Source: Chitinophaga chungangae (GTDB taxonomy: Bacteria; Bacteroidota; Bacteroidia; Chitinophagales; Chitinophagaceae). Taken from it: a stretch of DNA of 64,000 nt. Of the stretch, positions 1 to 64,000 are shown in pieces; the first letter of the stretch is position 1, and every line of letters begins with the position of its first letter. The notes under the pieces are model-generated. The model was not told the origin of the DNA. It was given only the letters and a program-made list of their open reading frames with translations, and searched no databases. The translations under genes were made by a program, and so were the position numbers. The DNA is taken from assembly GCF_017742215.1 (NCBI RefSeq), contig NZ_JAGHKP010000002.1, positions 347,050 to 411,049 of the forward strand. The letters are read 5' to 3'.

Positions 1-889
1 TGGCCGTTATGTACATTTTGATACTGCCGTTGTCCAGAAGCGTGCCGCCGATCACTTTTTCCTTTTCATTTTTTGACACCGGCTCGCTTTCACCGGTGAT
101 CATCGATTCGTTCACATGGCCGCTGCCCCAGTAAATAGTGCCATCCATGGGGATCTTGTCTCCGGTGTTGACCAGTACCCGGTCGCCTACACGCAGCGCG
201 CTGTTGTCTACCTCGTCGATATGTTCTTCCCCTTTTTCGTTCACATGTATCTTTTTTGCTGCCGTATGCTGCATTTTGGCAAGCTCGGCAATAGCGGTGG
301 TCGTGGATTTGACGGACCTTTCCTCCAGGAGGTTGCCCAAAAACACCAGGGTGAGAATGGCGGCGGCGGTTTCATAAAAAAGATAATCCGCACCCATGTT
401 CATCAGCGTACCGGTAAGGCTGTACAGGAATGCGGCGGTGGCGCCCAGGGTAACGAGCACGTCCATGTTCGCCATCCCGTTCTTCAGCGACCGGAAGGCG
501 CTACGGCCGAAATGCAGCATGCCGGCGATGTATACCGGCAGGGTAAGCGCCAATTGCACCCAGGCATTGTGCAGCCAGTGCCAGTTCACCCACATATGCA
601 GCAGCAAAGGCGCCGTGAATACGAGGCAGAACCAGAACTTAAACGTAAGGGTGGTATAAAAAGGCTTCGTGGCGCCGCCCTGGTCGGGGAGCACAACTTC
701 ATAGCCCAGGCTGTTGATACCGTTGATGATCTCCCCGGCGTTGGCGCCCTGGGGAACGTTAAAGCGCAATTCCTCCGTGGCTACGCTGATGGCCACATCT
801 TCCATGCCTTTTTTCTCGAGGTATTTGGAAATGGTAAGGGCGCAGCTGGAGCAGTTCATCCCTTTTACCTTGCAACTGATCGTTTCCAT
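1..889 (-). CDS. copA: Heavy-metal (copper-type) translocating P1B-ATPase, C-terminus beyond window
   Basis: Inner-membrane ATPase that exports a soft metal, probably Cu(I). Only the first 296 residues are present; the reading frame runs open off the window start. The N-terminus is a heavy-metal-associated domain with GMNCSSC (Cys13, Cys16). Hydrophobic segments follow at about residues 84-102, 110-128, 143-163 and 170-188, then the actuator domain with its TGES loop (265-268). The phosphorylation motif DKTGT and the CPC metal site lie outside the window, so the metal specificity is inferred from family resemblance only. The ATG at 889 was chosen because it directly precedes the metal-binding domain. 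A TAnnTTTG element lies at 929-936 upstream. The gene is divergent from tsaE. Confidence 0.9.
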   Translation of the reverse strand, partial: METISCKVKGMNCSSCALTISKYLEKKGMEDVAISVATEELRFNVPQGANAGEIINGINSLGYEVVLPDQGGATKPFYTTLTFKFWFCLVFTAPLLLHMWVNWHWLHNAWVQLALTLPVYIAGMLHFGRSAFRSLKNGMANMDVLVTLGATAAFLYSLTGTLMNMGADYLFYETAAAILTLVFLGNLLEERSVKSTTTAIAELAKMQHTAAKKIHVNEKGEEHIDEVDNSALRVGDRVLVNTGDKIPMDGTIYWGSGHVNESMITGESEPVSKNEKEKVIGGTLLDNGSIKMYITA

Positions 890-928
890 CGCTTATCTGA
901 TTATTCGGGGGGTTAACCGGATGCAGTG

Positions 929-936
929 CAAAATTA
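929..936 (-). promoter_or_regulatory. -7 promoter element (TAATTTTG) of the P-type ATPase gene
   Basis: Matches the Bacteroidota -7 consensus TAnnTTTG exactly and lies 40 nt upstream of the ATG at 889. Confidence 0.55.
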
Positions 937-966
937 CCACATACGGCCTTTGAAAAGGAGTGATTT

Positions 967-1068
967 TATTGCAACGGCGGTGCTTTTTACGGCCCGGGGC
1001 GGAACGTTTCCGGCTATGGGAGCGGCTTACGGGGAAGGGGAACTATTATTGCAACACCCGTGCTTTTT
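967..1068. repeat. Pair of imperfect direct repeats 80 bp apart
   Basis: Positions 967-988 and 1047-1068 share ttattgcaac, then five differing bases, then tgcttttt. They lie in the non-coding gap between the ATPase gene and tsaE. Function is unknown; they could be a binding site pair or a duplicated remnant. Confidence 0.45.
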
Positions 1069-1135
1069 CGGTGAGGCGCAGCGGGATAATGGGAGGGAAT
1101 TGCTAATTTTATGGCTTATACCAGGGATACAGCGT

Positions 1136-1597
1136 ATGAGGATCACATTTTCACATGCGGAGCTGCCGGAAACCGCCCGCCAATTTTGGGAAACTTATGC
1201 CAGCGAGCAGGTCTTTGCGATGAATGGCGAAATGGGCGTGGGAAAAACCACTTTCGTAAAAGCGCTCTGCTCCGCCAAAGGCGTGGAAGATTCCACCGCC
1301 AGCCCCACTTTTTCCATTATCAACGAATACCGGTATACGGACGCGCGGAACCGGGAAAAACTCATCTACCACCTGGACCTTTACCGTCTCAAAAGCCTGG
1401 AAGAAGCGATAGAAGCAGGCGTGGAAGACTGTCTGTACCATCCGGACGCCATCTGTTTCGTGGAATGGCCCGATGTGGTGGCGCCGTTGCTGCCGCAGGA
1501 CACGGTGTATGTATACCTGTCCGTAACGGCGGACCAGCGCAGGAAACTCGTCGCCGGATCGGCCGACCCGGGGGAATTTACGCCGTCGCTGCAATAA
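1136..1597 (+). CDS. tsaE: tRNA threonylcarbamoyladenosine biosynthesis ATPase TsaE
   Basis: TsaE is the ATPase that works with TsaB and TsaD in making the t6A modification at position 37 of ANN-decoding tRNAs. The protein is 153 residues, the usual family length. The P-loop GEMGVGKTT is at residues 31-39, followed by the family-typical SPTFSIINEY stretch (about 62-71), HLDLYRL and the FVEWPD segment. The frame stays open upstream to 926, but that extension resembles nothing, while the ATG at 1136 gives the standard N-terminus with an aminoacyl 'E-T-A-R-Q-F' helix before the P-loop. The neighbouring alanine dehydrogenase gene has its own promoter element, so these two need not form an operon. 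Confidence 0.93.
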   Translation: MRITFSHAELPETARQFWETYASEQVFAMNGEMGVGKTTFVKALCSAKGVEDSTASPTFSIINEYRYTDARNREKLIYHLDLYRLKSLEEAIEAGVEDCLYHPDAICFVEWPDVVAPLLPQDTVYVYLSVTADQRRKLVAGSADPGEFTPSLQ

Positions 1598-1603
1598 TAA
1601 ATG

Positions 1604-1611
1604 TATCTTTG
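1604..1611 (+). promoter_or_regulatory. -7 promoter element (TATCTTTG) of ald
   Basis: Exact TAnnTTTG match 32 nt upstream of the ald ATG, just after the tsaE stop codon. Confidence 0.55.
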
Positions 1612-1643
1612 GAAGCACCTAACACACTCAATTTTCTACGATT

Positions 1644-2861
1644 ATGGAGCCAAGGCAAAAAACTGTCGTGAGTGCCGGATTTACATATTCCCCTTTGGAA
1701 GAAACGCTGGACATACCCCTGAAAAACTCGAGGTTGTTCATTGGTATCCCCAAAGAAACTTCCTTCCAGGAAAGCCGCATTGCGTTAACGCCCGATGCCG
1801 TCAGCATTCTCAGCAACAACGGCCATCACATAGTCGTAGAGCATAAAGCCGGCGACGGTTCCCACTTCTACGATACGGATTATTCCGAAGCCGGTGCGGA
1901 GATCGTGTACGATAAAAAGGAGGTATTCAAAGCCGACATCATCGTAAAATCAGCCCCGCTTAATGACGAAGAGATAGAACTGCTGCACCCTCACCAGATC
2001 GTTATCTCGCCCATTCATTTGTCCGTGTTGAAGGCCGAACAGCTGCAGAAGATGATGGACAAACGCATCACGCTGCTGTCTTTCGAGAACCTGAAAGACG
2101 ATTCCGGCACATATCCCATCGTGCGGGCCATGAGCGAAATAGCGGGCGGCGCGGTGATGCTCATTGCCGGGCAGTATCTCAGCAATTCGAACAAGGGCAA
2201 AGGCATCCTGCTGGGCGGCGTTACGGGCATCCCTCCCACCAAGGTGGTGATCATCGGCGCGGGCATCGTGGGGGAATTCGCGGCGCGTACGGCGCTGGCG
2301 CTGGGCTCGTCCGTAAAAGTGTTCGACAACAACATCTACAAGCTCAAAAGGCTGCAGAACAATATCGGCGTACGTGTATTCACTTCCGTTATCCAGCCTA
2401 AAGTGCTGGCGGAGCAGCTGCGGAATGCAGACGTTGCGGTGGGCGCCCTTTCCTCGCAAAGCGGCAGAACCCCCATTGTAGTGTCGGAAAGCATGGTGAG
2501 CAATATGAAAGCCGGCTCGGTGATCGTAGACGTAAGCATCGACCGCGGCGGCTGTTTCGAAACTTCCGAGGTAACCACCCACGAAAACCCCGTTTTCAAA
2601 AAATACGACGTGATCCATTACTGCGTGCCCAACATCCCTTCGGGTTTCGCCGGCACTGCGTCGCAGGCCATCAGCAACGTCTTAATGCCCCTCCTGCTGG
2701 AAGCGGCCGACGACGGCGGTTTCGAGAACCTGGTATGGATCAAACGCGGCGTGCGCAACGGTATTTACCTTTATAAAGGCGCGCTCACCAATTATCATCT
2801 CAGCGAAAAATTCAAATTGAAGTACACCGATCTGGAGTTGTTGCTGGCGGTGAAGGGGTAG
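1644..2861 (+). CDS. ald: Alanine dehydrogenase (AlaDh/PNT family)
   Basis: Cytoplasmic NAD-dependent enzyme converting L-alanine to pyruvate and ammonia, or the reverse. At 405 residues it is longer than the classic 370-residue Ald because of an N-terminal extension of about 30 residues, common in Bacteroidota homologues. Seen: the substrate-binding N-terminal half with GIPKET near residue 34 and RIALTPDAV, the nucleotide-binding GAGIVGEFAA motif near residue 200, and a DVSIDRGGCFE segment typical of the AlaDh/PNT C-terminal domain. The AlaDh/PNT fold is also used by the transhydrogenase alpha subunit, but no membrane subunit lies nearby, which favours alanine dehydrogenase. It is followed by a weak hairpin at 2863-2881. 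Confidence 0.88.
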   Translation: MEPRQKTVVSAGFTYSPLEETLDIPLKNSRLFIGIPKETSFQESRIALTPDAVSILSNNGHHIVVEHKAGDGSHFYDTDYSEAGAEIVYDKKEVFKADIIVKSAPLNDEEIELLHPHQIVISPIHLSVLKAEQLQKMMDKRITLLSFENLKDDSGTYPIVRAMSEIAGGAVMLIAGQYLSNSNKGKGILLGGVTGIPPTKVVIIGAGIVGEFAARTALALGSSVKVFDNNIYKLKRLQNNIGVRVFTSVIQPKVLAEQLRNADVAVGALSSQSGRTPIVVSESMVSNMKAGSVIVDVSIDRGGCFETSEVTTHENPVFKKYDVIHYCVPNIPSGFAGTASQAISNVLMPLLLEAADDGGFENLVWIKRGVRNGIYLYKGALTNYHLSEKFKLKYTDLELLLAVKG

Positions 2862-2862
2862 C

Positions 2863-2881
2863 CCGTCAGGACGGTTTTTTT
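2863..2881 (+). terminator. Short Rho-independent terminator after ald
   Basis: A short ccgt/acgg stem with a 4-nt loop is followed by seven T. The stem is only 4-5 bp, so this is weak. Confidence 0.4.
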
Positions 2882-2898
2882 CCTCGTCGTTGGTACAA

Positions 2899-4143
2899 TC
2901 AAAACAACGTATACCTCACCAGCAATTGCAGGCTCATCACATGGGAGTTCAACGCCAGGAACGGGCTGATGTTATGCGGGAACGTATATCGCAATTCCGC
3001 GTGCAGTTTTTCATAACGCACACCCACGCCTGTCAGCACCGGGAGAAAAAATTCCCTGCCGCCGTCCAGCGCTTTTTCGGGCTCCGGCGTAAAAGAACTG
3101 TTCTCAACGATCCTTCTCAGTTCGTCTTTACCACCGATCGAGATCGCGCCGGCCACGCCAACGTTGGCGTAGGGCCGCAGCTTGCCTTTCGGGTAAGTGT
3201 ATTTTACCAGCGTTTGTATTTGTATGTATTGCAGGTCGATGTCGGCTTCGTAATGGAGACCGCTGCGCATGAACGAGGATGACATGGGGCGGCTCGTGTA
3301 CACCACCTCGTTGTTCCATGAAAATTTCTGGCGGTTGCGGGAAATCGGGATGTCCAGAAAAATGCCGGCCACGGGTGAAAATGTCGGGTCGTATTTGCCC
3401 CTGGCAAGCGGATGATCGCCGGTGAACCGGATGAAGTTCATGCTGCCGCCCGCCATCACGCCGAAGGTAGCTTTCGTTTGCCGGTCTTCCTTGCGAAGCG
3501 TCACCTGTTCGCCCGGGTACCGGCAGGTAACATACTGTTGCAGTATTTTCCGGATATCCTTTTCAGAATAATCCAGCCGCAGTACTTTTTGCTGCGCCAC
3601 ACATTTCCCGGCGATGTTCGCCAGTTGCTGCCGGTAGAAATAATGCGTCATCAGTTTGCTGTAGTCCGGGGAATCCTGGTCGTGAACATACACCACCTTT
3701 TTCACGAGCTGGGTAACGCTGTCTTTCTCCACCACGGCGAAATGCTCGCGGCTGTTACGGTCCGCGTACACCAGGAGTTTCACGGGGCCGTTCATGAGCA
3801 CGCGGAAAAAAAACGCGCCGGAAACCCAATCCCTTTCCCGGGAATCGGAAAGAACGTCTACGGTTTCTTTTGTAACGTCCATCCTGGCGTTGATGGAAAG
3901 ATAACTTTCTTCGTTCTCCGCTACGCGGAAACCTTTGATATCTTCGGGTTTATAAGTCTTTTCGGCGCCGCCGCCGTCGCGGAAAACGATCTGCAGCGGG
4001 CTTTTATCCCACTTGCGGTAATCGATCAGGCCGCGGGCGCTGTCTCCGTTCGGGAACGTAACGGTACCGGGAATGAAATTTTGCTGGGCGGAAAGGGATA
4101 ACGTTGCCACCAAACAGGCACAGGTAAGGTACAGGAATCGCAT
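2899..4143 (-). CDS. Outer-membrane beta-barrel protein of unknown function
   Basis: A 414-residue exported protein. It has a signal peptide (about residues 1-19, ending LSLSAQ). Residues 20-200 form a domain with repeated strand-turn patterns that begins by describing a 'pgTVTFPNGDSARGLIDY' type segment, as in many unannotated Bacteroidota proteins. From about residue 225 onward alternating hydrophobic strands, starting TFGVMAGGSMNFIRF and ending with an aromatic C-terminus (LLVRYTLF), look like a PorT/OmpA-like 8-strand outer-membrane barrel. The terminal Phe is typical of barrel proteins. It lies directly downstream of uppP on the same strand (19 bp gap), so it may be cotranscribed with the ftsX-DUF3098-uppP set. 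The specific role is unknown. Confidence 0.75.
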   Translation of the reverse strand: MRFLYLTCACLVATLSLSAQQNFIPGTVTFPNGDSARGLIDYRKWDKSPLQIVFRDGGGAEKTYKPEDIKGFRVAENEESYLSINARMDVTKETVDVLSDSRERDWVSGAFFFRVLMNGPVKLLVYADRNSREHFAVVEKDSVTQLVKKVVYVHDQDSPDYSKLMTHYFYRQQLANIAGKCVAQQKVLRLDYSEKDIRKILQQYVTCRYPGEQVTLRKEDRQTKATFGVMAGGSMNFIRFTGDHPLARGKYDPTFSPVAGIFLDIPISRNRQKFSWNNEVVYTSRPMSSSFMRSGLHYEADIDLQYIQIQTLVKYTYPKGKLRPYANVGVAGAISIGGKDELRRIVENSSFTPEPEKALDGGREFFLPVLTGVGVRYEKLHAELRYTFPHNISPFLALNSHVMSLQLLVRYTLF

Positions 4144-4162
4144 GTATTAATTTTTTCCGTTT

Positions 4163-4957
4163 TTATGCTTCCATCCGGTAGCCCATAAAAAAGGCCGCCA
4201 GGATGATGATACCAACGACAATACGGTAGTAACCCCACATTTTGAAGCCGAACTTCTGCAAAGCGCCGATAAAGAACTTGATAGCGAGCATCGCCACGAT
4301 AAACGCCACGATGTTGCCGATCGCCAGCAGTTTGAGATTTTCGCCGGAGCTGAGGAGAAGATCGCGGTGCTTTAACAGTTTGTAACCGGTGGCGGCGGCC
4401 ATGGTGGGCACCGCCAGGAAAAAGGAAAATTCGGCCGCGGCATGACGGGTCAGCTTCTGCTGCATGCCGCCGATTATGGTGGCGGCGCTGCGGCTTACGC
4501 CGGGCACCAGCGCGAGGCACTGGAACAGGCCGATGCGGATCGCTTTGAAATAGTCCATTCCTTCATCAGAGGTGATAGTGGGAGAATTGAACCATTTGTC
4601 TACATACAGCAATACGATACCGCCGAGCAGCAGCGTGGCGCCAACGACTTCCGGTTTTTCCAGCAGGCTGTCTATCTGGTCCCCGAGCAGATAGCCGAGA
4701 ATGAGCGCGGGCAGTACGCCCAGGAACAGTTTCAGGTAAAACTGGGGTTTGCTGAAATTGAAGAATTTTTTCCAGTACAGCACCACTACCGCGAGGATCG
4801 CGCCCAGCTGGATGCATACCTCGAAGAGTTTGGTAAATTCGTCTTTATTGATCCCCATCAGGCTGCTGGCTATGATCATGTGGCCGGTGGACGAAACGGG
4901 GATGAATTCTGTCAGTCCTTCTACAATCGCAATGATAATCGCTTCTAAAGTGCTCAT
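4163..4957 (-). CDS. uppP: Undecaprenyl-diphosphate phosphatase
   Basis: Integral membrane enzyme that dephosphorylates undecaprenyl pyrophosphate so the lipid carrier can be recycled for peptidoglycan and O-antigen synthesis; overexpression of the family gives bacitracin resistance. The 264-residue protein has the two BacA signatures: [15 protein letters not shown] (residues 13-27, including the catalytic-site Glu and Ser) and [10 protein letters not shown] (152-161, with the conserved Arg). About eight hydrophobic segments are visible. It lies 67 bp downstream of the DUF3098 gene in an ftsX-DUF3098-uppP arrangement that is common in Bacteroidota. Confidence 0.96.
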
Positions 4958-5024
4958 GGTGCTGAAAAAATAACAAAAGCGATGAGGTGATCATCGCTGT
5001 ATGAGAAATGTTTTCCGTTCCGGG

Positions 5025-5273
5025 TTATTGTTTGGGTTTGCGCATGATGGCGTATACTTCCACGGCGAGGCCGAGCAGTATCACGATGGGTGCCAGGGTA
5101 ATGCGGCGGAAGCTGTAAACTTCATCGGGCGAAAAGCGGCTTGGATCGTCGCTGTTGCCGCCCATCATCAGCAAAAAGCCGATCACGATCAGCGCAACGC
5201 CGGCCAGCATCAGCTGGTAATTGGATTTTCCGAAGAGGCTTTGTTGTTCGCCCTGTTTAATTTCTTTAGCCAT
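5025..5273 (-). CDS. DUF3098 small membrane protein
   Basis: An 82-residue protein with two hydrophobic segments (about 20-38 and 57-75) separated by a polar loop carrying SPDEVYSFRR, the arrangement of DUF3098. The family has no known function. Members are usually found, as here, between ftsX and uppP, 20 bp downstream of ftsX, which suggests a role linked to the division site or cell-wall lipid cycle; this is inference from context only. Confidence 0.88.
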   Translation of the reverse strand: MAKEIKQGEQQSLFGKSNYQLMLAGVALIVIGFLLMMGGNSDDPSRFSPDEVYSFRRITLAPIVILLGLAVEVYAIMRKPKQ

Positions 5274-5293
5274 TATCGTAAGTTAACTTTTGA

Positions 5294-6166
5294 TCAATAT
5301 AAATCGTCCAGTTTCAGTTTCAGGTACTTCATCACCGCGCGGTGCGTGCTCAGCAGGGAGATCACGATGCCGATGGCGATAAGCCCGAGAAACAGCAGGC
5401 CCGTCATCCAATAATCGCGCATGCCTTTCAGTTCCGGCAGGGCCGATTCAGCCGTGTACATCAGGGCGATGAGGCCTGCGATGGCCAGTACTGCGCTGAT
5501 GGCGCCGTTGATGATGCTGCGCATATCGAAGGGTTTGGCGATGAACCAGCGGGTGGCTCCCACCATTTGCATGGTTTTTATCAGGAAGCGGTTGCTGTAC
5601 ATTGCCAGGCGGATAGTATTGTCTATGAGGAAAAGCACGACGATCGCCATGACAATGCTGATCACGAGCAGCACCATCCCGATCTTCTGCGCCTTGTCCA
5701 GCACCTGGGTGACCAGGGTTTTCGGGTAATTCAGCTCACGAACGGCCACCCTGTTCTTGATATGATCTTCGATCATCTTCAGGCTGTCCGGATGTACGTA
5801 ACGTTCGTACAGGGTGATGTCGATACTTGCGTCCAGCGGGTTGTAGCCCAGGATGGCGAAATTCTCTTCCGGGTTTTCCTTTTTGAAACGTTCGGCGGCC
5901 ATGTCTTTCGACACGTATTCGATCTGTTTCACGAAGGGCAGAACGGCCAGTGAATCTTTCAGCAGGATGGCCTGCTGGTCTTTCACGGTTTCGCGCAGAA
6001 ACACCTGTAACTCAATGCTTTCCTTGAAATAACGGCTAAGGTTCCGGGCATTGATCATAAAAAGGCCGAGTACGCCGAGCAATATCAATACCAGTGTAAC
6101 ACCAATGATTGAATAGATATACGACGGCTTCGATTTCTTTGCTGATGATTTCCCTGATTGAGCCAT
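5294..6166 (-). CDS. ftsX: Cell-division permease-like protein FtsX
   Basis: FtsX pairs with the ATPase FtsE at the division ring and transmits a signal to periplasmic cell-wall hydrolases. The 290-residue protein has the FtsX layout: a cytoplasmic tail, TM1 at about residues 18-37, a large extracytoplasmic domain (about 40-155), then three C-terminal membrane segments (about 165-187, 215-237 and 260-282) of the FtsX/MacB permease domain. No ftsE is in the window; in Bacteroidota ftsE is often unlinked. A near-match to the promoter element (TATTTTCG, 6185-6192) lies 19 nt upstream. Divergent from leuS. Confidence 0.92.
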   Translation of the reverse strand: MAQSGKSSAKKSKPSYIYSIIGVTLVLILLGVLGLFMINARNLSRYFKESIELQVFLRETVKDQQAILLKDSLAVLPFVKQIEYVSKDMAAERFKKENPEENFAILGYNPLDASIDITLYERYVHPDSLKMIEDHIKNRVAVRELNYPKTLVTQVLDKAQKIGMVLLVISIVMAIVVLFLIDNTIRLAMYSNRFLIKTMQMVGATRWFIAKPFDMRSIINGAISAVLAIAGLIALMYTAESALPELKGMRDYWMTGLLFLGLIAIGIVISLLSTHRAVMKYLKLKLDDLY

Positions 6167-6213
6167 TCCTCTTTAGTTTATGGGCGAAAATAATAAAAAT
6201 TAGGAGTTATGTT

Positions 6214-6221
6214 TACATTTG
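6214..6221 (+). promoter_or_regulatory. -7 promoter element (TACATTTG) of leuS
   Basis: Exact TAnnTTTG match about 117 nt upstream of the leuS ATG, in the divergent ftsX-leuS gap. This would give a leader of roughly 110 nt. Confidence 0.45.
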
Positions 6222-6337
6222 CCATCCCAAACGGTATTTTAACATTTTTTATTATGTAAAAATGGGGCCGGTTGGAAAATGCCGTGCAAAACATTAAATT
6301 ACTTATAACCGCCCGGAAATCCGGGCTTTTTACGCAT

Positions 6338-9115
6338 ATGGAGTATAATTTCAGGCAGATCGAACGGAAATGGCAGGAGCACTGGGTAAAAACCGGGGCT
6401 TACAAGGTCAGCAACAACAGCAGCAAGCCCAAGTGTTACGTGCTGGACATGTTCCCGTACCCTTCCGGGGCGGGTTTGCATGTGGGCCATCCGCTGGGGT
6501 ATATTGCATCGGACATATACGCCCGTTTCAAACGCCTTAAAGGATTTAACGTGCTGCACCCGATGGGGTACGACGCATTCGGCCTTCCTGCCGAGCAGTA
6601 CGCCCTCGAAACCGGTCAGCACCCGGCCGTGACCACGGAAGCCAATATCAATTCCTTTCGCAGCCAGCTGGACAATATCGGTTTCTGTTTCGACTGGGAC
6701 CGTGAGTTCCGTACCAGTGACCCTTCTTACTACAAATGGACGCAATACATCTTCCTCCAGCTGTTCAACGCCTGGTATAACCGCCACGCAAACAAAGCGG
6801 AGCCGGTGGAAACGCTCGTACGCATCTTCGAGGCCGATGGCAACGCGCACCACGAATGCCCCGGCGACCGGCAGATCCGCTTCAATGCCGACGAATGGAA
6901 CCAGTTTTCCTACGAGCGCCAGCAGGAGATCCTGATGGAATACCGCCTGGCTTACCTGGCTTATGCCGAGGTGAACTGGTGCCCCGCGCTGGGTACCGTG
7001 CTGGCGAACGACGAAGTGGTGAACGGCGTGAGCGAACGCGGCGGCCATCCCGTGATCAAGAAAAAAATGCGCCAGTGGTTCCTGCGGATCACCGAGTATG
7101 CGGACAGGCTGCTGGAAGGACTGGAAAAAGTCTCTTACAGCGAGGCCATGAAAGACATGCAGCGCAACTGGATCGGCAAAAGCCAGGGCGCGGAGATCAA
7201 ATTCAACATCGCCGGTTCGCTGGACGACATCGTGGTGTACACTACGCGGCCGGACACTATTTTCGGCGTGGACTTTATGGTGATCGCGCCGGAACATGAG
7301 CTGGTGGAACGTATCACCACTTCCGAACAACACGAAGCGATCGCAGCATACAAAGAATACGTACAAAGCCGCTCCGAGCGCGAGCGTATGGCCGAGGTGA
7401 AACAGATCACCGGCTGTTTTACGGGCGCTTACGCGGTCAATCCTTTCGACGGCCGGAAAATCCCGATCTGGACATCGGAGTACGTACTGGCCGGTTATGG
7501 CACCGGCGCCATTATGGCCGTGCCCTGCGGCGATCAGCGCGACTTCAGCTTTGCCAAACATTTCAATATTCCCATCACCAATATCCTGGGGGATGCGTTT
7601 AACGGTGAAGAGGCCAATCCGACCAAGGAAGGCAAACTGTTCAACAGTGATTTTATCACCGGCGTGGAAATGAAAGAAGCCATGAACCTGGTGGTCGACA
7701 AAATAGAAAACCTTGGCATCGGCAAGCGGCAGATCAATTTCCGCATGCGCGACGCGGGTTTCAGCCGCCAGCGTTATTGGGGCGAGCCGTTCCCGATCCT
7801 TTACCGCAATGGTATTCCCGAGGCGCTTCCGGAAGACCAGTTGCCGCTGGAACTGCCGCACGTGGAAAATTACCGTCCGGGCGAAGAAGGCGAAGGCCCG
7901 CTCGCGAATGTGACCGACTGGGTGAACCTGCCTGCAGCCGCGGGCACTTCATTGCGCCGGGAAACCAATACCATGCCCGGTTATGCCGGCAGCAGCTGGT
8001 ATTTCCTGCGGTATATGGACCCGCATAACGACCAGGCTTTCTGCGACCGGAAGATATCCGATTACTGGGGCCAGGTTGATCTTTACATCGGCGGCACGGA
8101 ACATGCCGTGGGGCACCTGCTCTATTCCCGCATGTGGACGAAAGCCTTATTCGACCTGGGTTTTATCGGCTTCGACGAGCCATATAAAAAACTGGTGAAC
8201 CAAGGCATGATCACCGGCAGCAGCAGGTTGGTATACCGTGTTCGCGGTACGAACCAGTATGTGTCTGCCGGGCTGAAAGATAAATACGACACCGACGAGC
8301 TGCACGTGGACGTGAATATCGTAGACGGCGTAGAGCTGGATACCGAGGCGTTCCGTCAGTGGCGCGCAGATTACTCCAATGCCCAGTTCATCCTCGAAGA
8401 CGGAAAGTACATTTGCGGCACACTCTCCGAAAAGATGAGCAAAAGCAAGTTCAACACCGTGAACCCGGATATGCTGGTCGATAAGTTCGGCGCGGACACG
8501 TTCCGTATGTACGAAATGTTCCTCGGGCCGGTAGAGCAGAGCAAACCCTGGGAAACCAAGGGCATCGAGGGCGTACACCGTTTTCTCAAGAAGTTCTGGC
8601 GCCTGTTTATGGACGAACAGAAGGGCCTGATCGTAAAAACCGGCGAGCCTACGGCCGACGAACTGAAAACTCTGCACAAGACCATCAGGAAGATCGAGGA
8701 GGATACCGAGCGTATGTCGTACAATACGGCAGTGAGCGCGTTCATGGTATGCGTAAACGAACTGACCGACCTGAAATGCAATAAAAAAGCGGTGCTCGAG
8801 CAAATGCTCGTGTTGCTGACGCCTTATGCTCCGCACGTCTGCGAAGAGCTGTGGCAGGCGATCGGCAACAGCGGTTCCGTGCTGGATGCTTCCTTCCCTG
8901 TATTCGAGGAAAAATACGTGGTGGAAAGCACCAAGGAATACCCTGTTTCCGTGAACGGCAAACTGCGTACGACCATTAATATTTCACTGGACGCGAGCAC
9001 CGAAGAAGTGCACCAAATCGCACTTTCCAACGAGGTGATCCAGAAATGGACGGACGGGCAAACGATCAAAAAAATCATTTTTGTGCCCGGCAAGATGATC
9101 AATGTGGTGATCTGA
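6338..9115 (+). CDS. leuS: Leucyl-tRNA synthetase
   Basis: Class I aminoacyl-tRNA synthetase that charges tRNA-Leu. The protein is 925 residues. The HIGH signature is HVGHP (48-52) and the KMSKS loop is at 699-703. Between them lies the CP1 editing domain, with TTRPDTIFGV (around 300) and GTGAIMAVPCGDQRDF. The C-terminal anticodon-binding and LeuRS-specific domains end with a VPGKMINVVI tail typical of bacterial LeuRS. The frame is open back to 6272, but the ATG at 6338 gives the standard MEYNFRQIERKWQ start. A terminator follows at 9137-9170. Confidence 0.97.
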   Translation: MEYNFRQIERKWQEHWVKTGAYKVSNNSSKPKCYVLDMFPYPSGAGLHVGHPLGYIASDIYARFKRLKGFNVLHPMGYDAFGLPAEQYALETGQHPAVTTEANINSFRSQLDNIGFCFDWDREFRTSDPSYYKWTQYIFLQLFNAWYNRHANKAEPVETLVRIFEADGNAHHECPGDRQIRFNADEWNQFSYERQQEILMEYRLAYLAYAEVNWCPALGTVLANDEVVNGVSERGGHPVIKKKMRQWFLRITEYADRLLEGLEKVSYSEAMKDMQRNWIGKSQGAEIKFNIAGSLDDIVVYTTRPDTIFGVDFMVIAPEHELVERITTSEQHEAIAAYKEYVQSRSERERMAEVKQITGCFTGAYAVNPFDGRKIPIWTSEYVLAGYGTGAIMAVPCGDQRDFSFAKHFNIPITNILGDAFNGEEANPTKEGKLFNSDFITGVEMKEAMNLVVDKIENLGIGKRQINFRMRDAGFSRQRYWGEPFPILYRNGIPEALPEDQLPLELPHVENYRPGEEGEGPLANVTDWVNLPAAAGTSLRRETNTMPGYAGSSWYFLRYMDPHNDQAFCDRKISDYWGQVDLYIGGTEHAVGHLLYSRMWTKALFDLGFIGFDEPYKKLVNQGMITGSSRLVYRVRGTNQYVSAGLKDKYDTDELHVDVNIVDGVELDTEAFRQWRADYSNAQFILEDGKYICGTLSEKMSKSKFNTVNPDMLVDKFGADTFRMYEMFLGPVEQSKPWETKGIEGVHRFLKKFWRLFMDEQKGLIVKTGEPTADELKTLHKTIRKIEEDTERMSYNTAVSAFMVCVNELTDLKCNKKAVLEQMLVLLTPYAPHVCEELWQAIGNSGSVLDASFPVFEEKYVVESTKEYPVSVNGKLRTTINISLDASTEEVHQIALSNEVIQKWTDGQTIKKIIFVPGKMINVVI

Positions 9116-9136
9116 TGCAAGGTTGAATGATATCGG

Positions 9137-9170
9137 TCCCGGTTGAATTGTTTCACCCGGGATTTTTTTT
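9137..9170 (+). terminator. Rho-independent terminator of leuS
   Basis: A tcccgg/ccggga stem (9137-9142 with 9157-9162) is followed directly by eight T. Confidence 0.7.
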
Positions 9171-9807
9171 GTCGCCCGTTTGCAGGATGGCAGTGCTTCG
9201 CTGCGGTCTGGTTGCATCGGCTGATCATACCTGCGCGGTATCCGCCGCTGTCTCCTTTTTGCATTATTGGCATAACGTTCTGTTGCCACCATGGCTACTG
9301 CGACCATGGGCTGCTGCAGCCAGTAACGCTATATACCGGCAATCCGGCACTTATCTGTTTTTGATTCTGCTTTGCTTACCTATATAGCAACCAGCAGCCC
9401 CATGCGGGCGTAAAGCCTCCAGCGCTTCGTTTTTCTAATGCCCTGCACTAAGACATGCCGCTGTGATCGCAGCCGTAGTTATCAACAATGCCTGTATCCA
9501 AGTTGTTCCCTCAACGATCGCGATCGCCCCATCTCCCGCGATCATGCAGCCGCCTCCTTCCAACGAACACGGCCACAGCCGCCGCGACGTTCCAAATGCA
9601 GCCAATCCTCCCCTTTGTCTTCATCCGGCCTCGTTATCCGGCCTCTTTATCCGGCTTCCAGACCCGCTCCGACGCCCTGCACCACAGCGGCCTAATCCCT
9701 GCGCCCGTACCCACAGCAAATGATCTTGCAGTAAATAATCATGATAAAAGGTTTCCACATCCCGCGATTCCTTCTTAATTTCCCATTAACTAAAATCACC
9801 CAGCTTT
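9171..9807. other. Gene-free region between leuS and the tricorn-like gene
   Basis: About 640 bases with no convincing gene on either strand. The open frames are short, proline- and histidine-rich or arginine-rich, and match no recognisable fold. No TAnnTTTG element was found close to the gene at 9808. The only structure noted is a 13-bp tandem repeat at 9623-9661. It could be a decayed gene, or a long leader for the downstream gene. Confidence 0.5.
9623..9661. repeat. Three tandem 13-bp units
   Basis: Units at 9623-9635, 9636-9648 and 9649-9661 begin atccggcctc, atccggcctc and atccggcttc. They sit in the otherwise featureless leuS-tricorn gap. Confidence 0.6.
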
Positions 9808-12800
9808 ATGAGAGCTTTAATCCCCGTGCTCCTGGCCGTTTTCCTGTACCCGCCGGCCCAGGCGCAAACCACAGAAGCCTATTTCACCACCTATCCCACC
9901 CTTACCCCGGATGGACAGACCGTGATCTTCAGCTACGAAGGCGACCTCTGGAAAACAGATATACAACGTCCCCAGGCTACCCGCCTCACCGCCATGCAAG
10001 GCAATGAGACCCTTCCCAAGGTATCCCCCGACGGCAAGTGGATCGCATTTACCGCTACCCAGTTCGGCAACGCAGACGTTTTCCTGATACCCATAGACGG
10101 CGGCGAAGTAAAACAACTCACCATCCACGAAGCATCGGACCAGGTGGAATCCTGGAGCTGGGATTCCCGCTCCGTTTATTTCACTTCCAGCCGCTCCGGC
10201 AATGCCCACAGCTACAAGGTCGGCATCGACGGCGGAACGCCCGTGCGCGTATTTCCCCACTTCTTCAATCTCATCCACAACGTAGTGGAACATCCCACTT
10301 CCGGCGAACTGTTCTTCAACGATACCTGGGAAAGCAGCTCCATGGCGAACCGCAAACGCTACAAAGGCGACTTTAACCCGGATATCCAATCCTACATACC
10401 CGCCACCAAAACCTATAAAAGGTATACCGATTACCGCGGCAAAGACCTCTGGACCACCATCGACCGCAAAGGGAATATCTATTTCACCTCCGACGAAAGC
10501 AACGGCGAATACAATCTTTACACCTTCGCAGGCGGCGCCAAAAAAGCGCTCACCAGTTTTCCCACTTCCATCAAAAGGCCCTTTGCCAACGCCAACGGCG
10601 GCAAAGTGGTGTTTGAAAAAGACTACCAGATATGGATTTACGATGTTGCAGCCGGCAAAGCCGAAAAGCTGGCCGTCAAACTCTTCCGCAACCCTGTGCT
10701 TCCCAAGGAACAGAACTTCGAGGTAAAAGACAAGATCACGCACTTCGACGTTTCTCCCGATGGTAAAAAACTGGCCTTCATTTCCCGCGGTGAGCTGTTT
10801 GTATCAGACATCGAAGGCAAATTCGTAAAACAGCTCTCCCGCCCCGAAGAACGCGCGGTGCAGGTGCAATGGCTGGCAGACAACCGCACGCTGCTGTTCA
10901 ACCAGACCCTCAACGGCTACCTCAACTGGTATACCATACCGGCGGACGGTAGCGGCAACGCCAAACAACATACCGGCGACAAACGCAACAACCGCGCGCT
11001 GAACATGAACAAAAAACGCACACAGGCCGTGTATCTCAGCGGGCGCGACGAAGTACGCATCCTGGACCTCAAAACCCTCGAATCCAAAACCATCGTAAAA
11101 GACGAGATCTGGGCCTTCCAGAACGCAGACCCCAGCTTCTCACCCAACGATGAATACGTTGTGTTCACCGCCTACCGCAATTTTGAGCAGGACATCTTCG
11201 TACACAACCTGAAAAAAAATACGACCACCAACCTCACCGGTACCGGCGTTACGGAAACGTATCCATACTGGTCGCCCGACGGGAAATATATTTACTTCAC
11301 TTCTTCCCGCACCAAACCCGCTTATCCGTTCGGAATGAGCAACGCGAAAGTGTACCGCATCGCGCTGGAGAAAGTGGACCAGCCTTTCCGCGCCGATAAA
11401 TTCGACGAGCTCTTCAAAAAAGAAGAAAAGAAAGATACTTCCAAAACAGCCGCCAAAACCGAGCCCGTCGTGAAAGACATCACGATCGACGCGGAAAAGA
11501 TCATGCAGCGCACGCAACAGATCAGCCCCGACTTCGGCTCCCAATACGGGCCTTTTCATATTTCGCAGAAAGGCGATAAAACCACCGTATACTACGCCTC
11601 CAATCACTCCGACGGCAAATCCGCATTATGGAAAACCGTGATCGAGCCATTCGAGGAAAATAAAACGGACAAGATCGCCGGCACCGAAAGAGGTGTATCC
11701 GTTATCTGTGAAGTGGACGGCAAACTCTACGCGCTCGCCGGCGGCAATATCAACAAGCTGAACCCCGACGCCAACAAGCTCGACGTCATCAATATCAACC
11801 AGTCTTTCTACCGGAACCTCAGCGCCGAGTTCAGCCAGATATTTTATGAAACCTGGGCCAACGTGGAAGAAAATTTCTACAATGCAGACTTCCACGGCGC
11901 CAACTGGGCCAGGCTCCGCGACGATTACGCCCGCTTCCTCCCATATATCAACAACCGCGCGGACCTGCGCGTGATGCTCAACGATATGCTGGGCGAACTG
12001 AATTCTTCACATCTCGGGTTCAACAGCTACGGCGATGAAGAAAAGATCACGCTGAGCTACCGCACCATGGAAACGGGCATCCAGTTCGACAACCTGCAGC
12101 CCTACAAGGTAAACCGAATCATCACCAACAGTTCGGCAGACAAACAGAACATCGACATCCGGCAGGGAGACATTCTCACCAAAGTGAACGGCACGGCGGT
12201 AGATAACAAGCTCTGCCGCGATCAATACTTTACCCGCCCCGCCTTCGAAAGAGAAATGACGCTTACCTTCGAACGCAACGGCAAACCATTCGACGTAAGG
12301 CTGCACCCGCAACCCTACTACTATCTCAACGATCAGCTCTACGACGAGTGGATCGCGGATAACGAAAAACGCGTAGACCAGCTCAGCAACAACAAAGTAG
12401 CCTACACCTGCATGAAAAACATGGGCACTTACGAGCTCGAAAAATTCCTGATCGACATGGCCGCCAAACTCGGCAGCAAAGACGCGCTCATTCTCGATCT
12501 CCGTTACAATACCGGCGGCAACGTGCACGACGAAGTGCTGAAATTCCTGTCGCAGCGCCCGTACCTGCAATGGCAATATCGCGAAGGCAAACTCTCCCCC
12601 CAGCCTAACTTCGCCCCCGCCGGCAAACCCATCGTACTGCTCATCAACGAACAATCGCTGAGCGATGCGGAAATGACCGCCGCCGGTTTCAAAGCACTGA
12701 AACTCGGCAAGATCATCGGCACGGAATCCTACCGCTGGATCATTTTCACATCCGGCAAAGGACTGGTAGACGGCTCGTTCTACCGCCTGCCTTCCTGGGG

Positions 12801-12945
12801 CTGCTACACGCTCGACGGCAAAAACCTCGAGAAAGAAGGTGTTTCCCCGGACATCTATGTAAAAACAACTTTTACGGACCGGATGGAAAACAAAGACCCC
12901 CAGCTCGAAAGGGCCGTGCAGGAAGTACTGAAAGACATCAAATAA
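9808..12945 (+). CDS. Secreted tricorn-protease homologue (S41 family)
   Basis: A 1045-residue exported protease with a signal peptide (cleavage near residue 19, AQAQ). Residues 25-520 contain PD40/beta-propeller repeats, visible as SPDGKWIAFTA, SPDGKKLAFIS, SPNDEYVVFTA and SPDGKYIYFTSSR. Then come a helical core domain (about 680-745), a PDZ domain (about 760-850; 'IDIRQGDILTKVNGTAV') and the S41 catalytic domain. By comparison with tricorn, His735 (SSHLGF) and Ser952 in SLSDAE are the likely catalytic residues, with Asp953 following the Ser as in tricorn. Tricorn degrades oligopeptides; the signal peptide here suggests a periplasmic peptide-processing role, which is inferred. A strong terminator follows at 12970-12999. 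Confidence 0.9.
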   Translation: MRALIPVLLAVFLYPPAQAQTTEAYFTTYPTLTPDGQTVIFSYEGDLWKTDIQRPQATRLTAMQGNETLPKVSPDGKWIAFTATQFGNADVFLIPIDGGEVKQLTIHEASDQVESWSWDSRSVYFTSSRSGNAHSYKVGIDGGTPVRVFPHFFNLIHNVVEHPTSGELFFNDTWESSSMANRKRYKGDFNPDIQSYIPATKTYKRYTDYRGKDLWTTIDRKGNIYFTSDESNGEYNLYTFAGGAKKALTSFPTSIKRPFANANGGKVVFEKDYQIWIYDVAAGKAEKLAVKLFRNPVLPKEQNFEVKDKITHFDVSPDGKKLAFISRGELFVSDIEGKFVKQLSRPEERAVQVQWLADNRTLLFNQTLNGYLNWYTIPADGSGNAKQHTGDKRNNRALNMNKKRTQAVYLSGRDEVRILDLKTLESKTIVKDEIWAFQNADPSFSPNDEYVVFTAYRNFEQDIFVHNLKKNTTTNLTGTGVTETYPYWSPDGKYIYFTSSRTKPAYPFGMSNAKVYRIALEKVDQPFRADKFDELFKKEEKKDTSKTAAKTEPVVKDITIDAEKIMQRTQQISPDFGSQYGPFHISQKGDKTTVYYASNHSDGKSALWKTVIEPFEENKTDKIAGTERGVSVICEVDGKLYALAGGNINKLNPDANKLDVININQSFYRNLSAEFSQIFYETWANVEENFYNADFHGANWARLRDDYARFLPYINNRADLRVMLNDMLGELNSSHLGFNSYGDEEKITLSYRTMETGIQFDNLQPYKVNRIITNSSADKQNIDIRQGDILTKVNGTAVDNKLCRDQYFTRPAFEREMTLTFERNGKPFDVRLHPQPYYYLNDQLYDEWIADNEKRVDQLSNNKVAYTCMKNMGTYELEKFLIDMAAKLGSKDALILDLRYNTGGNVHDEVLKFLSQRPYLQWQYREGKLSPQPNFAPAGKPIVLLINEQSLSDAEMTAAGFKALKLGKIIGTESYRWIIFTSGKGLVDGSFYRLPSWGCYTLDGKNLEKEGVSPDIYVKTTFTDRMENKDPQLERAVQEVLKDIK

Positions 12946-12969
12946 CCCGCGACACGCCTCAATTTTCCC

Positions 12970-12999
12970 GACAGGGCCGGCACGCACCGGCCCTGTTTT
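12970..12999 (+). terminator. Terminator after the tricorn-like gene
   Basis: A 10-bp perfect stem (12971-12980 with 12987-12996) and a 6-nt loop are followed by TTTTA. It ends at the stop of the convergent hicA-like gene. Confidence 0.75.
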
Positions 13000-13291
13000 A
13001 TTTCAGCTCCTGCTCCATAAAAGCCCGCAGGTCTTCCGGTTCCAGCAACATACTGCGCAAAGCGGTCCTCACCGTGAATTGCGGAACAGGGTCCTGGTAC
13101 ATGCGGATAATGACAGGCCTGTATTTACCCGGACGGTGCCACTTCTCAAACCCGCCCGGAACAAACCTGAACTGGAACCCTTTCGACATTAAAAACGAGC
13201 GGAACAAATCCAGCGGAATACCGGACGGCAAACGATCATCGGTCATAACAAACAGTCTGGCGGTTAACACATCAAAACATTCAGGAAGCAT
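12998..13291 (-). CDS. HicA-like protein lacking the usual catalytic histidine
   Basis: A 97-residue protein. Residues 29-95 align by eye with the HicA double-stranded-RNA-binding-like fold: a helix (LFRSFLMSKGFQF), a short strand, GGFEKWHRPG where HicA has GSH-hxxHP, a strand, then TVRTALRSMLLEPEDL like the HicA 'GTLRSILKQAGL' helix. HicA toxins are mRNA interferases whose active-site His sits in GSH; here the position is Phe48, so catalysis as in HicA is doubtful. It overlaps the end of the HicB-like gene by 11 bp from this ATG. A second ATG at 13246 would remove 15 residues and the overlap, and is equally plausible. Whether it is a toxin at all is uncertain. Confidence 0.6.
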   Translation of the reverse strand: MLPECFDVLTARLFVMTDDRLPSGIPLDLFRSFLMSKGFQFRFVPGGFEKWHRPGKYRPVIIRMYQDPVPQFTVRTALRSMLLEPEDLRAFMEQELK

Positions 13292-13667
13292 TCGCCCGCG
13301 GGTAAGGCATATCGATCGTGCAGGTAAAACCCCGCACCGCCGAACCGTTCCGGATCAGCTTCAGCATATCGGTAATACCAGCTTTTTCCTCCAGCGGCGG
13401 CCAGATCAGTTCATCCCCGAAAGACCAGCCACGAGCGATCAGGTCTTCTTCCAGCATGCCCTTCTGCAGCATATCCTTAAAAAATTCCCGCAGGATCACT
13501 TCCAGGCATTCCTTCGCATCGCGCCGCGATTCGCCGTAACCGCTCAGGTCCAGCCCGGGGAGATGCGCGTGGAAACTTCCCTGGTCGTCCTCGAACGTAA
13601 GCCCCTGCAGCCTCACAGGGCAGTAGTCCTTCCCGGCGAGGTCCAACGAAAATCTGTCCATAAACAT
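13281..13667 (-). CDS. HicB-like antitoxin-type protein
   Basis: A 128-residue protein. Residues 24-63 show the HicB partial RNase H-like pattern: DDQGSFHAHLPGLDLSGYG followed by a helix with ECLEVILREFF, equivalent to 'GY.a.vPdlpGc.t.Gdt.eEAl.n..ea'. The rest, about 60 residues, shows no ribbon-helix-helix or HTH domain that I can recognise. It precedes and overlaps the HicA-like gene, so the order is antitoxin first, which occurs in some hicBA loci. A second ATG two codons in (13661) may be the true start. A near match to the -7 element (TAATTTTA) lies upstream in the gap to the divergent phosphatase gene. Confidence 0.6.
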   Translation of the reverse strand: MFMDRFSLDLAGKDYCPVRLQGLTFEDDQGSFHAHLPGLDLSGYGESRRDAKECLEVILREFFKDMLQKGMLEEDLIARGWSFGDELIWPPLEEKAGITDMLKLIRNGSAVRGFTCTIDMPYPRANAS

Positions 13668-13813
13668 GCATTTTTTTCAATGTTGCGTTGGGGTAAAATT
13701 AAGTGAAGGGGGGAACCGGGGGAAAAAAAGAGGCTGAGAAAATCTCATGTTAAAAATAGAATATCTCCGTATTTTGGATGTATTCTGAAAAGTATAATTA
13801 TTAACTTGTCGTC

Positions 13814-14668
13814 ATGAAAAGGATCACCACCGTACTGCTGCTCTGCCTCTTCGCCGCCGCCACCGCGCTGGCGCAAGACCGCAATATCCGCGTCATGTCT
13901 TTCAATATCCGTTACAACAACCCGAAAGACAGCGCCAACGCCTGGCCTAACCGCAAAGACAAGGTCGCCTCCCAGGTTCTCTTCCACCAACCCGTTATCC
14001 TCGGCGTCCAGGAAGCCCTCTGGGACCAGATGGAAGACCTCGCCCAACGCCTCCCGCAATATAAGTTCGTTGGCGTAGGCCGCGACGACGGCGATAAAAA
14101 AGGCGAGTTCTCTGCCATTTTTTACGACACTACCCGCCTGCAACTGCTGCAATCCCAAACCTTCTGGCTGTCTGAAACGCCCGAAACCGTTGGCAGCAAA
14201 GGCTGGGACGCCCAGCTTCCCCGCATCGTGACCTATGCCCGCTTCCGCGACCGCCTTACCAAAAAAGAATTCTACCACTTCAATACCCATTTCGATCACC
14301 GGGGCAGGACCGCCCGCCACGAAAGCGCCAAACTACTACTGGAAAAAGTTGCAAAAATCAGCGGCAAACTGCCCGTCGTAGTCACCGGCGATTTCAATGC
14401 CATGCCGAAAGACGATCCCATCCGCGTGATCACTGACGAACAAAACCCGCTTCATCTCAAAGATTCCAAACCACTCAGCAAAATACCGCATTACGGGCCC
14501 GATTGCACGTTCAACAGCTTCCAGCCGCACGAAACCGCCAACGACCCGATCGATTATATTTTCCTGAAAGGCAACTGGAAAGTGCTGCAACACGCCACCA
14601 TCACCCAATCATGGAAAGGTTTGTTCGCCTCCGACCACTACTCGGTTTTCGCTAATCTCACTTTATAA
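13814..14668 (+). CDS. Secreted endonuclease/exonuclease/phosphatase family protein
   Basis: A 284-residue protein with a signal peptide (about residues 1-20, ALAQ) and one EEP domain. Seen: MSFNIRYNN near the mature N-terminus, the metal-binding Glu in GVQEALWDQM, NTHFDHRG with the catalytic His, GDFNAMP (Asp/Asn), DYIFLKG and the terminal SDHYSVF (Asp-His pair). All EEP catalytic motifs are intact, so it is probably an active metal-dependent phosphodiesterase or phosphatase in the periplasm. The substrate (nucleic acid, sugar phosphate or lipid headgroup) cannot be told from sequence. It shares a bidirectional terminator with the convergent M28 peptidase gene. Confidence 0.9.
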   Translation: MKRITTVLLLCLFAAATALAQDRNIRVMSFNIRYNNPKDSANAWPNRKDKVASQVLFHQPVILGVQEALWDQMEDLAQRLPQYKFVGVGRDDGDKKGEFSAIFYDTTRLQLLQSQTFWLSETPETVGSKGWDAQLPRIVTYARFRDRLTKKEFYHFNTHFDHRGRTARHESAKLLLEKVAKISGKLPVVVTGDFNAMPKDDPIRVITDEQNPLHLKDSKPLSKIPHYGPDCTFNSFQPHETANDPIDYIFLKGNWKVLQHATITQSWKGLFASDHYSVFANLTL

Positions 14669-14673
14669 AAAGG

Positions 14674-14704
14674 AAAAGGCCGCTTCAACAGCGGCCTTTT
14701 TTTT
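14674..14704. terminator. Bidirectional terminator between EEP and M28 genes
   Basis: A nine-base-pair stem aaggccgct/agcggcctt (14676-14684 with 14690-14698) is flanked by an A tract and a T tract, serving both convergent genes. Confidence 0.85.
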
Positions 14705-15683
14705 AGTCTTTATTTTCCGGCGCAATCCGCGTCGGCGCGTCTTTCCCGCCTACAATACTCCCCGAACTGACAGCGATCGCCTCGATGATGTCCGCGATAT
14801 TCTTCATGTCCAGCGATTCCACTTCGTCGTTTACGCTGTGGTACAGCGTATCCTTGTCGATCTGCGTGGTGGAAATAGTATGGGCCGGCACGCCGAGTCG
14901 CGCGAGCGTCGCATTGTCTGACCGGTAAAAAAGCCGCTGTTCCGGGTAAGGGTCAGGGTAAAAACGGAAGCTGGAGCCCTCGAGGTTCGCCTGCAATATC
15001 TTCCCGAAGTCCGACCGCTCGAAACCCGTAATGAACGCGCTGTTGCGGCCAAATTTGGATTCCTTTCCGATCATTTCGATGTTGAACATCGCCACGATCT
15101 TCGCGGGGTCCAGCTGCCGGGAAAAATAACGCGACCCGAAGCCGCCGATCTCTTCCGCGGTAAAAGCCGCGAATATCACACTGCGCTCCGGCGCATGTTC
15201 CCTGAAATAATTCGCCAGCAATATCACCGCCGTAACACCCGATGCATCATCGTCCGCACCATTGGCGATACTATCTCCTTCTTCCGCTTTTTGTATGCCG
15301 ATGTGGTCGTAATGTGCGGAAAAGATCACGTATTCATCCGGTTTGCTGCTGCCTTTGATCATGCCGGCCAGGTTGTGAAGATGTTTTGGTTCCGCAACCG
15401 CGGAAGCCGAATCCAACGGCAACACTTTCCGGCCGCTGGTGATGAACCGCTGCAGGAAGTCCTTTTCCCCGGGAAGCGGCTCCAGTCCTGCTTTGCGGAA
15501 CTCTTCCGCTATAAAAACGGATGCTTTTTCGATGCCCGGCGTGTAGGTCATGCGGCCCTGCATGCTGTCTGCCGCCAGCGTGCTGATGATGCGGGTCACT
15601 TCCGGTTCGCTGATCTGCTGTGCCTGCGCGGGCGCGATTCCCGCCGCCAGTACGCCTAAAAGGCATAGTGCGCTTAATTTCAT
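14703..15683 (-). CDS. Secreted M28-family zinc aminopeptidase
   Basis: A 326-residue exported peptidase, signal peptide about residues 1-21 (APAQAQ). The M28 zinc site is complete: SAHYDHIG (His, Asp), NGADDDASG (bridging Asp), FTAEEIGG (catalytic Glu and Zn Glu), NIEMIGK and YHSVND (Zn His). It should release N-terminal residues from peptides in the periplasm or outside the cell. Together with the tricorn-like protease a few kb away, it suggests extracellular peptide use, but the two are not in one operon. The gene starts next to ruvB, with which it is divergent. Confidence 0.92.
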
Positions 15684-15736
15684 GGATGGTAAAGATTTCG
15701 ATAAAAATAAAGGAAATATCCTCTACAATTTCTCAT

Positions 15737-15744
15737 TACTTTTG
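15737..15744 (+). promoter_or_regulatory. -7 promoter element (TACTTTTG) of ruvB
   Basis: Exact TAnnTTTG match 18 nt upstream of the ruvB ATG at 15763, supporting that start and implying a leader of about 10-12 nt. Confidence 0.65.
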
Positions 15745-15762
15745 GTGCTGAAAGGCGAAGAT

Positions 15763-16791
15763 ATGTCCAATTCAAACCTGAGACCAGATGAGAACCGGCT
15801 GAGCGCCGCGGAGAAAGAATTTGAGAACAGCATCCGGCCCAGGGAAATCATTGATTTTTCCGGGCAGGACCAGATCATTGAAAATCTCAAGATATTTATC
15901 AAAGCGGCGAAAATGCGCGGCGAGGCGCTGGACCACATCCTGTTCCACGGCCCCCCGGGGCTGGGCAAAACCACCCTTTCCCGCATTGTGGCCAACGAGC
16001 TGGGCGTGAACATCCGTGAAACTTCCGGCCCGGTGATCGAAAAGCCGGGCGACCTGGCCGGCCTGCTGACCAATCTTGAGCCGAACGACGTACTGTTTGT
16101 AGACGAGATCCACCGGCTGAGCACGGTGGTGGAAGAATATCTTTATTCCGCGATGGAAGATTACCGGATCGATATCATGATCGATTCAGGCCCCAACGCC
16201 CGTTCCGTTCAGATCAACCTGCACCCTTTCACGCTGGTGGGCGCCACCACGCGCTCCGGCCTGCTTACCGCGCCGCTGCTGAGCCGCTTCGGCATCAAAA
16301 GCCGGCTGGAATATTACTCCGCAGGCACCTTGCAAAAGATCATCTGGCGCGCGGCGGGATTGCTGGGCTCCAAGATCACGTCAGACGCGGCGGCCGAGAT
16401 CGCCCGCCGTTCGCGGGGCACGCCGCGTATCGCCAACGGCCTGCTGCGCCGTGTGCGCGACTTTGCGCAGGTGGTGGGCAATGGCGTGATAGACCTGGAG
16501 ATCGCGCAGTTCAGCCTTAAAGCGCTGAGCGTAGACGAATACGGCCTCGACGAAATGGACAACCGCATCCTGAACGTGATCATCGAAAATTTCAAGGGCG
16601 GCCCCGTGGGCATTACCACCATTGCCACGGCAGTGGGCGAAGAAGCGGGCACGCTGGAAGAAGTGTACGAGCCTTTCCTGATCCAGGAAGGTTTTATCAA
16701 ACGCACGCCGCGCGGGCGTGAGGTAACGGAAAAAGCCTACACGCATCTCGGCAAAACCCCGCTGAAAGGCGGCTCCAACCTGTTATTCTAA
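15763..16791 (+). CDS. ruvB: Holliday junction branch-migration helicase RuvB
   Basis: AAA+ motor that, with RuvA, drives branch migration of Holliday junctions, later cut by RuvC (also in this window). The protein is 342 residues. Walker A GPPGLGKT is at 63-70, Walker B DEIH at 114-117, sensor 1 GATTRSG near 164, the arginine finger region LLSRFGI, and the C-terminal winged helix ends in [16 protein letters not shown]. The frame is open to 15550 through the M28 gene's antisense, but the ATG at 15763 is preceded by a promoter element and gives the standard N-terminus. Confidence 0.97.
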
Positions 16792-16805
16792 ATTATTCCC
16801 CGCAT

Positions 16806-16836
16806 AAAAAAAGCACCGCATGCGGTGCTTTTTTCG
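16806..16836. terminator. Bidirectional terminator between ruvB and response regulator 1
   Basis: The stem gcaccgca/tgcggtgc is extended by A6 and T6 tracts on both sides, so it can serve both convergent genes. Confidence 0.85.
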
Positions 16837-16854
16837 TTTTATGAAGCAGTTGTC

Positions 16855-17556
16855 TTAATCTTTCACTACCAGCCTGAAACCATTGCCGTGGATGTTCACG
16901 ATCTCGATATTCGAATCGTCTTTCAGGTATTTGCGCAATTTGGCGATGTACACGTCCATGCTGCGGCCGTTGAAATACGTATCGCTGCCCCAGATCTTTT
17001 TCAGCGCCACTTCGCGCGGCAGCAGGTCGTTTTTATGCTCGCAAAGCATGTGCAGCAGCTCGTTTTCCTTGGGGGAAAGCGTATGGCTGTCGCCGGCTTT
17101 GGTGAGGGTGCGGAGCCTTGAGTTGAAGTGATATTGCCCGATATTGAACTCGAACTGTTCTTCTTCCTTATTGCTCAGTTCCTGGTTGCGTTTGAGGATG
17201 GCTTTTATTTTCAGCAGCAGCAGCTCACTGTCGAAGGGTTTGGAAATGTAATCGTCTGCCCCCAGCTTGTAGCCCTGGATAATGTCTTCCTTCATGGTTT
17301 TGGCGGAAAGGAAGAACAGGGGGATGTCCGGGTCTACATCGCGGATCTCTTCGGCCAGCTTAAAACCGTCCATATTGGGCATCATGATGTCCAGCAGGCA
17401 GATGTCGAACTTCTCGCGGCGGAAGGCGGCGAGCGCCAGTATGCCGTCCCTGCACAATTCCACGTCGTAATCGTTCAGTTCGAGATAATTTTTCAATACC
17501 ATGCCGAGGTTGGTATCGTCTTCCGCCAGCAGGATCTTAGGTTTGCGTTCTTCCAT
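16855..17556 (-). CDS. OmpR/PhoB-family response regulator, RprY-like (orphan)
   Basis: A 233-residue transcription factor. The receiver domain (about 1-125) has acidic residues at Glu12/Asp13/Asp14, phospho-acceptor Asp56 in LLDIMMP and Lys106 in SKPF. The winged-helix DNA-binding domain (about 135-233) includes LSPKENELLHML and GRSMDVYIAKLRKYL. No histidine kinase lies nearby. It resembles the regulator at 20147-20848 in both domains, and both resemble the Bacteroidota RprY type. It has its own promoter element 24 nt upstream, separate from the DUF3108 gene whose stop lies just beyond. Confidence 0.92.
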   Translation of the reverse strand: MEERKPKILLAEDDTNLGMVLKNYLELNDYDVELCRDGILALAAFRREKFDICLLDIMMPNMDGFKLAEEIRDVDPDIPLFFLSAKTMKEDIIQGYKLGADDYISKPFDSELLLLKIKAILKRNQELSNKEEEQFEFNIGQYHFNSRLRTLTKAGDSHTLSPKENELLHMLCEHKNDLLPREVALKKIWGSDTYFNGRSMDVYIAKLRKYLKDDSNIEIVNIHGNGFRLVVKD

Positions 17557-17579
17557 ATCTAAATGATTTTAAGCTGCAA

Positions 17580-17587
17580 CAAATATA
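17580..17587 (-). promoter_or_regulatory. -7 promoter element (TATATTTG) of response regulator 1
   Basis: Exact TAnnTTTG match 23 nt upstream of the ATG at 17556, two bases from the stop of the upstream gene. Confidence 0.65.
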
Positions 17588-17588
17588 A

Positions 17589-18383
17589 CTATCTTTTCTT
17601 CACCAGGGAGCTGAGGGCATGGCGGAGGTTGCTGTAATTGATCATGTCCACCTTGATGCTGCCCACGGAAATGGGGCTGTCTATGCGCAGGGGTATCTTG
17701 TTCCCGTCGTCGCTCACCCACACGGTCATTTGCTCGCCGCCTTCGAAGATAGTGCCTTTAATGAGCAGGGGCTTGAATTTGATGGCCCTGAACGTGCCGA
17801 AGCGCGTGGATACTTCCTCTTTGCCCATGTACCGGATGTAGATGTTGTACACTTCGTCGTCGAGGAACATGGTGAAGGGTATTTTGTCTTCCGGTTTGTA
17901 TTTGGAAAAGTCGATGTTGCGGGCGTAATAGATGGCGCTGATCACGTCCTGTATGCAATTGGGCACTTTGAAGGTGCCATTGGTGCTGGTGGCGGTGCCG
18001 GCTTCGCGGTTGAAGCCTACGTTGTTGTAAATGGTATGGCCGCCTTCGCTTACGTTGCGGATGAAGCGCATGGGCAGCATGGTGGCGGTATCGATATAAC
18101 TTTCGTATTTGTCGCGTACTTTGAAGATCCAGTCGTAGGTGCGGTAGGTGCGGCCTTCGCCGATGACGTGGTATACGTCTTTGCCGTTGTAACGTTCCAG
18201 TTTGGAGGAAAAAGTGGCTTCGCCGGCGCCTACGAATACGCTGCCGAGGTTGTAGAACACCTTGAGGGTGATGGATTCGCCTACTTTGAAGCTGGTATTG
18301 GTGATGCCGCAGAAGTTATCCTGCGCGCCGGCGCCGGTGGCTAAAACAGTTAACCCGCAAAATAACAATAGAAAATACTTCAT
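17589..18383 (-). CDS. DUF3108 domain protein, exported
   Basis: A 264-residue protein with a signal peptide (about residues 1-20, GAGAQ). From residue 30 the pattern GESITLKVFYNLGSVFVGAGEATF, then DVYHVIGEG and 'YRTYDWIFKVRDKYESYID', is the DUF3108 fold, thought to be a lipocalin-like beta barrel in the periplasm. Function is unknown in the family. It starts 10 bp after the flippase-like gene and probably shares its transcript. Confidence 0.85.
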   Translation of the reverse strand: MKYFLLLFCGLTVLATGAGAQDNFCGITNTSFKVGESITLKVFYNLGSVFVGAGEATFSSKLERYNGKDVYHVIGEGRTYRTYDWIFKVRDKYESYIDTATMLPMRFIRNVSEGGHTIYNNVGFNREAGTATSTNGTFKVPNCIQDVISAIYYARNIDFSKYKPEDKIPFTMFLDDEVYNIYIRYMGKEEVSTRFGTFRAIKFKPLLIKGTIFEGGEQMTVWVSDDGNKIPLRIDSPISVGSIKVDMINYSNLRHALSSLVKKR

Positions 18384-18393
18384 CGATCTGTCG

Positions 18394-19407
18394 CTATTTG
18401 TCCTTGAAAATTTTTACCCCCAGCAGCAAAAGGCTGCCGATGGCAGCGGGTAATACCAGGTTGATGAGCCAGATGGCTACGGTGGCGGCGAGGATGCCGG
18501 CCGTATTATCGCTCAGCAATCCCAGGAAATGAAGGCTGACGCTTCCCCTGAGCCCGATCTCCGCGATGGCGATGGTGGGTAACACCGCCATTACGATATA
18601 GATCACATTGATCATGAAGAAACCCTGCCACCACACAAATGACACGCCCAACGCATATAATAAAATCAAATATTGTGCCGAGAACACCAGGTAACGCACC
18701 GTGCTCAGCAGCAGCAACTTTTCGAGTTCCTTCGGGGAATACCGGGCGATGATTTGTATGAAGACCTTTATTTTCCGGAGCCAGGGTATTTTGTCCACCA
18801 GGGTAACAATGATCCGCAACCGAAAATAAAGGATTAAACCGAGCGCGCAAATAACCGTGAGCACACTTAACAGTAATTTCTCGGCCGTTCCCGGCGAAAA
18901 GTACCCGCTTTTGCCCGTAATCCCGTATTTATTAATGTAATATACAAACCCGACGATCCCGAAAACCGCGGTGACGATCAGCTGGGAAAAGCTGCCCACG
19001 ATGGTGGCGGCGATGGCTTTGAGTTTGTTCGTATTGCGCAGGTACAGGATGCGCCCACCGTATTCCCCGATGCGGTTGGGGGTGTTCACGGAAAGGGAAA
19101 CGCCGCTGAGAATGGCCCCGAAGGCTATCTTGAAGGGTATTTCCTCCAGCGGTTTCACCAGCATCTGCCATTTGCGGGCCTCGAGGCCCCAGTTGACGAA
19201 CATCATCGCCAGCACGAGCAGCATCCAGGCCCAGCCCTGGCCCAGTACCGTTTCCTTCATATGCTGCCAGGCCGCGGGGAGGTTTTGCTGGTGCTGCACC
19301 TGCTGGTAGATCGCGAAGGTCAGCCAGATGCACAACGCCCCGCCAAGCACATAATTGAGGATTATTTTGGTACTTTTGTTCAGACGTTTCAGAGTTTTGG
19401 CAAAAAT
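18394..19407 (-). CDS. Flippase-like / LPG-synthase TM-domain membrane protein, non-ATG start
   Basis: A membrane protein of about 337 residues with some eight hydrophobic segments, resembling the lysylphosphatidylglycerol synthase TM domain (UPF0104) family that includes putative lipid flippases. Typical pieces are GEYGGRILYLRNTNK, FGAILSGVSLSVNTPNRIGE and a long C-terminal TM bundle ending in LLLGVKIFKDK. No ATG lies before the first TM segment: the nearest is 'MKETVLG', inside the conserved part. I therefore placed the start at an ATT codon (19405-19407); a CTG at 19392 or 19383 is equally possible. The substrate is unknown. It is divergent from ruvC with about 9 bp between the proposed starts. 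Confidence 0.75.
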   Translation of the reverse strand: MFAKTLKRLNKSTKIILNYVLGGALCIWLTFAIYQQVQHQQNLPAAWQHMKETVLGQGWAWMLLVLAMMFVNWGLEARKWQMLVKPLEEIPFKIAFGAILSGVSLSVNTPNRIGEYGGRILYLRNTNKLKAIAATIVGSFSQLIVTAVFGIVGFVYYINKYGITGKSGYFSPGTAEKLLLSVLTVICALGLILYFRLRIIVTLVDKIPWLRKIKVFIQIIARYSPKELEKLLLLSTVRYLVFSAQYLILLYALGVSFVWWQGFFMINVIYIVMAVLPTIAIAEIGLRGSVSLHFLGLLSDNTAGILAATVAIWLINLVLPAAIGSLLLLGVKIFKDK

Positions 19408-19416
19408 AGTCTCCGC

Positions 19417-19980
19417 TTGGCAAACAATACGAAAATAATTCTCGGCATCGATCCCGGAACGATCATTATGGGGTACGGGTTGATCGCCGTAACGGGTCAG
19501 CAGGTACGCATCATCGAGATGGACGTATTGAAGATGAACCCGAAGAAAGACCATTACGAGCGGCTGCAGGCGATACACGACCGGATGATCGGGCTGATCA
19601 GGCAACACAAACCCGTTAGTTGCGCTATCGAGGCCCCGTTTTTCGGGAAAAACGTGCAGAGCATGCTGAAGCTGGGAAGGGCGCAGGGCGTGGCGATCGC
19701 TACGGCCATGCAGGCAGGGGTGCGTGTGTCGGAATATTCCCCGAAAAAGGTGAAACAGTCGATCACCGGCAATGGCAACGCCAATAAAGAGCAGGTGTGG
19801 CAGATGCTGCAGCGGATATTAAGCTTCAGCGAACAACCCGAATACCTAGACGCCACGGATGCTTTGGCCGTAGCGGTATGTCATCATTTCCAGGAAACCA
19901 GCCCGCTTCCAGCCGCCGGCAAATCAAAGGGCTGGGACAAATTCCTTCAGCAGCATCCGGAAAGGCTTTGCAAGCCATAG
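19417..19980 (+). CDS. ruvC: Holliday junction resolvase RuvC, TTG start
   Basis: Endonuclease that cuts Holliday junctions symmetrically after RuvAB branch migration. From the proposed TTG the protein is 187 residues, a normal RuvC length. The RNase H-fold catalytic acids are visible: Asp in GIDPGT (residue 11), Glu in AIEAPFFGKN (about 73), and the terminal DATDALAVAVCHH pair. An upstream open extension to 19261 overlaps the divergent flippase gene and is unlike any RuvC. No ATG precedes the first strand, so TTG at 19417 is the best start. Confidence 0.93.
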   Translation: MANNTKIILGIDPGTIIMGYGLIAVTGQQVRIIEMDVLKMNPKKDHYERLQAIHDRMIGLIRQHKPVSCAIEAPFFGKNVQSMLKLGRAQGVAIATAMQAGVRVSEYSPKKVKQSITGNGNANKEQVWQMLQRILSFSEQPEYLDATDALAVAVCHHFQETSPLPAAGKSKGWDKFLQQHPERLCKP

Positions 19981-20146
19981 CGTCAATTGAACAAAAGAGG
20001 GAGGCCGATGTTTGTTAATTGAGAAAATGTACTTATTTTGAACTTAAATAAGGCTGAGGCGCTTTAAAAAGTACCATAAAGCGCAGCAAACTGCAACGTT
20101 ACAAATGAAATTTTATTCCTTTTATCACCCCTAATATTTTTCGTAG

Positions 20147-20848
20147 ATGGATACGAAGGCTAGAATATTACTAGTGGAGGATGATTATAACCTGGGTGCA
20201 ATTACCAAAAAACGTCTGGAAGAATCGGGATACGAAGTGACGCATTGCTCTGATGGCGAAATTGCCTGGAAAACGTTTCAAAAAAGCCTGTACGACATAT
20301 GCCTGCTCGATGTGGTAATGCCCAAAAAAAACGGGTTTGAACTGGCCAAGCAGATCAGGCAGCGAAACGACCTTATTCCTATTCTTTTCCTCACCTCCAA
20401 GTCGCAGGACGAAGACAAGATCAGCGGTTTCAAACATGGCGCGGACGACTATGTTACCAAACCATTCAGCATGCAGGAGCTGCTGCTGCGCATCGAGGTA
20501 TTCCTCAAACGCACGCGGCCGCTGAATGCAGATAAACGCACCACGTTCACCGTCGGCAAAACCACCTTCGATTACGGGGAGCTGAAGCTGATGGACAAAT
20601 CAGGGAAACTCAAAGCCAGCCTTACCCAAAAAGAGGCCGACCTGCTGAAATTCTTCTGCGAGAACGCCAACAAGACCCTCAAACGCGAAGAGATCCTGTA
20701 CCACGTGTGGGGAAAAGACGATTATTTTCTGGGAAGAAGCATGGACGTGTTTATCACGAAGATCCGCAAACACTTCCTGGACGATAAGGATGTGAAGCTA
20801 GAAACGCTTCACGGCATCGGTTTCAAATTCTATGTAACGACCTTGTAA
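20147..20848 (+). CDS. OmpR/PhoB-family response regulator, RprY-like (orphan)
   Basis: A 233-residue regulator. Receiver domain with Glu11/Asp12/Asp13, phospho-acceptor Asp55 (LLDVVMPKKNG) and the conserved Lys in TKPFSMQELLLRI; C-terminal winged helix with LTQKEADLLKFF and GRSMDVFITKIRKHF. No sensor kinase is adjacent. Its domains mirror those of the regulator at 16855-17556, so the two are paralogues about 3 kb apart. The 166-bp gap upstream of it carries a near -7 match (TATTTTTC) only 7 nt before the ATG. It is convergent with the HIT gene (3 bp between stops). Confidence 0.92.
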   Translation: MDTKARILLVEDDYNLGAITKKRLEESGYEVTHCSDGEIAWKTFQKSLYDICLLDVVMPKKNGFELAKQIRQRNDLIPILFLTSKSQDEDKISGFKHGADDYVTKPFSMQELLLRIEVFLKRTRPLNADKRTTFTVGKTTFDYGELKLMDKSGKLKASLTQKEADLLKFFCENANKTLKREEILYHVWGKDDYFLGRSMDVFITKIRKHFLDDKDVKLETLHGIGFKFYVTTL

Positions 20849-20851
20849 AAC

Positions 20852-21241
20852 CTACAATCCCGCTACAATACGATCCTGTACCTGCTTAAACTCCTCCGGG
20901 CTCAATTTCAGCTTTGCCCGCGTAAAGTTCAGATCATCCGCAGAATTGATTGGCACCAGGTGCATATGCGCGTGCGGCACTTCCAGGCCCACTACGCTGA
21001 CGCCTACACGGTTACATGGCACCGCCGCCTCGATGGCGCGGGCGATCGGTTTGGCAAACAGCAGCCATTCCGCCAGCAGCTCGTCGCTCACATCGAAAAA
21101 CTTGTCGGTTTCCACTTTGGGGACGATCAGCGTATGCCCTTCCACCAGCGGGAAAATATCCAGGAATGCGTAAAACCGGTCGTTCTCGGCAATTTTGTAA
21201 CTGGGTATCTCGCCCTTGATGATCTTGGAAAAAATTGTCAT
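20852..21241 (-). CDS. HIT-family nucleotide-binding hydrolase
   Basis: A 129-residue histidine-triad protein with the HxHxH motif HAHMHL (His90, His92, His94) and the upstream PLVEGHTLIVPK segment. This is the HinT type, which hydrolyses purine nucleoside phosphoramidates and adenylylated residues; the physiological substrate is not defined. It is transcribed on the minus strand downstream of greA, separated by a terminator at 21287-21313. Confidence 0.92.
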   Translation of the reverse strand: MTIFSKIIKGEIPSYKIAENDRFYAFLDIFPLVEGHTLIVPKVETDKFFDVSDELLAEWLLFAKPIARAIEAAVPCNRVGVSVVGLEVPHAHMHLVPINSADDLNFTRAKLKLSPEEFKQVQDRIVAGL

Positions 21242-21286
21242 GGTAACAGGTTAAGCAACTACTAATCTACGGTATAAATTCTCATA

Positions 21287-21313
21287 AAAAAAGGCCCCAA
21301 GCCGGGGCCTTTT
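21287..21313 (-). terminator. Rho-independent terminator of greA
   Basis: Stem aaaaggcccc/ggggcctttt (21289-21298 with 21304-21313). On the minus strand it follows the greA stop at 21337 and ends in a T tract. Confidence 0.8.
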
Positions 21314-21336
21314 CAATATGCAGCGCCGCGTGAACG

Positions 21337-21810
21337 TCACACGGTGATATGATCGATCTTGAATTTCATGGTGCCGTTCGGCGCCACCACATCCGCCTCG
21401 TCGCCTACCTTTTTGCCCAGCAGGCCTTTGCCGATGGGCGAGGTCACGGAAATTTTACCCAGCTTCAGGTCCGCCTCTTTTTCGGACACCAGCTGGTAAG
21501 TCACCGTTTTTTTATTGGCCAGGTTGGTGATGGTCACTTTGCAGAGAATGGAAACCTTGGAAGTATCGATGGCATCGGCTTCCACTACCCTGGCGGTGGC
21601 AATGGCGTTTTCCAGCACGGCTATTTTTGCCTCGTGAAGGCCCTGCGCCTCTTTGGCGGCATCATATTCGGCATTTTCCTTCAAATCACCTTTTTCACGG
21701 GCTTCAGAAATAGCCCTGGCAATCTCAGCCCTTCCTTTAGTTTTGAGTTGCGTAAGCTCATCCCTCATCTGTGCAAGGGTCTCTTTGGTTACATAATTTA
21801 CGCCAGACAT
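21337..21810 (-). CDS. greA: Transcription elongation factor GreA
   Basis: GreA rescues backtracked RNA polymerase by stimulating cleavage of the extruded RNA end. The 157-residue protein has the N-terminal coiled coil (about 8-75) containing REKGDLKENAEYDAAKEAQ, whose acidic tip (Asp42, Glu45 region) enters the polymerase channel, and the C-terminal FKBP-like domain with SPIGKGLLGKKVGDEADV. Both GreA signatures are intact. A promoter element lies about 80 nt upstream (21891-21898), giving an 80-nt leader. Confidence 0.97.
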   Translation of the reverse strand: MSGVNYVTKETLAQMRDELTQLKTKGRAEIARAISEAREKGDLKENAEYDAAKEAQGLHEAKIAVLENAIATARVVEADAIDTSKVSILCKVTITNLANKKTVTYQLVSEKEADLKLGKISVTSPIGKGLLGKKVGDEADVVAPNGTMKFKIDHITV

Positions 21811-21890
21811 AACCTTGTTTTGATTTAGTATAAAGAAAAAAAAATTAACGCCCCCGCTTGCGCGGAGACGTCAATTCAGTATGATTATTG

Positions 21891-21898
21891 CAAATATA
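21891..21898 (-). promoter_or_regulatory. -7 promoter element (TATATTTG) of greA
   Basis: Exact TAnnTTTG match 80 nt upstream of the greA ATG. Confidence 0.5.
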
Positions 21899-21970
21899 AC
21901 GAAAATATATTGTAGCTCTACACCCTGTTTCACATATTAAAATCGCTAATATACAACGCTCCCGGGGCCG

Positions 21971-22897
21971 CTAAACGTTTAGCTTTTCCAGTACGATCTT
22001 CGCCATTTTCACGCTCGCTTCGTGCGAATAACCGGCAATGTGCGGGGTGATCACCACCCGGGGGTGCGACAGCAGATAAGCGAATTGCCGCTGCTCCGTT
22101 TCATTGAACGTATCCAGCTTTTCGTTCTCCAGCACGTCCAGCCCGGCGCCGGCCAGGGTATCGTTTTCCAGCGCCGCGATCACGTCTGCCGTGCTTATCA
22201 CTTTGCCGCGGGAGGTATTGAGCAGGTATACGCGTTTGGCGAAGGACTGAAAAAAAGCCAGGTTGCCCATATGCCGCGTTTCGTCGTTGAGCGGAAGATG
22301 AAAACTCACCACGTCCGCCTCCCGGAAAATCGTGTCCAGGCTCACTTCTTCCACCAATTCGTTGCCGAATCCCTGTTTGTATTTGTCGTACGCGATCACC
22401 CGCATGTCGAACCCGCGGAGCTTGCGCGCAAAAGCGCTGCCGGTGTGGCCGTAACCGATGATGGCGACGGTTTTGCCACCCAGTTCCCAGGCCCGGTTGC
22501 CGTCTCTTTCCCAGATGTTCTGCCGTAGTTCCAGGCTGCTTTTCAGCAAATTGTGCATCAGCATGATGAGCATGCCCACGGCCTGTTCGCCCACGGTTTC
22601 GCGGTTGCCTTCGGGGCTGCTCGCGCAATGAATGCCTTTGCTTTCCGCGTATGCCACGTCTATCAGCTCCATGCCGGAGCCCAGCCGGCCGATCCATTCC
22701 AGGGAAGCGGCGCGGTCTATCACGGCCTTATCTACTTTAATGCGCGTGGTCACGATCAGGCCCTGCACGTCGTGAACGGCCTCCAGCACCTGGCTGTAGG
22801 TGATGGAAGGCTGATAAATGACCGTATAACCTCTCAATTCCAGTTCGTTGACCAGGTATTCGTGGACCTTTGCGGTGATCAATACTTTTTTGCTCAT
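21971..22897 (-). CDS. D-isomer-specific 2-hydroxyacid dehydrogenase
   Basis: A 308-residue NAD-dependent dehydrogenase of the D-2-hydroxyacid/phosphoglycerate dehydrogenase family. The Rossmann motif GYGHTGSAFARKL is near residue 148; the catalytic Arg in LNTSRG (about 229), Glu in LDVLENE (about 258) and His in PHIAGYSHEA (about 285) are present. It lacks the ACT domain of long SerA enzymes. Substrate cannot be told: phosphoglycerate, glyoxylate/hydroxypyruvate or D-lactate type are all possible. Its ATG overlaps the rsmA stop codon by 4 bp (ATGA), so the two are translationally coupled. Confidence 0.88.
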   Translation of the reverse strand: MSKKVLITAKVHEYLVNELELRGYTVIYQPSITYSQVLEAVHDVQGLIVTTRIKVDKAVIDRAASLEWIGRLGSGMELIDVAYAESKGIHCASSPEGNRETVGEQAVGMLIMLMHNLLKSSLELRQNIWERDGNRAWELGGKTVAIIGYGHTGSAFARKLRGFDMRVIAYDKYKQGFGNELVEEVSLDTIFREADVVSFHLPLNDETRHMGNLAFFQSFAKRVYLLNTSRGKVISTADVIAALENDTLAGAGLDVLENEKLDTFNETEQRQFAYLLSHPRVVITPHIAGYSHEASVKMAKIVLEKLNV

Positions 22898-23643
22898 AAC
22901 ATCTGTTCGGCCAGGGCTACAAAATCCGCTACGGAAAGTTCCTCTGCCCTTTTTGTAAATATCGGTTGCTGTAAATACTCCTTGTCGAAATACGCTTTCA
23001 GCGGGTTGCGCAGCTGTTTGCGGCGTTGCCCGAAAGCAGTTTTGACGAGCAGTTTGAATTTCTTTTCGTTTTTTACTTCGTACGGCTGCTCCAGCCGGGT
23101 AAGCCTGATCACGGCGCTTTTTACCTTGGGCGGCGGGTTGAAGCAGTTTTCATGCACTTCGAAGAGGTATTCAATTTTGTAATATACCTGCAGCAGCACG
23201 CTCAGGATGCCGTATTCCTTACCGCCGTGGCTGGCCGCGATGCGCTGCGCCACTTCTTTCTGGAACATGCCCACTACCACCGGCACCTGGTTTTTCCATT
23301 CCAGCACCTGGAACATGATCTGCGTGGAGATGTTGTAGGGAAAGTTGCCGATGATGGAAAACTGGCCTTCGTAGGGCGGCTTCATGTCGAGGAAACTCTC
23401 GTTGACCAGTTTTCCCCTGATGGCGGGAAAGGTGTGTTCGAGGTACTGCACCTTTTCGGCGTCCAGCTCAACGGCCTTGAACTGCAGGGGCAGCTCCAGC
23501 AGGTATTTGGTGATGGCGCCCGCACCCGGGCCCACCTCCAGCAGCTGCATGCCTTCCTGCACGGGCAGGGCCTCCACGATCCGGCGGCACATGTTCTCGT
23601 CCCGGAGGAAATGCTGGCCTAATGATTTCTTGAGCGTATACAT
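22894..23643 (-). CDS. rsmA: 16S rRNA dimethyladenosine transferase RsmA (KsgA)
   Basis: SAM-dependent enzyme that dimethylates A1518 and A1519 near the 3' end of 16S rRNA during 30S assembly. The 249-residue protein has KKSLGQHFLRDENM at the N-terminus (typical of KsgA), the SAM motif LEVGPGAGAIT (about 36-46), ELDAEKV, and the catalytic NFPYNIST (around 99-106), followed by a helical C-terminal domain ending in LVKTAFGQRRKQLRNPL. It has its own promoter 17 nt upstream. Confidence 0.97.
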   Translation of the reverse strand: MYTLKKSLGQHFLRDENMCRRIVEALPVQEGMQLLEVGPGAGAITKYLLELPLQFKAVELDAEKVQYLEHTFPAIRGKLVNESFLDMKPPYEGQFSIIGNFPYNISTQIMFQVLEWKNQVPVVVGMFQKEVAQRIAASHGGKEYGILSVLLQVYYKIEYLFEVHENCFNPPPKVKSAVIRLTRLEQPYEVKNEKKFKLLVKTAFGQRRKQLRNPLKAYFDKEYLQQPIFTKRAEELSVADFVALAEQML

Positions 23644-23659
23644 GAAATGGAATAAGCCG

Positions 23660-23667
23660 CAAATTTA
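23660..23667 (-). promoter_or_regulatory. -7 promoter element (TAAATTTG) of rsmA
   Basis: Exact TAnnTTTG match 16 nt before the rsmA ATG. Confidence 0.65.
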
Positions 23668-23718
23668 AGGAATCCCCGGCAGTTTGCCCCCGCCCCGTGA
23701 TCTGTCAACATTTCACCG

Positions 23719-23726
23719 TATATTTG
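23719..23726 (+). promoter_or_regulatory. -7 promoter element (TATATTTG) of pdxA
   Basis: Exact TAnnTTTG match 20 nt before the ATG at 23747, which supports that start over an upstream TTG. Confidence 0.65.
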
Positions 23727-23746
23727 TCAGATACTTTTCGCAGATT

Positions 23747-24826
23747 ATGAGCACACCCACTACACATACGCACCGCCCCGTGATCGGGATCTCGGTGGGA
23801 GACCTGAACAGCATCGGGATGGAAATCATCATCAAGACCTTCGCGGACAATCGTATGCTGGAAATTTGCACCCCGGTGATCTTTGCCTCCAACAAAACGA
23901 TCAATTTTTACCGGAAGCTGCTCAACGAAAACAACTTCAATTACCAGAGCATAAAAGATTTCACCCGCCTCAACCCCAAACAGGTAAGCGTATTCAACTG
24001 CTGGGAAGAGGAAGTGCAGATCACCCCGGGCATTCTCAACGAAACCGGCGGCAAATACGCCGCGCGGTCGCTGGCCGTGGCTATCGAATGCCTGAGAGAC
24101 CGGCAGATCGAAGGCCTGGTAACCGCGCCCATCCACAAAAAGAACATCCAGAGCAAGGATTTTAACTTCACCGGTCATACCCCCTACCTCCAGCAGTCGT
24201 TCCAAAGCAAAGACGTGCTGATGTTCATGACCGCCGAAAACATGCGCGTGGGGCTGCTCACCGAGCATGTGCCCGTTGCGGAAATTGCAAAATACGTTAC
24301 GAAAGAGAACATCCTCAGCAAGCTGAATATCATGAAAGACAGCCTGGTGAAGGACTTTGGCATAGACAACCCGCGTATCGCCGTGCTGGGGCTTAACCCG
24401 CATGCGGGAGACGAAGGGCTGATCGGCGACGAAGAGATCAAACACATCACCCCCGCCATCAAACAGGCCAAACAAAACGGCATCCTCGCCTTCGGGCCCT
24501 ACAGCGCCGATGCGTTCTTCGCCCGCGAAATGCACGCCCGCTTCGACGGCGTGCTGGCCATGTACCACGATCAGGGGCTGATCCCCTTCAAATCCCTCGC
24601 GCAGGGCGAAGGCGTGAATTATACCGCCGGCCTGCCCATCGTGCGCACTTCGCCGGACCATGGCACCGCTTTCGACATCGCCGGTAAAAACACGGCAGAC
24701 GAAGCATCTTTCCGCCAGGCGGTTTTCACCTGCATCGACGTGATCACCCAAAGGCAGCAGTACGAGGAAAATACCCGCAACCCGCTCAAGAAAACGGAGC
24801 TGATTTCCGAAAAAGGCGCGGTGTAA
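23747..24826 (+). CDS. pdxA: 4-hydroxythreonine-4-phosphate dehydrogenase PdxA
   Basis: NAD-dependent enzyme of the DXP-dependent pyridoxal phosphate pathway, acting with PdxJ. The 359-residue protein has ISVGDLNSIGMEI at the N-terminus (PdxA usually has GDPAGIGPE), TGHTPYLQQSF with the first metal His, LNPHAGDEG with the second, and AMYHDQGLIPFK with the third; VRTSPDHGTAFDIAG completes the signature. Motif substitution at GDPAGIG is common in Bacteroidota. The frame extends upstream to a TTG at 23684, but the promoter element at 23719 lies inside that extension. The stop is 1 bp from the convergent methyltransferase stop. Confidence 0.94.
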   Translation: MSTPTTHTHRPVIGISVGDLNSIGMEIIIKTFADNRMLEICTPVIFASNKTINFYRKLLNENNFNYQSIKDFTRLNPKQVSVFNCWEEEVQITPGILNETGGKYAARSLAVAIECLRDRQIEGLVTAPIHKKNIQSKDFNFTGHTPYLQQSFQSKDVLMFMTAENMRVGLLTEHVPVAEIAKYVTKENILSKLNIMKDSLVKDFGIDNPRIAVLGLNPHAGDEGLIGDEEIKHITPAIKQAKQNGILAFGPYSADAFFAREMHARFDGVLAMYHDQGLIPFKSLAQGEGVNYTAGLPIVRTSPDHGTAFDIAGKNTADEASFRQAVFTCIDVITQRQQYEENTRNPLKKTELISEKGAV

Positions 24827-24827
24827 T

Positions 24828-25670
24828 TCATAGATAAAACGAGGTCATTTCCATAAATCCTTCCCCTTCCTCATAAAACAGCTCGTTGCGGCCGTTCAGC
24901 TTGAACTCTACGTCCTGCAGCGAATCCACGCCCGCCACGTCGCCATGCAGCAGCGATATGAGGCGGAACATGCGCGGCCGGCTGTAGGTCTGGAAACTTC
25001 CCCCGATAAATGTTTCGATCTTCTGTTTAAAAGCTGCGTACATGGGCAGCGTATGTTCCGGCACGTAATCTTCCGGCAACAGGTAATCCAGCATCGCCAC
25101 GTTCGTTTTGTTCGGCGTTCTGAAAGCATGCATGGTATTGAGGAACTGTTCGTCCCGGATGTAATGGATCAACCCTTCAAACACAATAATGGCAGGCTTT
25201 TCAGGAGAATACCCCGCATCCCGGAGCTTATCCAGCAGATGCAGGGTATCCGTGATATCCGCCTGAATGAAATGTATAATGGATGGTTCGGGCAAAATCT
25301 TGTTGTATAAAGCCGATTTTAAGGGAATATGCGCATCGTCCACTTCAAAAATGCCGCTCACGGCATCGCGGCGGTTCTCCATCAGCCAGAGCGACAGCGG
25401 GTCCAGCCCGGCGCCGAGGATGCACACCTGCACGGGAAGATCGTTGTCCAGGTATTGTTCCAGCAGGTAGCGGATGAATTTTTTGCGGTAAAGCACGATG
25501 TCTGTAAAATGCCTGAACACTTTGCCGATCTCCGCGGAAACTTCCTGCACGCCGTCAAGATCGAGCATGGTATAATACCGGGCGGCAAGCCCGGAGGTGT
25601 AGAGGGGACGCGCCTGCAGCATTACAATCGCGGCGGTGGGCGCCACTTTGAGTTTTTCAAGTAGTTCCAT
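24828..25670 (-). CDS. Class I SAM methyltransferase, LCMT/TcmP-like
   Basis: A 280-residue protein of the leucine carboxyl methyltransferase-like superfamily (LCM / TcmP / Ppm1). Seen: ARPLYTSGLAARYY near residue 20, RKKFIRYLLEQYL, then the SAM motif CILGAGLDPLSLWL (about 82-95), an acidic FEVDDAHIPLKSALYNK segment, and VFEGLIHYI where the family has 'EGLlmYL'. Members methylate carboxyl groups of small molecules or proteins; the substrate here is unknown. Upstream gap 25671-25762 has no clear promoter. Confidence 0.8.
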   Translation of the reverse strand: MELLEKLKVAPTAAIVMLQARPLYTSGLAARYYTMLDLDGVQEVSAEIGKVFRHFTDIVLYRKKFIRYLLEQYLDNDLPVQVCILGAGLDPLSLWLMENRRDAVSGIFEVDDAHIPLKSALYNKILPEPSIIHFIQADITDTLHLLDKLRDAGYSPEKPAIIVFEGLIHYIRDEQFLNTMHAFRTPNKTNVAMLDYLLPEDYVPEHTLPMYAAFKQKIETFIGGSFQTYSRPRMFRLISLLHGDVAGVDSLQDVEFKLNGRNELFYEEGEGFMEMTSFYL

Positions 25671-25762
25671 CCTGTGTCTCTTTAAGGGTATACAATGTGC
25701 GCTGCGCGGACGATGAAGTTAACACACAACGCTGCATCCCATTGTCAGTTATGGAACGGAGT

Positions 25763-26062
25763 TCATTTTCTTTTTCCGGCGAAGAGGTAGGATTGAATGG
25801 AGCTGACGTAGGACTGGAAAGCGGCTTCGCCTTTTTCCGTGATGCGGCAGACGGTTTGCGGGTAATTGTCGCGGAACTGTTTGATCACTTCGATGTATTC
25901 CGCTTCTTTTAGTTTGTTGATCTGCACACTGAGGTTGCCCGCCGTGGCGTTTGTTTTTTCCTTCAGTGAGGTGAACTCTGCTTCGTGCTCGCTTATCAGT
26001 ACCGACATTACGGCCAGCCTTAGCTGGGAATGCAGTACCGGGTCCAGTTCTTTAAAGTTCAT
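25763..26062 (-). CDS. Winged-helix transcriptional regulator (HTH_34-like)
   Basis: A 99-residue single-domain DNA-binding protein. It starts LDPVLHSQLRLAVMSVLIS, then TSLKEKTNATAGNLSVQINKLKEAEYIEV (recognition helix around residues 40-56) and a wing with CRITEKGEAAFQSYV, the layout of the MarR/ArsR-like winged-helix domain PF13601. It is the last gene of a TonB receptor / small exported protein / regulator operon and is the best candidate to bind the palindrome at 28992-29006. A hairpin at 26093-26117 between it and the preceding gene may lower its expression. Start at ATG 26062; a TTG one codon upstream is in frame. Confidence 0.85.
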   Translation of the reverse strand: MNFKELDPVLHSQLRLAVMSVLISEHEAEFTSLKEKTNATAGNLSVQINKLKEAEYIEVIKQFRDNYPQTVCRITEKGEAAFQSYVSSIQSYLFAGKRK

Positions 26063-26084
26063 CAACAGTTGTTTGGTGTGAATG

Positions 26085-26117
26085 TGAAAATCACGGGCAG
26101 GATGGTTTCCTGCCCGT
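26085..26117 (-). terminator. Intercistronic hairpin, possible attenuator
   Basis: A 10-bp perfect stem (26093-26102 with 26108-26117) with a 5-nt loop is followed on the minus strand by only four T, between the exported-protein gene and the regulator. It is a likely partial terminator or 3'-end stabiliser. Confidence 0.6.
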
Positions 26118-26131
26118 AAAGTAATAAAAAT

Positions 26132-26779
26132 TTATGGTACCTGTTTCATCAGCTCTTTCACGTACGCTTCGCCCCAGTTCGGCGCAATGTCGCTTTCCGG
26201 TTTGAAAGCCGCGTATTTTTTCAGCGCGAGATCGAACATTTCTTTCGCTTTTGTTTTGCTGCCGCCGAATGCTTCGGGCGTGTACAGGAAGTTCTGGCCT
26301 TTCAGCACGAACACGCGGGGATTTTCCGGGTTCTGTTGCTGCGCGGTTTCAAGTAGCTCCGCAGATTCCGGGCCGTATTTCATGCCGCGGGTCATCGGGT
26401 CCACGCCGATGCGTGCGGAAGCGATCAGGGAAAGAATGCAGGATATCTCGGAATCGGGTCCTTTCAACGCCTGCGCCTTTTCGATGTTCAATACCGCTTT
26501 GTCGATGATCTCGTCCGTCTTGCTTTTGTTTTCCGTAACGAACGCTTCGTTCACACGGCAATACGCCGCGTAATAATAAGGCAGCCACTGCGTTTTTTCC
26601 GCTTCCGCGATACGCTCGAAAGTGTTGGCCAGCTGCTGCATGCCCGCGGGGCTCCAGGTGCTGCCGCTGTCGATCAGCATGATCTGCTGTTTCATGGCGT
26701 CTTTGAACTGGTCACTTTGCGCCTGAACGGTGAAAATGGTGCCGGCTACAGCCATTAAAGAAAAAAGGATCCTTTTCAT
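26132..26779 (-). CDS. Exported TPR-like helical protein of unknown function
   Basis: A 215-residue protein with a signal peptide (about residues 1-20, VQAQ). The mature part is helical, with pairs that resemble degenerate TPR repeats: 'MQQLANTFERIAEAEKTQWLPYYYAAYCRVNEAF', 'AVLNIEKAQAL' and 'AELLETAQQQNPENPRVFVLKGQNFLY'. It follows the TonB receptor gene by 20 bp and precedes the winged-helix regulator. I know of no assigned function. It may help the receptor handle its ligand in the periplasm. Confidence 0.8.
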   Translation of the reverse strand: MKRILFSLMAVAGTIFTVQAQSDQFKDAMKQQIMLIDSGSTWSPAGMQQLANTFERIAEAEKTQWLPYYYAAYCRVNEAFVTENKSKTDEIIDKAVLNIEKAQALKGPDSEISCILSLIASARIGVDPMTRGMKYGPESAELLETAQQQNPENPRVFVLKGQNFLYTPEAFGGSKTKAKEMFDLALKKYAAFKPESDIAPNWGEAYVKELMKQVP

Positions 26780-26799
26780 ATGATGTCGGGTTTAGATGT

Positions 26800-28956
26800 T
26801 TATTGTCTGTCTATTACTTCCTGCCTGCGGTCGATGCCGAAGCTCATGAACATGCCCACGAAGAAAAAACGCGGCGCCATCGGGCCAACCATGTTCCTGC
26901 GCAGGCCGTCGGAGGAATAACGGAAACCGTATTCCTGGTCGTTGCCCAGCGCGTTGGTAACCGATAAAACGAATACGGTAAAGGCTTTCCCGACGGTGGT
27001 GAGATAATTCACGTTAACGCCGAGCGTGTTGAGGGAGCGCGTGCGGTCTTTCATAAACTCGCTCTGCGGGCGGTTTGGATTGTAATACGGCCGGCCTGTT
27101 GCGAATGAATATGTTGCGCCCAGGTTCAGCTGCACGGATGGAATATAATGTTTGTACACGAGCGATGCGGTATGGTCCGCCGCAAAGTCCGGCTGTACTT
27201 CATACGGGTAATTCAGGTAATCGCGTTTGGTATCGAGATACGAATAGGAAATCCAGTAGTCTACGTTTTTGAAGGTTTTCCGGTCCCTCCAGAACAGCTC
27301 CACGCCTTTCGCATAGCCGGTGCCGTTATTATTGAAAGAGGGAACGGTCTTCATCAGGTCGTGATACTTTTTGTAGAACACTTCGGTACGGAACGTGAAG
27401 AACTCCGATACGCGCTGATAACTGGCGATGTAATGCGTGGCGCGCTGGTAGTTGAGGCCGCGGAAAAAACGGAGGTACTGCTGCTCGGGTTTCTGGTAAA
27501 ACTCGCCGTACGCGAAAGCCACCTGGCTTTTGGGGTCGAGCTTGTACGCGAGCGAGGCGCGCGGTGCGATGTTGGCGGCTTTGAGCACGGAAGTGTATTC
27601 GAAGCGGGCGCCGAAGCGGCCCACGAAACGCGGCGTAAAATACACGTCGGTTTCCGCGAACGTGGCCGTGTAACTGTCTGCATAATCCGCATGCATATCG
27701 TTGAGGGCGCTTCTTTCATCGTCGTATTGATACTCGCTGCCAAAACGCAGCATGGAAAATTGGCCGAGGTTTTTGCTCACCACGGTGCGCACCTGCGTAA
27801 AATCCTGCCGGGCTTTGATATGACTGGGCTCCGGCGATTTGTTGATGGTATCCATGTACAGTTTGTCGCGGTTGGTGCTGAACGACGTGCCCAGCTGGAT
27901 CTTCCAGCCATTGCCCAAACTTTCTTTATAACTGATATTCGTATAGGCATATTTGTTATCCACCCTGAATTCTTCCTTGTCGCCCGGGTATTCCAGGCTT
28001 TCGCCGAGGAAGCCGAACTTGTTCCAGCTGCCGGTGAAAAAAACTTTCAGCATGCCGTTCTTCGAGGTTTTAAGGCGGTAATTGGCGGAGAAGTTGAGAT
28101 TCTGCGGGGCTACTACCGGCTCCTGCTGTTGTTTCACCAGTTTGAAATAGGGGCTGAGGTTCACGTAATCCGCTTCAAAGCCGTACCCTGTTTTTTTGTC
28201 CTTCGACAATTTATCCACGCCCACGCTTCCCCCGATGCTCATGATTCCGATAGAGTACGACGAACGTTCCGGCAGGTCGATGGATTCGAGGATGAGCGCG
28301 CTGGACAGACCCTGGCCGTAGAGCGCCGAATAACCGCCGCTGCTGAAGGTGGTGCCTTTGAAAAGGAAGGGCGAAAACCGGCCGCGCGCCGCAAAGTCAG
28401 GCATGCCGGTGGTGAAAGGGTTGCGCACGATCATGCCGTCTATGAAGGTTTGTGTTTCGGTGCCTGTGCCGCCGCGCACGAACAGGCCTTCTTTTTCACC
28501 CACCTGTTGCGCACCGGGCAGGGTTTTGAGCGCGCTCACGATGTCTCCGTTGGCGCCCGCGGTGGTCACGATGTCCAGCGGTTTGAGCATGGTGTTTTTC
28601 TTTTCGTCGCTGGCTTCGAAGCTGCCGGCGGAGATGGTCACCATTTTAAGCTCGTTCACGGTTTCTTTTAATACGAGAACAAAATCGGGCTGGCCGGGGC
28701 CGAGGACCGCTTTTATTTCGAGCGTTTGATAACCGGTGAGCGAAGCGGTGAGGAAACGTTCGCCGGTGGCGGAAGTGGGAAAGGAAAAGCTGCCGTCTTT
28801 GGCGGAGGTGGCGCCGTCGTAGGAACCTTTAACGGCGATGTTGACGCCGGCCAGGGGCCGTTTTTTTACGTCGGTAATCCGGCCTTTTACGATGGTTTGC
28901 GCCTGGGTAAGCAGGGGCAGCAGGAGCATCAACAGGATGGGGAATGGCTTGAGCAT
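26800..28956 (-). CDS. TonB-dependent outer-membrane receptor
   Basis: A 718-residue receptor. Signal peptide about residues 1-19 (TQAQ), an N-terminal carboxypeptidase regulatory-like domain (about 22-105: IVKGRITDVKKRPLAGVNIAVKG), a plug domain (about 125-225, with SALKTLPGAQQVGEKEGLFVRGG, TQTFIDGM and FSSGGYSALYGQGLSSAL), and a 22-strand-type barrel to the C-terminus. No SusD partner is adjacent, so this is a small-ligand rather than a glycan-type SusC system. It is first in an operon with an exported helical protein and a winged-helix repressor-like regulator. A promoter with an embedded palindrome precedes it. The ligand is unknown. Confidence 0.9.
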   Translation of the reverse strand: MLKPFPILLMLLLPLLTQAQTIVKGRITDVKKRPLAGVNIAVKGSYDGATSAKDGSFSFPTSATGERFLTASLTGYQTLEIKAVLGPGQPDFVLVLKETVNELKMVTISAGSFEASDEKKNTMLKPLDIVTTAGANGDIVSALKTLPGAQQVGEKEGLFVRGGTGTETQTFIDGMIVRNPFTTGMPDFAARGRFSPFLFKGTTFSSGGYSALYGQGLSSALILESIDLPERSSYSIGIMSIGGSVGVDKLSKDKKTGYGFEADYVNLSPYFKLVKQQQEPVVAPQNLNFSANYRLKTSKNGMLKVFFTGSWNKFGFLGESLEYPGDKEEFRVDNKYAYTNISYKESLGNGWKIQLGTSFSTNRDKLYMDTINKSPEPSHIKARQDFTQVRTVVSKNLGQFSMLRFGSEYQYDDERSALNDMHADYADSYTATFAETDVYFTPRFVGRFGARFEYTSVLKAANIAPRASLAYKLDPKSQVAFAYGEFYQKPEQQYLRFFRGLNYQRATHYIASYQRVSEFFTFRTEVFYKKYHDLMKTVPSFNNNGTGYAKGVELFWRDRKTFKNVDYWISYSYLDTKRDYLNYPYEVQPDFAADHTASLVYKHYIPSVQLNLGATYSFATGRPYYNPNRPQSEFMKDRTRSLNTLGVNVNYLTTVGKAFTVFVLSVTNALGNDQEYGFRYSSDGLRRNMVGPMAPRFFFVGMFMSFGIDRRQEVIDRQ

Positions 28957-28978
28957 ACAGTCAGGTTAAATGGTGAAT

Positions 28979-28986
28979 CAAAAGTA
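28979..28986 (-). promoter_or_regulatory. -7 promoter element (TACTTTTG) of the TonB receptor operon
   Basis: Exact TAnnTTTG match 22 nt upstream of the ATG at 28956. Confidence 0.65.
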
Positions 28987-28991
28987 GACTA

Positions 28992-29006
28992 GTTTATAGT
29001 ATAAAC
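28992..29006. promoter_or_regulatory. Palindromic operator gtttata-g-tataaac
   Basis: A perfect inverted repeat of two 7-bp arms around a single base, placed 5 bp upstream of the -7 element, in the spacer toward -33. A bound protein would block RNA polymerase. The winged-helix regulator encoded at the end of the operon is the likely ligand (inference). Confidence 0.65.
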
Positions 29007-29128
29007 CAAGTGACCGGCAAAAGGCTGGATATCTGAAAAGTAGAGATTGATTCATTTTCAACCTGTTACAAAACCGGTTTTTCGGTAAAACGGGGTAAAA
29101 AGCCGGTGAAAATGCGGGAGTTGAGGGC

Positions 29129-29157
29129 AAAAAAAGCCCCGGCGGGATGCCAGGGCT
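29129..29157 (-). terminator. Rho-independent terminator of the atp operon
   Basis: On the minus strand agccctgg pairs with ccggggct (one G-T pair) and a run of seven T follows. It lies 25 bp after the atpA stop. Confidence 0.8.
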
Positions 29158-29181
29158 CTTTATTATTTGAAGCAAATGCGA

Positions 29182-30759
<1,578 letters not shown>

Positions 30760-30851
30760 TGTTATGTTTTTTTAAAAAAGTCGTTAAGGTTTAAACTTAA
30801 ATATAACGACAACAGCTTTGCGGGTACGCAGCGGCTGCTGTTAAATGCTTG

Positions 30852-31412
30852 TTATCTGATTTCGGGCACGTAAATGTTCTTCAGGAACTGTTTCTTGATG
30901 TCCGCCAGGTCGCGCTGTACGGAAGCATCGAACAAATTGTTGCCGGTTTCCAGCACGAAACCGCCGATCAGGTCCGGGTTTACGGCTGTTTCCAGCTGTA
31001 TCTTACGCCCCGCGGAAGCTTCCACTTTTTCGCGGATGGTATTGAGGAGTGCGGGTTCCAGCGGCGCGGCGGAGGTCAGTTTTACATGCGTGATATTTTT
31101 GATCACGTTGTATTGTTTGATGAACTCCCCGGCTATTTCAGCCAATACCGCTTCTCTTCCTTTGATCGCCAGCAGGCGGATAAAACCGGTGGTGATGCCG
31201 CTGATCTTACCGTCCAGGATGGCGCCCAGGATCTTTATTTTTTTGTCGGCCTTAATTACCGGGCTTCTCAGCAAAGCCACCACGTCTGCATTGCTGCGGG
31301 TAATGGCCTGCAACAGCAGTATATCGCTGTGCACCGCTTCCAGCTCGTTTTTCTCCACCGCCAGGTCTATCAGCGATTTAGCGTATCTGTTTGCTAAACG
31401 GGGATTCTGCAT
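30852..31412 (-). CDS. atpH: F1F0 ATP synthase subunit delta
   Basis: Stator subunit joining F1 to the b subunits. The 186-residue protein has the OSCP/delta layout: an N-terminal helical domain beginning with LANRYAKSLIDLA, and the C-terminal signature 'VNPDLIGGFVLETGNNLFDASVQRDLADIKKQF' region, split here around residue 160. It lies between atpF (22 bp) and atpA (92 bp). Confidence 0.94.
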   Translation of the reverse strand: MQNPRLANRYAKSLIDLAVEKNELEAVHSDILLLQAITRSNADVVALLRSPVIKADKKIKILGAILDGKISGITTGFIRLLAIKGREAVLAEIAGEFIKQYNVIKNITHVKLTSAAPLEPALLNTIREKVEASAGRKIQLETAVNPDLIGGFVLETGNNLFDASVQRDLADIKKQFLKNIYVPEIR

Positions 31413-31434
31413 AATGTTCTATTCAGCCGGTTAA

Positions 31435-31929
31435 TTAGTTCATTTTGATTTCAGAAGCCAGCTGGCTGATGTAAGCCTCCTGTGCTTTTTTGTCTGACAG
31501 TTCTTTGCGCAGCACTTTCTCGGCCACTTCGATCACCAGTGTGCCTACCTGGTTCTTCACCTCGGTAAGAGCGGCCATTTTCTGGTTCTCGATCGCAACG
31601 GAAGCGTCCTGCACGATCTTTTTCGCTTCAGCCTGGGCCTGCGCCTTGGCTTCGCCGATGATCTGGTCTTTCAGCTCCTTCGCTTCCTTCAGTATTTTGC
31701 TGCGCTCTGCTTTTGCCTCTGCCAATACATGTTCGTGCTCGGCTTTCATCTGGGCCATTTCCTCTTTCACGCGCTCCGCGGTAGCGATGGAATCTGTGAT
31801 AGAGTCCTCACGCTCCTTCAGCGTGGCAAGAATGGGCTTCCAGGCGAATTTCTTCAGGATCAGGAAAACGATGATGAAGATCAGCAGTGAAATGGTGAAT
31901 AAGCCTAATTGAGGCATCAACAAATCCAT
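31435..31929 (-). CDS. atpF: F1F0 ATP synthase subunit b
   Basis: Peripheral stalk subunit. The 164-residue protein has one N-terminal membrane segment (about 5-26, including LLIFIIVFLILKKFAWKPIL) and then a long charged coiled coil (about 35-140) rich in Ala, Glu and Lys, ending in LVIEVAEKVLRKELSDK. This is the standard AtpF layout. Gap of 90 bp to atpE. Confidence 0.95.
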   Translation of the reverse strand: MDLLMPQLGLFTISLLIFIIVFLILKKFAWKPILATLKEREDSITDSIATAERVKEEMAQMKAEHEHVLAEAKAERSKILKEAKELKDQIIGEAKAQAQAEAKKIVQDASVAIENQKMAALTEVKNQVGTLVIEVAEKVLRKELSDKKAQEAYISQLASEIKMN

Positions 31930-32019
31930 ATATCTATATTTAAATTTTTAGTCTTCGTGTTGACAGGAGAATTACTGCATCCATTGCCCTGTGCGCCGGA
32001 TGCAGTAATCAATTTGTTC

Positions 32020-32304
<285 letters not shown>

Positions 32305-32326
32305 TTAAAGATTAAACAGTTGTTGA

Positions 32327-33472
32327 TCAATGATGCGCATCATGATGACCCGTGTGCTCCATAGCCTGACCGATGAACACAGCGGTAAGGTTGGCGAAGA
32401 TGAACGCCTGGATAAAAGCCACCAGCAATTCCAGCAGCATCATTACGATGTTGAACGCGATGGTCACCGGCAGGAAGCCGTAACCGATCGCCTTGTTCAG
32501 CGAACCGAAAATGAATACCAGTGAAATAATGCTCAGGATGATGATGTGGCCCGCCAGCATATTGGCGAAAAGCCTGATCATCAGGGAAATCGGTTTAGTG
32601 AACACGCCGATCAGTTCCACAGGCGCCAGGATCGGTTTTACGAAACCCGGTACCGGGGGATTAAAAATATGCGACCAGAAATGTTTGTTGGTCGCCACCA
32701 TCATCACGACAAAGCTGATCAGCGCCAGCGCGGCCGTAACGGCGATGTTGCCGGTCACGTTCGCGGCGCCGGGCAACAGGCCCAGCAGGTTGTTGATCAG
32801 GATAAAAAAGAAGATCGTCAGGATAAAAGGAACATATTTGTCGGCTTTCGCGCCCGGGATATTCGGTTTTACCACCTCGTCCCTCATAAAAATGATCACC
32901 GGCTCCATCAGGCTCTGGAAACCTTTGGGCGCCTGGCGGCTGCCGCGGAGCCTGTAAGCTTTGGCAACGTTCAGCATGAGGATCACCAGGAATATAGCTC
33001 CCAGGATCATGGCGGTAATATTTTTGGTCAGGGACAGGTCGTAGATCTTTTCGCCGGTGGGCAAACCATGCCCGTCTACTGCAATGATCTGGCCTTCGGT
33101 GTACAGTTTCGCGTCCAGGTGATTTTCGTGCAGGTAATGCGCGTCTACGATACGGTAACCGTCGTAAGCGGCATGGCCGTGCTCGAAACGGGAAGAAGAA
33201 AACGCGGAAGTGCCGCGCGCAGGGTTATAAATAATAACCGGCAGGGGCAGCGTAACGTGCAGGTCGCCCAGGCTCAGCAGGTGCCAGTCGTGCGCGTCCT
33301 TAACGTGACCGAGGATCACTTCTTTCGCATTAAAACCTTTCTTTTCTTCGTGCCCGCCTTCAGCATGGGGGTCGTGGCCTTCATTGGCTGTGGCAAATGC
33401 GCCGGAAACGGCCATTGAAAATACCGTTATCAGGGCTACCAGCTTATATTTGAACCGAGTCAAGGAAATCAC
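32327..33472 (-). CDS. atpB: F1F0 ATP synthase subunit a, GTG start
   Basis: Proton channel subunit. At 381 residues it carries the N-terminal extension of about 130 residues seen in Bacteroidota, beginning with a signal-like segment and a His-rich stretch (HDPHAEGGHEEKKG, about 34-47). The conserved channel part includes MLAGHIIILSII near residue 310 (LIRLFANMLAGH, with the essential Arg) and a His-rich C-terminus. The first codon is GTG; no ATG lies before the signal-like segment. A -7 element at 33492-33499 is 19 nt upstream, which supports this start. Confidence 0.93.
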   Translation of the reverse strand: MISLTRFKYKLVALITVFSMAVSGAFATANEGHDPHAEGGHEEKKGFNAKEVILGHVKDAHDWHLLSLGDLHVTLPLPVIIYNPARGTSAFSSSRFEHGHAAYDGYRIVDAHYLHENHLDAKLYTEGQIIAVDGHGLPTGEKIYDLSLTKNITAMILGAIFLVILMLNVAKAYRLRGSRQAPKGFQSLMEPVIIFMRDEVVKPNIPGAKADKYVPFILTIFFFILINNLLGLLPGAANVTGNIAVTAALALISFVVMMVATNKHFWSHIFNPPVPGFVKPILAPVELIGVFTKPISLMIRLFANMLAGHIIILSIISLVFIFGSLNKAIGYGFLPVTIAFNIVMMLLELLVAFIQAFIFANLTAVFIGQAMEHTGHHDAHH

Positions 33473-33491
33473 CGTTTTCTGAAATTTTGTG

Positions 33492-33499
33492 CAAAGGTA
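33492..33499 (-). promoter_or_regulatory. -7 promoter element (TACCTTTG) of the atp operon
   Basis: Exact TAnnTTTG match 19 nt before the GTG start of atpB; it probably drives atpBEFHA. Confidence 0.65.
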
Positions 33500-33597
33500 A
33501 CCGATTTTACATTAAGTAGTAGCGGGGAGCGAAAAAACTGACGAGGATCATGTGGAATTGTTATGCTCCCGTAACTAACTGAGCCGTAGCTACTTAC

Positions 33598-33630
33598 GAA
33601 AAAGGGCGCAGCCTCTCGCAGCTGCGCCCT
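33598..33630 (-). terminator. Terminator of the DUF3857 gene
   Basis: A perfect 10-bp stem agggcgcagc/gctgcgccct (33603-33612 with 33621-33630) is followed on the minus strand by a T tract. Confidence 0.8.
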
Positions 33631-33649
33631 CCCCTTTTCCCGCAAAGGG

Positions 33650-36600
33650 TTATTTGAATGAAATATATTTCTGCTCATTCTCGATTATCTTATTAAAGAA
33701 ATCTTTCATGCCTGCGAAGGCTTCCGGCGTCACGTCCTTATTCAGGTCCGTGTTAAACACACGCCTGATCTTCAGTTTATTCCCCGCCAGCTGCTCGTAA
33801 CTGAGCGCGTAGTCCATCCAATCGTATTTTCCCTTAAAACCCGCCGGCACCTGGTTGAACACCTTGCCTTCCGGCAGTTCGATCACCACTTCCGTCACGT
33901 ATTTTTCCGTGTTCTCATAAGACCAGTACTCGAAGGGGTACCTCCGGGCTTCATCCGTAAAAATGCCCTGCGTGGCTACCGCTTCGTGGAACGAAGGGCG
34001 CAGCATGCTGAAGTCGCCCACATTCACCACTTCGTTCTTCACCACGTAATTCACGTTCTGCGCCACGGTATCGGTGAGATTGTCCAGGTTGCGGAAACTG
34101 TAATCTTTTACCTCTACATGGTTCTTATAAAAATTGGCCACTTCGGCGCGCACGCTCTCTTTGATCTCGTCCTGCGTACCGTTATGGAACTTGTCGCGCA
34201 GGATCGAAGCCAGGTTGCCGGTTAAAGCGCTGTGCGTTTTAACCTCCACGTCTGCCTGGTTCACTTTTACGTGTACCTGGCGGGTGATGGTGCTGCTGTT
34301 CGTTCCCGGCATCACTTTTACCTGCGACAATTTCTCATGGTTGTTTTTGTAGTGATAAGGGATCGCCAGCATCTGGGCGAACTGCACGGTTTGCGGCAGG
34401 GCGCCGAACGGCAGGTAACGGTCGGTCAGTTCGAGATAACGCGTTTCGTTGCCGGCTTTGTATTGTACGATGCAGTGGTTAAATTCCATGGAAGGCAGGC
34501 TGATGCCTTTTTCGCCGTTGTTGCGCGTGCTCACCAGCACCAGGTTGGCATCCAGCTTCGCTTTGTGCGCAAAGGCCAGGAAGAGGGCAGACATATCCTT
34601 GCAGTCGCCCAGCCGCGTGGCCAGCGTTTTAGCGGCGCGCTGCGGCACATACGCGCCCTGCCTGAAGGATACGGAGCTGTAACCGATATTTTCTTCAATA
34701 AATGCATAGATATCCCTGGCTTTCTGTTCGTCGGAAAGCCCTTCTGCCCCTTTGGGGAAGATCTTCTTGAAGGCCACGGTGATGTCGTATTCCTCACGGG
34801 ACTGCATGCGGGTGATGTCGCTGTACCACTCGGCGATCACGTCCCAGGATTTTACGGTGCTCAGGTGCAATACGTCCCCGAAATCGTCTACCGCGGGCAT
34901 GAAGGATTCGCGTTTGTAAGCCGGTACGTTCTTCATTTCCCAGGTGTAGAGCTTAAAATCTTCCTGTTTGCTGATGGCGGGTTTAATGCCGTTGTTGTTG
35001 GTAAAACCGTATTGCAGCGGTATCTGCTCCCCGGCCAGGATGCTGTACCGGGCCGATTTTGTAGGCACCGACGCGGTGAAATAGAACTTGTCCCAAAACT
35101 CCCTGCCGAGCCTGCCGAGGCCGTAGCTGCTGGTGCGGTAGTGGTAGAATATCGCGTCTCCGGGCTCCATTTTGGTGAACACCACTTCGTTGCCGTAGAT
35201 CTCGCCGGGCACCTTGTTGCCGTTAGCTTTGATCACTTCAGCCTTTATGATGGTAATGGTTTCGTATACGCTGTTGTAAGGCAGGCTCATTTCCTTCCAG
35301 CTCTCAATGCCGTTGCTGTTCATCACGTGAACGGCGGTGAGCACTTCTTTTTCGCTGGCGCCGTCCGGGTACAGCACTACATTTTTTTCATCGAAGATGA
35401 AATAGTACGGATGGGTGGTGTCTTCCGGTTTTTTGACGGCCGCCTGTACGCGGTTGTACACGTCCGCGTCCGGGAAGTAGCTGAAGATGTCTTTTTTGCC
35501 TTCCAGCGTGCGGATCTGCTTGCGGTAGGTATACATTCCCCCGTGCAGGGCCAGCGCTTTTTTGAAATATTCCAGCGCCTTGTCGTTTTTGTTCTGCTGC
35601 AGGTAGCTGTACCCGATGTCTCCCAACGCTTTGTGATAATAAGGCGTAAAACTGTGCAGTTTATCCAGGTACACAATGGCCGAATCGTATTGCCGCTTGC
35701 CGAAAAAATAAGTGGCGAGCTCTTCGTAGGGCGCATTGTCGTAAGGCACGCATTCCAGCATCGTGCGAAGCACTTTTTCGCCCTTTTCCGGCATATTCTG
35801 CGTGAAATATTCGCTGGCAAGCTTTTTCAGTATCTCGTAGTTCATGGCATGCTCGCAGTATTTTTCCAGGATCTGCAGGCCTGCGGACGGATTGCGGTTC
35901 AGGTTCGTTTCCATGAAATGCATCATGCTTACGAACGATACGTTTTCCGGGTAAGCGGCGTAAGCTTCTTTCAGCAGCAGCAACATGCTGTCCAGCTTTT
36001 CCAGGCGGCCGATGTTGTTGATCCGCTGGAGGGTGGTAGCTTCCGTGGGACCAGATTTTGCGATCATTTTATACACTACGTCCAGCGCTTCCTGGTATTT
36101 TTTCTCTTCCTCAAGCTGCGCTACCTGTAGGTTCAGCATCCAGTAATTGTCCGGGTCCATGGTTTTAACGGTCTCCAGCTTTTCCGTCATTTCGGTATGG
36201 TGGCGCGCGGACGACAGCGTCCGGTAATACTGCATCTGCATGAAGCTGCTTTCCGGGTATTTTTCGATAAACGGCGCTATTACCGCCTTGGCCTTGTCGT
36301 TTTCTTCGTTCCTGATATACACATAGCTGAGCAACAGGTAGTTAGCCAGGTCTTTCGGGTTCTTTTCGATCTGGCGGCGGAAATATTCCTCCGCAAAATG
36401 CGGTACGGCAACCGGTTTGGAGGTAGACAGGTCTTTGGTATAAGGTTGCAGTTTGCTGGTAGACGTAATGCCTTTCAGCGGCGCATAACGTTCGTCTGTA
36501 AGGCGTACGATAAAGTTCGGGTTGCTGGTGGAAGTTGTGTAGCCGATCTGCACCAGTACGCGGTTATATCCTTTATTGAGACGGCATTTCACTTTATAGA

Positions 36601-37423
36601 AATCCAGCTCGGTGGTTTTTTCGTCCGCTTCGGAGATCAGTTCCTTGTCGTTCAGCCACACCCTGAAGGCGCCCGCGCCTCCCAGGCAAAGCAGCGCATC
36701 TTTTTCCGCGTCGGACTGCACGAAGGTTTGCATATAACCGATGGCGGGATTGGTGGGGAATGCCGTGCCTACAAACACCCAGCCCTGGCGGTTGGTAAGG
36801 CTCGGGGTAAACCAGTCAATAGCGGTATTGTTGTAGGAAATGAAGCCTTTCCCCGGCTCCAGCTGCGTGATGGGGCCATAGTTCTTGTTAAAGCCGCTGC
36901 CATTGATGTTGTCGAACGGGCCGGCGAACTGCCAGTCTTCCAGGGCCTGCATCTGCGCGTACATGGCGTTTGCATTCGCGAGGTCCATGGCGCTCAGGTT
37001 GTGGTGCCCCCTGGTGTAAGCCGCGGCGGCTTTCATGGAGCCGTTAAAACCGGGATCGGACAATATGTGGTCCAGGTTGGAAAGATTCGCGCTTTTTTTC
37101 TTGCCGTATTCGCTCAGCACGGCCTCGTTGAACCAAAGGGCGTACCAGTAGGCATCCTGGGTAAACTGACGGGCTGGATTGTTGTAGTTGCGGATCAGTT
37201 GCTCATGGAAACCTTCGTTGGAATCGAAAAGAATGAGGGTGGCCAATGCGCTGTTTTTGTTGTCGTTCCCGCGGATGGCCTTCTGAAACAGTTCGCGGGC
37301 CTTTGTTTTGTCGTTGCGGAGCAGCGCCTCCCACGCTTTTTCGTAATCGCCGGCCGAAGCAATGTTTGGGCTAACAAATAGAAAAACGAAGCCCAGGAGT
37401 ACGGAGTTAATTGCAGATCTCAT
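33650..37423 (-). CDS. Large exported TPR + DUF3857 + transglutaminase-like protein
   Basis: A 1257-residue exported protein, signal peptide about residues 1-24 (IASAGDYEKA). Residues 25-620 are mostly TPR-like helical repeats with a beta-sandwich insertion around 150-300. Residues about 640-830 form DUF3857, and about 850-1000 a transglutaminase-like domain with Cys941 in GDCKDMSALFLAF, the His in FNHCIVQY and the Asp in LTDRYLPFG, so the triad looks intact. A C-terminal DUF2569/DUF3858-like beta domain follows. Family function is unknown; the fold suggests peptide cross-linking or amidase chemistry in the periplasm. Start at ATG 37423, 29 nt after a promoter element; an upstream in-frame codon would remove the signal peptide. 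Confidence 0.85.
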   Translation of the reverse strand: MRSAINSVLLGFVFLFVSPNIASAGDYEKAWEALLRNDKTKARELFQKAIRGNDNKNSALATLILFDSNEGFHEQLIRNYNNPARQFTQDAYWYALWFNEAVLSEYGKKKSANLSNLDHILSDPGFNGSMKAAAAYTRGHHNLSAMDLANANAMYAQMQALEDWQFAGPFDNINGSGFNKNYGPITQLEPGKGFISYNNTAIDWFTPSLTNRQGWVFVGTAFPTNPAIGYMQTFVQSDAEKDALLCLGGAGAFRVWLNDKELISEADEKTTELDFYKVKCRLNKGYNRVLVQIGYTTSTSNPNFIVRLTDERYAPLKGITSTSKLQPYTKDLSTSKPVAVPHFAEEYFRRQIEKNPKDLANYLLLSYVYIRNEENDKAKAVIAPFIEKYPESSFMQMQYYRTLSSARHHTEMTEKLETVKTMDPDNYWMLNLQVAQLEEEKKYQEALDVVYKMIAKSGPTEATTLQRINNIGRLEKLDSMLLLLKEAYAAYPENVSFVSMMHFMETNLNRNPSAGLQILEKYCEHAMNYEILKKLASEYFTQNMPEKGEKVLRTMLECVPYDNAPYEELATYFFGKRQYDSAIVYLDKLHSFTPYYHKALGDIGYSYLQQNKNDKALEYFKKALALHGGMYTYRKQIRTLEGKKDIFSYFPDADVYNRVQAAVKKPEDTTHPYYFIFDEKNVVLYPDGASEKEVLTAVHVMNSNGIESWKEMSLPYNSVYETITIIKAEVIKANGNKVPGEIYGNEVVFTKMEPGDAIFYHYRTSSYGLGRLGREFWDKFYFTASVPTKSARYSILAGEQIPLQYGFTNNNGIKPAISKQEDFKLYTWEMKNVPAYKRESFMPAVDDFGDVLHLSTVKSWDVIAEWYSDITRMQSREEYDITVAFKKIFPKGAEGLSDEQKARDIYAFIEENIGYSSVSFRQGAYVPQRAAKTLATRLGDCKDMSALFLAFAHKAKLDANLVLVSTRNNGEKGISLPSMEFNHCIVQYKAGNETRYLELTDRYLPFGALPQTVQFAQMLAIPYHYKNNHEKLSQVKVMPGTNSSTITRQVHVKVNQADVEVKTHSALTGNLASILRDKFHNGTQDEIKESVRAEVANFYKNHVEVKDYSFRNLDNLTDTVAQNVNYVVKNEVVNVGDFSMLRPSFHEAVATQGIFTDEARRYPFEYWSYENTEKYVTEVVIELPEGKVFNQVPAGFKGKYDWMDYALSYEQLAGNKLKIRRVFNTDLNKDVTPEAFAGMKDFFNKIIENEQKYISFK

Positions 37424-37452
37424 CTGGTGTAAGGTTATAGGGATTAAAGGGG

Positions 37453-37460
37453 CAAAGATA
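37453..37460 (-). promoter_or_regulatory. -7 promoter element (TATCTTTG) of the DUF3857 gene
   Basis: Exact TAnnTTTG match 29 nt upstream of the ATG at 37423. Confidence 0.6.
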
Positions 37461-37491
37461 CTTATCCTGCCGGGAAAACACAAATCCGGGC

Positions 37492-39258
37492 TCAGGCCGG
37501 GCTTTGGGTCTTCTGGAATTGCATCGTGTACAGTTTATGGTAATACCCTTCCATCCGCAGCAGTTCCTCGTGCGTGCCCATTTCCCGGATCTCCCCTTTG
37601 TCCAGCACGATGATCTGGTCTGCCTTGCTGATCGTGCTCAGCCGGTGGGCGATCACGATGGCCGTGCGCCCGGCGATCAGTTTGTCTATCGCATGCTGGA
37701 TCAGCTGTTCCGATTCCGTGTCTACCGAAGAAGTGGCCTCGTCTAGGATCAGCACGGCCGGGTCGTACAGCAGCGCGCGGATAAATGAAATAAGCTGGCG
37801 CTGGCCGAGCGACAAAGTGCTGCCGCGCTCCATCACCGGGTAATCGTACCCGTCGGGCAATTGCAGTATAAAATCGTGCATGCCGATCAGTTTGGCCGCA
37901 TGTTCCACCTGTTCCCGCGAAATGGCGGGGTTGCGAAGGGTGATGTTGTCGTAAATGGAACCGGAGAACAGGAACACGTCCTGCAGCACCACCCCTATTT
38001 TGCTGCGCAGCGCAGCCAGCTGGTAATCCTGCAAAGGCACGCCGTCTATTGCGATGCGGCCTTTCTGTATTTCGTACAGCCGGTTCAGGATGCTGATGAT
38101 GGTGGTTTTCCCGGAACCGGTATGCCCTACCAGCGCGATGGTCTGCCCCGGCTTCGCATGGAAGGAAATGTCTTTTAACACGTAACGCTCGTCTGTATAG
38201 GCAAACCATACGTTCTCGAACAAAATGTCCCCTTTCATGCCCGCCGCGCCCCGCGTGCCATGGTCCGGCATATAATCCTGGCTGTCCAGCACCTTGAACA
38301 CGCGCTCGCTGGCCACCATGCCCATTTGCAGGGTGTTGAACTTGTCCGCCAGGATGCGCAGCGGCCTGAACAGCATGTTGAGGTACATGATGAACGCGAT
38401 CATGACGCCTTGCGTCACTTCGTAATTCAATACTTTATTGGCGCCCCACCACACCATGAGCCCCAGCGAAATGGCGAGGATGATTTCCACCACGGGAAAA
38501 AACACGGAATAAGCAAAGATGGCGTCGATATTGGCTTTGCGGTGGTCTTTGTTGATCGTCCTGAATTTGCCGAACTCCCTGTTCTCCGCGGAAAATGCCT
38601 GCACTACCAGCATGCCGGTGATATGTTCCTGCACAAAAGCGTTTAAAGCCGCCACTGCGTTGCGCACGCGGTGGAAGGATTTGTTCACCGCTTCCTTGAA
38701 CCAGTACGTGGCGAGTATCAGCACGGGGAAAGGGGAAAGACTGATGAGCGTGAGCCGCCAGTCTTCATACACCATCACGCCCAGGATCGCCAGTATCATC
38801 AGCACATCGGCCACGATGGAGATAATGCCTTCGGAAAATATGTCGTTGATGGCTTCGATGTCGTTGATGGTGCGCGTGGTAAGGGTGCCGATCGGAGTTT
38901 TGTCGAAGAAGGAAAGGTTGAGCCGCGTCACCTTGCGGTACACCGCCACCCGCAGGTCTTTGATCACGGATTGCCCCAGCCAGTTGGTGATGTAGGAAAA
39001 AAAGAACCGTACGCCGGTTTCGATCACCAGCATGATAACCTGTATGACGGTAACGATCACCAGCATCTGCATCCACTGGTTGGAGATATATTTATCTACG
39101 GTAAGCTGTATGAGGTACGGCCGCACGGGGCTGAGCAACGCCAGCAGCACCGTGAGGAACATGGAGATGTAAAAATAGCGCTTGTAAGGCGCCGCAAAAG
39201 AAAATACCCTGTTCAGCAGGCTGAAATCAAATACACGTTTGGCCTTTCCGTTGTTCAT
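37492..39258 (-). CDS. ABC exporter, MsbA-like half transporter
   Basis: A 588-residue exporter with an N-terminal six-helix membrane domain (about 20-320) and a C-terminal ATPase. Walker A GHTGSGKTT contains Lys384, the Q-loop is VVLQDVFLFSG, the signature is LSLGQRQ (the usual second Gly replaced by Leu), Walker B is AVLILDEATSSVD, and the H-loop His is in VIAHRLSTI. It resembles lipid A flippase MsbA and multidrug half transporters, which act as homodimers; the substrate cannot be told. It lies between the caspase-like gene and the DUF3857 gene on the same strand, with a terminator upstream at 39291-39317. Confidence 0.9.
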   Translation of the reverse strand: MNNGKAKRVFDFSLLNRVFSFAAPYKRYFYISMFLTVLLALLSPVRPYLIQLTVDKYISNQWMQMLVIVTVIQVIMLVIETGVRFFFSYITNWLGQSVIKDLRVAVYRKVTRLNLSFFDKTPIGTLTTRTINDIEAINDIFSEGIISIVADVLMILAILGVMVYEDWRLTLISLSPFPVLILATYWFKEAVNKSFHRVRNAVAALNAFVQEHITGMLVVQAFSAENREFGKFRTINKDHRKANIDAIFAYSVFFPVVEIILAISLGLMVWWGANKVLNYEVTQGVMIAFIMYLNMLFRPLRILADKFNTLQMGMVASERVFKVLDSQDYMPDHGTRGAAGMKGDILFENVWFAYTDERYVLKDISFHAKPGQTIALVGHTGSGKTTIISILNRLYEIQKGRIAIDGVPLQDYQLAALRSKIGVVLQDVFLFSGSIYDNITLRNPAISREQVEHAAKLIGMHDFILQLPDGYDYPVMERGSTLSLGQRQLISFIRALLYDPAVLILDEATSSVDTESEQLIQHAIDKLIAGRTAIVIAHRLSTISKADQIIVLDKGEIREMGTHEELLRMEGYYHKLYTMQFQKTQSPA

Positions 39259-39290
39259 TCAGTAAAAATAAAGGGATAATCCCAGAATGC

Positions 39291-39317
39291 AAAAAGGGAG
39301 CGGCTGCTCCCTTTTTT
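39291..39317. terminator. Terminator between the caspase-like gene and the ABC exporter
   Basis: Stem aaaaagggagc/gctccctttttt with the 4-nt loop ggct. On the minus strand it follows the caspase-like gene's stop at 39331. Confidence 0.85.
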
Positions 39318-39330
39318 AAATATTTGTGAA

Positions 39331-41517
39331 TCAGTTTTCGTCTTTCATCACCTGGCGGTATGCCTTGATAAAAATGGCCCCGAGGTTCTTGTGCGGCGGC
39401 ACATAGTCGTCGAACAGCGGTTTGTTGGCCGGTTCCGCCGAGAATTTTTTGCTGAGGCCCGCCCACATGTGCACCCAGTCTACATTTTTCCCGCCGCGCA
39501 CCAGGTCTTCCAGGCTGCGGATGATGGGCTCGTTCACCCAGCGGGTGCCCACCTGTTTGGAGGAAATAATGTGCGCTTCGGGTGCTTTTTCCAGCACGGT
39601 GGCCAGGTTGTGATAACCGCCGCAGCTGCCGAGTATCACGATGCGCGCGGTGCTCTGCAGGTTGTCGAGCGTCGTGTTTACATGGTAGCTGTGCCCGCGG
39701 TGGATGAATATGGTGGGATGAATGTCTTTTTCATCGAGGTATTCCGCCAGTTTTTCGATGGCGGTCTTATCTTCCGGCTCGTCCAGCGGGTTATTGGCGA
39801 AAATGGTGGTGGGCTTGCCTTTCACGGAGGTGATGGTGGTCCAGTACTTGTTTTTGTTCACGTCCCACTCGCTGCGGGGGAAGTTGCCCATAAAGCTGGC
39901 GTAGGAGCTCACCCCGTCTTCGTCCCCGTAAAAGAATACCTGCTGGTATACGCGGCCGCTGTCGCTGGGCAGGTCTTTAAACTCCACGTAATTGATCGGC
40001 GGCAGTTTGAGTTTGGCGCTCATGTCGCTGGCCCAGCTGGAATCGCCGCCCGCGCCTTCGTCGGTGAAAATGCTGTTAAGCAGTTCGTAGATGGTCATGC
40101 CGCGTTTGTCTTTTTTCCCGGTCACGAACACGAGGTTTTTGCGCACTTCGGTGCGTAAAAAGTCGAGCAGTTTGGGGTCGCGGATGGAGCCAAAGGAATT
40201 GGCCACGTCCACGGCGTCTTCCAGGTCTTCCGTTTTTTCCAGGCTGCGTACGAATTTCACCATCAGGTAGTTGGCGTTCTCCGGGTCCATGGATTTAAGG
40301 AAATGGTCCAGGGTGTTGAAGCCCGCGGCCATGGCGATGAATTTCTTGAAACGGTCGAAGCTTACGAGCATCAGCAGGCTGTCTCCCCGCGAAGGTTTCA
40401 TACGCAGCATCATCTGGTCGTACAGGCCGTTTTTGGCGGCATTGGTATAACTGGAGGTATACAGCTCTTCCTGCCCGTTGATGATGAGGTAATACAGTTC
40501 TTCCGGCGTAAAGTCTTTTACCACGCGGAAACGCACGGTATGGCTCTCGTCGTGCAGGTCGTTGATCTCACGGATATAACGGAGCGATTTGGCTTTCATG
40601 TTTTCCTGCATCGACTTAAGGCCCAGCGGGTTCTCCCCGTTGGCTTTGCGTTTCTGCAGCACGATGGACGCTTTTACCATCTGGCGGAAATACTGGTCGT
40701 CGTCGCTGACGGATGCTTCCAGTTCGCTGATGGTGGTTTTCCCGTCAAGCAGCTGGTCGATAAAGGGCATGAGCTTGGTGCTCTGGTTCGACCGGCCGAT
40801 CTGCACGATCTGCTGCACCAGCGGGTCCTGGTTGCGGCGGATGGCCGATGCCGTGGGCGTGTACGATGTGGCGTAGGTCAATACCTGGTTGGGGTACTTT
40901 TTCGCCACGGCCGCCACTACCGAATCGGTTACCGGGTTATCGAGATAAGGCCCGAGTTTGGGCATGATGGTTTCGAGGTTCTTAAAAGCGTATTTGGCGA
41001 ACATTTCAGCGCGGGATTCCTTATAACCGGGATTGTCGCCGAAAGGCTCGATCATCCGCTCCCCCGCTTCGAAGCTTAGTTTTCTGGCGATGGGATAAAT
41101 ACTTTCCCCTTTGACGTCCGCATGCATCATGTCGCGGTAGGCATGCACCATGGCGGGCGCTTCTTCCGCGTCTATTCTTTTGAAGGCCCGTTTGGAATTG
41201 TAATCCTTGAGGGTTTGCTGCAGCCCGGAGAGGTATTTTACCTTGAGGCGGTGGTCCAGCGCGGTATCCAGCTCTATTTCGGTCTGGATATCGTCTACCT
41301 GTTTCAGCAGTGCGTTGGTGACCTGCAGGTTCATGCTTTCGTCGTCAGACACTTTTACGCGTTCGTCCAGCTTGCCGTCGAATTTGTCGGCAGCAGTCTG
41401 TTCTTTGTCGATATTGTCATGAAAGCCCTGCCGGCTGATGGGGATCTGTACTTTCTGGCCAAAGCTCCATCCACTGTAAACAATGCCTAATGCTATGATT
41501 AGTAATATTTTTCTCAT
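39331..41517 (-). CDS. Exported protein with a caspase-like (clan CD) C-terminal signature
   Basis: A 728-residue protein with a signal peptide (about residues 1-20, WSFGQK). Residues 21-480 are mainly helical and match no family I know. From about 535 there is an alpha/beta domain: a strand, then HRGHS (His606, His609), then LDNLQSTARIVILGSCGGYHN with Cys632, and then IISSKQVGTRWVN. A His at the end of one strand and a Cys after the next strand (LGSCGG), 23 residues apart, is the clan CD arrangement of caspases, CHAT and gingipains. This is inferred from the motif alone. It is followed by a terminator and has its own promoter. It sits next to, and divergent from, the PhoB-like regulator. Confidence 0.75.
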   Translation of the reverse strand: MRKILLIIALGIVYSGWSFGQKVQIPISRQGFHDNIDKEQTAADKFDGKLDERVKVSDDESMNLQVTNALLKQVDDIQTEIELDTALDHRLKVKYLSGLQQTLKDYNSKRAFKRIDAEEAPAMVHAYRDMMHADVKGESIYPIARKLSFEAGERMIEPFGDNPGYKESRAEMFAKYAFKNLETIMPKLGPYLDNPVTDSVVAAVAKKYPNQVLTYATSYTPTASAIRRNQDPLVQQIVQIGRSNQSTKLMPFIDQLLDGKTTISELEASVSDDDQYFRQMVKASIVLQKRKANGENPLGLKSMQENMKAKSLRYIREINDLHDESHTVRFRVVKDFTPEELYYLIINGQEELYTSSYTNAAKNGLYDQMMLRMKPSRGDSLLMLVSFDRFKKFIAMAAGFNTLDHFLKSMDPENANYLMVKFVRSLEKTEDLEDAVDVANSFGSIRDPKLLDFLRTEVRKNLVFVTGKKDKRGMTIYELLNSIFTDEGAGGDSSWASDMSAKLKLPPINYVEFKDLPSDSGRVYQQVFFYGDEDGVSSYASFMGNFPRSEWDVNKNKYWTTITSVKGKPTTIFANNPLDEPEDKTAIEKLAEYLDEKDIHPTIFIHRGHSYHVNTTLDNLQSTARIVILGSCGGYHNLATVLEKAPEAHIISSKQVGTRWVNEPIIRSLEDLVRGGKNVDWVHMWAGLSKKFSAEPANKPLFDDYVPPHKNLGAIFIKAYRQVMKDEN

Positions 41518-41545
41518 ATAAAATGATTACGCCTCCCGAATACTA

Positions 41546-41553
41546 CAAATTTA
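41546..41553 (-). promoter_or_regulatory. -7 promoter element (TAAATTTG) of the caspase-like gene
   Basis: Exact TAnnTTTG match 28 nt before the ATG at 41517. Confidence 0.6.
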
Positions 41554-41734
41554 CTACCAAATATTGCGAAAACACAATTCCGGGCAACTAATGCAAATTT
41601 ATTTTAATGCAAAAAATCATTCATATCAGGTCAGGAATGGCGAGTGCGGGGAATATGTATCTTTGCGGGCGGAGAGAGGGCCTGAATTAACAATTACATA
41701 ATGTTATCTTTTCATGAATGGGCGATATGCTGAT

Positions 41735-41742
41735 TAATTTTG
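41735..41742 (+). promoter_or_regulatory. -7 promoter element (TAATTTTG) of the PhoB-like regulator
   Basis: Exact TAnnTTTG match 21 nt before the ATG at 41764. A second exact match (TATCTTTG, 41658-41665) lies further upstream and could be an alternative promoter. Confidence 0.55.
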
Positions 41743-41763
41743 TGCCGTCTTAAAAACCAAATT

Positions 41764-42453
41764 ATGTTGATGGAACCTTCAGTAGCAGTAGGAAAAATCC
41801 TGGTAGTAGACGATGAGACGGATATTCTTGAGATCATCAGCTATAACCTGAAGAGCGCCGGGTACGATACCGTTACAGCGAAAGACGGGATTGAAGCGAT
41901 CCAGAAAGCGAAGATCTTCCGTCCGGACCTGATCATGCTGGATATCATGATGCCCAACAAAAATGGCATCGACACCTGCCGCGAGATCCGCAAGCTGCCT
42001 GAGTTCAAGGAAACCATGGTGCTTTTCCTCACCGCCCTCAACGACGAAAAAAGCGAGATAGAAGGGCTGAATATGGGGGCAGACGATTACATCGCCAAAC
42101 CCATCAAGCCGAAACTGCTCGTAAGCCGCATCAACGCCCTTTTCCGCAGGCTCAATAAAGTGGAAGAGCAGCAGATGCACCTGGGCGACCTGGTAATCGA
42201 CCGCGAAAAATTCACCGTAACATACAAAGGCGTGGAGATCATTCTCGCCAAAAAAGAATTCGAGCTGCTGCAGCTGCTCGCTTCCAAACCGGGCAGGGTA
42301 TTCCTCCGCAACGAGATCCTCAACCAGGTATGGGGCACCGAAGTGATCGTGGGAGACCGCACCATCGACGTGCATATCCGCAAGATCCGGCAGAAGCTGG
42401 GCGTAGACCTGATCACCACCGTTAAAGGCGTAGGCTATAAATTCGAACTGTAA
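41764..42453 (+). CDS. PhoB-like response regulator
   Basis: A 229-residue OmpR/PhoB-family transcription factor. Receiver domain with Asp16/Asp17, phospho-acceptor Asp60 (LIMLDIMMPNKNG) and the Lys in AKPIKPKLL; C-terminal winged helix with LAKKEFELLQLLASKPGRVFLRNEIL and TIDVHIRKIRQKLG, a close PhoB-like recognition segment. It lies 60 bp upstream of a PhoR-like kinase and at one edge of a set of phosphate-uptake genes, so I infer phosphate-starvation control. An in-frame TTG at 41740 overlaps the -7 element, so the ATG at 41764 is preferred; a second ATG follows two codons later. Confidence 0.88.
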   Translation: MLMEPSVAVGKILVVDDETDILEIISYNLKSAGYDTVTAKDGIEAIQKAKIFRPDLIMLDIMMPNKNGIDTCREIRKLPEFKETMVLFLTALNDEKSEIEGLNMGADDYIAKPIKPKLLVSRINALFRRLNKVEEQQMHLGDLVIDREKFTVTYKGVEIILAKKEFELLQLLASKPGRVFLRNEILNQVWGTEVIVGDRTIDVHIRKIRQKLGVDLITTVKGVGYKFEL

Positions 42454-42513
42454 CCCACCTGTATATCCCGCTCTCCTGTTCCATGCTTTGTGCGTGACCC
42501 CGGCTCGTGAATT

Positions 42514-43626
42514 ATGGCAAGTAAAAAATTTGGCTTAATTTCCCTTTATTACAAAAATTACTCACTCTGGAGTATGTTCAAAGCTAAGAACCTTTCGCCG
42601 CAGAAGCTGGCGGGCTTTACAGCGCTGGTGCTTTCCGCCATTATGGCCACAGGCTGCCTTATCATAGGCGCCTCCTACCGGGAAACCCTCATCGCTTTCG
42701 CCCTCACTTTCCTCGTGGCTTATTACCTGTACCTCTATACCCTGCAGAACTTCATCTACCGCAAGATCAAGCTCATCTACAAATTCATTTACCAAACGAA
42801 AGCCTCCAAACGGGAAGATTTTTTCAACAAAAACATCCTTCCGCTCAAAACGATCGACGAAGTAAGTGAAGACGTGGAAAAATGGGCTTCGCAGAAAAAA
42901 GAAGAGCTGGATAACCTGCGCCGCAACGAAGCCTTCCGCAAAGAGTTCCTGCTCAATCTTTCCCACGAGCTTAAAACGCCCATTTTCGCCGTGCAGGGCT
43001 ACATTCACACCCTGCTCGATGGCGCCATCGAAGATCCTTCGGTCAATAAAATGTTCCTTAAGAACGCCACCAAGAACATCGACCGCCTCTGCCGGCTGAT
43101 CGACGATCTCGACGAGATCTCCAAGCTCGAAAGCGGTGAAATGACCATCAACAAAGAGCTTTTCGTGATACAGGACCTCGTGAAGGACGTGTTCGACACG
43201 CTCAGCATCAAGGCCAAACAGAAAGACATCAAGTTCAGCATCAAAAAAGGCTGCGAAGCGCCCGTGCATGTAAATGCCGATAAGGAAAAGATCCGCCAGG
43301 TGCTGATCAACCTCATCGAAAACTCCGTGAAATACGGCAAGCAGGACGGGCAGACCATCGCCAGCATTTATAACATGGACGGCAAACGCGTGCTGGTGGA
43401 GATCTCAGACACGGGCATCGGCATGGCGGAAGAACATCTTCCCCGCGTGTTCGAGCGTTTTTACCGCACGGATCGCGCGCGCAGCCGCGACATCGGCGGC
43501 ACCGGCCTGGGCCTCGCCATCGTTAAACATATCGTGGAAGCGCACGAGCAGACCATCAACGTGCGCAGCAAAATAGAAGTGGGCTCCACCTTCGGTTTCA
43601 CCCTCGAGCTCGGCCGCGATACCTGA
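42514..43626 (+). CDS. PhoR-like sensor histidine kinase
   Basis: A 370-residue membrane kinase. Two hydrophobic segments (about 33-54 and 56-76) with almost no periplasmic loop, a linker, then HisKA with phospho-acceptor His151 in LLNLSHELKTPIFAVQGY, and an HATPase_c domain with the N box LINLIENSVKYG, G1 DTGIGM and G2 GGTGLGLAIVKHI. The lack of a periplasmic sensor domain is typical of PhoR, which senses phosphate status through the transporter and PhoU. It directly follows the PhoB-like gene. An ATG at 42574 (residue 21) is a possible alternative start. Confidence 0.88.
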   Translation: MASKKFGLISLYYKNYSLWSMFKAKNLSPQKLAGFTALVLSAIMATGCLIIGASYRETLIAFALTFLVAYYLYLYTLQNFIYRKIKLIYKFIYQTKASKREDFFNKNILPLKTIDEVSEDVEKWASQKKEELDNLRRNEAFRKEFLLNLSHELKTPIFAVQGYIHTLLDGAIEDPSVNKMFLKNATKNIDRLCRLIDDLDEISKLESGEMTINKELFVIQDLVKDVFDTLSIKAKQKDIKFSIKKGCEAPVHVNADKEKIRQVLINLIENSVKYGKQDGQTIASIYNMDGKRVLVEISDTGIGMAEEHLPRVFERFYRTDRARSRDIGGTGLGLAIVKHIVEAHEQTINVRSKIEVGSTFGFTLELGRDT

Positions 43627-43716
43627 CCCGAAACTTAACATTGGAATTGTAACCTTTCATTTTTCTTCCCGTTTTACAGGCGGTTTAAAACTATTATCCC
43701 CTATAAACTACCTGTA

Positions 43717-44139
43717 ATGAAACATGCTTATCTCCTGCTGCTCGCAGCCGGGCTTTTCGCCGCATCCTGCAAAAAAGAAAACACGGACGTTGCAGTGCCT
43801 CACAGACCACCGGAAACGCTTGAAGAAAAAGCCAAAGGCACCGGTTTTTCGCTCACGGGCGGTTATTGGGTGATCACGCCCTCGATCATGCGTCACGACC
43901 AGATCGGCTATGGCCCGGACGCTTATGCTTTCCCCACGGACAGTACTTATGGAAGATTAATGCTCGGCGATATCGGCGAATCCGGTAAATATAAAGCGGT
44001 GGCCCAAAGCGGCACCGCGACGGTAACGTTCGAAATGGCGCCGGAGCGCAGCGACCGGCGTTATTACCTGCTGATAGAAAAGATTTCCTACCGTTACATC
44101 CGGGTCAACGGGTTGAACTTTTTCAGGAAGGAACGTTAA
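43717..44139 (+). CDS. Small lipoprotein of unknown function
   Basis: A 140-residue protein with a lipoprotein signal peptide: hydrophobic LLLLAAGLFAASC with the lipidation Cys at residue 18. The mature part has GFSLTGGYWVITPSIMRHDQIGYG and alternating strands that suggest a small beta fold. I recognise no family. It lies 90 bp after the PhoR-like gene on the same strand and may be cotranscribed. Its stop overlaps the convergent porin gene's stop by 4 bp. Confidence 0.75.
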   Translation: MKHAYLLLLAAGLFAASCKKENTDVAVPHRPPETLEEKAKGTGFSLTGGYWVITPSIMRHDQIGYGPDAYAFPTDSTYGRLMLGDIGESGKYKAVAQSGTATVTFEMAPERSDRRYYLLIEKISYRYIRVNGLNFFRKER

Positions 44140-45473
44140 AAACTGTATTGCAGCCTGGCGGTGAACACGTTGTCGTCCACATCATCTTCAAACCCTTCTA
44201 TGCCGGTGGATTCGTTCCATACGCGGTCGAACCAGAAAGTGGCCTTCATGTTTTCGTTGAAATAATACACATACCCGAAACCGAAGGTATCGTAACGGAT
44301 ATCGGCCATGGAAAGATGCGTGGTTAACGGGTTGGACAACTGTTTTCCTTTTACGTCGGTATTGGGGTCGTACCAGTCGTACTTCAGCCCCAGCTGGTGT
44401 TTTTCGCTGCCAAGGTGTTGCAGGAAGGTGAAGTATGCCCCGTCGAAGTTACGGATGTATAAAGGCGCAAAACCCGCGGGCGTAACGGGGATCACGCCGG
44501 GCGTTTCGCTGCGCTCGCGCGTGGCGGTTTGTATGCCGCGGATATATTCTCCCCTGAATTGCGTTGAGCCTTCCCTGTTAGGGATCACGAATTGCGCGTC
44601 TGCGCCGTAATAATGACGCGGAGCGATCTTGCCGATATTGGTCACGGCCGAATCCACCGTAAAGTCCGGATGGCCGTTAACCGCTTGACCCATCGTGTAA
44701 ATTTCTTTGGTAAACTGTTCCATGCCGCCGTAAAGAATGCTTGCGCCGGCAGACAGCAGCCAGCCCTGGCGGTTGATGCGCCTGGGTTTCATGGCTACGC
44801 GGGCGATGAGGTCTTTATTGCTGTCGAAATCCGCCGGTCCGGAAAGGCCCTGCCCGTTGAACAGGCCCACGTCTATTTTCAGCGAATGCAGCGGATGCGC
44901 TTTGTCTCTCGGCTCAAAAGTGAGCATCGCGCCCATGTCGCGCTCGCTTTTCATCAATATCTGCGACATGCGGCCGCGTTCGGGCGCTTCGCGGTCGCTG
45001 GAAGAAAGGTTCACTTCATAGCCGAACGGCCGCGCGAACATACCCATCGTAAGCGCCGCAACGTCCCAGCGGCCATCGAACACGCGGCCCCAGAAATCGC
45101 GGATGTTCACGCCGCGCTCCGTGCCGTCGAACTGGAATACGAACTGTACGGTTGGAAGATTTCTTTTGTTGTAATGCGCGTAGTCGAACTTCACCCGGCC
45201 ACGACGGAGCATGAAGCGGTTATTGCTGTTGCCCGTAAAGTTGCCGCCGGAATAAGTTTCGATGCCTTTGCCGGACGCATACTGGAACTGCGGCTGCATA
45301 TAGCCGCTGATGCGGAGGGCGTCGTAATGTTTGTACATGGAGATCATTCCCCTGCCCAGCCTGGTAGTGGTGTCGATCATGTCCATCAGGAATTGTGCTT
45401 TGGACGCGAACGAACTAAACATTAAAATTCCGATCAATATTACCTTCCGGGCGGTGGTCTTCCTGTTTCTCAT
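44136..45473 (-). CDS. Phosphate-selective porin O/P family protein
   Basis: A 445-residue outer-membrane porin. Signal peptide about residues 1-27 (MRNRKTTARK, then a hydrophobic stretch ending ASKAQ). The mature protein opens with SGYMQPQFQYASGKG, followed by RRGRVKFDYAHYNKRNLPTVQFVFQFDGTERG and continues as amphipathic strands to LQYSF, with a terminal Phe. This is the Porin_O_P pattern (PF07396) of OprO/OprP, which pass phosphate and polyphosphate. The location beside phoBR-like genes fits. The ATG at 45473 was chosen because it gives the positively charged signal start; it lies only 6 nt after a -7 element. Confidence 0.88.
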   Translation of the reverse strand: MRNRKTTARKVILIGILMFSSFASKAQFLMDMIDTTTRLGRGMISMYKHYDALRISGYMQPQFQYASGKGIETYSGGNFTGNSNNRFMLRRGRVKFDYAHYNKRNLPTVQFVFQFDGTERGVNIRDFWGRVFDGRWDVAALTMGMFARPFGYEVNLSSSDREAPERGRMSQILMKSERDMGAMLTFEPRDKAHPLHSLKIDVGLFNGQGLSGPADFDSNKDLIARVAMKPRRINRQGWLLSAGASILYGGMEQFTKEIYTMGQAVNGHPDFTVDSAVTNIGKIAPRHYYGADAQFVIPNREGSTQFRGEYIRGIQTATRERSETPGVIPVTPAGFAPLYIRNFDGAYFTFLQHLGSEKHQLGLKYDWYDPNTDVKGKQLSNPLTTHLSMADIRYDTFGFGYVYYFNENMKATFWFDRVWNESTGIEGFEDDVDDNVFTARLQYSF

Positions 45474-45479
45474 ACCGCG

Positions 45480-45487
45480 CAAAAATA
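45480..45487 (-). promoter_or_regulatory. -7 promoter element (TATTTTTG) of the porin gene
   Basis: Exact TAnnTTTG match ending 6 nt before the ATG at 45473, so transcription would begin at or next to the start codon. TTTG lies at about -33. Confidence 0.55.
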
Positions 45488-45502
45488 GCAAATGCGCGTT
45501 TC

Positions 45503-45533
45503 AAACAAAAACGCCCCGACTTTCGTCGGGGCG
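45503..45533 (-). terminator. Terminator of the beta-helix lipoprotein gene
   Basis: Perfect 9-bp stem cgccccgac/gtcggggcg (45512-45520 with 45525-45533). On the minus strand a T-rich tract follows. Confidence 0.85.
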
Positions 45534-45563
45534 CGCGTTAATTATAATCGACAGATGAAATGA

Positions 45564-46973
45564 TTAGTAAGCGTTGTTCTGGGGGTTGAAATTAGCCCAG
45601 CCGGTGAGCCAGTTGGTGGTACCAAAAGCGCCGCGGAAAGTAGCCGTTTCGATCGCCGAGCCAGGGAAGGTGGCGAAAGTACCTGTCAGTGCGGGAGAAC
45701 CGGTCTGGGGCAGGAAGTTCGGGCTGGTCAGGTTAAAAGGATCGGTCAGCTTCACGTCAGCTGCGGAAGCGGCGATGAACGTGCCTACGCCGGCTTCTTT
45801 CAATTTAGCCAGGATAGGAGCAGCTGCTTCCGTGATCATCGCGTCTCTTTGAGCGGAGGTCATCGGGTTGGGATAACCGGCAGTGTAGAGGCGTGCGGTG
45901 GAAGAATCGGTCCAGGCAACTTTGTTGGTAGCTACTGTATAGATGATATTGTTTTTATAAGCGGTTGCCGCGTTAGCCAGCATGTAATCGTAAGTCGCTT
46001 TGGATTCGAAAGCCGCGCCGCCTTTTTGTGAACCGAGGATGATGGAGTTCAGGAACACGAAGTTGGTTGCTCTTCTCCAGCGGTTGCCGTAGTTGTGGTT
46101 GCTGGCAGTACCGGCAGCGCCGTTGGGGCCTACGATGGTCATGTTGGAAATTACCGGGCGGGTGAACGGGGTTGCAGCGGATGCAGTACCGTCGTTGTCG
46201 CACTCGATGCCGTTACCGGCGTCTCCCGGGTCTACGAATTTCGGGTCGCGGAGGGCTACAGCGTACTGTACGGTGCCCTGGAAACCGAAGTCGAAGTCGA
46301 AATCATCGTCCGCAGTAGCATAAGCTACCAGGTGTTTCGGGTTTACGGTGCCGCCGAAAAATTCGAAAGCATCGTCGTTGCCGTATGTAGACATTACATA
46401 ATCGATAGTGGTGCCGCTGCCTACGCCGCCGCAGGTCAGGGAGTTGGTTTCGGAGTTCTGAAAAGCTGCGATACCGGCGTATTCGATACGCACGTATTTC
46501 AGGATGCCGGAGTTGTCTGCAGCGTCTGTGCCGCCATAATGCTCGTCGATACCGCCTTCGATGAGGGGCTCGGTTTTATTGGTGGGCGCTTTACCCAGCA
46601 GTACGATGCCGCCCCAGTCGCCGGGATTGCGGCTGCCTGCAGGCCTGCCGGAAGTGAACACGATCGGTTTCTCCGCAGTGCCCTGCGCTACGATCTTGCT
46701 GCCGCGGGTGATGATCAGCGCGCCTTTTTCGGTTACGTCGCTTTTTATTACTGTGCCTTCCTGGATGGTGAGGGTTGCGCCATTTGTTACTTTAACGTAT
46801 CCTTTCAGGATCCAGGCCTTGTCGTTGGTGAGCGTTTTATTGGCGGAAATGTTGCCGGAAATGGTTTCGGGCAATACCGGCTCCAGGTCGTCATCATCCG
46901 TGTCGTTGTTACGGCAGGCGGAAAATGTAACGGCCGCTCCCAGCATGAAGGCAAGAAATTTTGCAAGTTTCAT
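45564..46973 (-). CDS. Beta-helix lipoprotein of the phosphate island
   Basis: A 469-residue surface or periplasmic protein with a lipoprotein signal (LGAAVTFSACRNND, Cys20). The acidic linker NNDTDDDD is followed by a region of repeated short strands with Gly-Asn-Thr turns (ISGNISANKTLTNDKAW, GDWGGIVLLGKAP, DNDGTASA), the pattern of a right-handed parallel beta-helix. I recognise no enzymatic motif. It is preceded by a four-unit Pho-box-like array and lies downstream of a TonB receptor gene, so it may be that receptor's partner lipoprotein. A terminator follows. Confidence 0.8.
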   Translation of the reverse strand: MKLAKFLAFMLGAAVTFSACRNNDTDDDDLEPVLPETISGNISANKTLTNDKAWILKGYVKVTNGATLTIQEGTVIKSDVTEKGALIITRGSKIVAQGTAEKPIVFTSGRPAGSRNPGDWGGIVLLGKAPTNKTEPLIEGGIDEHYGGTDAADNSGILKYVRIEYAGIAAFQNSETNSLTCGGVGSGTTIDYVMSTYGNDDAFEFFGGTVNPKHLVAYATADDDFDFDFGFQGTVQYAVALRDPKFVDPGDAGNGIECDNDGTASAATPFTRPVISNMTIVGPNGAAGTASNHNYGNRWRRATNFVFLNSIILGSQKGGAAFESKATYDYMLANAATAYKNNIIYTVATNKVAWTDSSTARLYTAGYPNPMTSAQRDAMITEAAAPILAKLKEAGVGTFIAASAADVKLTDPFNLTSPNFLPQTGSPALTGTFATFPGSAIETATFRGAFGTTNWLTGWANFNPQNNAY

Positions 46974-47011
46974 TAGTACTCAGTTTTAATTTTTTCGGTG
47001 AATATGCGTTG

Positions 47012-47019
47012 CAAAGATG
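47012..47019 (-). promoter_or_regulatory. -7 promoter element (CATCTTTG) of the beta-helix lipoprotein gene
   Basis: One mismatch to TAnnTTTG. It sits exactly 9 nt after the last unit of the upstream 11-bp repeat array, the same spacing as at two other promoters in the island. Confidence 0.5.
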
Positions 47020-47028
47020 TCAGTTGAA

Positions 47029-47068
47029 TGTTACAGGCACTTTAACAAAACATTACCGAATTGTTAAG
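47029..47068 (-). promoter_or_regulatory. Pho-box-like array, four 7-bp units at 11-bp spacing
   Basis: On the minus strand the units are CTTAACA, GGTAATG, GTTAAAG and TGTAACA, each separated by exactly 4 bp (unit ends at 47068, 47057, 47046 and 47035). Likely target of the PhoB-like regulator (inference). Confidence 0.7.
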
Positions 47069-47078
47069 CCCCTGTTCA

Positions 47079-49925
47079 TTATTTCTTTTTCCCCAATCCG
47101 AACTGGTAAGAAAATGTGAGCGACACGTTGGTGCCGTATTTGAAGCGGCTGATCAGCTGGTCGTCGCTGTTTTTCTTATAGCTCTTTTCATCCGCCCCAA
47201 CAGGGTTCTGATAAAAAACCGCATCGTTGTTCAGGATGTCGCTTACGTTGAGGCGCAGCTCACCTTTCTTTTTAATTACTTTTTTCGCTATCTGGAAGTC
47301 CAGGATGTTGCGGCCGTTCTCGTAGATGTCTGCATAGTTATCAAAACCTACCAGGTAAATACGCGGGCCGATCTTGTTATACAGCACGCCAAACACGAGG
47401 TCATTGTCTTCCGTGGCATACTGCAGCCCTGCGTTGATCAGGTACGGGCTCTGCCCCTGCAGCGCGCGTGAGCCGCCGTCTGACGTGTAACCCTGCAGGT
47501 CTACCGTAGAATAGATGTAGGAGAAGTTGGTGAACGCGGTAACGCGGTTGAAGAAAGGTTCTGAGCTGATGAAGTCGAGTTTTTTCCGCAGTTCCACCTC
47601 GAAGCCCAGGGCTGAAGCGGAAGGCGCGTTCCTGAACAGCAGCTGTCGCCTGTTCGGGGTAGATCCCGGGTCTACGTACTGCTCGATCGCGTCTTTGAAT
47701 TGTTTGTAGAACACGGAACCGGTAATGGCCTCGCCCACACCGGGGTACAGTTCGTACCGTACGTCCACGTTGGTGATGTTCGCGCGTTTCAGGTCAGGGT
47801 TGCCCTGTACGGTGCTGTAGGTCACAAAGTCGTAGTAAGTAAAATTGCTCAGCTCGCGCAGTTCAGGACGGCTCACCGTTCTTGAACCGGATAAACGGAG
47901 GTTTGATTTTTCGTTCAGCGCGTAAGAGATATTTGCCGAAGGCAGGAAGTCGAAATACGTGATATCTTTTTTGATGCGTTTGCCGGAGATGTCCGCCGTT
48001 TTGATGTATTGGTAATAAGATTCGCCGCGGCCGCCCCAAACGATCCTCCATTTGTCGCCGATCTTGTTGTCGAACTGCACATAACCTGCCATCAGGTCGG
48101 AGTTGGCGGAGTATTTATCGGAGTTGTTGGTGATCTCGTTCATCACGAAACCGTTCCTGCTGATATTCCCGTCTGCAAATATCTCCCCGGGGCCGAGCTG
48201 CAGCAGGCTTTGGTCGTGATTGGCAAAATCCGTCCAGATATAACCCAGCACGCGCGCGCTGAATTCACGCTGCCTGTAAAGTTTCTGGCCGCCGATCTTC
48301 ACGCTCTGCTTTGCGCCCGAAATGCTGAACGGTACGGTGAGAGACGCCATGCCGCCGATATTGTCTTCCGTCATCAGCGAATAAAAGCGGGATGCCTGTC
48401 TTGAAGCGGAACCGAAAGGTATCTGCGCTTCGTACGGCCTGCCGGAGCCCAGGTCGCTTTTGTAAGAAAGGATCTTCATATCCGGCTGGTCGCGGTCTAT
48501 CAGCGAGTAGTTCAGGTTCCAGTCCAGTTTCCAGTCTTTTTTGTTCAGTTTATGACTGCCTTCCAGCTGCGAGTTCAGCAGGGTTTTCATCACCAGCTCC
48601 TGGCTGGTTACCTGCTGGTCGCCGATGATGTCGTAATTGGTGCCGGAACGGTCGGTGAAGTTATTGTCCAGTATGCGGTTGAAGAGGTTTTTGAAAGATA
48701 CCTTGTTGTTGCCTTTCACATAAGTGAAGTTGGCGATGGCGCCGAGGCTGGTATTATATTTATAGATGTTGTCGGTATAATTGTAGCTGGCCGCTTTGCC
48801 GCTTTCGTAATCGTATCGGTTGCCCGGCTGGATGTTTTCCGCGTTGCGGTAAGTAAGACTGATGATGCTGCCGAAGGAGCCGTCTTTTTTCAGGCGGATG
48901 CGGTTGCCCCAGGTAAGCTGGTAAGACTGCGAAGGCAATGCCGCGCCGAAGTTCTGCGTGGCGAAGGTGTTTTTAAAATCCTTCGTCAGTTTCAGCTGCT
49001 GCTCCTGGCCTTCGGTAGTGTTGCCGAGGTTGGAGTATTTGGCGCGGGTGGAAGGGAAGGAAGACGGCAGGCTGCGCAGGCCGTCGTCGAAGCCCAGCCA
49101 GTCGGTCTTACCGCGCTCCATACCTTTCGTATCCTTAAATGTGCTTTGTGTGTTGTAACCATAACCGATGCTGATGCCGATATAGTTTTCGGTGGGAATG
49201 TCTTTCGTATATACCTGCACCAGGCCGCCGGCAAATTCGCCGGGCATTTCGGGCGATGCGGTTTTGTTGATCACGATGTTGTCGATCAGGTTCGACGGGA
49301 TGATGTCGAAGGAAAACGTTTTCCTGTCAGGCTCGGTGCTGGGCAGAATGGCGTTGTTGATCGTGGCGGTGTTGTAACGGTCGCTGAGGCCGCGCACGAT
49401 AATATATTTGTTGTCCTGGATGGAAGCGCCGCTCACGCGTTTCAGCACTTCGGAAGTATTGCGGTCCGGAGAACGGCGGATGCTTTCGCCGGAAATACCG
49501 CTGGAAATGCTGGGGTTGTTTTTCTGCGCAACATACAGCGCATTGATGGTTTCCTGTTTGTAAGAGCCGCGGATCACGACTTCTTTCAGGTCTTTGGACC
49601 TGGGCTCGTCCAGCGCAATGTCCAGCGTGGTCACCTGCCCGTTCTTCACCACTACTTCCGAAATGGATTTGGTGGCATAGCCCATGTATTTGAAATCAAG
49701 GGTATAGGTGCCGGGGTCCAGCTGGAGAAGATAACGGCCTTCCACGTCGGTAACGGCGCCTTTGGAAGTGCCCTGTACCAGTACTGTTACGCCGATGAGC
49801 AGCTCGCCCGTTTTTTTGTCGGTCAGTTTACCGGTTACTTTACCGGTAGTGTTTTGTGCCTGGACGTTGAAACATCCCAATAATAAAATCCCGATTAATT
49901 GTACAACGATAATGCTACGTTTCAC
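47079..49925 (-). CDS. TonB-dependent receptor of the phosphate island, GTG start
   Basis: A 948-residue outer-membrane receptor. Signal peptide about residues 1-24 (NVQAQ), N-terminal carboxypeptidase-like domain (about 27-115: KVTGKLTDKKTGELLIGVTVLVQG), plug domain (about 130-245, with RYNTATINNAILPSTEP and EMPGEFAGGLVQVYTKD) and a large barrel to LTFSYQFGLGKKK. It has no SusD partner; the next gene is the beta-helix lipoprotein. A seven-unit Pho-box-like array lies upstream, so it probably imports a phosphorus-containing ligand during phosphate starvation (inference). The start codon is GTG; no ATG precedes the signal peptide. Confidence 0.88.
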   Translation of the reverse strand: MKRSIIVVQLIGILLLGCFNVQAQNTTGKVTGKLTDKKTGELLIGVTVLVQGTSKGAVTDVEGRYLLQLDPGTYTLDFKYMGYATKSISEVVVKNGQVTTLDIALDEPRSKDLKEVVIRGSYKQETINALYVAQKNNPSISSGISGESIRRSPDRNTSEVLKRVSGASIQDNKYIIVRGLSDRYNTATINNAILPSTEPDRKTFSFDIIPSNLIDNIVINKTASPEMPGEFAGGLVQVYTKDIPTENYIGISIGYGYNTQSTFKDTKGMERGKTDWLGFDDGLRSLPSSFPSTRAKYSNLGNTTEGQEQQLKLTKDFKNTFATQNFGAALPSQSYQLTWGNRIRLKKDGSFGSIISLTYRNAENIQPGNRYDYESGKAASYNYTDNIYKYNTSLGAIANFTYVKGNNKVSFKNLFNRILDNNFTDRSGTNYDIIGDQQVTSQELVMKTLLNSQLEGSHKLNKKDWKLDWNLNYSLIDRDQPDMKILSYKSDLGSGRPYEAQIPFGSASRQASRFYSLMTEDNIGGMASLTVPFSISGAKQSVKIGGQKLYRQREFSARVLGYIWTDFANHDQSLLQLGPGEIFADGNISRNGFVMNEITNNSDKYSANSDLMAGYVQFDNKIGDKWRIVWGGRGESYYQYIKTADISGKRIKKDITYFDFLPSANISYALNEKSNLRLSGSRTVSRPELRELSNFTYYDFVTYSTVQGNPDLKRANITNVDVRYELYPGVGEAITGSVFYKQFKDAIEQYVDPGSTPNRRQLLFRNAPSASALGFEVELRKKLDFISSEPFFNRVTAFTNFSYIYSTVDLQGYTSDGGSRALQGQSPYLINAGLQYATEDNDLVFGVLYNKIGPRIYLVGFDNYADIYENGRNILDFQIAKKVIKKKGELRLNVSDILNNDAVFYQNPVGADEKSYKKNSDDQLISRFKYGTNVSLTFSYQFGLGKKK

Positions 49926-49945
49926 GATCTGTTTTATTTATGCCG

Positions 49946-49953
49946 CAAAACTA
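49946..49953 (-). promoter_or_regulatory. -7 promoter element (TAGTTTTG) of the island TonB receptor
   Basis: Exact TAnnTTTG match 20 nt before the GTG start, and 9 nt after the last unit of the upstream repeat array. Confidence 0.65.
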
Positions 49954-49962
49954 CCGGGAGGG

Positions 49963-50031
49963 TATTACGCCTGTGTTAAGCCAATATTACCAGAATGTTA
50001 ATTGTTAAGAAATGATTAAAAAATCGTTAAC
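49963..50031 (-). promoter_or_regulatory. Pho-box-like array, seven 7-bp units
   Basis: Minus-strand units GTTAACG, TTTAATC and CTTAACA are 11 bp apart. Directly abutting, units ATTAACA, GGTAATA, CTTAACA and CGTAATA are again 11 bp apart, the last ending 9 nt before the -7 element. The array is thus one three-unit and one four-unit block. Confidence 0.75.
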
Positions 50032-50139
50032 CATTATCCCGGGCGCAACAGTTCAACGTTTAAAAAAAGGGTATAGGTGAGATAGGACGTGCCGGAGAAC
50101 CGGCTGGAGTACTCAATAAGGGGGCTTTCAGAGGGTTTT

Positions 50140-50514
50140 TCAACTAGCTTTGTTTTGCCTGGTCAGCTGCTCGATGGATATATCCAGCTGCCGGTCTGCC
50201 CCACTCCCGCTGCATGGCGTGATCTGGAACAATCGCAGGCTTTTATTCATGAATGGTTTCGAATCCTGGTTGCACAGCTCGAGCGAAAAATGGAACTTTT
50301 CTTCAAGCTCTTCTTCAAATTCACGCAGGCTGAGGGTTTCGTCGATAGGATGTTCCACCATCACGTCTTCCTCCAGCCCCGCTTCGCGGAGCGTGTCAAA
50401 TGCATTGGCAAGGGAATGGTGAATGTACACCGCCGCGTTGCAATGAAGCAACCGCTGTATCTGCATCTGAAGTAAGGATATCGTCATTAATGGATGTAAC
50501 TTGAGCGTCTTCAT
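50140..50514 (-). CDS. Uncharacterised 124-residue protein with a Pho-box-like promoter
   Basis: No signal peptide or membrane segment. Residues 1-35 are mixed with several Met, Leu and His; residues 45-80 are strongly acidic (EEDVMVEHPIDETLSLREFEEELEEKF) and probably helical; the tail is polar. I recognise no family. Evidence that it is a real gene: an exact -7 element 20 nt upstream with a four-unit 11-bp repeat array before it, and location inside the phosphate island between the TonB receptor and the metallophosphoesterase. Codon use looks ordinary. It could be a regulator or adaptor; nothing stronger can be said. Confidence 0.6.
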   Translation of the reverse strand: MKTLKLHPLMTISLLQMQIQRLLHCNAAVYIHHSLANAFDTLREAGLEEDVMVEHPIDETLSLREFEEELEEKFHFSLELCNQDSKPFMNKSLRLFQITPCSGSGADRQLDISIEQLTRQNKAS

Positions 50515-50534
50515 CTATATACTAGCTGGTTTCC

Positions 50535-50542
50535 CAAACTTA
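50535..50542 (-). promoter_or_regulatory. -7 promoter element (TAAGTTTG) of the 124-residue protein gene
   Basis: Exact TAnnTTTG match 20 nt before the ATG at 50514; 9 nt from the last repeat unit. Confidence 0.65.
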
Positions 50543-50551
50543 CGCCGGCAA

Positions 50552-50591
50552 GGTTAATTAAATATTACCGCAAGGTTAATTTAAGTGTAAT
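50552..50591 (-). promoter_or_regulatory. Pho-box-like array, four 7-bp units at 11-bp spacing
   Basis: Minus-strand units ATTACAC, ATTAACC, GGTAATA and ATTAACC, each 11 bp apart (start positions 50591, 50580, 50569 and 50558). The gap to the -7 element is 9 nt. Confidence 0.75.
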
Positions 50592-50613
50592 TTCCTGTTC
50601 CTTAATTGTACGG

Positions 50614-51444
50614 TCAGGTACCCGGAAAGGTGACTACTTTGGCTACCGCGGCCCATTCCGCCAGGCTCGTCTCTTCTTCCTCTTCCACCGCCGGCGCTTT
50701 TTTATCGGCATGCTGGTAGAGCTTCCATTCGCCCTGGTGATATTCCAGCGAGGTGAGACTTTCCACCCAGTCCCCGGAATTGAGATAGGTAATGATTTTG
50801 CCGTTGAAGCGCATCTCCTTGATCTCGGGCTGATGGATGTGGCCGCAGCATACTACGTCGAACTGTTTGTCTACGGCTATCTCCGCCACCGTCTGCTCGA
50901 AATCCGAAATAAATTTCACCGCCTGTTTTACGCTTTCTTTTACTTTTTTGGAGAAAGACATCTTTTCACGGCCCATTTTTTCGAGCAGGTTGTTCACCAG
51001 GCGGTTGAGGATAATAAGGATATCGTAGCCTTTGCCCCCGAGCTTGGCGAGCCATTTGGAATTTTTCATGGTCACGTCGTACACGTCTCCATGGAAAAAC
51101 CAATGCCTTTTGCCATCCACTTCCAGGATCAGCTTGTTGTCAATCACAAAATTGCTGAGCCCGAAACCGGCGTATTTGCGCAGGGCTTCGTCGTGGTTGC
51201 CGGTGAGGTAATACACTTCCGTGCCTTTGCCGATCATTTTGAGGATGCGGCGGATCACTTTGGTATGGGATTTCGGGAAATAACGTTTGCTGAATTGCCA
51301 GATATCGATAATATCCCCGTTCAGCACGAGAATACGCGGATCGATGGAGTCCAGGTAATGGACGAGCTCTTTTGCGTGACAGCCGTAGATCCCGAGGTGT
51401 ACGTCGGAAATGACAACAATATCTAATGGTCGTTTGTCGGACAT
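50614..51444 (-). CDS. Metallophosphoesterase, PlcP-like
   Basis: A 276-residue calcineurin-like phosphoesterase. The metal-ligand motifs are complete: SDVHLG (Asp14, His16), GDIID (43-47), GNHDE (82-86), HGD (118-120) and GHIH (201-204). The middle of the protein (DGKRHWFFHGDVYD, KWLAKLGGKGYDILIILNRLVN and NSGDWVES) resembles PlcP, the phospholipase C that degrades phospholipids so membranes can be rebuilt with phosphorus-free lipids under phosphate starvation; the similarity to LpxH-type UDP-diacylglucosamine pyrophosphatases is weaker. This is recalled family knowledge, not a search result. Position in the phosphate island favours PlcP. A clear promoter and Pho-box-like array were not found directly upstream. 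Confidence 0.78.
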   Translation of the reverse strand: MSDKRPLDIVVISDVHLGIYGCHAKELVHYLDSIDPRILVLNGDIIDIWQFSKRYFPKSHTKVIRRILKMIGKGTEVYYLTGNHDEALRKYAGFGLSNFVIDNKLILEVDGKRHWFFHGDVYDVTMKNSKWLAKLGGKGYDILIILNRLVNNLLEKMGREKMSFSKKVKESVKQAVKFISDFEQTVAEIAVDKQFDVVCCGHIHQPEIKEMRFNGKIITYLNSGDWVESLTSLEYHQGEWKLYQHADKKAPAVEEEEETSLAEWAAVAKVVTFPGT

Positions 51445-51561
51445 TTTTCAGGTATTCGGGGAAAATCCGGTCTCCTTCAAACTATTTAATATGAATTTTG
51501 TTAGTTATGTGTTTGGGTGTACCGGAGCCCGTTTTTTCTTCCGCAAAGGAAAAAATGCTAT

Positions 51562-51601
51562 ATTACTTTTATATTAATCCAGTGTTACCAAAACATTAAT
51601 T
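51562..51601 (+). promoter_or_regulatory. Pho-box-like array, four 7-bp units at 11-bp spacing
   Basis: Plus-strand units ATTACTT, ATTAATC, GTTACCA and ATTAATT start at 51562, 51573, 51584 and 51595, exactly 11 bp apart. They are further from the -7 element (35 nt) than in the other three arrays. Lies in the divergent gap between the metallophosphoesterase and DUF47 genes. Confidence 0.65.
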
Positions 51602-51636
51602 CTTAAAATTTCTTGGCTCCTATAAATATTGAAAGC

Positions 51637-51644
51637 TAATTTTG
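51637..51644 (+). promoter_or_regulatory. -7 promoter element (TAATTTTG) of the DUF47-pit operon
   Basis: Exact TAnnTTTG match 30 nt before the ATG at 51675. Confidence 0.6.
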
Positions 51645-51674
51645 CGGCAAATTCTCAACTAACAACAAACTAAT

Positions 51675-52325
51675 ATGGGAGGCTTTAATTCTATTGTGAA
51701 ACTGTTCATGCCGAAAGACAGGGTATTTTATTCTCTTTTTGAAGACGTGGCGGCTAACCTTGTGGAAATGGGCAAAGTGCTGGTGGAACTGGTGGAAACC
51801 AAAGATATGTCTGTCAGAAAAGACAAAGTGAACCTGATCGAGCGGTTAGAGCACAAAAACGATGACTATACCCATCGCATTTTCGTAGAATTGGGCCAGA
51901 ACTTCATCACCCCGTTCGACCGGGAGGATATCCACTACCTGGCCTCCACGCTGGACGACGTGGCCGATTACATTCACGGCTCCGCCAAACGTATCGATAT
52001 TTACAAGGTGAACGAGATCAACGACAGCGTGCGCAAGCTCGCCCAGCTGATCAACGAAGGCGTGCAGGAGCTGGCGCGCGCCATCCCCGAATTGCGCACC
52101 ATGAGCAATATGCGGGTGATCACCGATGCCTGTGTGAAGATCAACAGTCTGGAGAACCATGCGGATGACATCTACGACCGCGCCATTGCAGACCTTTTCG
52201 AGCAGGAAAGCAACGCCGTGGAGCTGATCAAGATGCGCGAGATCTATCAGGCGCTGGAAATCGCTACCGACAAGTGCGAAGATTCCGCCAACGTGATAGA
52301 AACCATTATCATCAAATACGCATAG
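51675..52325 (+). CDS. DUF47 / PhoU-like phosphate-transport regulator
   Basis: A 216-residue all-helical protein of the DUF47 (PhoU-like) family, which pairs with PiT permeases and is thought to gate them or report phosphate status. It opens with MFKLFMPKDRVFYSLFEDVAANL-like sequence and carries the internal metal-binding type motifs EHKNDDYTHRIFVEL and ENHADDIYDRAIADLF, which match the ExxxD(H)xxD pattern of PhoU bundles. The pit gene starts 17 bp downstream, forming one operon. Confidence 0.9.
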   Translation: MGGFNSIVKLFMPKDRVFYSLFEDVAANLVEMGKVLVELVETKDMSVRKDKVNLIERLEHKNDDYTHRIFVELGQNFITPFDREDIHYLASTLDDVADYIHGSAKRIDIYKVNEINDSVRKLAQLINEGVQELARAIPELRTMSNMRVITDACVKINSLENHADDIYDRAIADLFEQESNAVELIKMREIYQALEIATDKCEDSANVIETIIIKYA

Positions 52326-52342
52326 CCGCAAACTGCATCCTC

Positions 52343-53356
52343 ATGGCTTTTTTAGTAGTAATCATCATACTGGCTTTCATTTTTGATTATATCAACGGTT
52401 TCCACGACGCGGCCAACTCCATCGCCACCATCGTGTCTACCAAGGTGCTCACGCCGTTCCAGGCGGTATTGTGGGCGGCCCTTTTCAATTTTGCGGCCTT
52501 TTTTGTTTCCAAATACATTTACGGGGAGTTCAAAGTGGGCAATACCATCGCGAAATCAGTGTTCGAGCAGTTCATCACCCTCAAGGTGATCTTCTCCGGC
52601 CTGGTGGCTGCCATCGCCTGGAACCTGCTTACCTGGTGGTACGGCATCCCTTCCAGCTCTTCCCATACGCTCATCGGCGGCTTTATCGGCGCTGCCGTAG
52701 CCAACGCCGGCGGCTCATTCGACGTGATCAACTATGCCAAAGTATTGCCCACGGTGTATTTCATCGTACTGGCACCCTTCATAGGGATGGTGGTGGCTTT
52801 CATCATTACGGTCATTATCGTCAATATCTGTAAAAGAGCCAATCCGTACCGCGCGGAAAACTGGTTCAAACGCCTGCAGCTCGTGTCTTCGGCCGCCTTT
52901 TCGCTCGGCCACGGCGGCAACGACGCGCAGAAAGTAATGGGCATCATCGCGGCGGCCATGGTGGCTCACGGCGGTATTCCGGGGGTAAAAACCATTACCG
53001 ACGTGCCGGACTGGGTGCCTTTCGCCTGCTTCACCGCCATCGGCCTGGGCACGCTCAGCGGCGGGTGGAAGATCGTAAAGACCATGGGCACGCGCATCAC
53101 CAAGGTAACCCCGCTGGAAGGCGTTAGTGCCGAAACAGCGGGCGCCATCACGCTGTACCTCACGGAATCTTTCGGCATCCCGGTGAGCACCACGCACACC
53201 ATTACCGGTTCCATTATCGGCGTAGGCGCTACCAAACGCCTCTCCGCCGTTCGCTGGGGCGTAACGGTGAACCTGCTCTGGGCCTGGATCCTGACCATTC
53301 CCATCAGCGCATTGCTGGCGACCGGTGTATACTTCGTCGTAAATCTCTTTATTTAA
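52343..53356 (+). CDS. pit: PiT-family inorganic phosphate permease
   Basis: Low-affinity, proton-coupled inorganic phosphate permease. The 337-residue protein has about ten membrane segments and both PHO4 signatures: FDYINGFHDAANSIATIVST near the N-terminus and SAAFSLGHGGNDAQKVMGI in the middle, each with the conserved GxNDxxx core, plus IPVSTTHTITGSIIGVG near the end. Start at ATG 52343; an upstream extension overlaps the DUF47 gene. A strong terminator follows at 53381. Confidence 0.94.
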   Translation: MAFLVVIIILAFIFDYINGFHDAANSIATIVSTKVLTPFQAVLWAALFNFAAFFVSKYIYGEFKVGNTIAKSVFEQFITLKVIFSGLVAAIAWNLLTWWYGIPSSSSHTLIGGFIGAAVANAGGSFDVINYAKVLPTVYFIVLAPFIGMVVAFIITVIIVNICKRANPYRAENWFKRLQLVSSAAFSLGHGGNDAQKVMGIIAAAMVAHGGIPGVKTITDVPDWVPFACFTAIGLGTLSGGWKIVKTMGTRITKVTPLEGVSAETAGAITLYLTESFGIPVSTTHTITGSIIGVGATKRLSAVRWGVTVNLLWAWILTIPISALLATGVYFVVNLFI

Positions 53357-53380
53357 GCCCCGGTGGGTTAAAATATTGGA

Positions 53381-53407
53381 AGCCGCCCTGCCCGGGGCGG
53401 CTTTTTT
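53381..53407 (+). terminator. Rho-independent terminator of the DUF47-pit operon
   Basis: Stem agccgccc/gggcggct (53381-53388 with 53395-53402) followed by six T. Confidence 0.8.
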
Positions 53408-53450
53408 GCTGGTAATAACAAATTGTTTATGGCAAATTGCGCTAACCACC

Positions 53451-53458
53451 TATTTTTG
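53451..53458 (+). promoter_or_regulatory. -7 promoter element (TATTTTTG) of rmlA-galE
   Basis: Exact TAnnTTTG match 23 nt upstream of the rmlA ATG. Confidence 0.65.
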
Positions 53459-53481
53459 TGCCTCCAAATCGTTGAAGATCC

Positions 53482-54342
53482 ATGAAAGGAATAATCCTGG
53501 CAGGAGGGTCCGGTACCCGGCTGCACCCCATCACGTATGCCATCAGTAAACAGATCATGCCTGTGTATGATAAGCCCATGATCTATTACCCGCTTTCGAC
53601 GCTGATGCTGGCCGGTATACGCGAAATCCTGATCATCAGCACTCCCCACGACCTGCCCGGCTTCCGGCGGCTGTTCGGAGACGGCAGCCAGTTCGGCCTG
53701 AAACTTTCCTATGCGGAACAGGCAGTGCCCAACGGCCTCGCCCAGGCTTTTGTGATCGGGAAGGAATTTATCGGGAAAGACAATGTGGCCCTGGTATTGG
53801 GAGACAACATCTTCTACGGCGCCGGCCTCGGCACGCAGCTGGCCAACAATACGCAGCCTGACGGCGGTATCGTGTACGCCTACCAGGTGTCTGACCCGGA
53901 ACGTTACGGCGTGGTCGAGTTCGATGAAAATATGAAAGCCGTGAGCATCGAGGAAAAACCGGAAAAGCCCAAATCGCACTATGCCGTTCCCGGGCTGTAT
54001 TTCTACGACAACGACGTGGTGGCCATCGCTGAAAACCTTCAGCCCAGCCCCCGCGGCGAGTATGAGATCACCGATGTGAACAGGGAATACCTCCGCAGGG
54101 GGAAACTCAAAGTATCCATCCTGCCGCGCGGCACCGCCTGGCTGGACACCGGCACCTTCGATTCCCTGATGCAGGCCTCCCAGTTCGTGCAGGTGATCGA
54201 ACAACGCCAGGGCATTAAAGTGGCCTGTATCGAAGAGATCGCCTTCCGAAAAGGATTTGTGGACAAAAAACAACTGGAAGAACTGGCCAAACCGCTCGTA
54301 AAAAGCGGCTACGGCGCTTACCTGATGAACCTGATAAAATAA
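53482..54342 (+). CDS. rmlA: Glucose-1-phosphate thymidylyltransferase RmlA
   Basis: First enzyme of dTDP-L-rhamnose synthesis, making dTDP-glucose from glucose-1-phosphate and dTTP. The 286-residue protein begins [18 protein letters not shown] with the nucleotide-binding loop at 8-18, and has the RmlA hallmarks [39 protein letters not shown] and [14 protein letters not shown]. Neither rmlB, rmlC nor rmlD lies nearby. The galE gene follows after 11 bp, so both are probably one operon supplying sugar nucleotides for surface polysaccharide. Confidence 0.95.
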
Positions 54343-54353
54343 CGCTCTATATT

Positions 54354-55385
54354 ATGCAAAAAGTCCTCGTTACCGGAGGGTGCGGATACATCGGCTCGCA
54401 TACCATCGTAGACCTGATCAACAACGGATTCGACGTGGTATCGGTAGACAGCAACATCCGTTCCTCCACCCAGCTGCTCGAAGGCGTGGAAAAGATCACC
54501 GGTAAAAAAGTCCGCAATTACAAAGTAGACCTCTGCAACCTGGAAGACACCCATGCCGTTTTCCACGAAAACCGCGACATCGTGGGCGTGATCCACTTCG
54601 CGGCGCTCAAAAGCGTGGGCGAATCGGTGAACGATCCCCTGTTCTATTTCCAGAACAACCTCACCTCGCTGGTGAACGTACTGAAATGCATCAAGGAATT
54701 CAACGTTCCCAACTTCGTATTTTCTTCTTCCTGCTCGGTGTACGGCAATACCGCCGAACTGCCCGTGGTGGAAACCACCCCGCTCGGCGAGGCGCAATCG
54801 CCCTACGCCCGCACCAAACAAATGGGCGAGCAGATCATTGAAGATTTCAGCCGCGTGAACAGCACGCAGAACATCCTGCTGCGTTACTTCAATCCCGTGG
54901 GCGCGCATCCTTCCGCGCTGATCGGCGAGCTGCCGCTGGGCAAGCCAGACAACCTGGTGCCCGTGATCACGCAGGCCGCCATCGGCAAACTGCCGAAAGT
55001 GACCGTGTTCGGCACCCACTACCCCACCCGCGACGGCTCCTGCATCCGTGATTATATCCATGTGATGGACATTGCCAACGCCCATACCAAGGCGCTGCAA
55101 TACCTGCTGGACAAACGCAATACGCAGAACCTCGAAGTGTTCAACCTCGGCACCGGCACCGGCGTAACCGTGCTGGAAGCTATCAACGCTTTCGAAAAAG
55201 TCTCCGGCCAGAAACTGAATTACGAGCTGGGCGCCGAACGCCCCGGCGACGTGATCGCGATCTACGCCAACAACAGTAAAGCCCGCAAGGAGCTTGGCTG
55301 GGAGCCGAAAACAACCATTGAGGAATCGATGCGCACGGCCTGGCAGTGGGAAGTGGCGCTGAGAGACAGGGTTTTGAACAATTAA
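54354..55385 (+). CDS. galE: UDP-glucose 4-epimerase GalE
   Basis: Converts UDP-glucose and UDP-galactose, linking galactose metabolism and polysaccharide precursors. The 343-residue protein has the Rossmann motif GGCGYIGSH (8-16), HFAALKSVGESV, the catalytic Ser in FSSSCSVYG and Tyr151/Lys155 (YARTK), then RYFNPVGAHPSALIGE and RDGSCIRDYIHVMD. These are typical GalE residues. Confidence 0.95.
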   Translation: MQKVLVTGGCGYIGSHTIVDLINNGFDVVSVDSNIRSSTQLLEGVEKITGKKVRNYKVDLCNLEDTHAVFHENRDIVGVIHFAALKSVGESVNDPLFYFQNNLTSLVNVLKCIKEFNVPNFVFSSSCSVYGNTAELPVVETTPLGEAQSPYARTKQMGEQIIEDFSRVNSTQNILLRYFNPVGAHPSALIGELPLGKPDNLVPVITQAAIGKLPKVTVFGTHYPTRDGSCIRDYIHVMDIANAHTKALQYLLDKRNTQNLEVFNLGTGTGVTVLEAINAFEKVSGQKLNYELGAERPGDVIAIYANNSKARKELGWEPKTTIEESMRTAWQWEVALRDRVLNN

Positions 55386-55485
55386 ATTCGTCCGTTCATA
55401 CCCGTTTTTTTTAAAGGGCGGATGGAACTCAGGGTTCCCGGACAAAAATTCGTCACCCTACGTTTTTTATTTTATTAGCTTTGCG

Positions 55486-55493
55486 GCTTATAA
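55486..55493 (+). promoter_or_regulatory. -7 promoter element (TAGCTTTG) of the transketolase gene
   Basis: Exact TAnnTTTG match 13 nt before the ATG at 55507, so this gene has its own promoter and is not dependent on an upstream partner. Confidence 0.65.
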
Positions 55494-55506
55494 ATCTATC
55501 GGCATT

Positions 55507-56469
55507 ATGGTAAAAGATATACAAGTACTGAACGAAAAGGAAACCCGCGGCGGATTCGGCGAGGGCATCCTTGAAGCAGGCAGGAAAAACCCCAACGTGA
55601 TCGCACTGACGGCGGACCTGCTGGGATCTATGAAACTCCAGGCGTTCATCAAGGAATTTCCCGACCGCTTTGTACAATGCGGCATCGCCGAAGCCAATAT
55701 GATCGGCGTGGCGGCAGGCATGACCATCGGCGGAAAGATCCCGTACACCACCACTTTTGCCAACTTCTCCACCGGCCGCGTATACGACCAGATCCGCCAG
55801 AGCGTGGCGTATTCCGGTAAAAACGTGAAGATCTGCGCTTCCCACGCGGGCCTTACCCTCGGGGAAGACGGCGCCACCCACCAGATCCTGGAAGATATCG
55901 GCATGATGAAAATGCTGCCCGGTATGACCGTGATCGTGCCCTGCGACTTCAACCAGACCAAAGCCGCCACCATAGCCATTGCAGACTATGAAGGCCCCGT
56001 ATATCTCCGTTTTGGCCGCCCGAAATGGCCGAATTTCACCCCCGAAGGCCAGAAATTCGAGATCGGGAAAGCGCAGGTGCTGAACGAAGGAACAGACATC
56101 ACCCTGTTCGCCTGCGGCCACCTGGTTTGGAAATGCGTGGAAGCCGGCCGCATCCTCGAAGAAAAAGGCTATAGCGTGGAACTGATCAATATCCACACCA
56201 TCAAGCCGCTGGACGAGGAAGCAGTGCTCAGGTCCATCACCAAAACCCGCTGCGCGGTAACCGCCGAAGAACATAACGTGCTGGGCGGCCTGGGAGACAG
56301 CATCGCGCAGGTAGCGGCCCGCCACCTGCCCATCCCCATCGAATACATCGGTACTAAAGATACCTTTGGCGAAAGCGGCAAACCCACCGACCTGCTTAAA
56401 AAATACGGACTGGACACTCCCCAGATCGTGGAAGCGGCCGAAAAAGCCATCGCCCGTAAAAAAGGTTAA
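55507..56469 (+). CDS. Transketolase, C-terminal subunit (orphan)
   Basis: A 320-residue protein equal to the C-terminal half of transketolase: the pyrimidine-binding domain (GKNPNVIALTADLLGS, FVQCGIAEANMIGVAAGM, with the thiamine-activating Glu in AEANM; TTFANFS, SHAGLTLGEDGATHQ) and the transketolase C domain (FACGHLVWKCVEAG, INIHTIKPLD). In split transketolases the N-terminal half, which binds the diphosphate, is encoded by a separate gene, usually just upstream. Here the upstream gene is galE and no N-terminal half is visible in the window. A terminator follows. Confidence 0.93.
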   Translation: MVKDIQVLNEKETRGGFGEGILEAGRKNPNVIALTADLLGSMKLQAFIKEFPDRFVQCGIAEANMIGVAAGMTIGGKIPYTTTFANFSTGRVYDQIRQSVAYSGKNVKICASHAGLTLGEDGATHQILEDIGMMKMLPGMTVIVPCDFNQTKAATIAIADYEGPVYLRFGRPKWPNFTPEGQKFEIGKAQVLNEGTDITLFACGHLVWKCVEAGRILEEKGYSVELINIHTIKPLDEEAVLRSITKTRCAVTAEEHNVLGGLGDSIAQVAARHLPIPIEYIGTKDTFGESGKPTDLLKKYGLDTPQIVEAAEKAIARKKG

Positions 56470-56495
56470 AATTTATAAAGGCATTAAACCTTGCA

Positions 56496-56528
56496 CGGAA
56501 AAAACCATCCTAGTGATGGTTTTTTCCG
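56496..56528 (+). terminator. Terminator of the transketolase gene
   Basis: A perfect 14-bp stem (56496-56509 with 56515-56528) with a 5-nt loop; six A and six T face each other in the stem. Confidence 0.8.
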
Positions 56529-56617
56529 TTTACGGGCACCATTCCGCGGATATTGGTATATTTATATATGATCCATACCTCCGTTCACGGATACATCAAC
56601 ACACTGTTTAACCGCCT

Positions 56618-57169
56618 ATGGCAGTAACGCAAGAAGATAAAGAACTACTAGCGCTTTTCAGGGAACCGGATACGAAAGAAAAGGGATTTACGCTTATCGT
56701 GCGGAAGTACCAGGAGAGATTGTACTGGCATGCCAGGCGGCTGGTGATAGATCACGACGACGCCAACGACGTGCTGCAGAATGTATTCATCAAAGTATGG
56801 AAGAACCTGGAGAATTTCCGGGAAGACGCCCGTTTATACACCTGGCTTTACAAGATCGCCACCAACGAATGCCTCACTTTCCTGGAGCAGCTGAAAAGGA
56901 AATCCGCCATTTCGCTGTCCGACGTGGAAACGGGGCTTGCCAACAAATTGCAGTCAGATCCGCATTACGATGTGGCCAAAATAGAATGGAAATTACAGAA
57001 CGCCATCCTCAGCCTGCCTGAAAAACAGCGGGCCGTGTTCAGCCTTCGTTATTACGACGAAATGCCATATGAAGAAATGAGCCGCGTGTTGGATACTTCC
57101 GAAGGCGCGCTGAAAGCCTCTTACCATCATGCGGTGAAAAAGGTCGAGGAATTTTTGAAAAATAACTGA
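56618..57169 (+). CDS. ECF-type RNA polymerase sigma factor
   Basis: A 183-residue sigma-70 family protein of the extracytoplasmic-function type. Region 2 includes YWHARRLVIDHDDANDVLQNVFIKVWKNL (about 33-62) and region 4 includes LPEKQRAVFSLRYYDEMPYEEMSRVL with the HTH DTSEGALKASYHHAVKKVEEFL at the C-terminus. It is followed 37 bp later by a putative anti-sigma gene and then a small exported protein gene, a common Bacteroidota trio. No anti-sigma FecR domain or TonB receptor is adjacent, so this is not an iron-starvation FecI type. Confidence 0.93.
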   Translation: MAVTQEDKELLALFREPDTKEKGFTLIVRKYQERLYWHARRLVIDHDDANDVLQNVFIKVWKNLENFREDARLYTWLYKIATNECLTFLEQLKRKSAISLSDVETGLANKLQSDPHYDVAKIEWKLQNAILSLPEKQRAVFSLRYYDEMPYEEMSRVLDTSEGALKASYHHAVKKVEEFLKNN

Positions 57170-57206
57170 TTATTAAACCATCGGGGAGAATAAACGTCTT
57201 AATGAT

Positions 57207-57830
57207 ATGTCACCCAAAGGAAAAGATATAGTGGTAGAGTTGGGGCAGATCGCTCCGGAAATGGGGCCGCTGGGCCACCCGCCGGATTTCGACCTGCCAC
57301 CTGGGTACTTCGCCGGGTTCCCGGGGCAGCTGATGTCCCGCATCCGGGAGCTGGAAAATGCCGCGGAAGTGAATGCGGAACTGGAAGAATTGTCCCCCAT
57401 GCTCGCCGCCATTCCCCGTAAAACGCCCTACAACGCGCCCAAGGGTTATTTCGACGGGCTGGCGAAAGGCCTGGTGCAGAACAGGGAAGCGGAGCCGGTC
57501 GTGAAAATACTCCCGCTCAACAAACGCATCAAATTATTCAAACGCTGCCTGGTGGCCGCCGCTGTCGCGGGCATCGTAAGCGTGGGCGCGGTGTTTATCG
57601 CCCGGGAATATTCCGGCAACGCGCTGGACCGCCAGCTGGCGAAGATCAGCGACCAGGAGATCGTGGATTTTTTACAATATCATACAGACGATTTTGATAA
57701 TGAGAATATCTTTACCAATGTTTCGCTGGACGAAGAAATGCCTTCCGTATTGCCCGAAGAGCTGACCAACGAAGAGATAGACAAAATGCTGGAAGAAAAT
57801 CTTTTACAGGAAATCCCTTTTAATCAATGA
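57207..57830 (+). CDS. Putative membrane anti-sigma factor with PxGYF repeats
   Basis: A 207-residue single-pass protein. Residues 1-110 are predicted cytoplasmic and contain an internal repeat: DLPPGYFAGFPGQLMSRI (about 29-46) and NAPKGYFDGLAKGLVQNRE (about 76-94). The TM segment is at about 113-132 and the rest (133-207) is acidic and outside. It has no zinc-binding HxxxCxxC motif of classic ZAS anti-sigma proteins. Position directly after the ECF gene, size and topology suggest an anti-sigma factor; this is inference. The next gene begins 4 bp downstream. Confidence 0.75.
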   Translation: MSPKGKDIVVELGQIAPEMGPLGHPPDFDLPPGYFAGFPGQLMSRIRELENAAEVNAELEELSPMLAAIPRKTPYNAPKGYFDGLAKGLVQNREAEPVVKILPLNKRIKLFKRCLVAAAVAGIVSVGAVFIAREYSGNALDRQLAKISDQEIVDFLQYHTDDFDNENIFTNVSLDEEMPSVLPEELTNEEIDKMLEENLLQEIPFNQ

Positions 57831-57834
57831 CAGA

Positions 57835-58326
57835 ATGATGCGACGTAAGCTGATATGGATCGTAGCGGCGTTTCTCTCCATGGTATCGCTGCCCGCTGCC
57901 AGCCTCCTGGCGCAGGACGCGCAGCAGGAAGATGCCGCCGCCAAACAGGATAAGGTAAAGTCGCTGGAGATCCTTTACATCTCCAAAGAGCTCGACCTTA
58001 CCCCCGAAGAAGCACAGAAATTCTGGCCGGTGTACAACAAATATTCCAAGGAAGTGAACCAGCTGATCGCCGAGCGCAGGAAAAAAGCGAAAGAGCTGAA
58101 AGGCGTGCCCCGTACGGACGCTGTGGCCGAAGAAGCCATGGATAAGGAACTGGGCTACGAAAGAAAAATGCTCGACATCCGCACCCGTTACAAACAGGAA
58201 TTCATGAAAGTGCTCCCCGCCCGGAAGGTTAGCAACCTCTACCGCGCCGAAAGAGAGTTCAGGGGCATGATGATCCGGCAATTAAAGGAAAGGAAAGACA
58301 ACCGCATGATGCGGCGTCACAAATAA
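57835..58326 (+). CDS. Exported LTxxQ/Spy-like protein of the ECF module
   Basis: A 163-residue protein with a signal peptide (about residues 1-26, ASLLAQ). The mature part is helical and charged, with YISKELDLTPEEAQKFWPVYNKYSKEVNQL, an LTPEE-type motif as in CpxP/Spy periplasmic adaptor proteins, and C-terminal basic tail RKDNRMMRRHK. In flavobacterial genomes such proteins are annotated as sensors of ECF sigma factors. It is likely the periplasmic input of the sigma/anti-sigma pair that precedes it (inference). Confidence 0.75.
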   Translation: MMRRKLIWIVAAFLSMVSLPAASLLAQDAQQEDAAAKQDKVKSLEILYISKELDLTPEEAQKFWPVYNKYSKEVNQLIAERRKKAKELKGVPRTDAVAEEAMDKELGYERKMLDIRTRYKQEFMKVLPARKVSNLYRAEREFRGMMIRQLKERKDNRMMRRHK

Positions 58327-58361
58327 CCAGAAGTAATTATCATCAATAAATAAGTAGGAAA

Positions 58362-58392
58362 AAATGCCAGGCCGGCCCTTCTGAGCCGGCCT
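58362..58392 (-). terminator. Terminator of the MBL-fold hydrolase gene
   Basis: 8-bp stem aggccggc/gccggcct (58369-58376 with 58385-58392). On the minus strand six T follow 5 nt after the stem, so it is moderate. Confidence 0.5.
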
Positions 58393-58412
58393 CTTCATGT
58401 ATAGTATTTTTC

Positions 58413-59159
58413 CTAAAAACGTGTAGTCGGCAACTTGGTATCGTGGTAAAAAAGAAAGGTCCAGCCTTCCGCCTTTCCCCGCTCCATGTACTGCTGGCGC
58501 AATTCCATCGCCTTTTTCCCGTCCGCGTCGTATTTGGCGATAAAACGGCTCCGCATCATGGAGATCTGCGGCGCTTCGTCTCCCCCGAAAAATACTTTAT
58601 CCTCCCCGTCGTCTATCAAAAACACCTGGTGCCAGGGGCAATGCCCGCCGCTGTGCTCGTAATGGATATACCCGTCTATCGTGCCGTTGCCTTCCGTGAA
58701 CACCACGTTGTCCCGCTGCTGCAGCAGGTCTACTTCTTCCTTCAGGTAAGATTTGCCGTCGTTAGCGATGGCGAAATCCAATTCCTGGCGGCTTACGTAA
58801 TAAGTGGCGTGCGGGAAGCTGAGCGAATGCTCACCTGTTACAATGTCTTCCACCGTTACCCCGCCAGCATGGTCCTTATGCAAATGGCTCATCAGCACCT
58901 TGGTCACTTCCATGGGATTGATGCCGTTGTCTATCAGGTTCTGGTGCAGCTGCAAAATACCGTCTGCATTGCGGAAACCGAGGCCGGTGTCCAGCAGCAG
59001 GATGTCCCTGTCCGTAATCACCAAAAAGGGCTGTATTTCCACGAGCAGCGAGCCGGAGCTGCGGTCTTTCAAAGCATCCCTGTGCTCGTCGAAGGGGATG
59101 AATTTCTTGGTTCCGTCTACTGTAAAACTTCCTTCCGAAAGTGGTATGATTCGTGCCAT
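58413..59159 (-). CDS. MBL-fold metallo-hydrolase
   Basis: A 248-residue cytoplasmic protein of the metallo-beta-lactamase fold. The zinc motif HLHKDH (His92, His94, Asp96, His97) is followed by SGGHCPWH (third ligand His) and GGDEAPQ (bridging Asp). It resembles the lactonase/glyoxalase-II-like subgroup, but the substrate cannot be named. It begins 30 bp after the PBP2 gene on the same strand and may be the last gene of that operon. Confidence 0.85.
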   Translation of the reverse strand: MARIIPLSEGSFTVDGTKKFIPFDEHRDALKDRSSGSLLVEIQPFLVITDRDILLLDTGLGFRNADGILQLHQNLIDNGINPMEVTKVLMSHLHKDHAGGVTVEDIVTGEHSLSFPHATYYVSRQELDFAIANDGKSYLKEEVDLLQQRDNVVFTEGNGTIDGYIHYEHSGGHCPWHQVFLIDDGEDKVFFGGDEAPQISMMRSRFIAKYDADGKKAMELRQQYMERGKAEGWTFLFYHDTKLPTTRF

Positions 59160-59189
59160 TCCACAAAAATACAGAATAATGGGCTCCTG

Positions 59190-61154
59190 TTATTTGGAGA
59201 TGATCTTTCTTAACAGCGCTTCGCCGTCGGCCGCCATATAACTCACGCTGTTGAGCGAATCGAGCCTGGATTTGGCCCTCATTTCGGGGGAAATGGTAAC
59301 GGAAGCGATCATCTGGTCGAGAATGGGCCTGCGTTTCGCGGAGATCGTGTCTTTCAGGTATTTTTCGATCAGGATGCCGGCGATGGGCACCGCGTAGGTG
59401 GTGCTGAAACCGGAGTTCTCCACGATCACGGCTATCGCGATCTTCGGGTTGTCTTTCGGCGCAAACCCGACGAACAGCGAGTGGTCTTTCAGCTGCACGT
59501 ACTCCCCGTTGATCCGCGCCCCGTTTTCCGCCGTGCCGGTTTTGCCGCATACCGCAATGCTGTCTATCTGCACGCCTTTGGCCGTGCCCCTGGTCACTAC
59601 GTCCTCAAGGCCCAGCACTATTGAGTTGAACGCTTCATCTGAAATATTGGCCACGCGGTGTTTTTCTTTGTATGTTTTCAGGATGTCCGAATGATCGTTG
59701 TCGATGCTTTCCACGAAATGCGGAACGTAATAGTAGCCCCTGTTCGCGATGATGCACATGGCATTGGCCATTTGCAGCGGCGTGAGGCCCAGCAGGCCCT
59801 GGCCCATGCCCACGTACATTTCGGAGCAGGAATTCCACCGGCCGGCATAACGGTCGTTCATCCGCGCGGTATCCGGCACGTCGCCCGGTTTTTCGTTGGG
59901 AATGTCTATTCCCAGCCTGCGGCCCAGGCCCATGTCGTTGAGATACGATACGAATTTTGTTTGCCCCGCGCCAATGCCGCCCCATTTCCGGTTGTCTACG
60001 CATAAACGGTAAAGATGCATGAAATAAGCATTGCAGGAATTGGCGAGCGCGCTGCGCATGTTCGCGGCATGCCCCACATTGCTGTGCAGGCAACGGCTGA
60101 AACGCCCGCAAGACCCATACCCGCCGCGGCAGTCGAAACCGAACTCCGGGCCAACGATCCCTTCGTCCAGCGCAATGAGGCCGGTGATGGGCTTGAAGGT
60201 AGAGCCGGGAGGATAAGCGGCCTGCACCGCGCGGTTGATCATGGGCGACACAGTATCGGTAAACAGCCGGCCAAGATTTTTTGCCCGGTACGAGCCTGAA
60301 AGCAGGTTCGGGTCGTAGGTGGGGCCGCTCACCATCGCAAGGATGCCGCCGGTTTGCGGGTCTATCGCCACAATGCTTCCCACTTTCCCCTTCATCATCT
60401 TTTCACCGAGCAGCTGCAATTCAATGTCCATGGCCAGCCGCAGGTTTTTGCCGGCAATGGCCGCCGTGTCGAACTCGCCGTTTTCCAGCGGGCCCTGCGG
60501 GCGGTTGAGATTGTCTTTTACGAGGTATTGAATCCCGCGCTGGCCCATCAGAACGGGCTCATACGTTCTCTCCAGCCCCGTCATTCCGATATAATCGCCC
60601 TGCTGGTAAGCGCTGTACCTGCCCGTGGTGTCCGCGAGCATGGAAGGTGAAATTTCGCTGATGTAACCGAACACGTTAGCCCCCACGCCGTACGGATAGC
60701 TGCGCACCGGCCGCAGCACCAGCTCGAAGCCGGGCTGGAACCGGTACATGCTTTCCTGCAGTTTGCCGTAGGTTTCGGGGGTGAGCAGGCTCGCGAATAC
60801 AGACGGCCGCACCGGTCCTTCTTTCATGCGCGCGTTGGCGATGCGTTTGATAAATTCTTTCCGGGTGATCGACAATACTTCGCAGAGATAGGCCGTGTCG
60901 ATATTCTTCACGCTGCGCGGGGTCACCATCAGGTCGTACAGCGCTTCGTTGCGCATTACGCTGCGTCCTTTGCGGTCGTAGATAATGCCGCGGCTGGGGT
61001 AGATCACTTTGCGAAGATGCGCATTGGCGTCCGCCAGTTTGGAATATTTTGTTTCGATCACCTGCAGGTAGAATAACCTCGCCACGATGAGGGCCGTCAT
61101 GCCGAGAAAGATCAGGTAGATCACGCTTTTCCTGGGCTGATTAAAAACAGACAT
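59190..61154 (-). CDS. mrdA: Penicillin-binding protein 2 (transpeptidase), downstream copy
   Basis: Class B PBP that cross-links peptidoglycan of the elongasome with RodA. The 654-residue protein has one N-terminal membrane segment (about 12-30), a non-catalytic domain, and the transpeptidase with STFK (Ser318), SCN in LANSCNAYF and KTG (538-540 in CGKTGTAEN). All three active-site motifs are intact. It follows rodA by 28 bp. A second, very similar PBP2 gene lies upstream of rodA and runs off the window. Both share the stretch PQGPLENGEFDTAA and long identical blocks. Confidence 0.95.
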   Translation of the reverse strand: MSVFNQPRKSVIYLIFLGMTALIVARLFYLQVIETKYSKLADANAHLRKVIYPSRGIIYDRKGRSVMRNEALYDLMVTPRSVKNIDTAYLCEVLSITRKEFIKRIANARMKEGPVRPSVFASLLTPETYGKLQESMYRFQPGFELVLRPVRSYPYGVGANVFGYISEISPSMLADTTGRYSAYQQGDYIGMTGLERTYEPVLMGQRGIQYLVKDNLNRPQGPLENGEFDTAAIAGKNLRLAMDIELQLLGEKMMKGKVGSIVAIDPQTGGILAMVSGPTYDPNLLSGSYRAKNLGRLFTDTVSPMINRAVQAAYPPGSTFKPITGLIALDEGIVGPEFGFDCRGGYGSCGRFSRCLHSNVGHAANMRSALANSCNAYFMHLYRLCVDNRKWGGIGAGQTKFVSYLNDMGLGRRLGIDIPNEKPGDVPDTARMNDRYAGRWNSCSEMYVGMGQGLLGLTPLQMANAMCIIANRGYYYVPHFVESIDNDHSDILKTYKEKHRVANISDEAFNSIVLGLEDVVTRGTAKGVQIDSIAVCGKTGTAENGARINGEYVQLKDHSLFVGFAPKDNPKIAIAVIVENSGFSTTYAVPIAGILIEKYLKDTISAKRRPILDQMIASVTISPEMRAKSRLDSLNSVSYMAADGEALLRKIISK

Positions 61155-61182
61155 GCAGGTTTCCGGTTAAAAAGATGAAGTT

Positions 61183-62475
61183 TTAGCGCAGCACCATCTG
61201 CCTGTCCGCATCGAGGCGCAGCATGATGAAGATGAGCATGGTAAAGGTCATGAGGGAAGAGCCGCCGTAACTCACCAGTGGCAGGGGAATGCCGATCACC
61301 GGGGCAAGACCGATGGTCATGGAGATATTGATGGCGAGATGGAAAAAGATAATACTGGCCACGCCATAGGCATACACGCGGCTGAATGTTGACCGTTGCC
61401 GCTCCGCGATGAAAATGATCCGGAAAAGCAGTGCTACGTAGAGGCCGAGGAACAGGATGCTGCCGAAGAAACCGAAATCTTCGCCGACGGTGCAGAAAAT
61501 GAAATCGGTGCTTTGTTCGGGCACAAAGTCGAGGCGGGTTTGCGTGCCTTTGAGGTACCCTTTGCCCCAGAAGCCGCCGGAACCGATGGCGATCATGCTC
61601 TGGCGGGTATTGTAGGTGGCTTTGGGATCGTTCTCTTTCCCCAGCATCACTTCGATGCGGCGCACCTGGTAATCTTTCAGCACCTTGCCGGAAGTGAACG
61701 CGAAAGGCACGATCACCATCACGAACGCGGCGCAGAATGCCCATACGCCGATGATCATGGCCAGCCGCGAGCGTTTCCGCCTGATCTCGCGCCGCATAAA
61801 ATAGATCACCAGCGCGGCCACGCCGGTGAAAATGTACAACAGGATGAATTTATCCACCAGCAAGGCCGACAGTACCAGGATGATGGCCGAAAAGGCGATC
61901 ACCAGCAAAATACCGGGCAGGCCTTCGCGGAACATCACGAGGAAAAAACAGAAATACACCAGGGCAAGGCCCGTCTCATCCTGTAAAATGATAAGACCGA
62001 ACGGGAACAGCACCATGGCCGCCGCAATAAGGCGGCTGCGCATTTTGGTGAAATCCGTTTCCATACTCGACAAATATTTTGCCAGCGCAAGGTTGGTACA
62101 CAGCTTGGTGAACTCGGCAGGCTGAAAACGGAAACCGCCCAGCTCCAGCCAGGAATTGGAGCCTTTCACGCCCGTGCCGATCGCGAGCACCACCAGCAGC
62201 AGGAGGATGCCGAATGCATATAAAAGATTGGCCGTTGCGGTAAAAAATTTACTGTCCGTGAGCCAGATGCCCAGCGCCAGCACCATCGACACGCCGAACC
62301 ACAGCACCTGCCTCGCCCAGTTCTTATTCTGGGAAAGAAGGTTTTGGATCACATTGTCGCCATCACGGTACTCCGCGGCAAAAATGGCCATAAAGCCGAT
62401 AAATACCAGCGCGAGGTACATCCCGAAAATGGGCCAGTCGATGCCTGCTGTGAGTTTCGCTTGTGGGCGGTTCAT
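61183..62475 (-). CDS. rodA: Rod-shape SEDS protein RodA (peptidoglycan glycosyltransferase)
   Basis: Membrane glycosyltransferase that polymerises lipid II during cell elongation with PBP2. The 430-residue protein has about ten membrane segments and SEDS signatures: WLELGGFRFQPAEFTKL (about 112-128), an extended loop after it, then FGFFGSILFLGLY and GIPLPLVSYGGSSLMTFT near the C-terminus. It is longer than E. coli RodA (370) because of a loop in the middle. It is between two PBP2 genes, with 5 bp to the upstream one. Confidence 0.95.
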   Translation of the reverse strand: MNRPQAKLTAGIDWPIFGMYLALVFIGFMAIFAAEYRDGDNVIQNLLSQNKNWARQVLWFGVSMVLALGIWLTDSKFFTATANLLYAFGILLLLVVLAIGTGVKGSNSWLELGGFRFQPAEFTKLCTNLALAKYLSSMETDFTKMRSRLIAAAMVLFPFGLIILQDETGLALVYFCFFLVMFREGLPGILLVIAFSAIILVLSALLVDKFILLYIFTGVAALVIYFMRREIRRKRSRLAMIIGVWAFCAAFVMVIVPFAFTSGKVLKDYQVRRIEVMLGKENDPKATYNTRQSMIAIGSGGFWGKGYLKGTQTRLDFVPEQSTDFIFCTVGEDFGFFGSILFLGLYVALLFRIIFIAERQRSTFSRVYAYGVASIIFFHLAINISMTIGLAPVIGIPLPLVSYGGSSLMTFTMLIFIMLRLDADRQMVLR

Positions 62476-62480
62476 TTCTT

Positions 62481-64000
62481 TTATTTTGAAAGGATTTTTC
62501 TTAACAATACATCGCGCTCAGTGGAAGTTATGAACATGTTATTGAGCGAATCTATTTTTGATTTGGCCTGCATTTCCTTGCTCATCGTGGTGGTTTCCAT
62601 CATTTTTTGCACGATGGGCATGCGTTTGGCGGAGATCGTGTCCGTCAGGTACTTTTCCATCAAAATGCTGGCGATGGGCACCGCGTAGGTGGAGCCGAAG
62701 CCCGCGTTCTCCACGATCACCGCGATGGCGATCTTCGGGTTGTCTCTCGGCGCGAAACCTACGAACAGCGAGTGGTCTTTCAGCTGCACCACTTTCCCGT
62801 CTATCCTCGCTTTGTTTTCCGCGGTACCGGTTTTGCCGCACACCTCAACGCCTTCGATCTGCGCGCCGCGCGCCGTGCCTTTTGTTACCACGTCTTCCAT
62901 GCCGAGTATCACGGAACTGAAAGCCTCGTCGGAGATATGTTCCGCCACGGATACTTTTTGTTTGTATTTGTTCAGGAGGGCGGAATTATCGTTGTCGATC
63001 GACTGCACGAAATGCGGGATGTAATAGTAGCCCCTGTTGGCGATGATGCACATGGCGTTCGCCATTTGCAGCGGCGTCAATATCAGCTGGCCCTGGCCCA
63101 TGCCCACGTACACTTCGGAGCAGGAATTCCAGCTGCCGCGGTACACGTAGTTCATCCTTGCCGTATCGGGCACTACGCCGCGCACTTCACCGGGTATGTC
63201 GATGCCCAGCCGGCGGCCGAGGCCCATCAGGTTCAGATAGCTGGTCCATTTCGCCTGCCCGTTCACCACGCCGCCCCATTTTTTGCTGTCTACAGACAGG
63301 CGGTAGAGGTGCATGAAATAAGAGTTGCAGGAGTTGGCCATTGCCGTGCGCATGTTGGCCGCGTGGCCGGGGTTATGGTGCGTACAGCGGATGTAGCGGC
63401 CGCAAAGACCGTAGCCGCCGCTGCAGGGGAAACCGAAGTCCGGCGTTACCACCCCTTCGTCCAGCGCTACCAGGCCCGTAATGGGCTTGAAGGTGGAGCC
63501 GGGAGGGTAAGCGGCCTGCACGGCGCGGTTAAAGAAAGGTTTGGTGGTATCGAGGTACAGTTTGTTATAGTTCTGCGAACGGAACGAGCCGGAAAGCAGG
63601 TTCGGGTCGAAGGTGGGGCCGCTCACCATGGCGAGGATGCCGCCGGTTTGCGGGTCGATGGCTACGATGGAGCCTACTTTCCCTTTCATCATGGCCTCGC
63701 CTAAAACCTGGAGATCGATATCCAGCGCGAGGCGCAGGTTTTTACCGGCCACGGCCGCCGTGTCGAACTCGCCGTTTTCCAGCGGGCCCTGCGGGCGGTT
63801 GAGATTATCTTTTACAAGGTATTGAATGCCGCGTTGGCCCATCAAAATGCTTTCATACGTATTTTCCAACCCCGTTCTGCCGATGTAATCGCCCTGCTGG
63901 TAAGCGCTGAAGCGGCCGCTGGAATCCGCCAGCATGGACGGTGAAATTTCGCTGATGTACCCGAGGATGTGCGCGCCCGCGCCATAAGTGTAAGAGCGCA
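62481..64000 (-). CDS. mrdA: Penicillin-binding protein 2, upstream copy, N-terminus beyond window
   Basis: Partial: 506 codons are present and the frame is open off the window end. It covers the dimerisation/pedestal region (GYISEISPSML) and the whole transpeptidase domain with STFK in PPGSTFKPITG, SCN in MANSCNSYF and KTG in CGKTGTAEN. It is close to the downstream PBP2 copy in nearly every block, including a 54-bp stretch of identical DNA (63753-63806 and 60459-60512). Differences cluster in loops (for example PDFGFPCSGGYG versus PEFGFDCRGGYG). Both copies look functional. Confidence 0.93.
   Translation of the reverse strand, partial: RSYTYGAGAHILGYISEISPSMLADSSGRFSAYQQGDYIGRTGLENTYESILMGQRGIQYLVKDNLNRPQGPLENGEFDTAAVAGKNLRLALDIDLQVLGEAMMKGKVGSIVAIDPQTGGILAMVSGPTFDPNLLSGSFRSQNYNKLYLDTTKPFFNRAVQAAYPPGSTFKPITGLVALDEGVVTPDFGFPCSGGYGLCGRYIRCTHHNPGHAANMRTAMANSCNSYFMHLYRLSVDSKKWGGVVNGQAKWTSYLNLMGLGRRLGIDIPGEVRGVVPDTARMNYVYRGSWNSCSEVYVGMGQGQLILTPLQMANAMCIIANRGYYYIPHFVQSIDNDNSALLNKYKQKVSVAEHISDEAFSSVILGMEDVVTKGTARGAQIEGVEVCGKTGTAENKARIDGKVVQLKDHSLFVGFAPRDNPKIAIAVIVENAGFGSTYAVPIASILMEKYLTDTISAKRMPIVQKMMETTTMSKEMQAKSKIDSLNNMFITSTERDVLLRKILSK

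Follow-up and report, generated by a model that had tools for sequence, protein, structure and literature searches.

Four arrays of a short direct repeat in a 64,000-nucleotide stretch of the Chitinophaga chungangae genome (the window) are, in our reading, Pho boxes, i.e., operators made of 11-nt direct-repeat units, for which the response regulator encoded at 41764 would be the most likely binder under phosphate shortage (probability about 0.88). The unit, its period, its register and orientation, the set of genes that carry it and its conservation over genera and families are established here. As far as sequence can tell, the arrays most likely switch phosphate-scavenging genes on when phosphate runs out.

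Arrays and genes of the window

All four arrays lie on the minus strand (Table 1) and repeat a unit resembling (G/T)TAACATTsn with an 11-bp period. The strict pattern KTAA-n7-KTAA-n15-TTTG matches four times in the window, where 0.03 matches are expected, and none of 100 shuffled sequences reaches four; in a grid of 336 combinations of period and distance, the cell at period 11 and distance 15 holds four matches and every other cell fewer than two. The stretch that opens with the last TAA and closes with the TTTG of TAnnTTTG, which we take to be the Bacteroidota −7 element, is 22 nt long in all four cases. These counts bear out the preliminary description, in which four arrays of a repeated short unit had been reported; its GGTAAT(A/G) inner unit was also recovered in three arrays, while (G/T)TAACATTsn describes the unit better than its NTTAACN. 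All four arrays, and not just the three announced, show the 9-nt gap before the −7 element, and the spacing of 11 bp, said to hold everywhere, does so in three arrays, the TonB receptor array having a 7-bp step between a register of four units and one of three. This step recurs in a congener (G006).

Table 1. Features of the arrays and of the surrounding gene cluster (R1 E values are for the whole genome)
Feature	Position	Strand	Sequence or basis
Two-unit box before regulator	41687–41708	+	TTAACAATTAC ATAATG
−7 element before regulator	41735–41742	+	TAATTTTG
PhoB-type response regulator	41764–42453	+	receiver and Trans_reg_C; Pfam, NCBIfam, synteny
Sensor histidine kinase, PhoR/PnpS-like	42514–43626	+	HisKA, HATPase_c; Pfam, NCBIfam (below curated cut-offs), synteny
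451-residue outer-membrane-like protein (p451)	44136–45491	−	homologs with array in G020 (L079) and L425
Beta-helix lipoprotein	45564–46973	−	position beside receptor and two-component pair matches Fjoh_0546 (FII)
Array before lipoprotein gene	47012–47067	−	units TTAACAATTCG GTAATGTTTTG TTAAAGTGCCT GTAACATTCAA at 47024–47067
−7 element of this array	ends 47012	−	CATCTTTG; R1 E 5.0e-7
TonB-dependent receptor	47079–49925	−	PF13715, PF07715, PF14905; domains as in Fjoh_0545
Array before receptor gene	49946–50034	−	four in-register units at 49958–50001
Further units of this array	about 50000–50032	−	three units, 7-bp shift
−7 element of this array	ends 49946	−	TAGTTTTG; R1 E 3.6e-8
124-residue protein	50140–50514	−	kept in congener G006, 63% identity
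Array before its gene	50535–50590	−	four units at 50547–50590; −7 element TAAGTTTG ends 50535
Calcineurin-like metallophosphoesterase	50614–51444	−	Pfam
Array before its gene	51544–51599	−	four units at 51556–51599; −7 element TTCCTTTG ends 51544
DUF47 (PhoU_div)	51675–52325	+	Pfam, NCBIfam
Pit-type phosphate transporter	52274–53356		follows DUF47

The same geometry appears upstream of the TonB receptor homologs of relatives, where 16 of 29 regions match period 11 and distance 15 and the other 142 cells hold at most one match each. A sequence model, R1, was built from 26 of these 29 promoter sites (L037, L039 and L040 were omitted for their low scores), with the window sites excluded; in the 6.04-Mb genome, it ranks the window arrays 1, 2, 3 and 5. 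The weakest array precedes the 124-residue protein (E 0.041 genome-wide, 4.3e-4 within the window), and that of the metallophosphoesterase reaches 3.7e-6 genome-wide. The strict pattern alone was rejected as a genome-wide detector, having 10 matches against 7 in the backward control: four of the 10 are the window arrays, two lie in long opposite-strand ORFs, one lies in a same-strand ORF and three are isolated (C7:760609, C9:515315, C8:1036218).

Among the genes of the cluster, the regulator ORF is listed from 41740, and the ATG at 41764 is its likelier start. The protein p451 belongs to no family of Pfam or NCBIfam and lacks a convincing match in the PDB, and its identification as a phosphate porin is unsupported by Pfam, NCBIfam and PDB sequences. 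The lipoprotein has no Pfam family either, the name “beta-helix” coming from the earlier sequence reading. By analogy to Fjoh_4577 PlcP (pf12850; Table 1 of PMC8115612, from the part of that paper available), the metallophosphoesterase is a candidate phospholipid-remodelling enzyme.

The last array of Table 1 had been placed upstream of DUF47-pit. Being on the minus strand, in the usual register to TTCCTTTG, it faces the metallophosphoesterase gene instead. That it serves mainly DUF47-pit, e.g., as a shared divergent operator, is unlikely: it does lie between the two genes, and DUF47 has its own facing array in five of eight Flavobacterium genomes and in two genomes from a single further family, but register and orientation fit the metallophosphoesterase, the DUF47 strand here is without a scoring array (best matrix score −25.0) and, in L336, where the two genes are about 10 kb apart, the match still precedes the metallophosphoesterase.

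Distribution of the array over the family and the class

R1 matches (E ≤ 0.01) were found in 57 of the 60 family genomes. From the 105 listed matches with E ≤ 5e-4, 88 were examined, leaving aside three from the window's own genome, 13 before already known TonB homologs (two of which are second matches on counted arrays) and one at a contig end. The 88 precede 17 genes closely homologous to the window receptor, another 22 of the receptor type, 13 metallophosphoesterases, eight lipoproteins, five pst heads, three PhoX, five dnaB and one each of purple acid phosphatase, type I phosphodiesterase-like protein, glycosyltransferase and p451, while 11 are without an assigned gene. Used blind on these 60 genomes and on 148 genomes of the class, the model finds arrays upstream of PhoX, other phosphatases and a phospholipase C, of pst operons and PstS, of Na/Pi and DUF47-pit transporters, and of the gene of the PhoB-type regulator. 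The class scan has matches in 60 of the 148 genomes, 57 of these from other families; of 28 loci in other families, 23 lie before phosphate genes or genes of the cluster, including three PhoB-type regulators. The arrays pass the check proposed in the preliminary description (a matrix, a genome scan and enrichment upstream of pst and phosphatase genes), its pst part in relatives only, because neither PstB over the cut-off nor PstC at E ≤ 1e-20 was found in the window's genome.

Upstream of the pst operons of relatives, 10 of 35 regions have a match at E ≤ 1.4e-4 and 14 at E < 1, each of these on the operon strand; in the six pst operons read, the order is always array, outer-membrane-like gene, PstS. 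Of the 21 regions without a match at E < 1, two are only about 1.5 kb and stop short of the operon head; the rest suggest that many pst operons have no box. The metallophosphoesterase orthologs were selected without the model; in 28 of their 29 upstream regions the score is higher than in any of the 116 coding control windows, as against two of 29 on the reverse strand. Gaps to the −7 element of 14 and of 15 are both found there, as measured with a matrix (also behind the window scoring) whose training set included sites of the window. R1 and the matrix behind the regulator promoter scores and the dnaB and metallophosphoesterase control counts were trained without window sites. Genome-wide, phosphate-uptake and -release genes are preceded by the box, exceptions being dnaB, the unassigned genes and the 21 pst regions.

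As a control, 318 kb of DNA at 60 GldM loci, out of 80 that were fetched, has no matches at E ≤ 0.01 and two weak ones (0.014 and 0.036). The metallophosphoesterase and dnaB counts rest on coding-only controls, since the first controls held array-bearing flanks (maxima 53.9 and 14.6). R1 is weak in Flavobacterium, where 30 of 44 listed matches were read: arrays have E values of 0.004 to 0.09, and the best match in several genomes is a terminator hairpin. Matches before a RimK-like gene in six Flavobacterium genomes are false for this reason, and L433 is the same false match.

The regulator and the known phosphate operators

The regulator is of the OmpR/PhoB type, with receiver and Trans_reg_C domains and an adjoining kinase. 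Against the PhoB equivalogs TIGR02154 and NF053854, it scores 217.9 (cut-off 296.2) and 205.4 (cut-off 270 bits), and these are its two best NCBIfam families despite the scores below the cut-offs. Its DNA-binding stretch reads RTIDVHIRK, the E. coli PhoB equivalent being RTVDVHIRR. The two-unit box before its gene, overlooked in the earlier reading, lies 22 bp further upstream than the boxes of the arrays and scores weakly (−0.7, against −2.4 for the highest-scoring of 12 Markov replicates). The word TTAACAAT-n3-ATAAT precedes the regulator in the window and in all four relatives read, whose regulator promoters score low (−6.3 to −29.6). With the model, a box stands before the regulator's own gene in three families.

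The B. subtilis PhoP box, made of TTAACA-like repeats, has nearly the same word and period, with other promoters and another gene set. The cyanobacterial SphR box is CTTAACCT, with three or more direct repeats of 8 bp (PMC1906773; this and the following papers are cited from the parts of their text available). The window arrays share with it tandem direct repeats, an 11-bp step (8 + 3), a TTAAC core, a PhoB-type regulator and phosphate genes; they differ from it in having mostly at least four units, a (G/T)TAACATT core, 22 nt to a Bacteroidota −7 element and a gene set of TonB receptors, lipoprotein and metallophosphoesterase. The E. coli Pho box consists of two 11-nt direct-repeat units, CTGTCAT (PMC4415409), about 10 bp upstream of the −10 element (PMC1906773). 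Repeat length and placement relative to the −10/−7 element are about equal here, whereas the word is (G/T)TAACATT rather than CTGTCAT, the arrays are longer and the −10 type is another. The arrays have the 11-nt tandem direct repeats of a Pho box and, roughly 10 nt ahead of the −10/−7 element, occupy a fixed site where they stand in for the −35 element, apart from the metallophosphoesterase gaps of 14 and 15 and the more distant box of the window's regulator. The preliminary idea of a diverged Pho box was right as to kind, its nearest relative being the SphR box and not that of E. coli.

Within Bacteroidota, phoBR and large low-phosphate responses were already known. In F. johnsoniae, the PUSIV/phoBR cluster has a receptor and a lipoprotein strongly induced by phosphate depletion (PMC8115612, Table 1), while PhoR and OprP are without significant induction; gene order and domains are the same as in the window cluster, and the available text of that paper does not contain “Pho box”, “promoter” or “DUF47”. 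Bacteroides fragilis PhoB binds the pstC promoter and is required for pst expression (PMC3547664), a paper whose available text gives no binding word (“motif”, “consensus” and “repeat” are absent). Putative Pho boxes were reported at plcP clusters of marine bacteria, and phosphorus starvation induces plcP in the flavobacterium Dokdonia sp. MED134 (PMC4796936), the accessible text giving no word, array or geometry for these boxes. In Riemerella anatipestifer, the DAP-seq motif of PhoP, a Bacteroidota PhoP/PhoR-type regulator, has in vitro the core TTTAACA, hence TTAACA as here, with sites upstream of its own operon and dnaG; the accessible text mentions no array of 11-bp period and no set of phosphate genes (PMC9603813). 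A Riemerella PhoPR-type mutant has pstS up 8-fold (PMC5399024), which does not agree with simple activation if the Riemerella regulator and the window's are orthologs. Beyond the Riemerella in vitro core, our searches of open-access PMC text turned up no Bacteroidota Pho box sequence. Given the match of the gene set to the F. johnsoniae phoBR cluster and the blind array finds, the reading of the operator as a Bacteroidota Pho box, apparently a known type of box in variant form with the cyanobacterial CTTAACCT box as its nearest counterpart, is well supported.

Direct repeats of 10–11 bp are common to OmpR-type regulators, and a different member of that family (WalR-, RpaB- or ArcA-like), with phosphate genes as part of its targets, might bind the arrays. 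This is improbable, even though the Riemerella PhoP motif was likened to that of E. coli ArcA (PMC9603813, available text) and an array is present at dnaB in 13 of 30 genomes: the neighbourhood of regulator, kinase, receptor and lipoprotein is conserved in relatives, the regulator upstreams share a common word, R1 matches precede PhoB-type regulators in three other families and the gene set is a phosphate-starvation set. As for the 11-bp period reflecting phased A/T tracts (intrinsically bent DNA, or AT-rich promoter DNA resembling UP elements) and no operator, it is hardly credible, since the units, AT-rich and one helical turn apart as they are, carry in a single orientation a specific word whose K, C and ATT positions are conserved, keep one fixed register to TTTG before a narrow gene set, and are nearly confined to one strand of the metallophosphoesterase upstreams and absent at E ≤ 0.01 from the GldM regions.

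Proposed mechanism, dnaB and wider meaning

For the Pho box reading, we infer the binding protein, its phosphorylation, the activation and the sigma contact as follows. Under phosphate shortage, the partner kinase would phosphorylate the PhoB-type regulator, whose subunits would then bind the array units head to tail. The 22-nt step would put the last DNA-bound subunit at the would-be −33 element, which it would replace, contacting the sigma factor at a promoter whose only element is the Bacteroidota −7 one. Counting against the Pho box reading are the regulator's scores below the PhoB cut-offs and the presence of dnaB, no phosphate gene, among the array-bearing genes, together with the pst regions lacking a match, the 11 unassigned family matches, the weakness of R1 in Flavobacterium, the F. 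johnsoniae data on PhoR and OprP, the low-scoring regulator promoters of relatives and the Riemerella pstS result.

In the dnaB upstream regions of relatives, the array outscores every one of 300 coding control windows in the 13 genomes mentioned above, and in all 13 a promoter-like TAnnTTCG element stands 21–37 bp before the first scored unit, so that these arrays are downstream of it; dnaB of the window's own genome has no array. Tentatively, and with the odds somewhat against it, one operator might do two jobs, activating phosphate scavenging from upstream and repressing the gene of the replicative helicase from just downstream of TAnnTTCG. If true, phosphate starvation would directly brake chromosome replication through dnaB repression.

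The array geometry suggests a mode of activation at promoters with nothing but a −7 element; a link to dnaB also emerges that can be tested. With a defined operator and a fixed promoter geometry, much of the phosphate regulon may become readable from sequence across the class, and the operator would assign receptors, lipoproteins and enzymes of unknown function to phosphate acquisition.

The four arrays of the window follow a single rule

All four arrays announced in the preliminary description are present in the window, and their anatomy can be shown directly: in minus-strand orientation, they share the rule KTAA-n7-KTAA-n15-TTTG, with 22 nt from the start of the last TAA to the end of the TTTG of the -7 element. 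The window holds four matches to this rule vs. 0.03 expected, and at least four matches were obtained in 0/100 dinucleotide shuffles. When 16 periods were combined with 21 distances (336 cells), the four matches fell into the cell of period 11 and distance 15, and no other cell reached two.

The gap of 9 nt before the -7 element, claimed for three arrays, holds for those and, with the minus-strand reading of the fourth, for all four. The assignment of the fourth array to DUF47-pit is not supported in this genome: it lies on the minus strand and faces the metallophosphoesterase gene, with TTCCTTTG as its -7 element, and the matrix score revealed no array on the DUF47 strand. As for the 11-bp spacing, reported for every array, it stands except in the TonB array, where four units are followed by three more offset by a 7-bp step, also present in a congener (G006). 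The 124-residue protein, which belongs to no known family and is kept in the same congener, has a four-unit array of its own.

Coordinates of the features (window positions, unless a contig is given)
Feature	Position	Strand
Two-unit word before the regulator	41687-41708	
PhoB-type response regulator	41764-42453	+
Adjoining kinase gene	42514-43626	
451-aa outer-membrane-like protein (p451)	44136-45491	-
Beta-helix lipoprotein	45564-46973	-
TonB-dependent receptor	47079-49925	-
124-residue protein	50140-50514	
Metallophosphoesterase	50614-51444	
Array-like site before a 158-residue protein	L055 4520-5150 (G000:C7:760.5 kb)	

Distribution of the arrays in the genome and in relatives

A search for TonB receptor homologs across 117 genomes from the family gave a match in 116, and we read the 29 loci returned from genomes other than that of the window. 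Of these, 16/29 show the strict rule upstream, other combinations of period (6-16) and distance (9-21) giving at most one match each; the 13 others nonetheless bear arrays, recognized both by eye and with a matrix for which they supplied part of the training set. The repeated unit can be written (G/T)TAACATTsn, in which TAA is nearly invariant. The whole-genome matrix scan that had been proposed was run over 6.04 Mb with R1, a sequence-only model built from 26 of these 29 sites and excluding those of the window. Three window arrays came out on top (TonB receptor, E = 3.6e-8; lipoprotein, 5.0e-7; metallophosphoesterase, 3.7e-6), followed by C7:760555 (E = 0.0145), the array of the 124-residue protein (rank 5, E = 0.041) and seven weaker sites; strong arrays are thus few in this genome. 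The fourth-ranked site is array-like and is the best candidate of this genome outside the window; the protein behind it has 158 residues and a start resembling a signal peptide.

Metallophosphoesterase orthologs exist in 47/60 genomes, and 29 loci, not chosen by the model and excluding our genome, were read. Scored with a matrix devoid of window sites, 28/29 upstream regions (reverse strand: 2/29) exceed all 116 coding control windows, the strict rule being found in 4/29 at gap 15 and 4/29 at gap 14. At E ≤ 0.01, R1 has matches in 57/60 genomes of the family and 60/148 of the class; 57 of these 60 lie outside the family, vs. about 1.5 expected, provided that the rough E-values hold. Across 60 control GldM loci (318 kb), there was no match at this threshold and two weaker ones. 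The predicted enrichment at pst and phosphatase genes is seen in relatives (pst heads, PstS-type, PhoX, purple acid phosphatase). Outside the family, 28 loci were returned; 23 have phosphate or cluster genes downstream, and one was discarded as false (terminator).

Gene behind the array: next downstream gene for the 88 of 105 listed family matches with E ≤ 5e-4, and loci outside the family
Gene	Family	Outside
Receptor, close homolog of the window one in the family (blastp E < 1e-60)	17	5 (two being 112-113-residue ORFs only)
Other TonB/CarboxypepD-type receptor	22	
Metallophosphoesterase	13	
Lipoprotein (window type in the family)	8	2
p451	1	1
Head of pst operon or homolog	5	5 (one weak, E 9e-9)
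PstS-type		2
PhoX	3	
Purple acid phosphatase	1	
Type I phosphodiesterase-like	1	
Phosphate-selective porin O/P		1
DUF47		2
Na/Pi cotransporter		1
Phosphoinositide phospholipase C		1
PhoB-type regulator		3
Glycosyltransferase	1	
dnaB	5	
Unassigned or unknown	11	4

Arrays before pst operons and dnaB

Because neither PstC (E ≤ 1e-20) nor PstB (curated cut-off) was found in the genome of the window, pst could be tested only in relatives. Among 98 genomes, 31 have pstC, yielding 35 upstream regions (second copies counted). At E < 1, 14 regions carry an R1 array, always on the operon strand (14/14), and for 10 of them E is ≤ 1.4e-4; the other 21 have none at E < 1, two of them being too short to extend to the operon head. 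The blind family scan had already given eight of the 10 strongest, E being ≤ 5e-4 for five and near 0.002 for three. In the six operons read, the array is followed by an outer-membrane-like gene of ~400 residues, then by PstS (over the curated cut-off in 6/6); array-type operons with this beginning are found at L197, L195, L190, L221, L189 and L198. No Pfam or NCBIfam family was found for the head proteins scanned.

For dnaB, 13 of 30 upstream regions of relatives (L378-L407) score above all 300 coding control windows, and in all 13 the first scored unit follows a promoter-like TAnnTTCG at a distance of 21-37 bp, a position of the array that suggests repression. Besides these 13, L400 shows a reverse-strand array, and the dnaB upstream region of our genome has none. 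The binding of Riemerella PhoP upstream of dnaG offers a loose parallel (PMC9603813, in part).

The regulator and its place among known systems

The regulator combines receiver and winged-helix domains, and its best NCBIfam family is PhoB, with a score below the cut-off. It occurs with the kinase, the receptor, the lipoprotein and DUF47-pit in 4 of the 16 family regions (~20 kb each) read around the receptor (L154, L155, L341, L343), the pair being out of view in 12. In four Flavobacterium genomes (L332-L335), kinase, regulator, receptor and lipoprotein follow the order of Fjoh_0543 to Fjoh_0546, an equation based on gene order and domains since F. johnsoniae was absent among the loci returned. 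In F. johnsoniae, phosphate depletion changes PhoR by 0.76 (not significant), PhoB by 3.06, the receptor by 8.02 and the lipoprotein by 9.91 (log2, going by usage in the passages available), the adjoining OprP showing no induction (PMC8115612, Table 1).

In the regulator promoter of the window, TTAACAATTAC ATAATG forms a word of two units, which stands another 22 bp upstream compared with the arrays; its score (-0.7) barely exceeds the maximum among 12 Markov replicates (-2.4). In 4/4 relatives, TTAACAAT-n3-ATAAT precedes the regulator, with low full-model scores (-6.3 to -29.6); the exact distance of the word to TTTG is common only to L341, L154 having one base less. In the Flavobacterium genomes, regulator and receptor diverge from a common array region, and no array faces the regulator. 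R1 is weak there (DUF47, 5/8 genomes, E 0.004-0.045; receptor, 5/8, 0.011-0.093; lipoprotein, 1/8, 0.011). A conserved array-like stretch, CTTAACAATTTGGTAACATTGA..AACTTAACATTGG, without clear gene, occurs in 7/8 Flavobacterium genomes (L310, L312, L313, L314, L316, L321, L322), several copies being followed by a hairpin-like ACCAACGC..GCATTGGT; it could be a small-RNA promoter or the neighbour of a terminator.

Operators of the Pho-box kind are already known, as direct-repeat units of 11 nt (PMC4415409, in part); our arrays closely resemble the SphR box of cyanobacteria, CTTAACCT, in word and step (PMC1906773, in part). The PhoB of B. fragilis binds the pstC promoter, the passages available giving no binding word (PMC3547664). 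Riemerella PhoP has the DAP-seq core TTTAACA, in passages that describe neither array nor phosphate set (PMC9603813). Putative Pho boxes have been predicted for plcP clusters of marine bacteria, perhaps flavobacteria too, again without a word in the passages available (PMC4796936). No definition of this operator for Bacteroidota was found in the parts seen of the open-access literature.

From the PhoB family, we infer that the regulator is phosphorylated, binds the arrays and activates the genes. Most likely, phosphate shortage would lead the kinase to phosphorylate the regulator, which would align head to tail along the 11-bp units. At the final unit, the bound subunit would take the place of the -33 element and recruit RNA polymerase to a promoter having a -7 element only. 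In the genome of the window, phosphate uptake may depend on DUF47-Pit, and the 124-residue protein is a candidate new member of the phosphate regulon.
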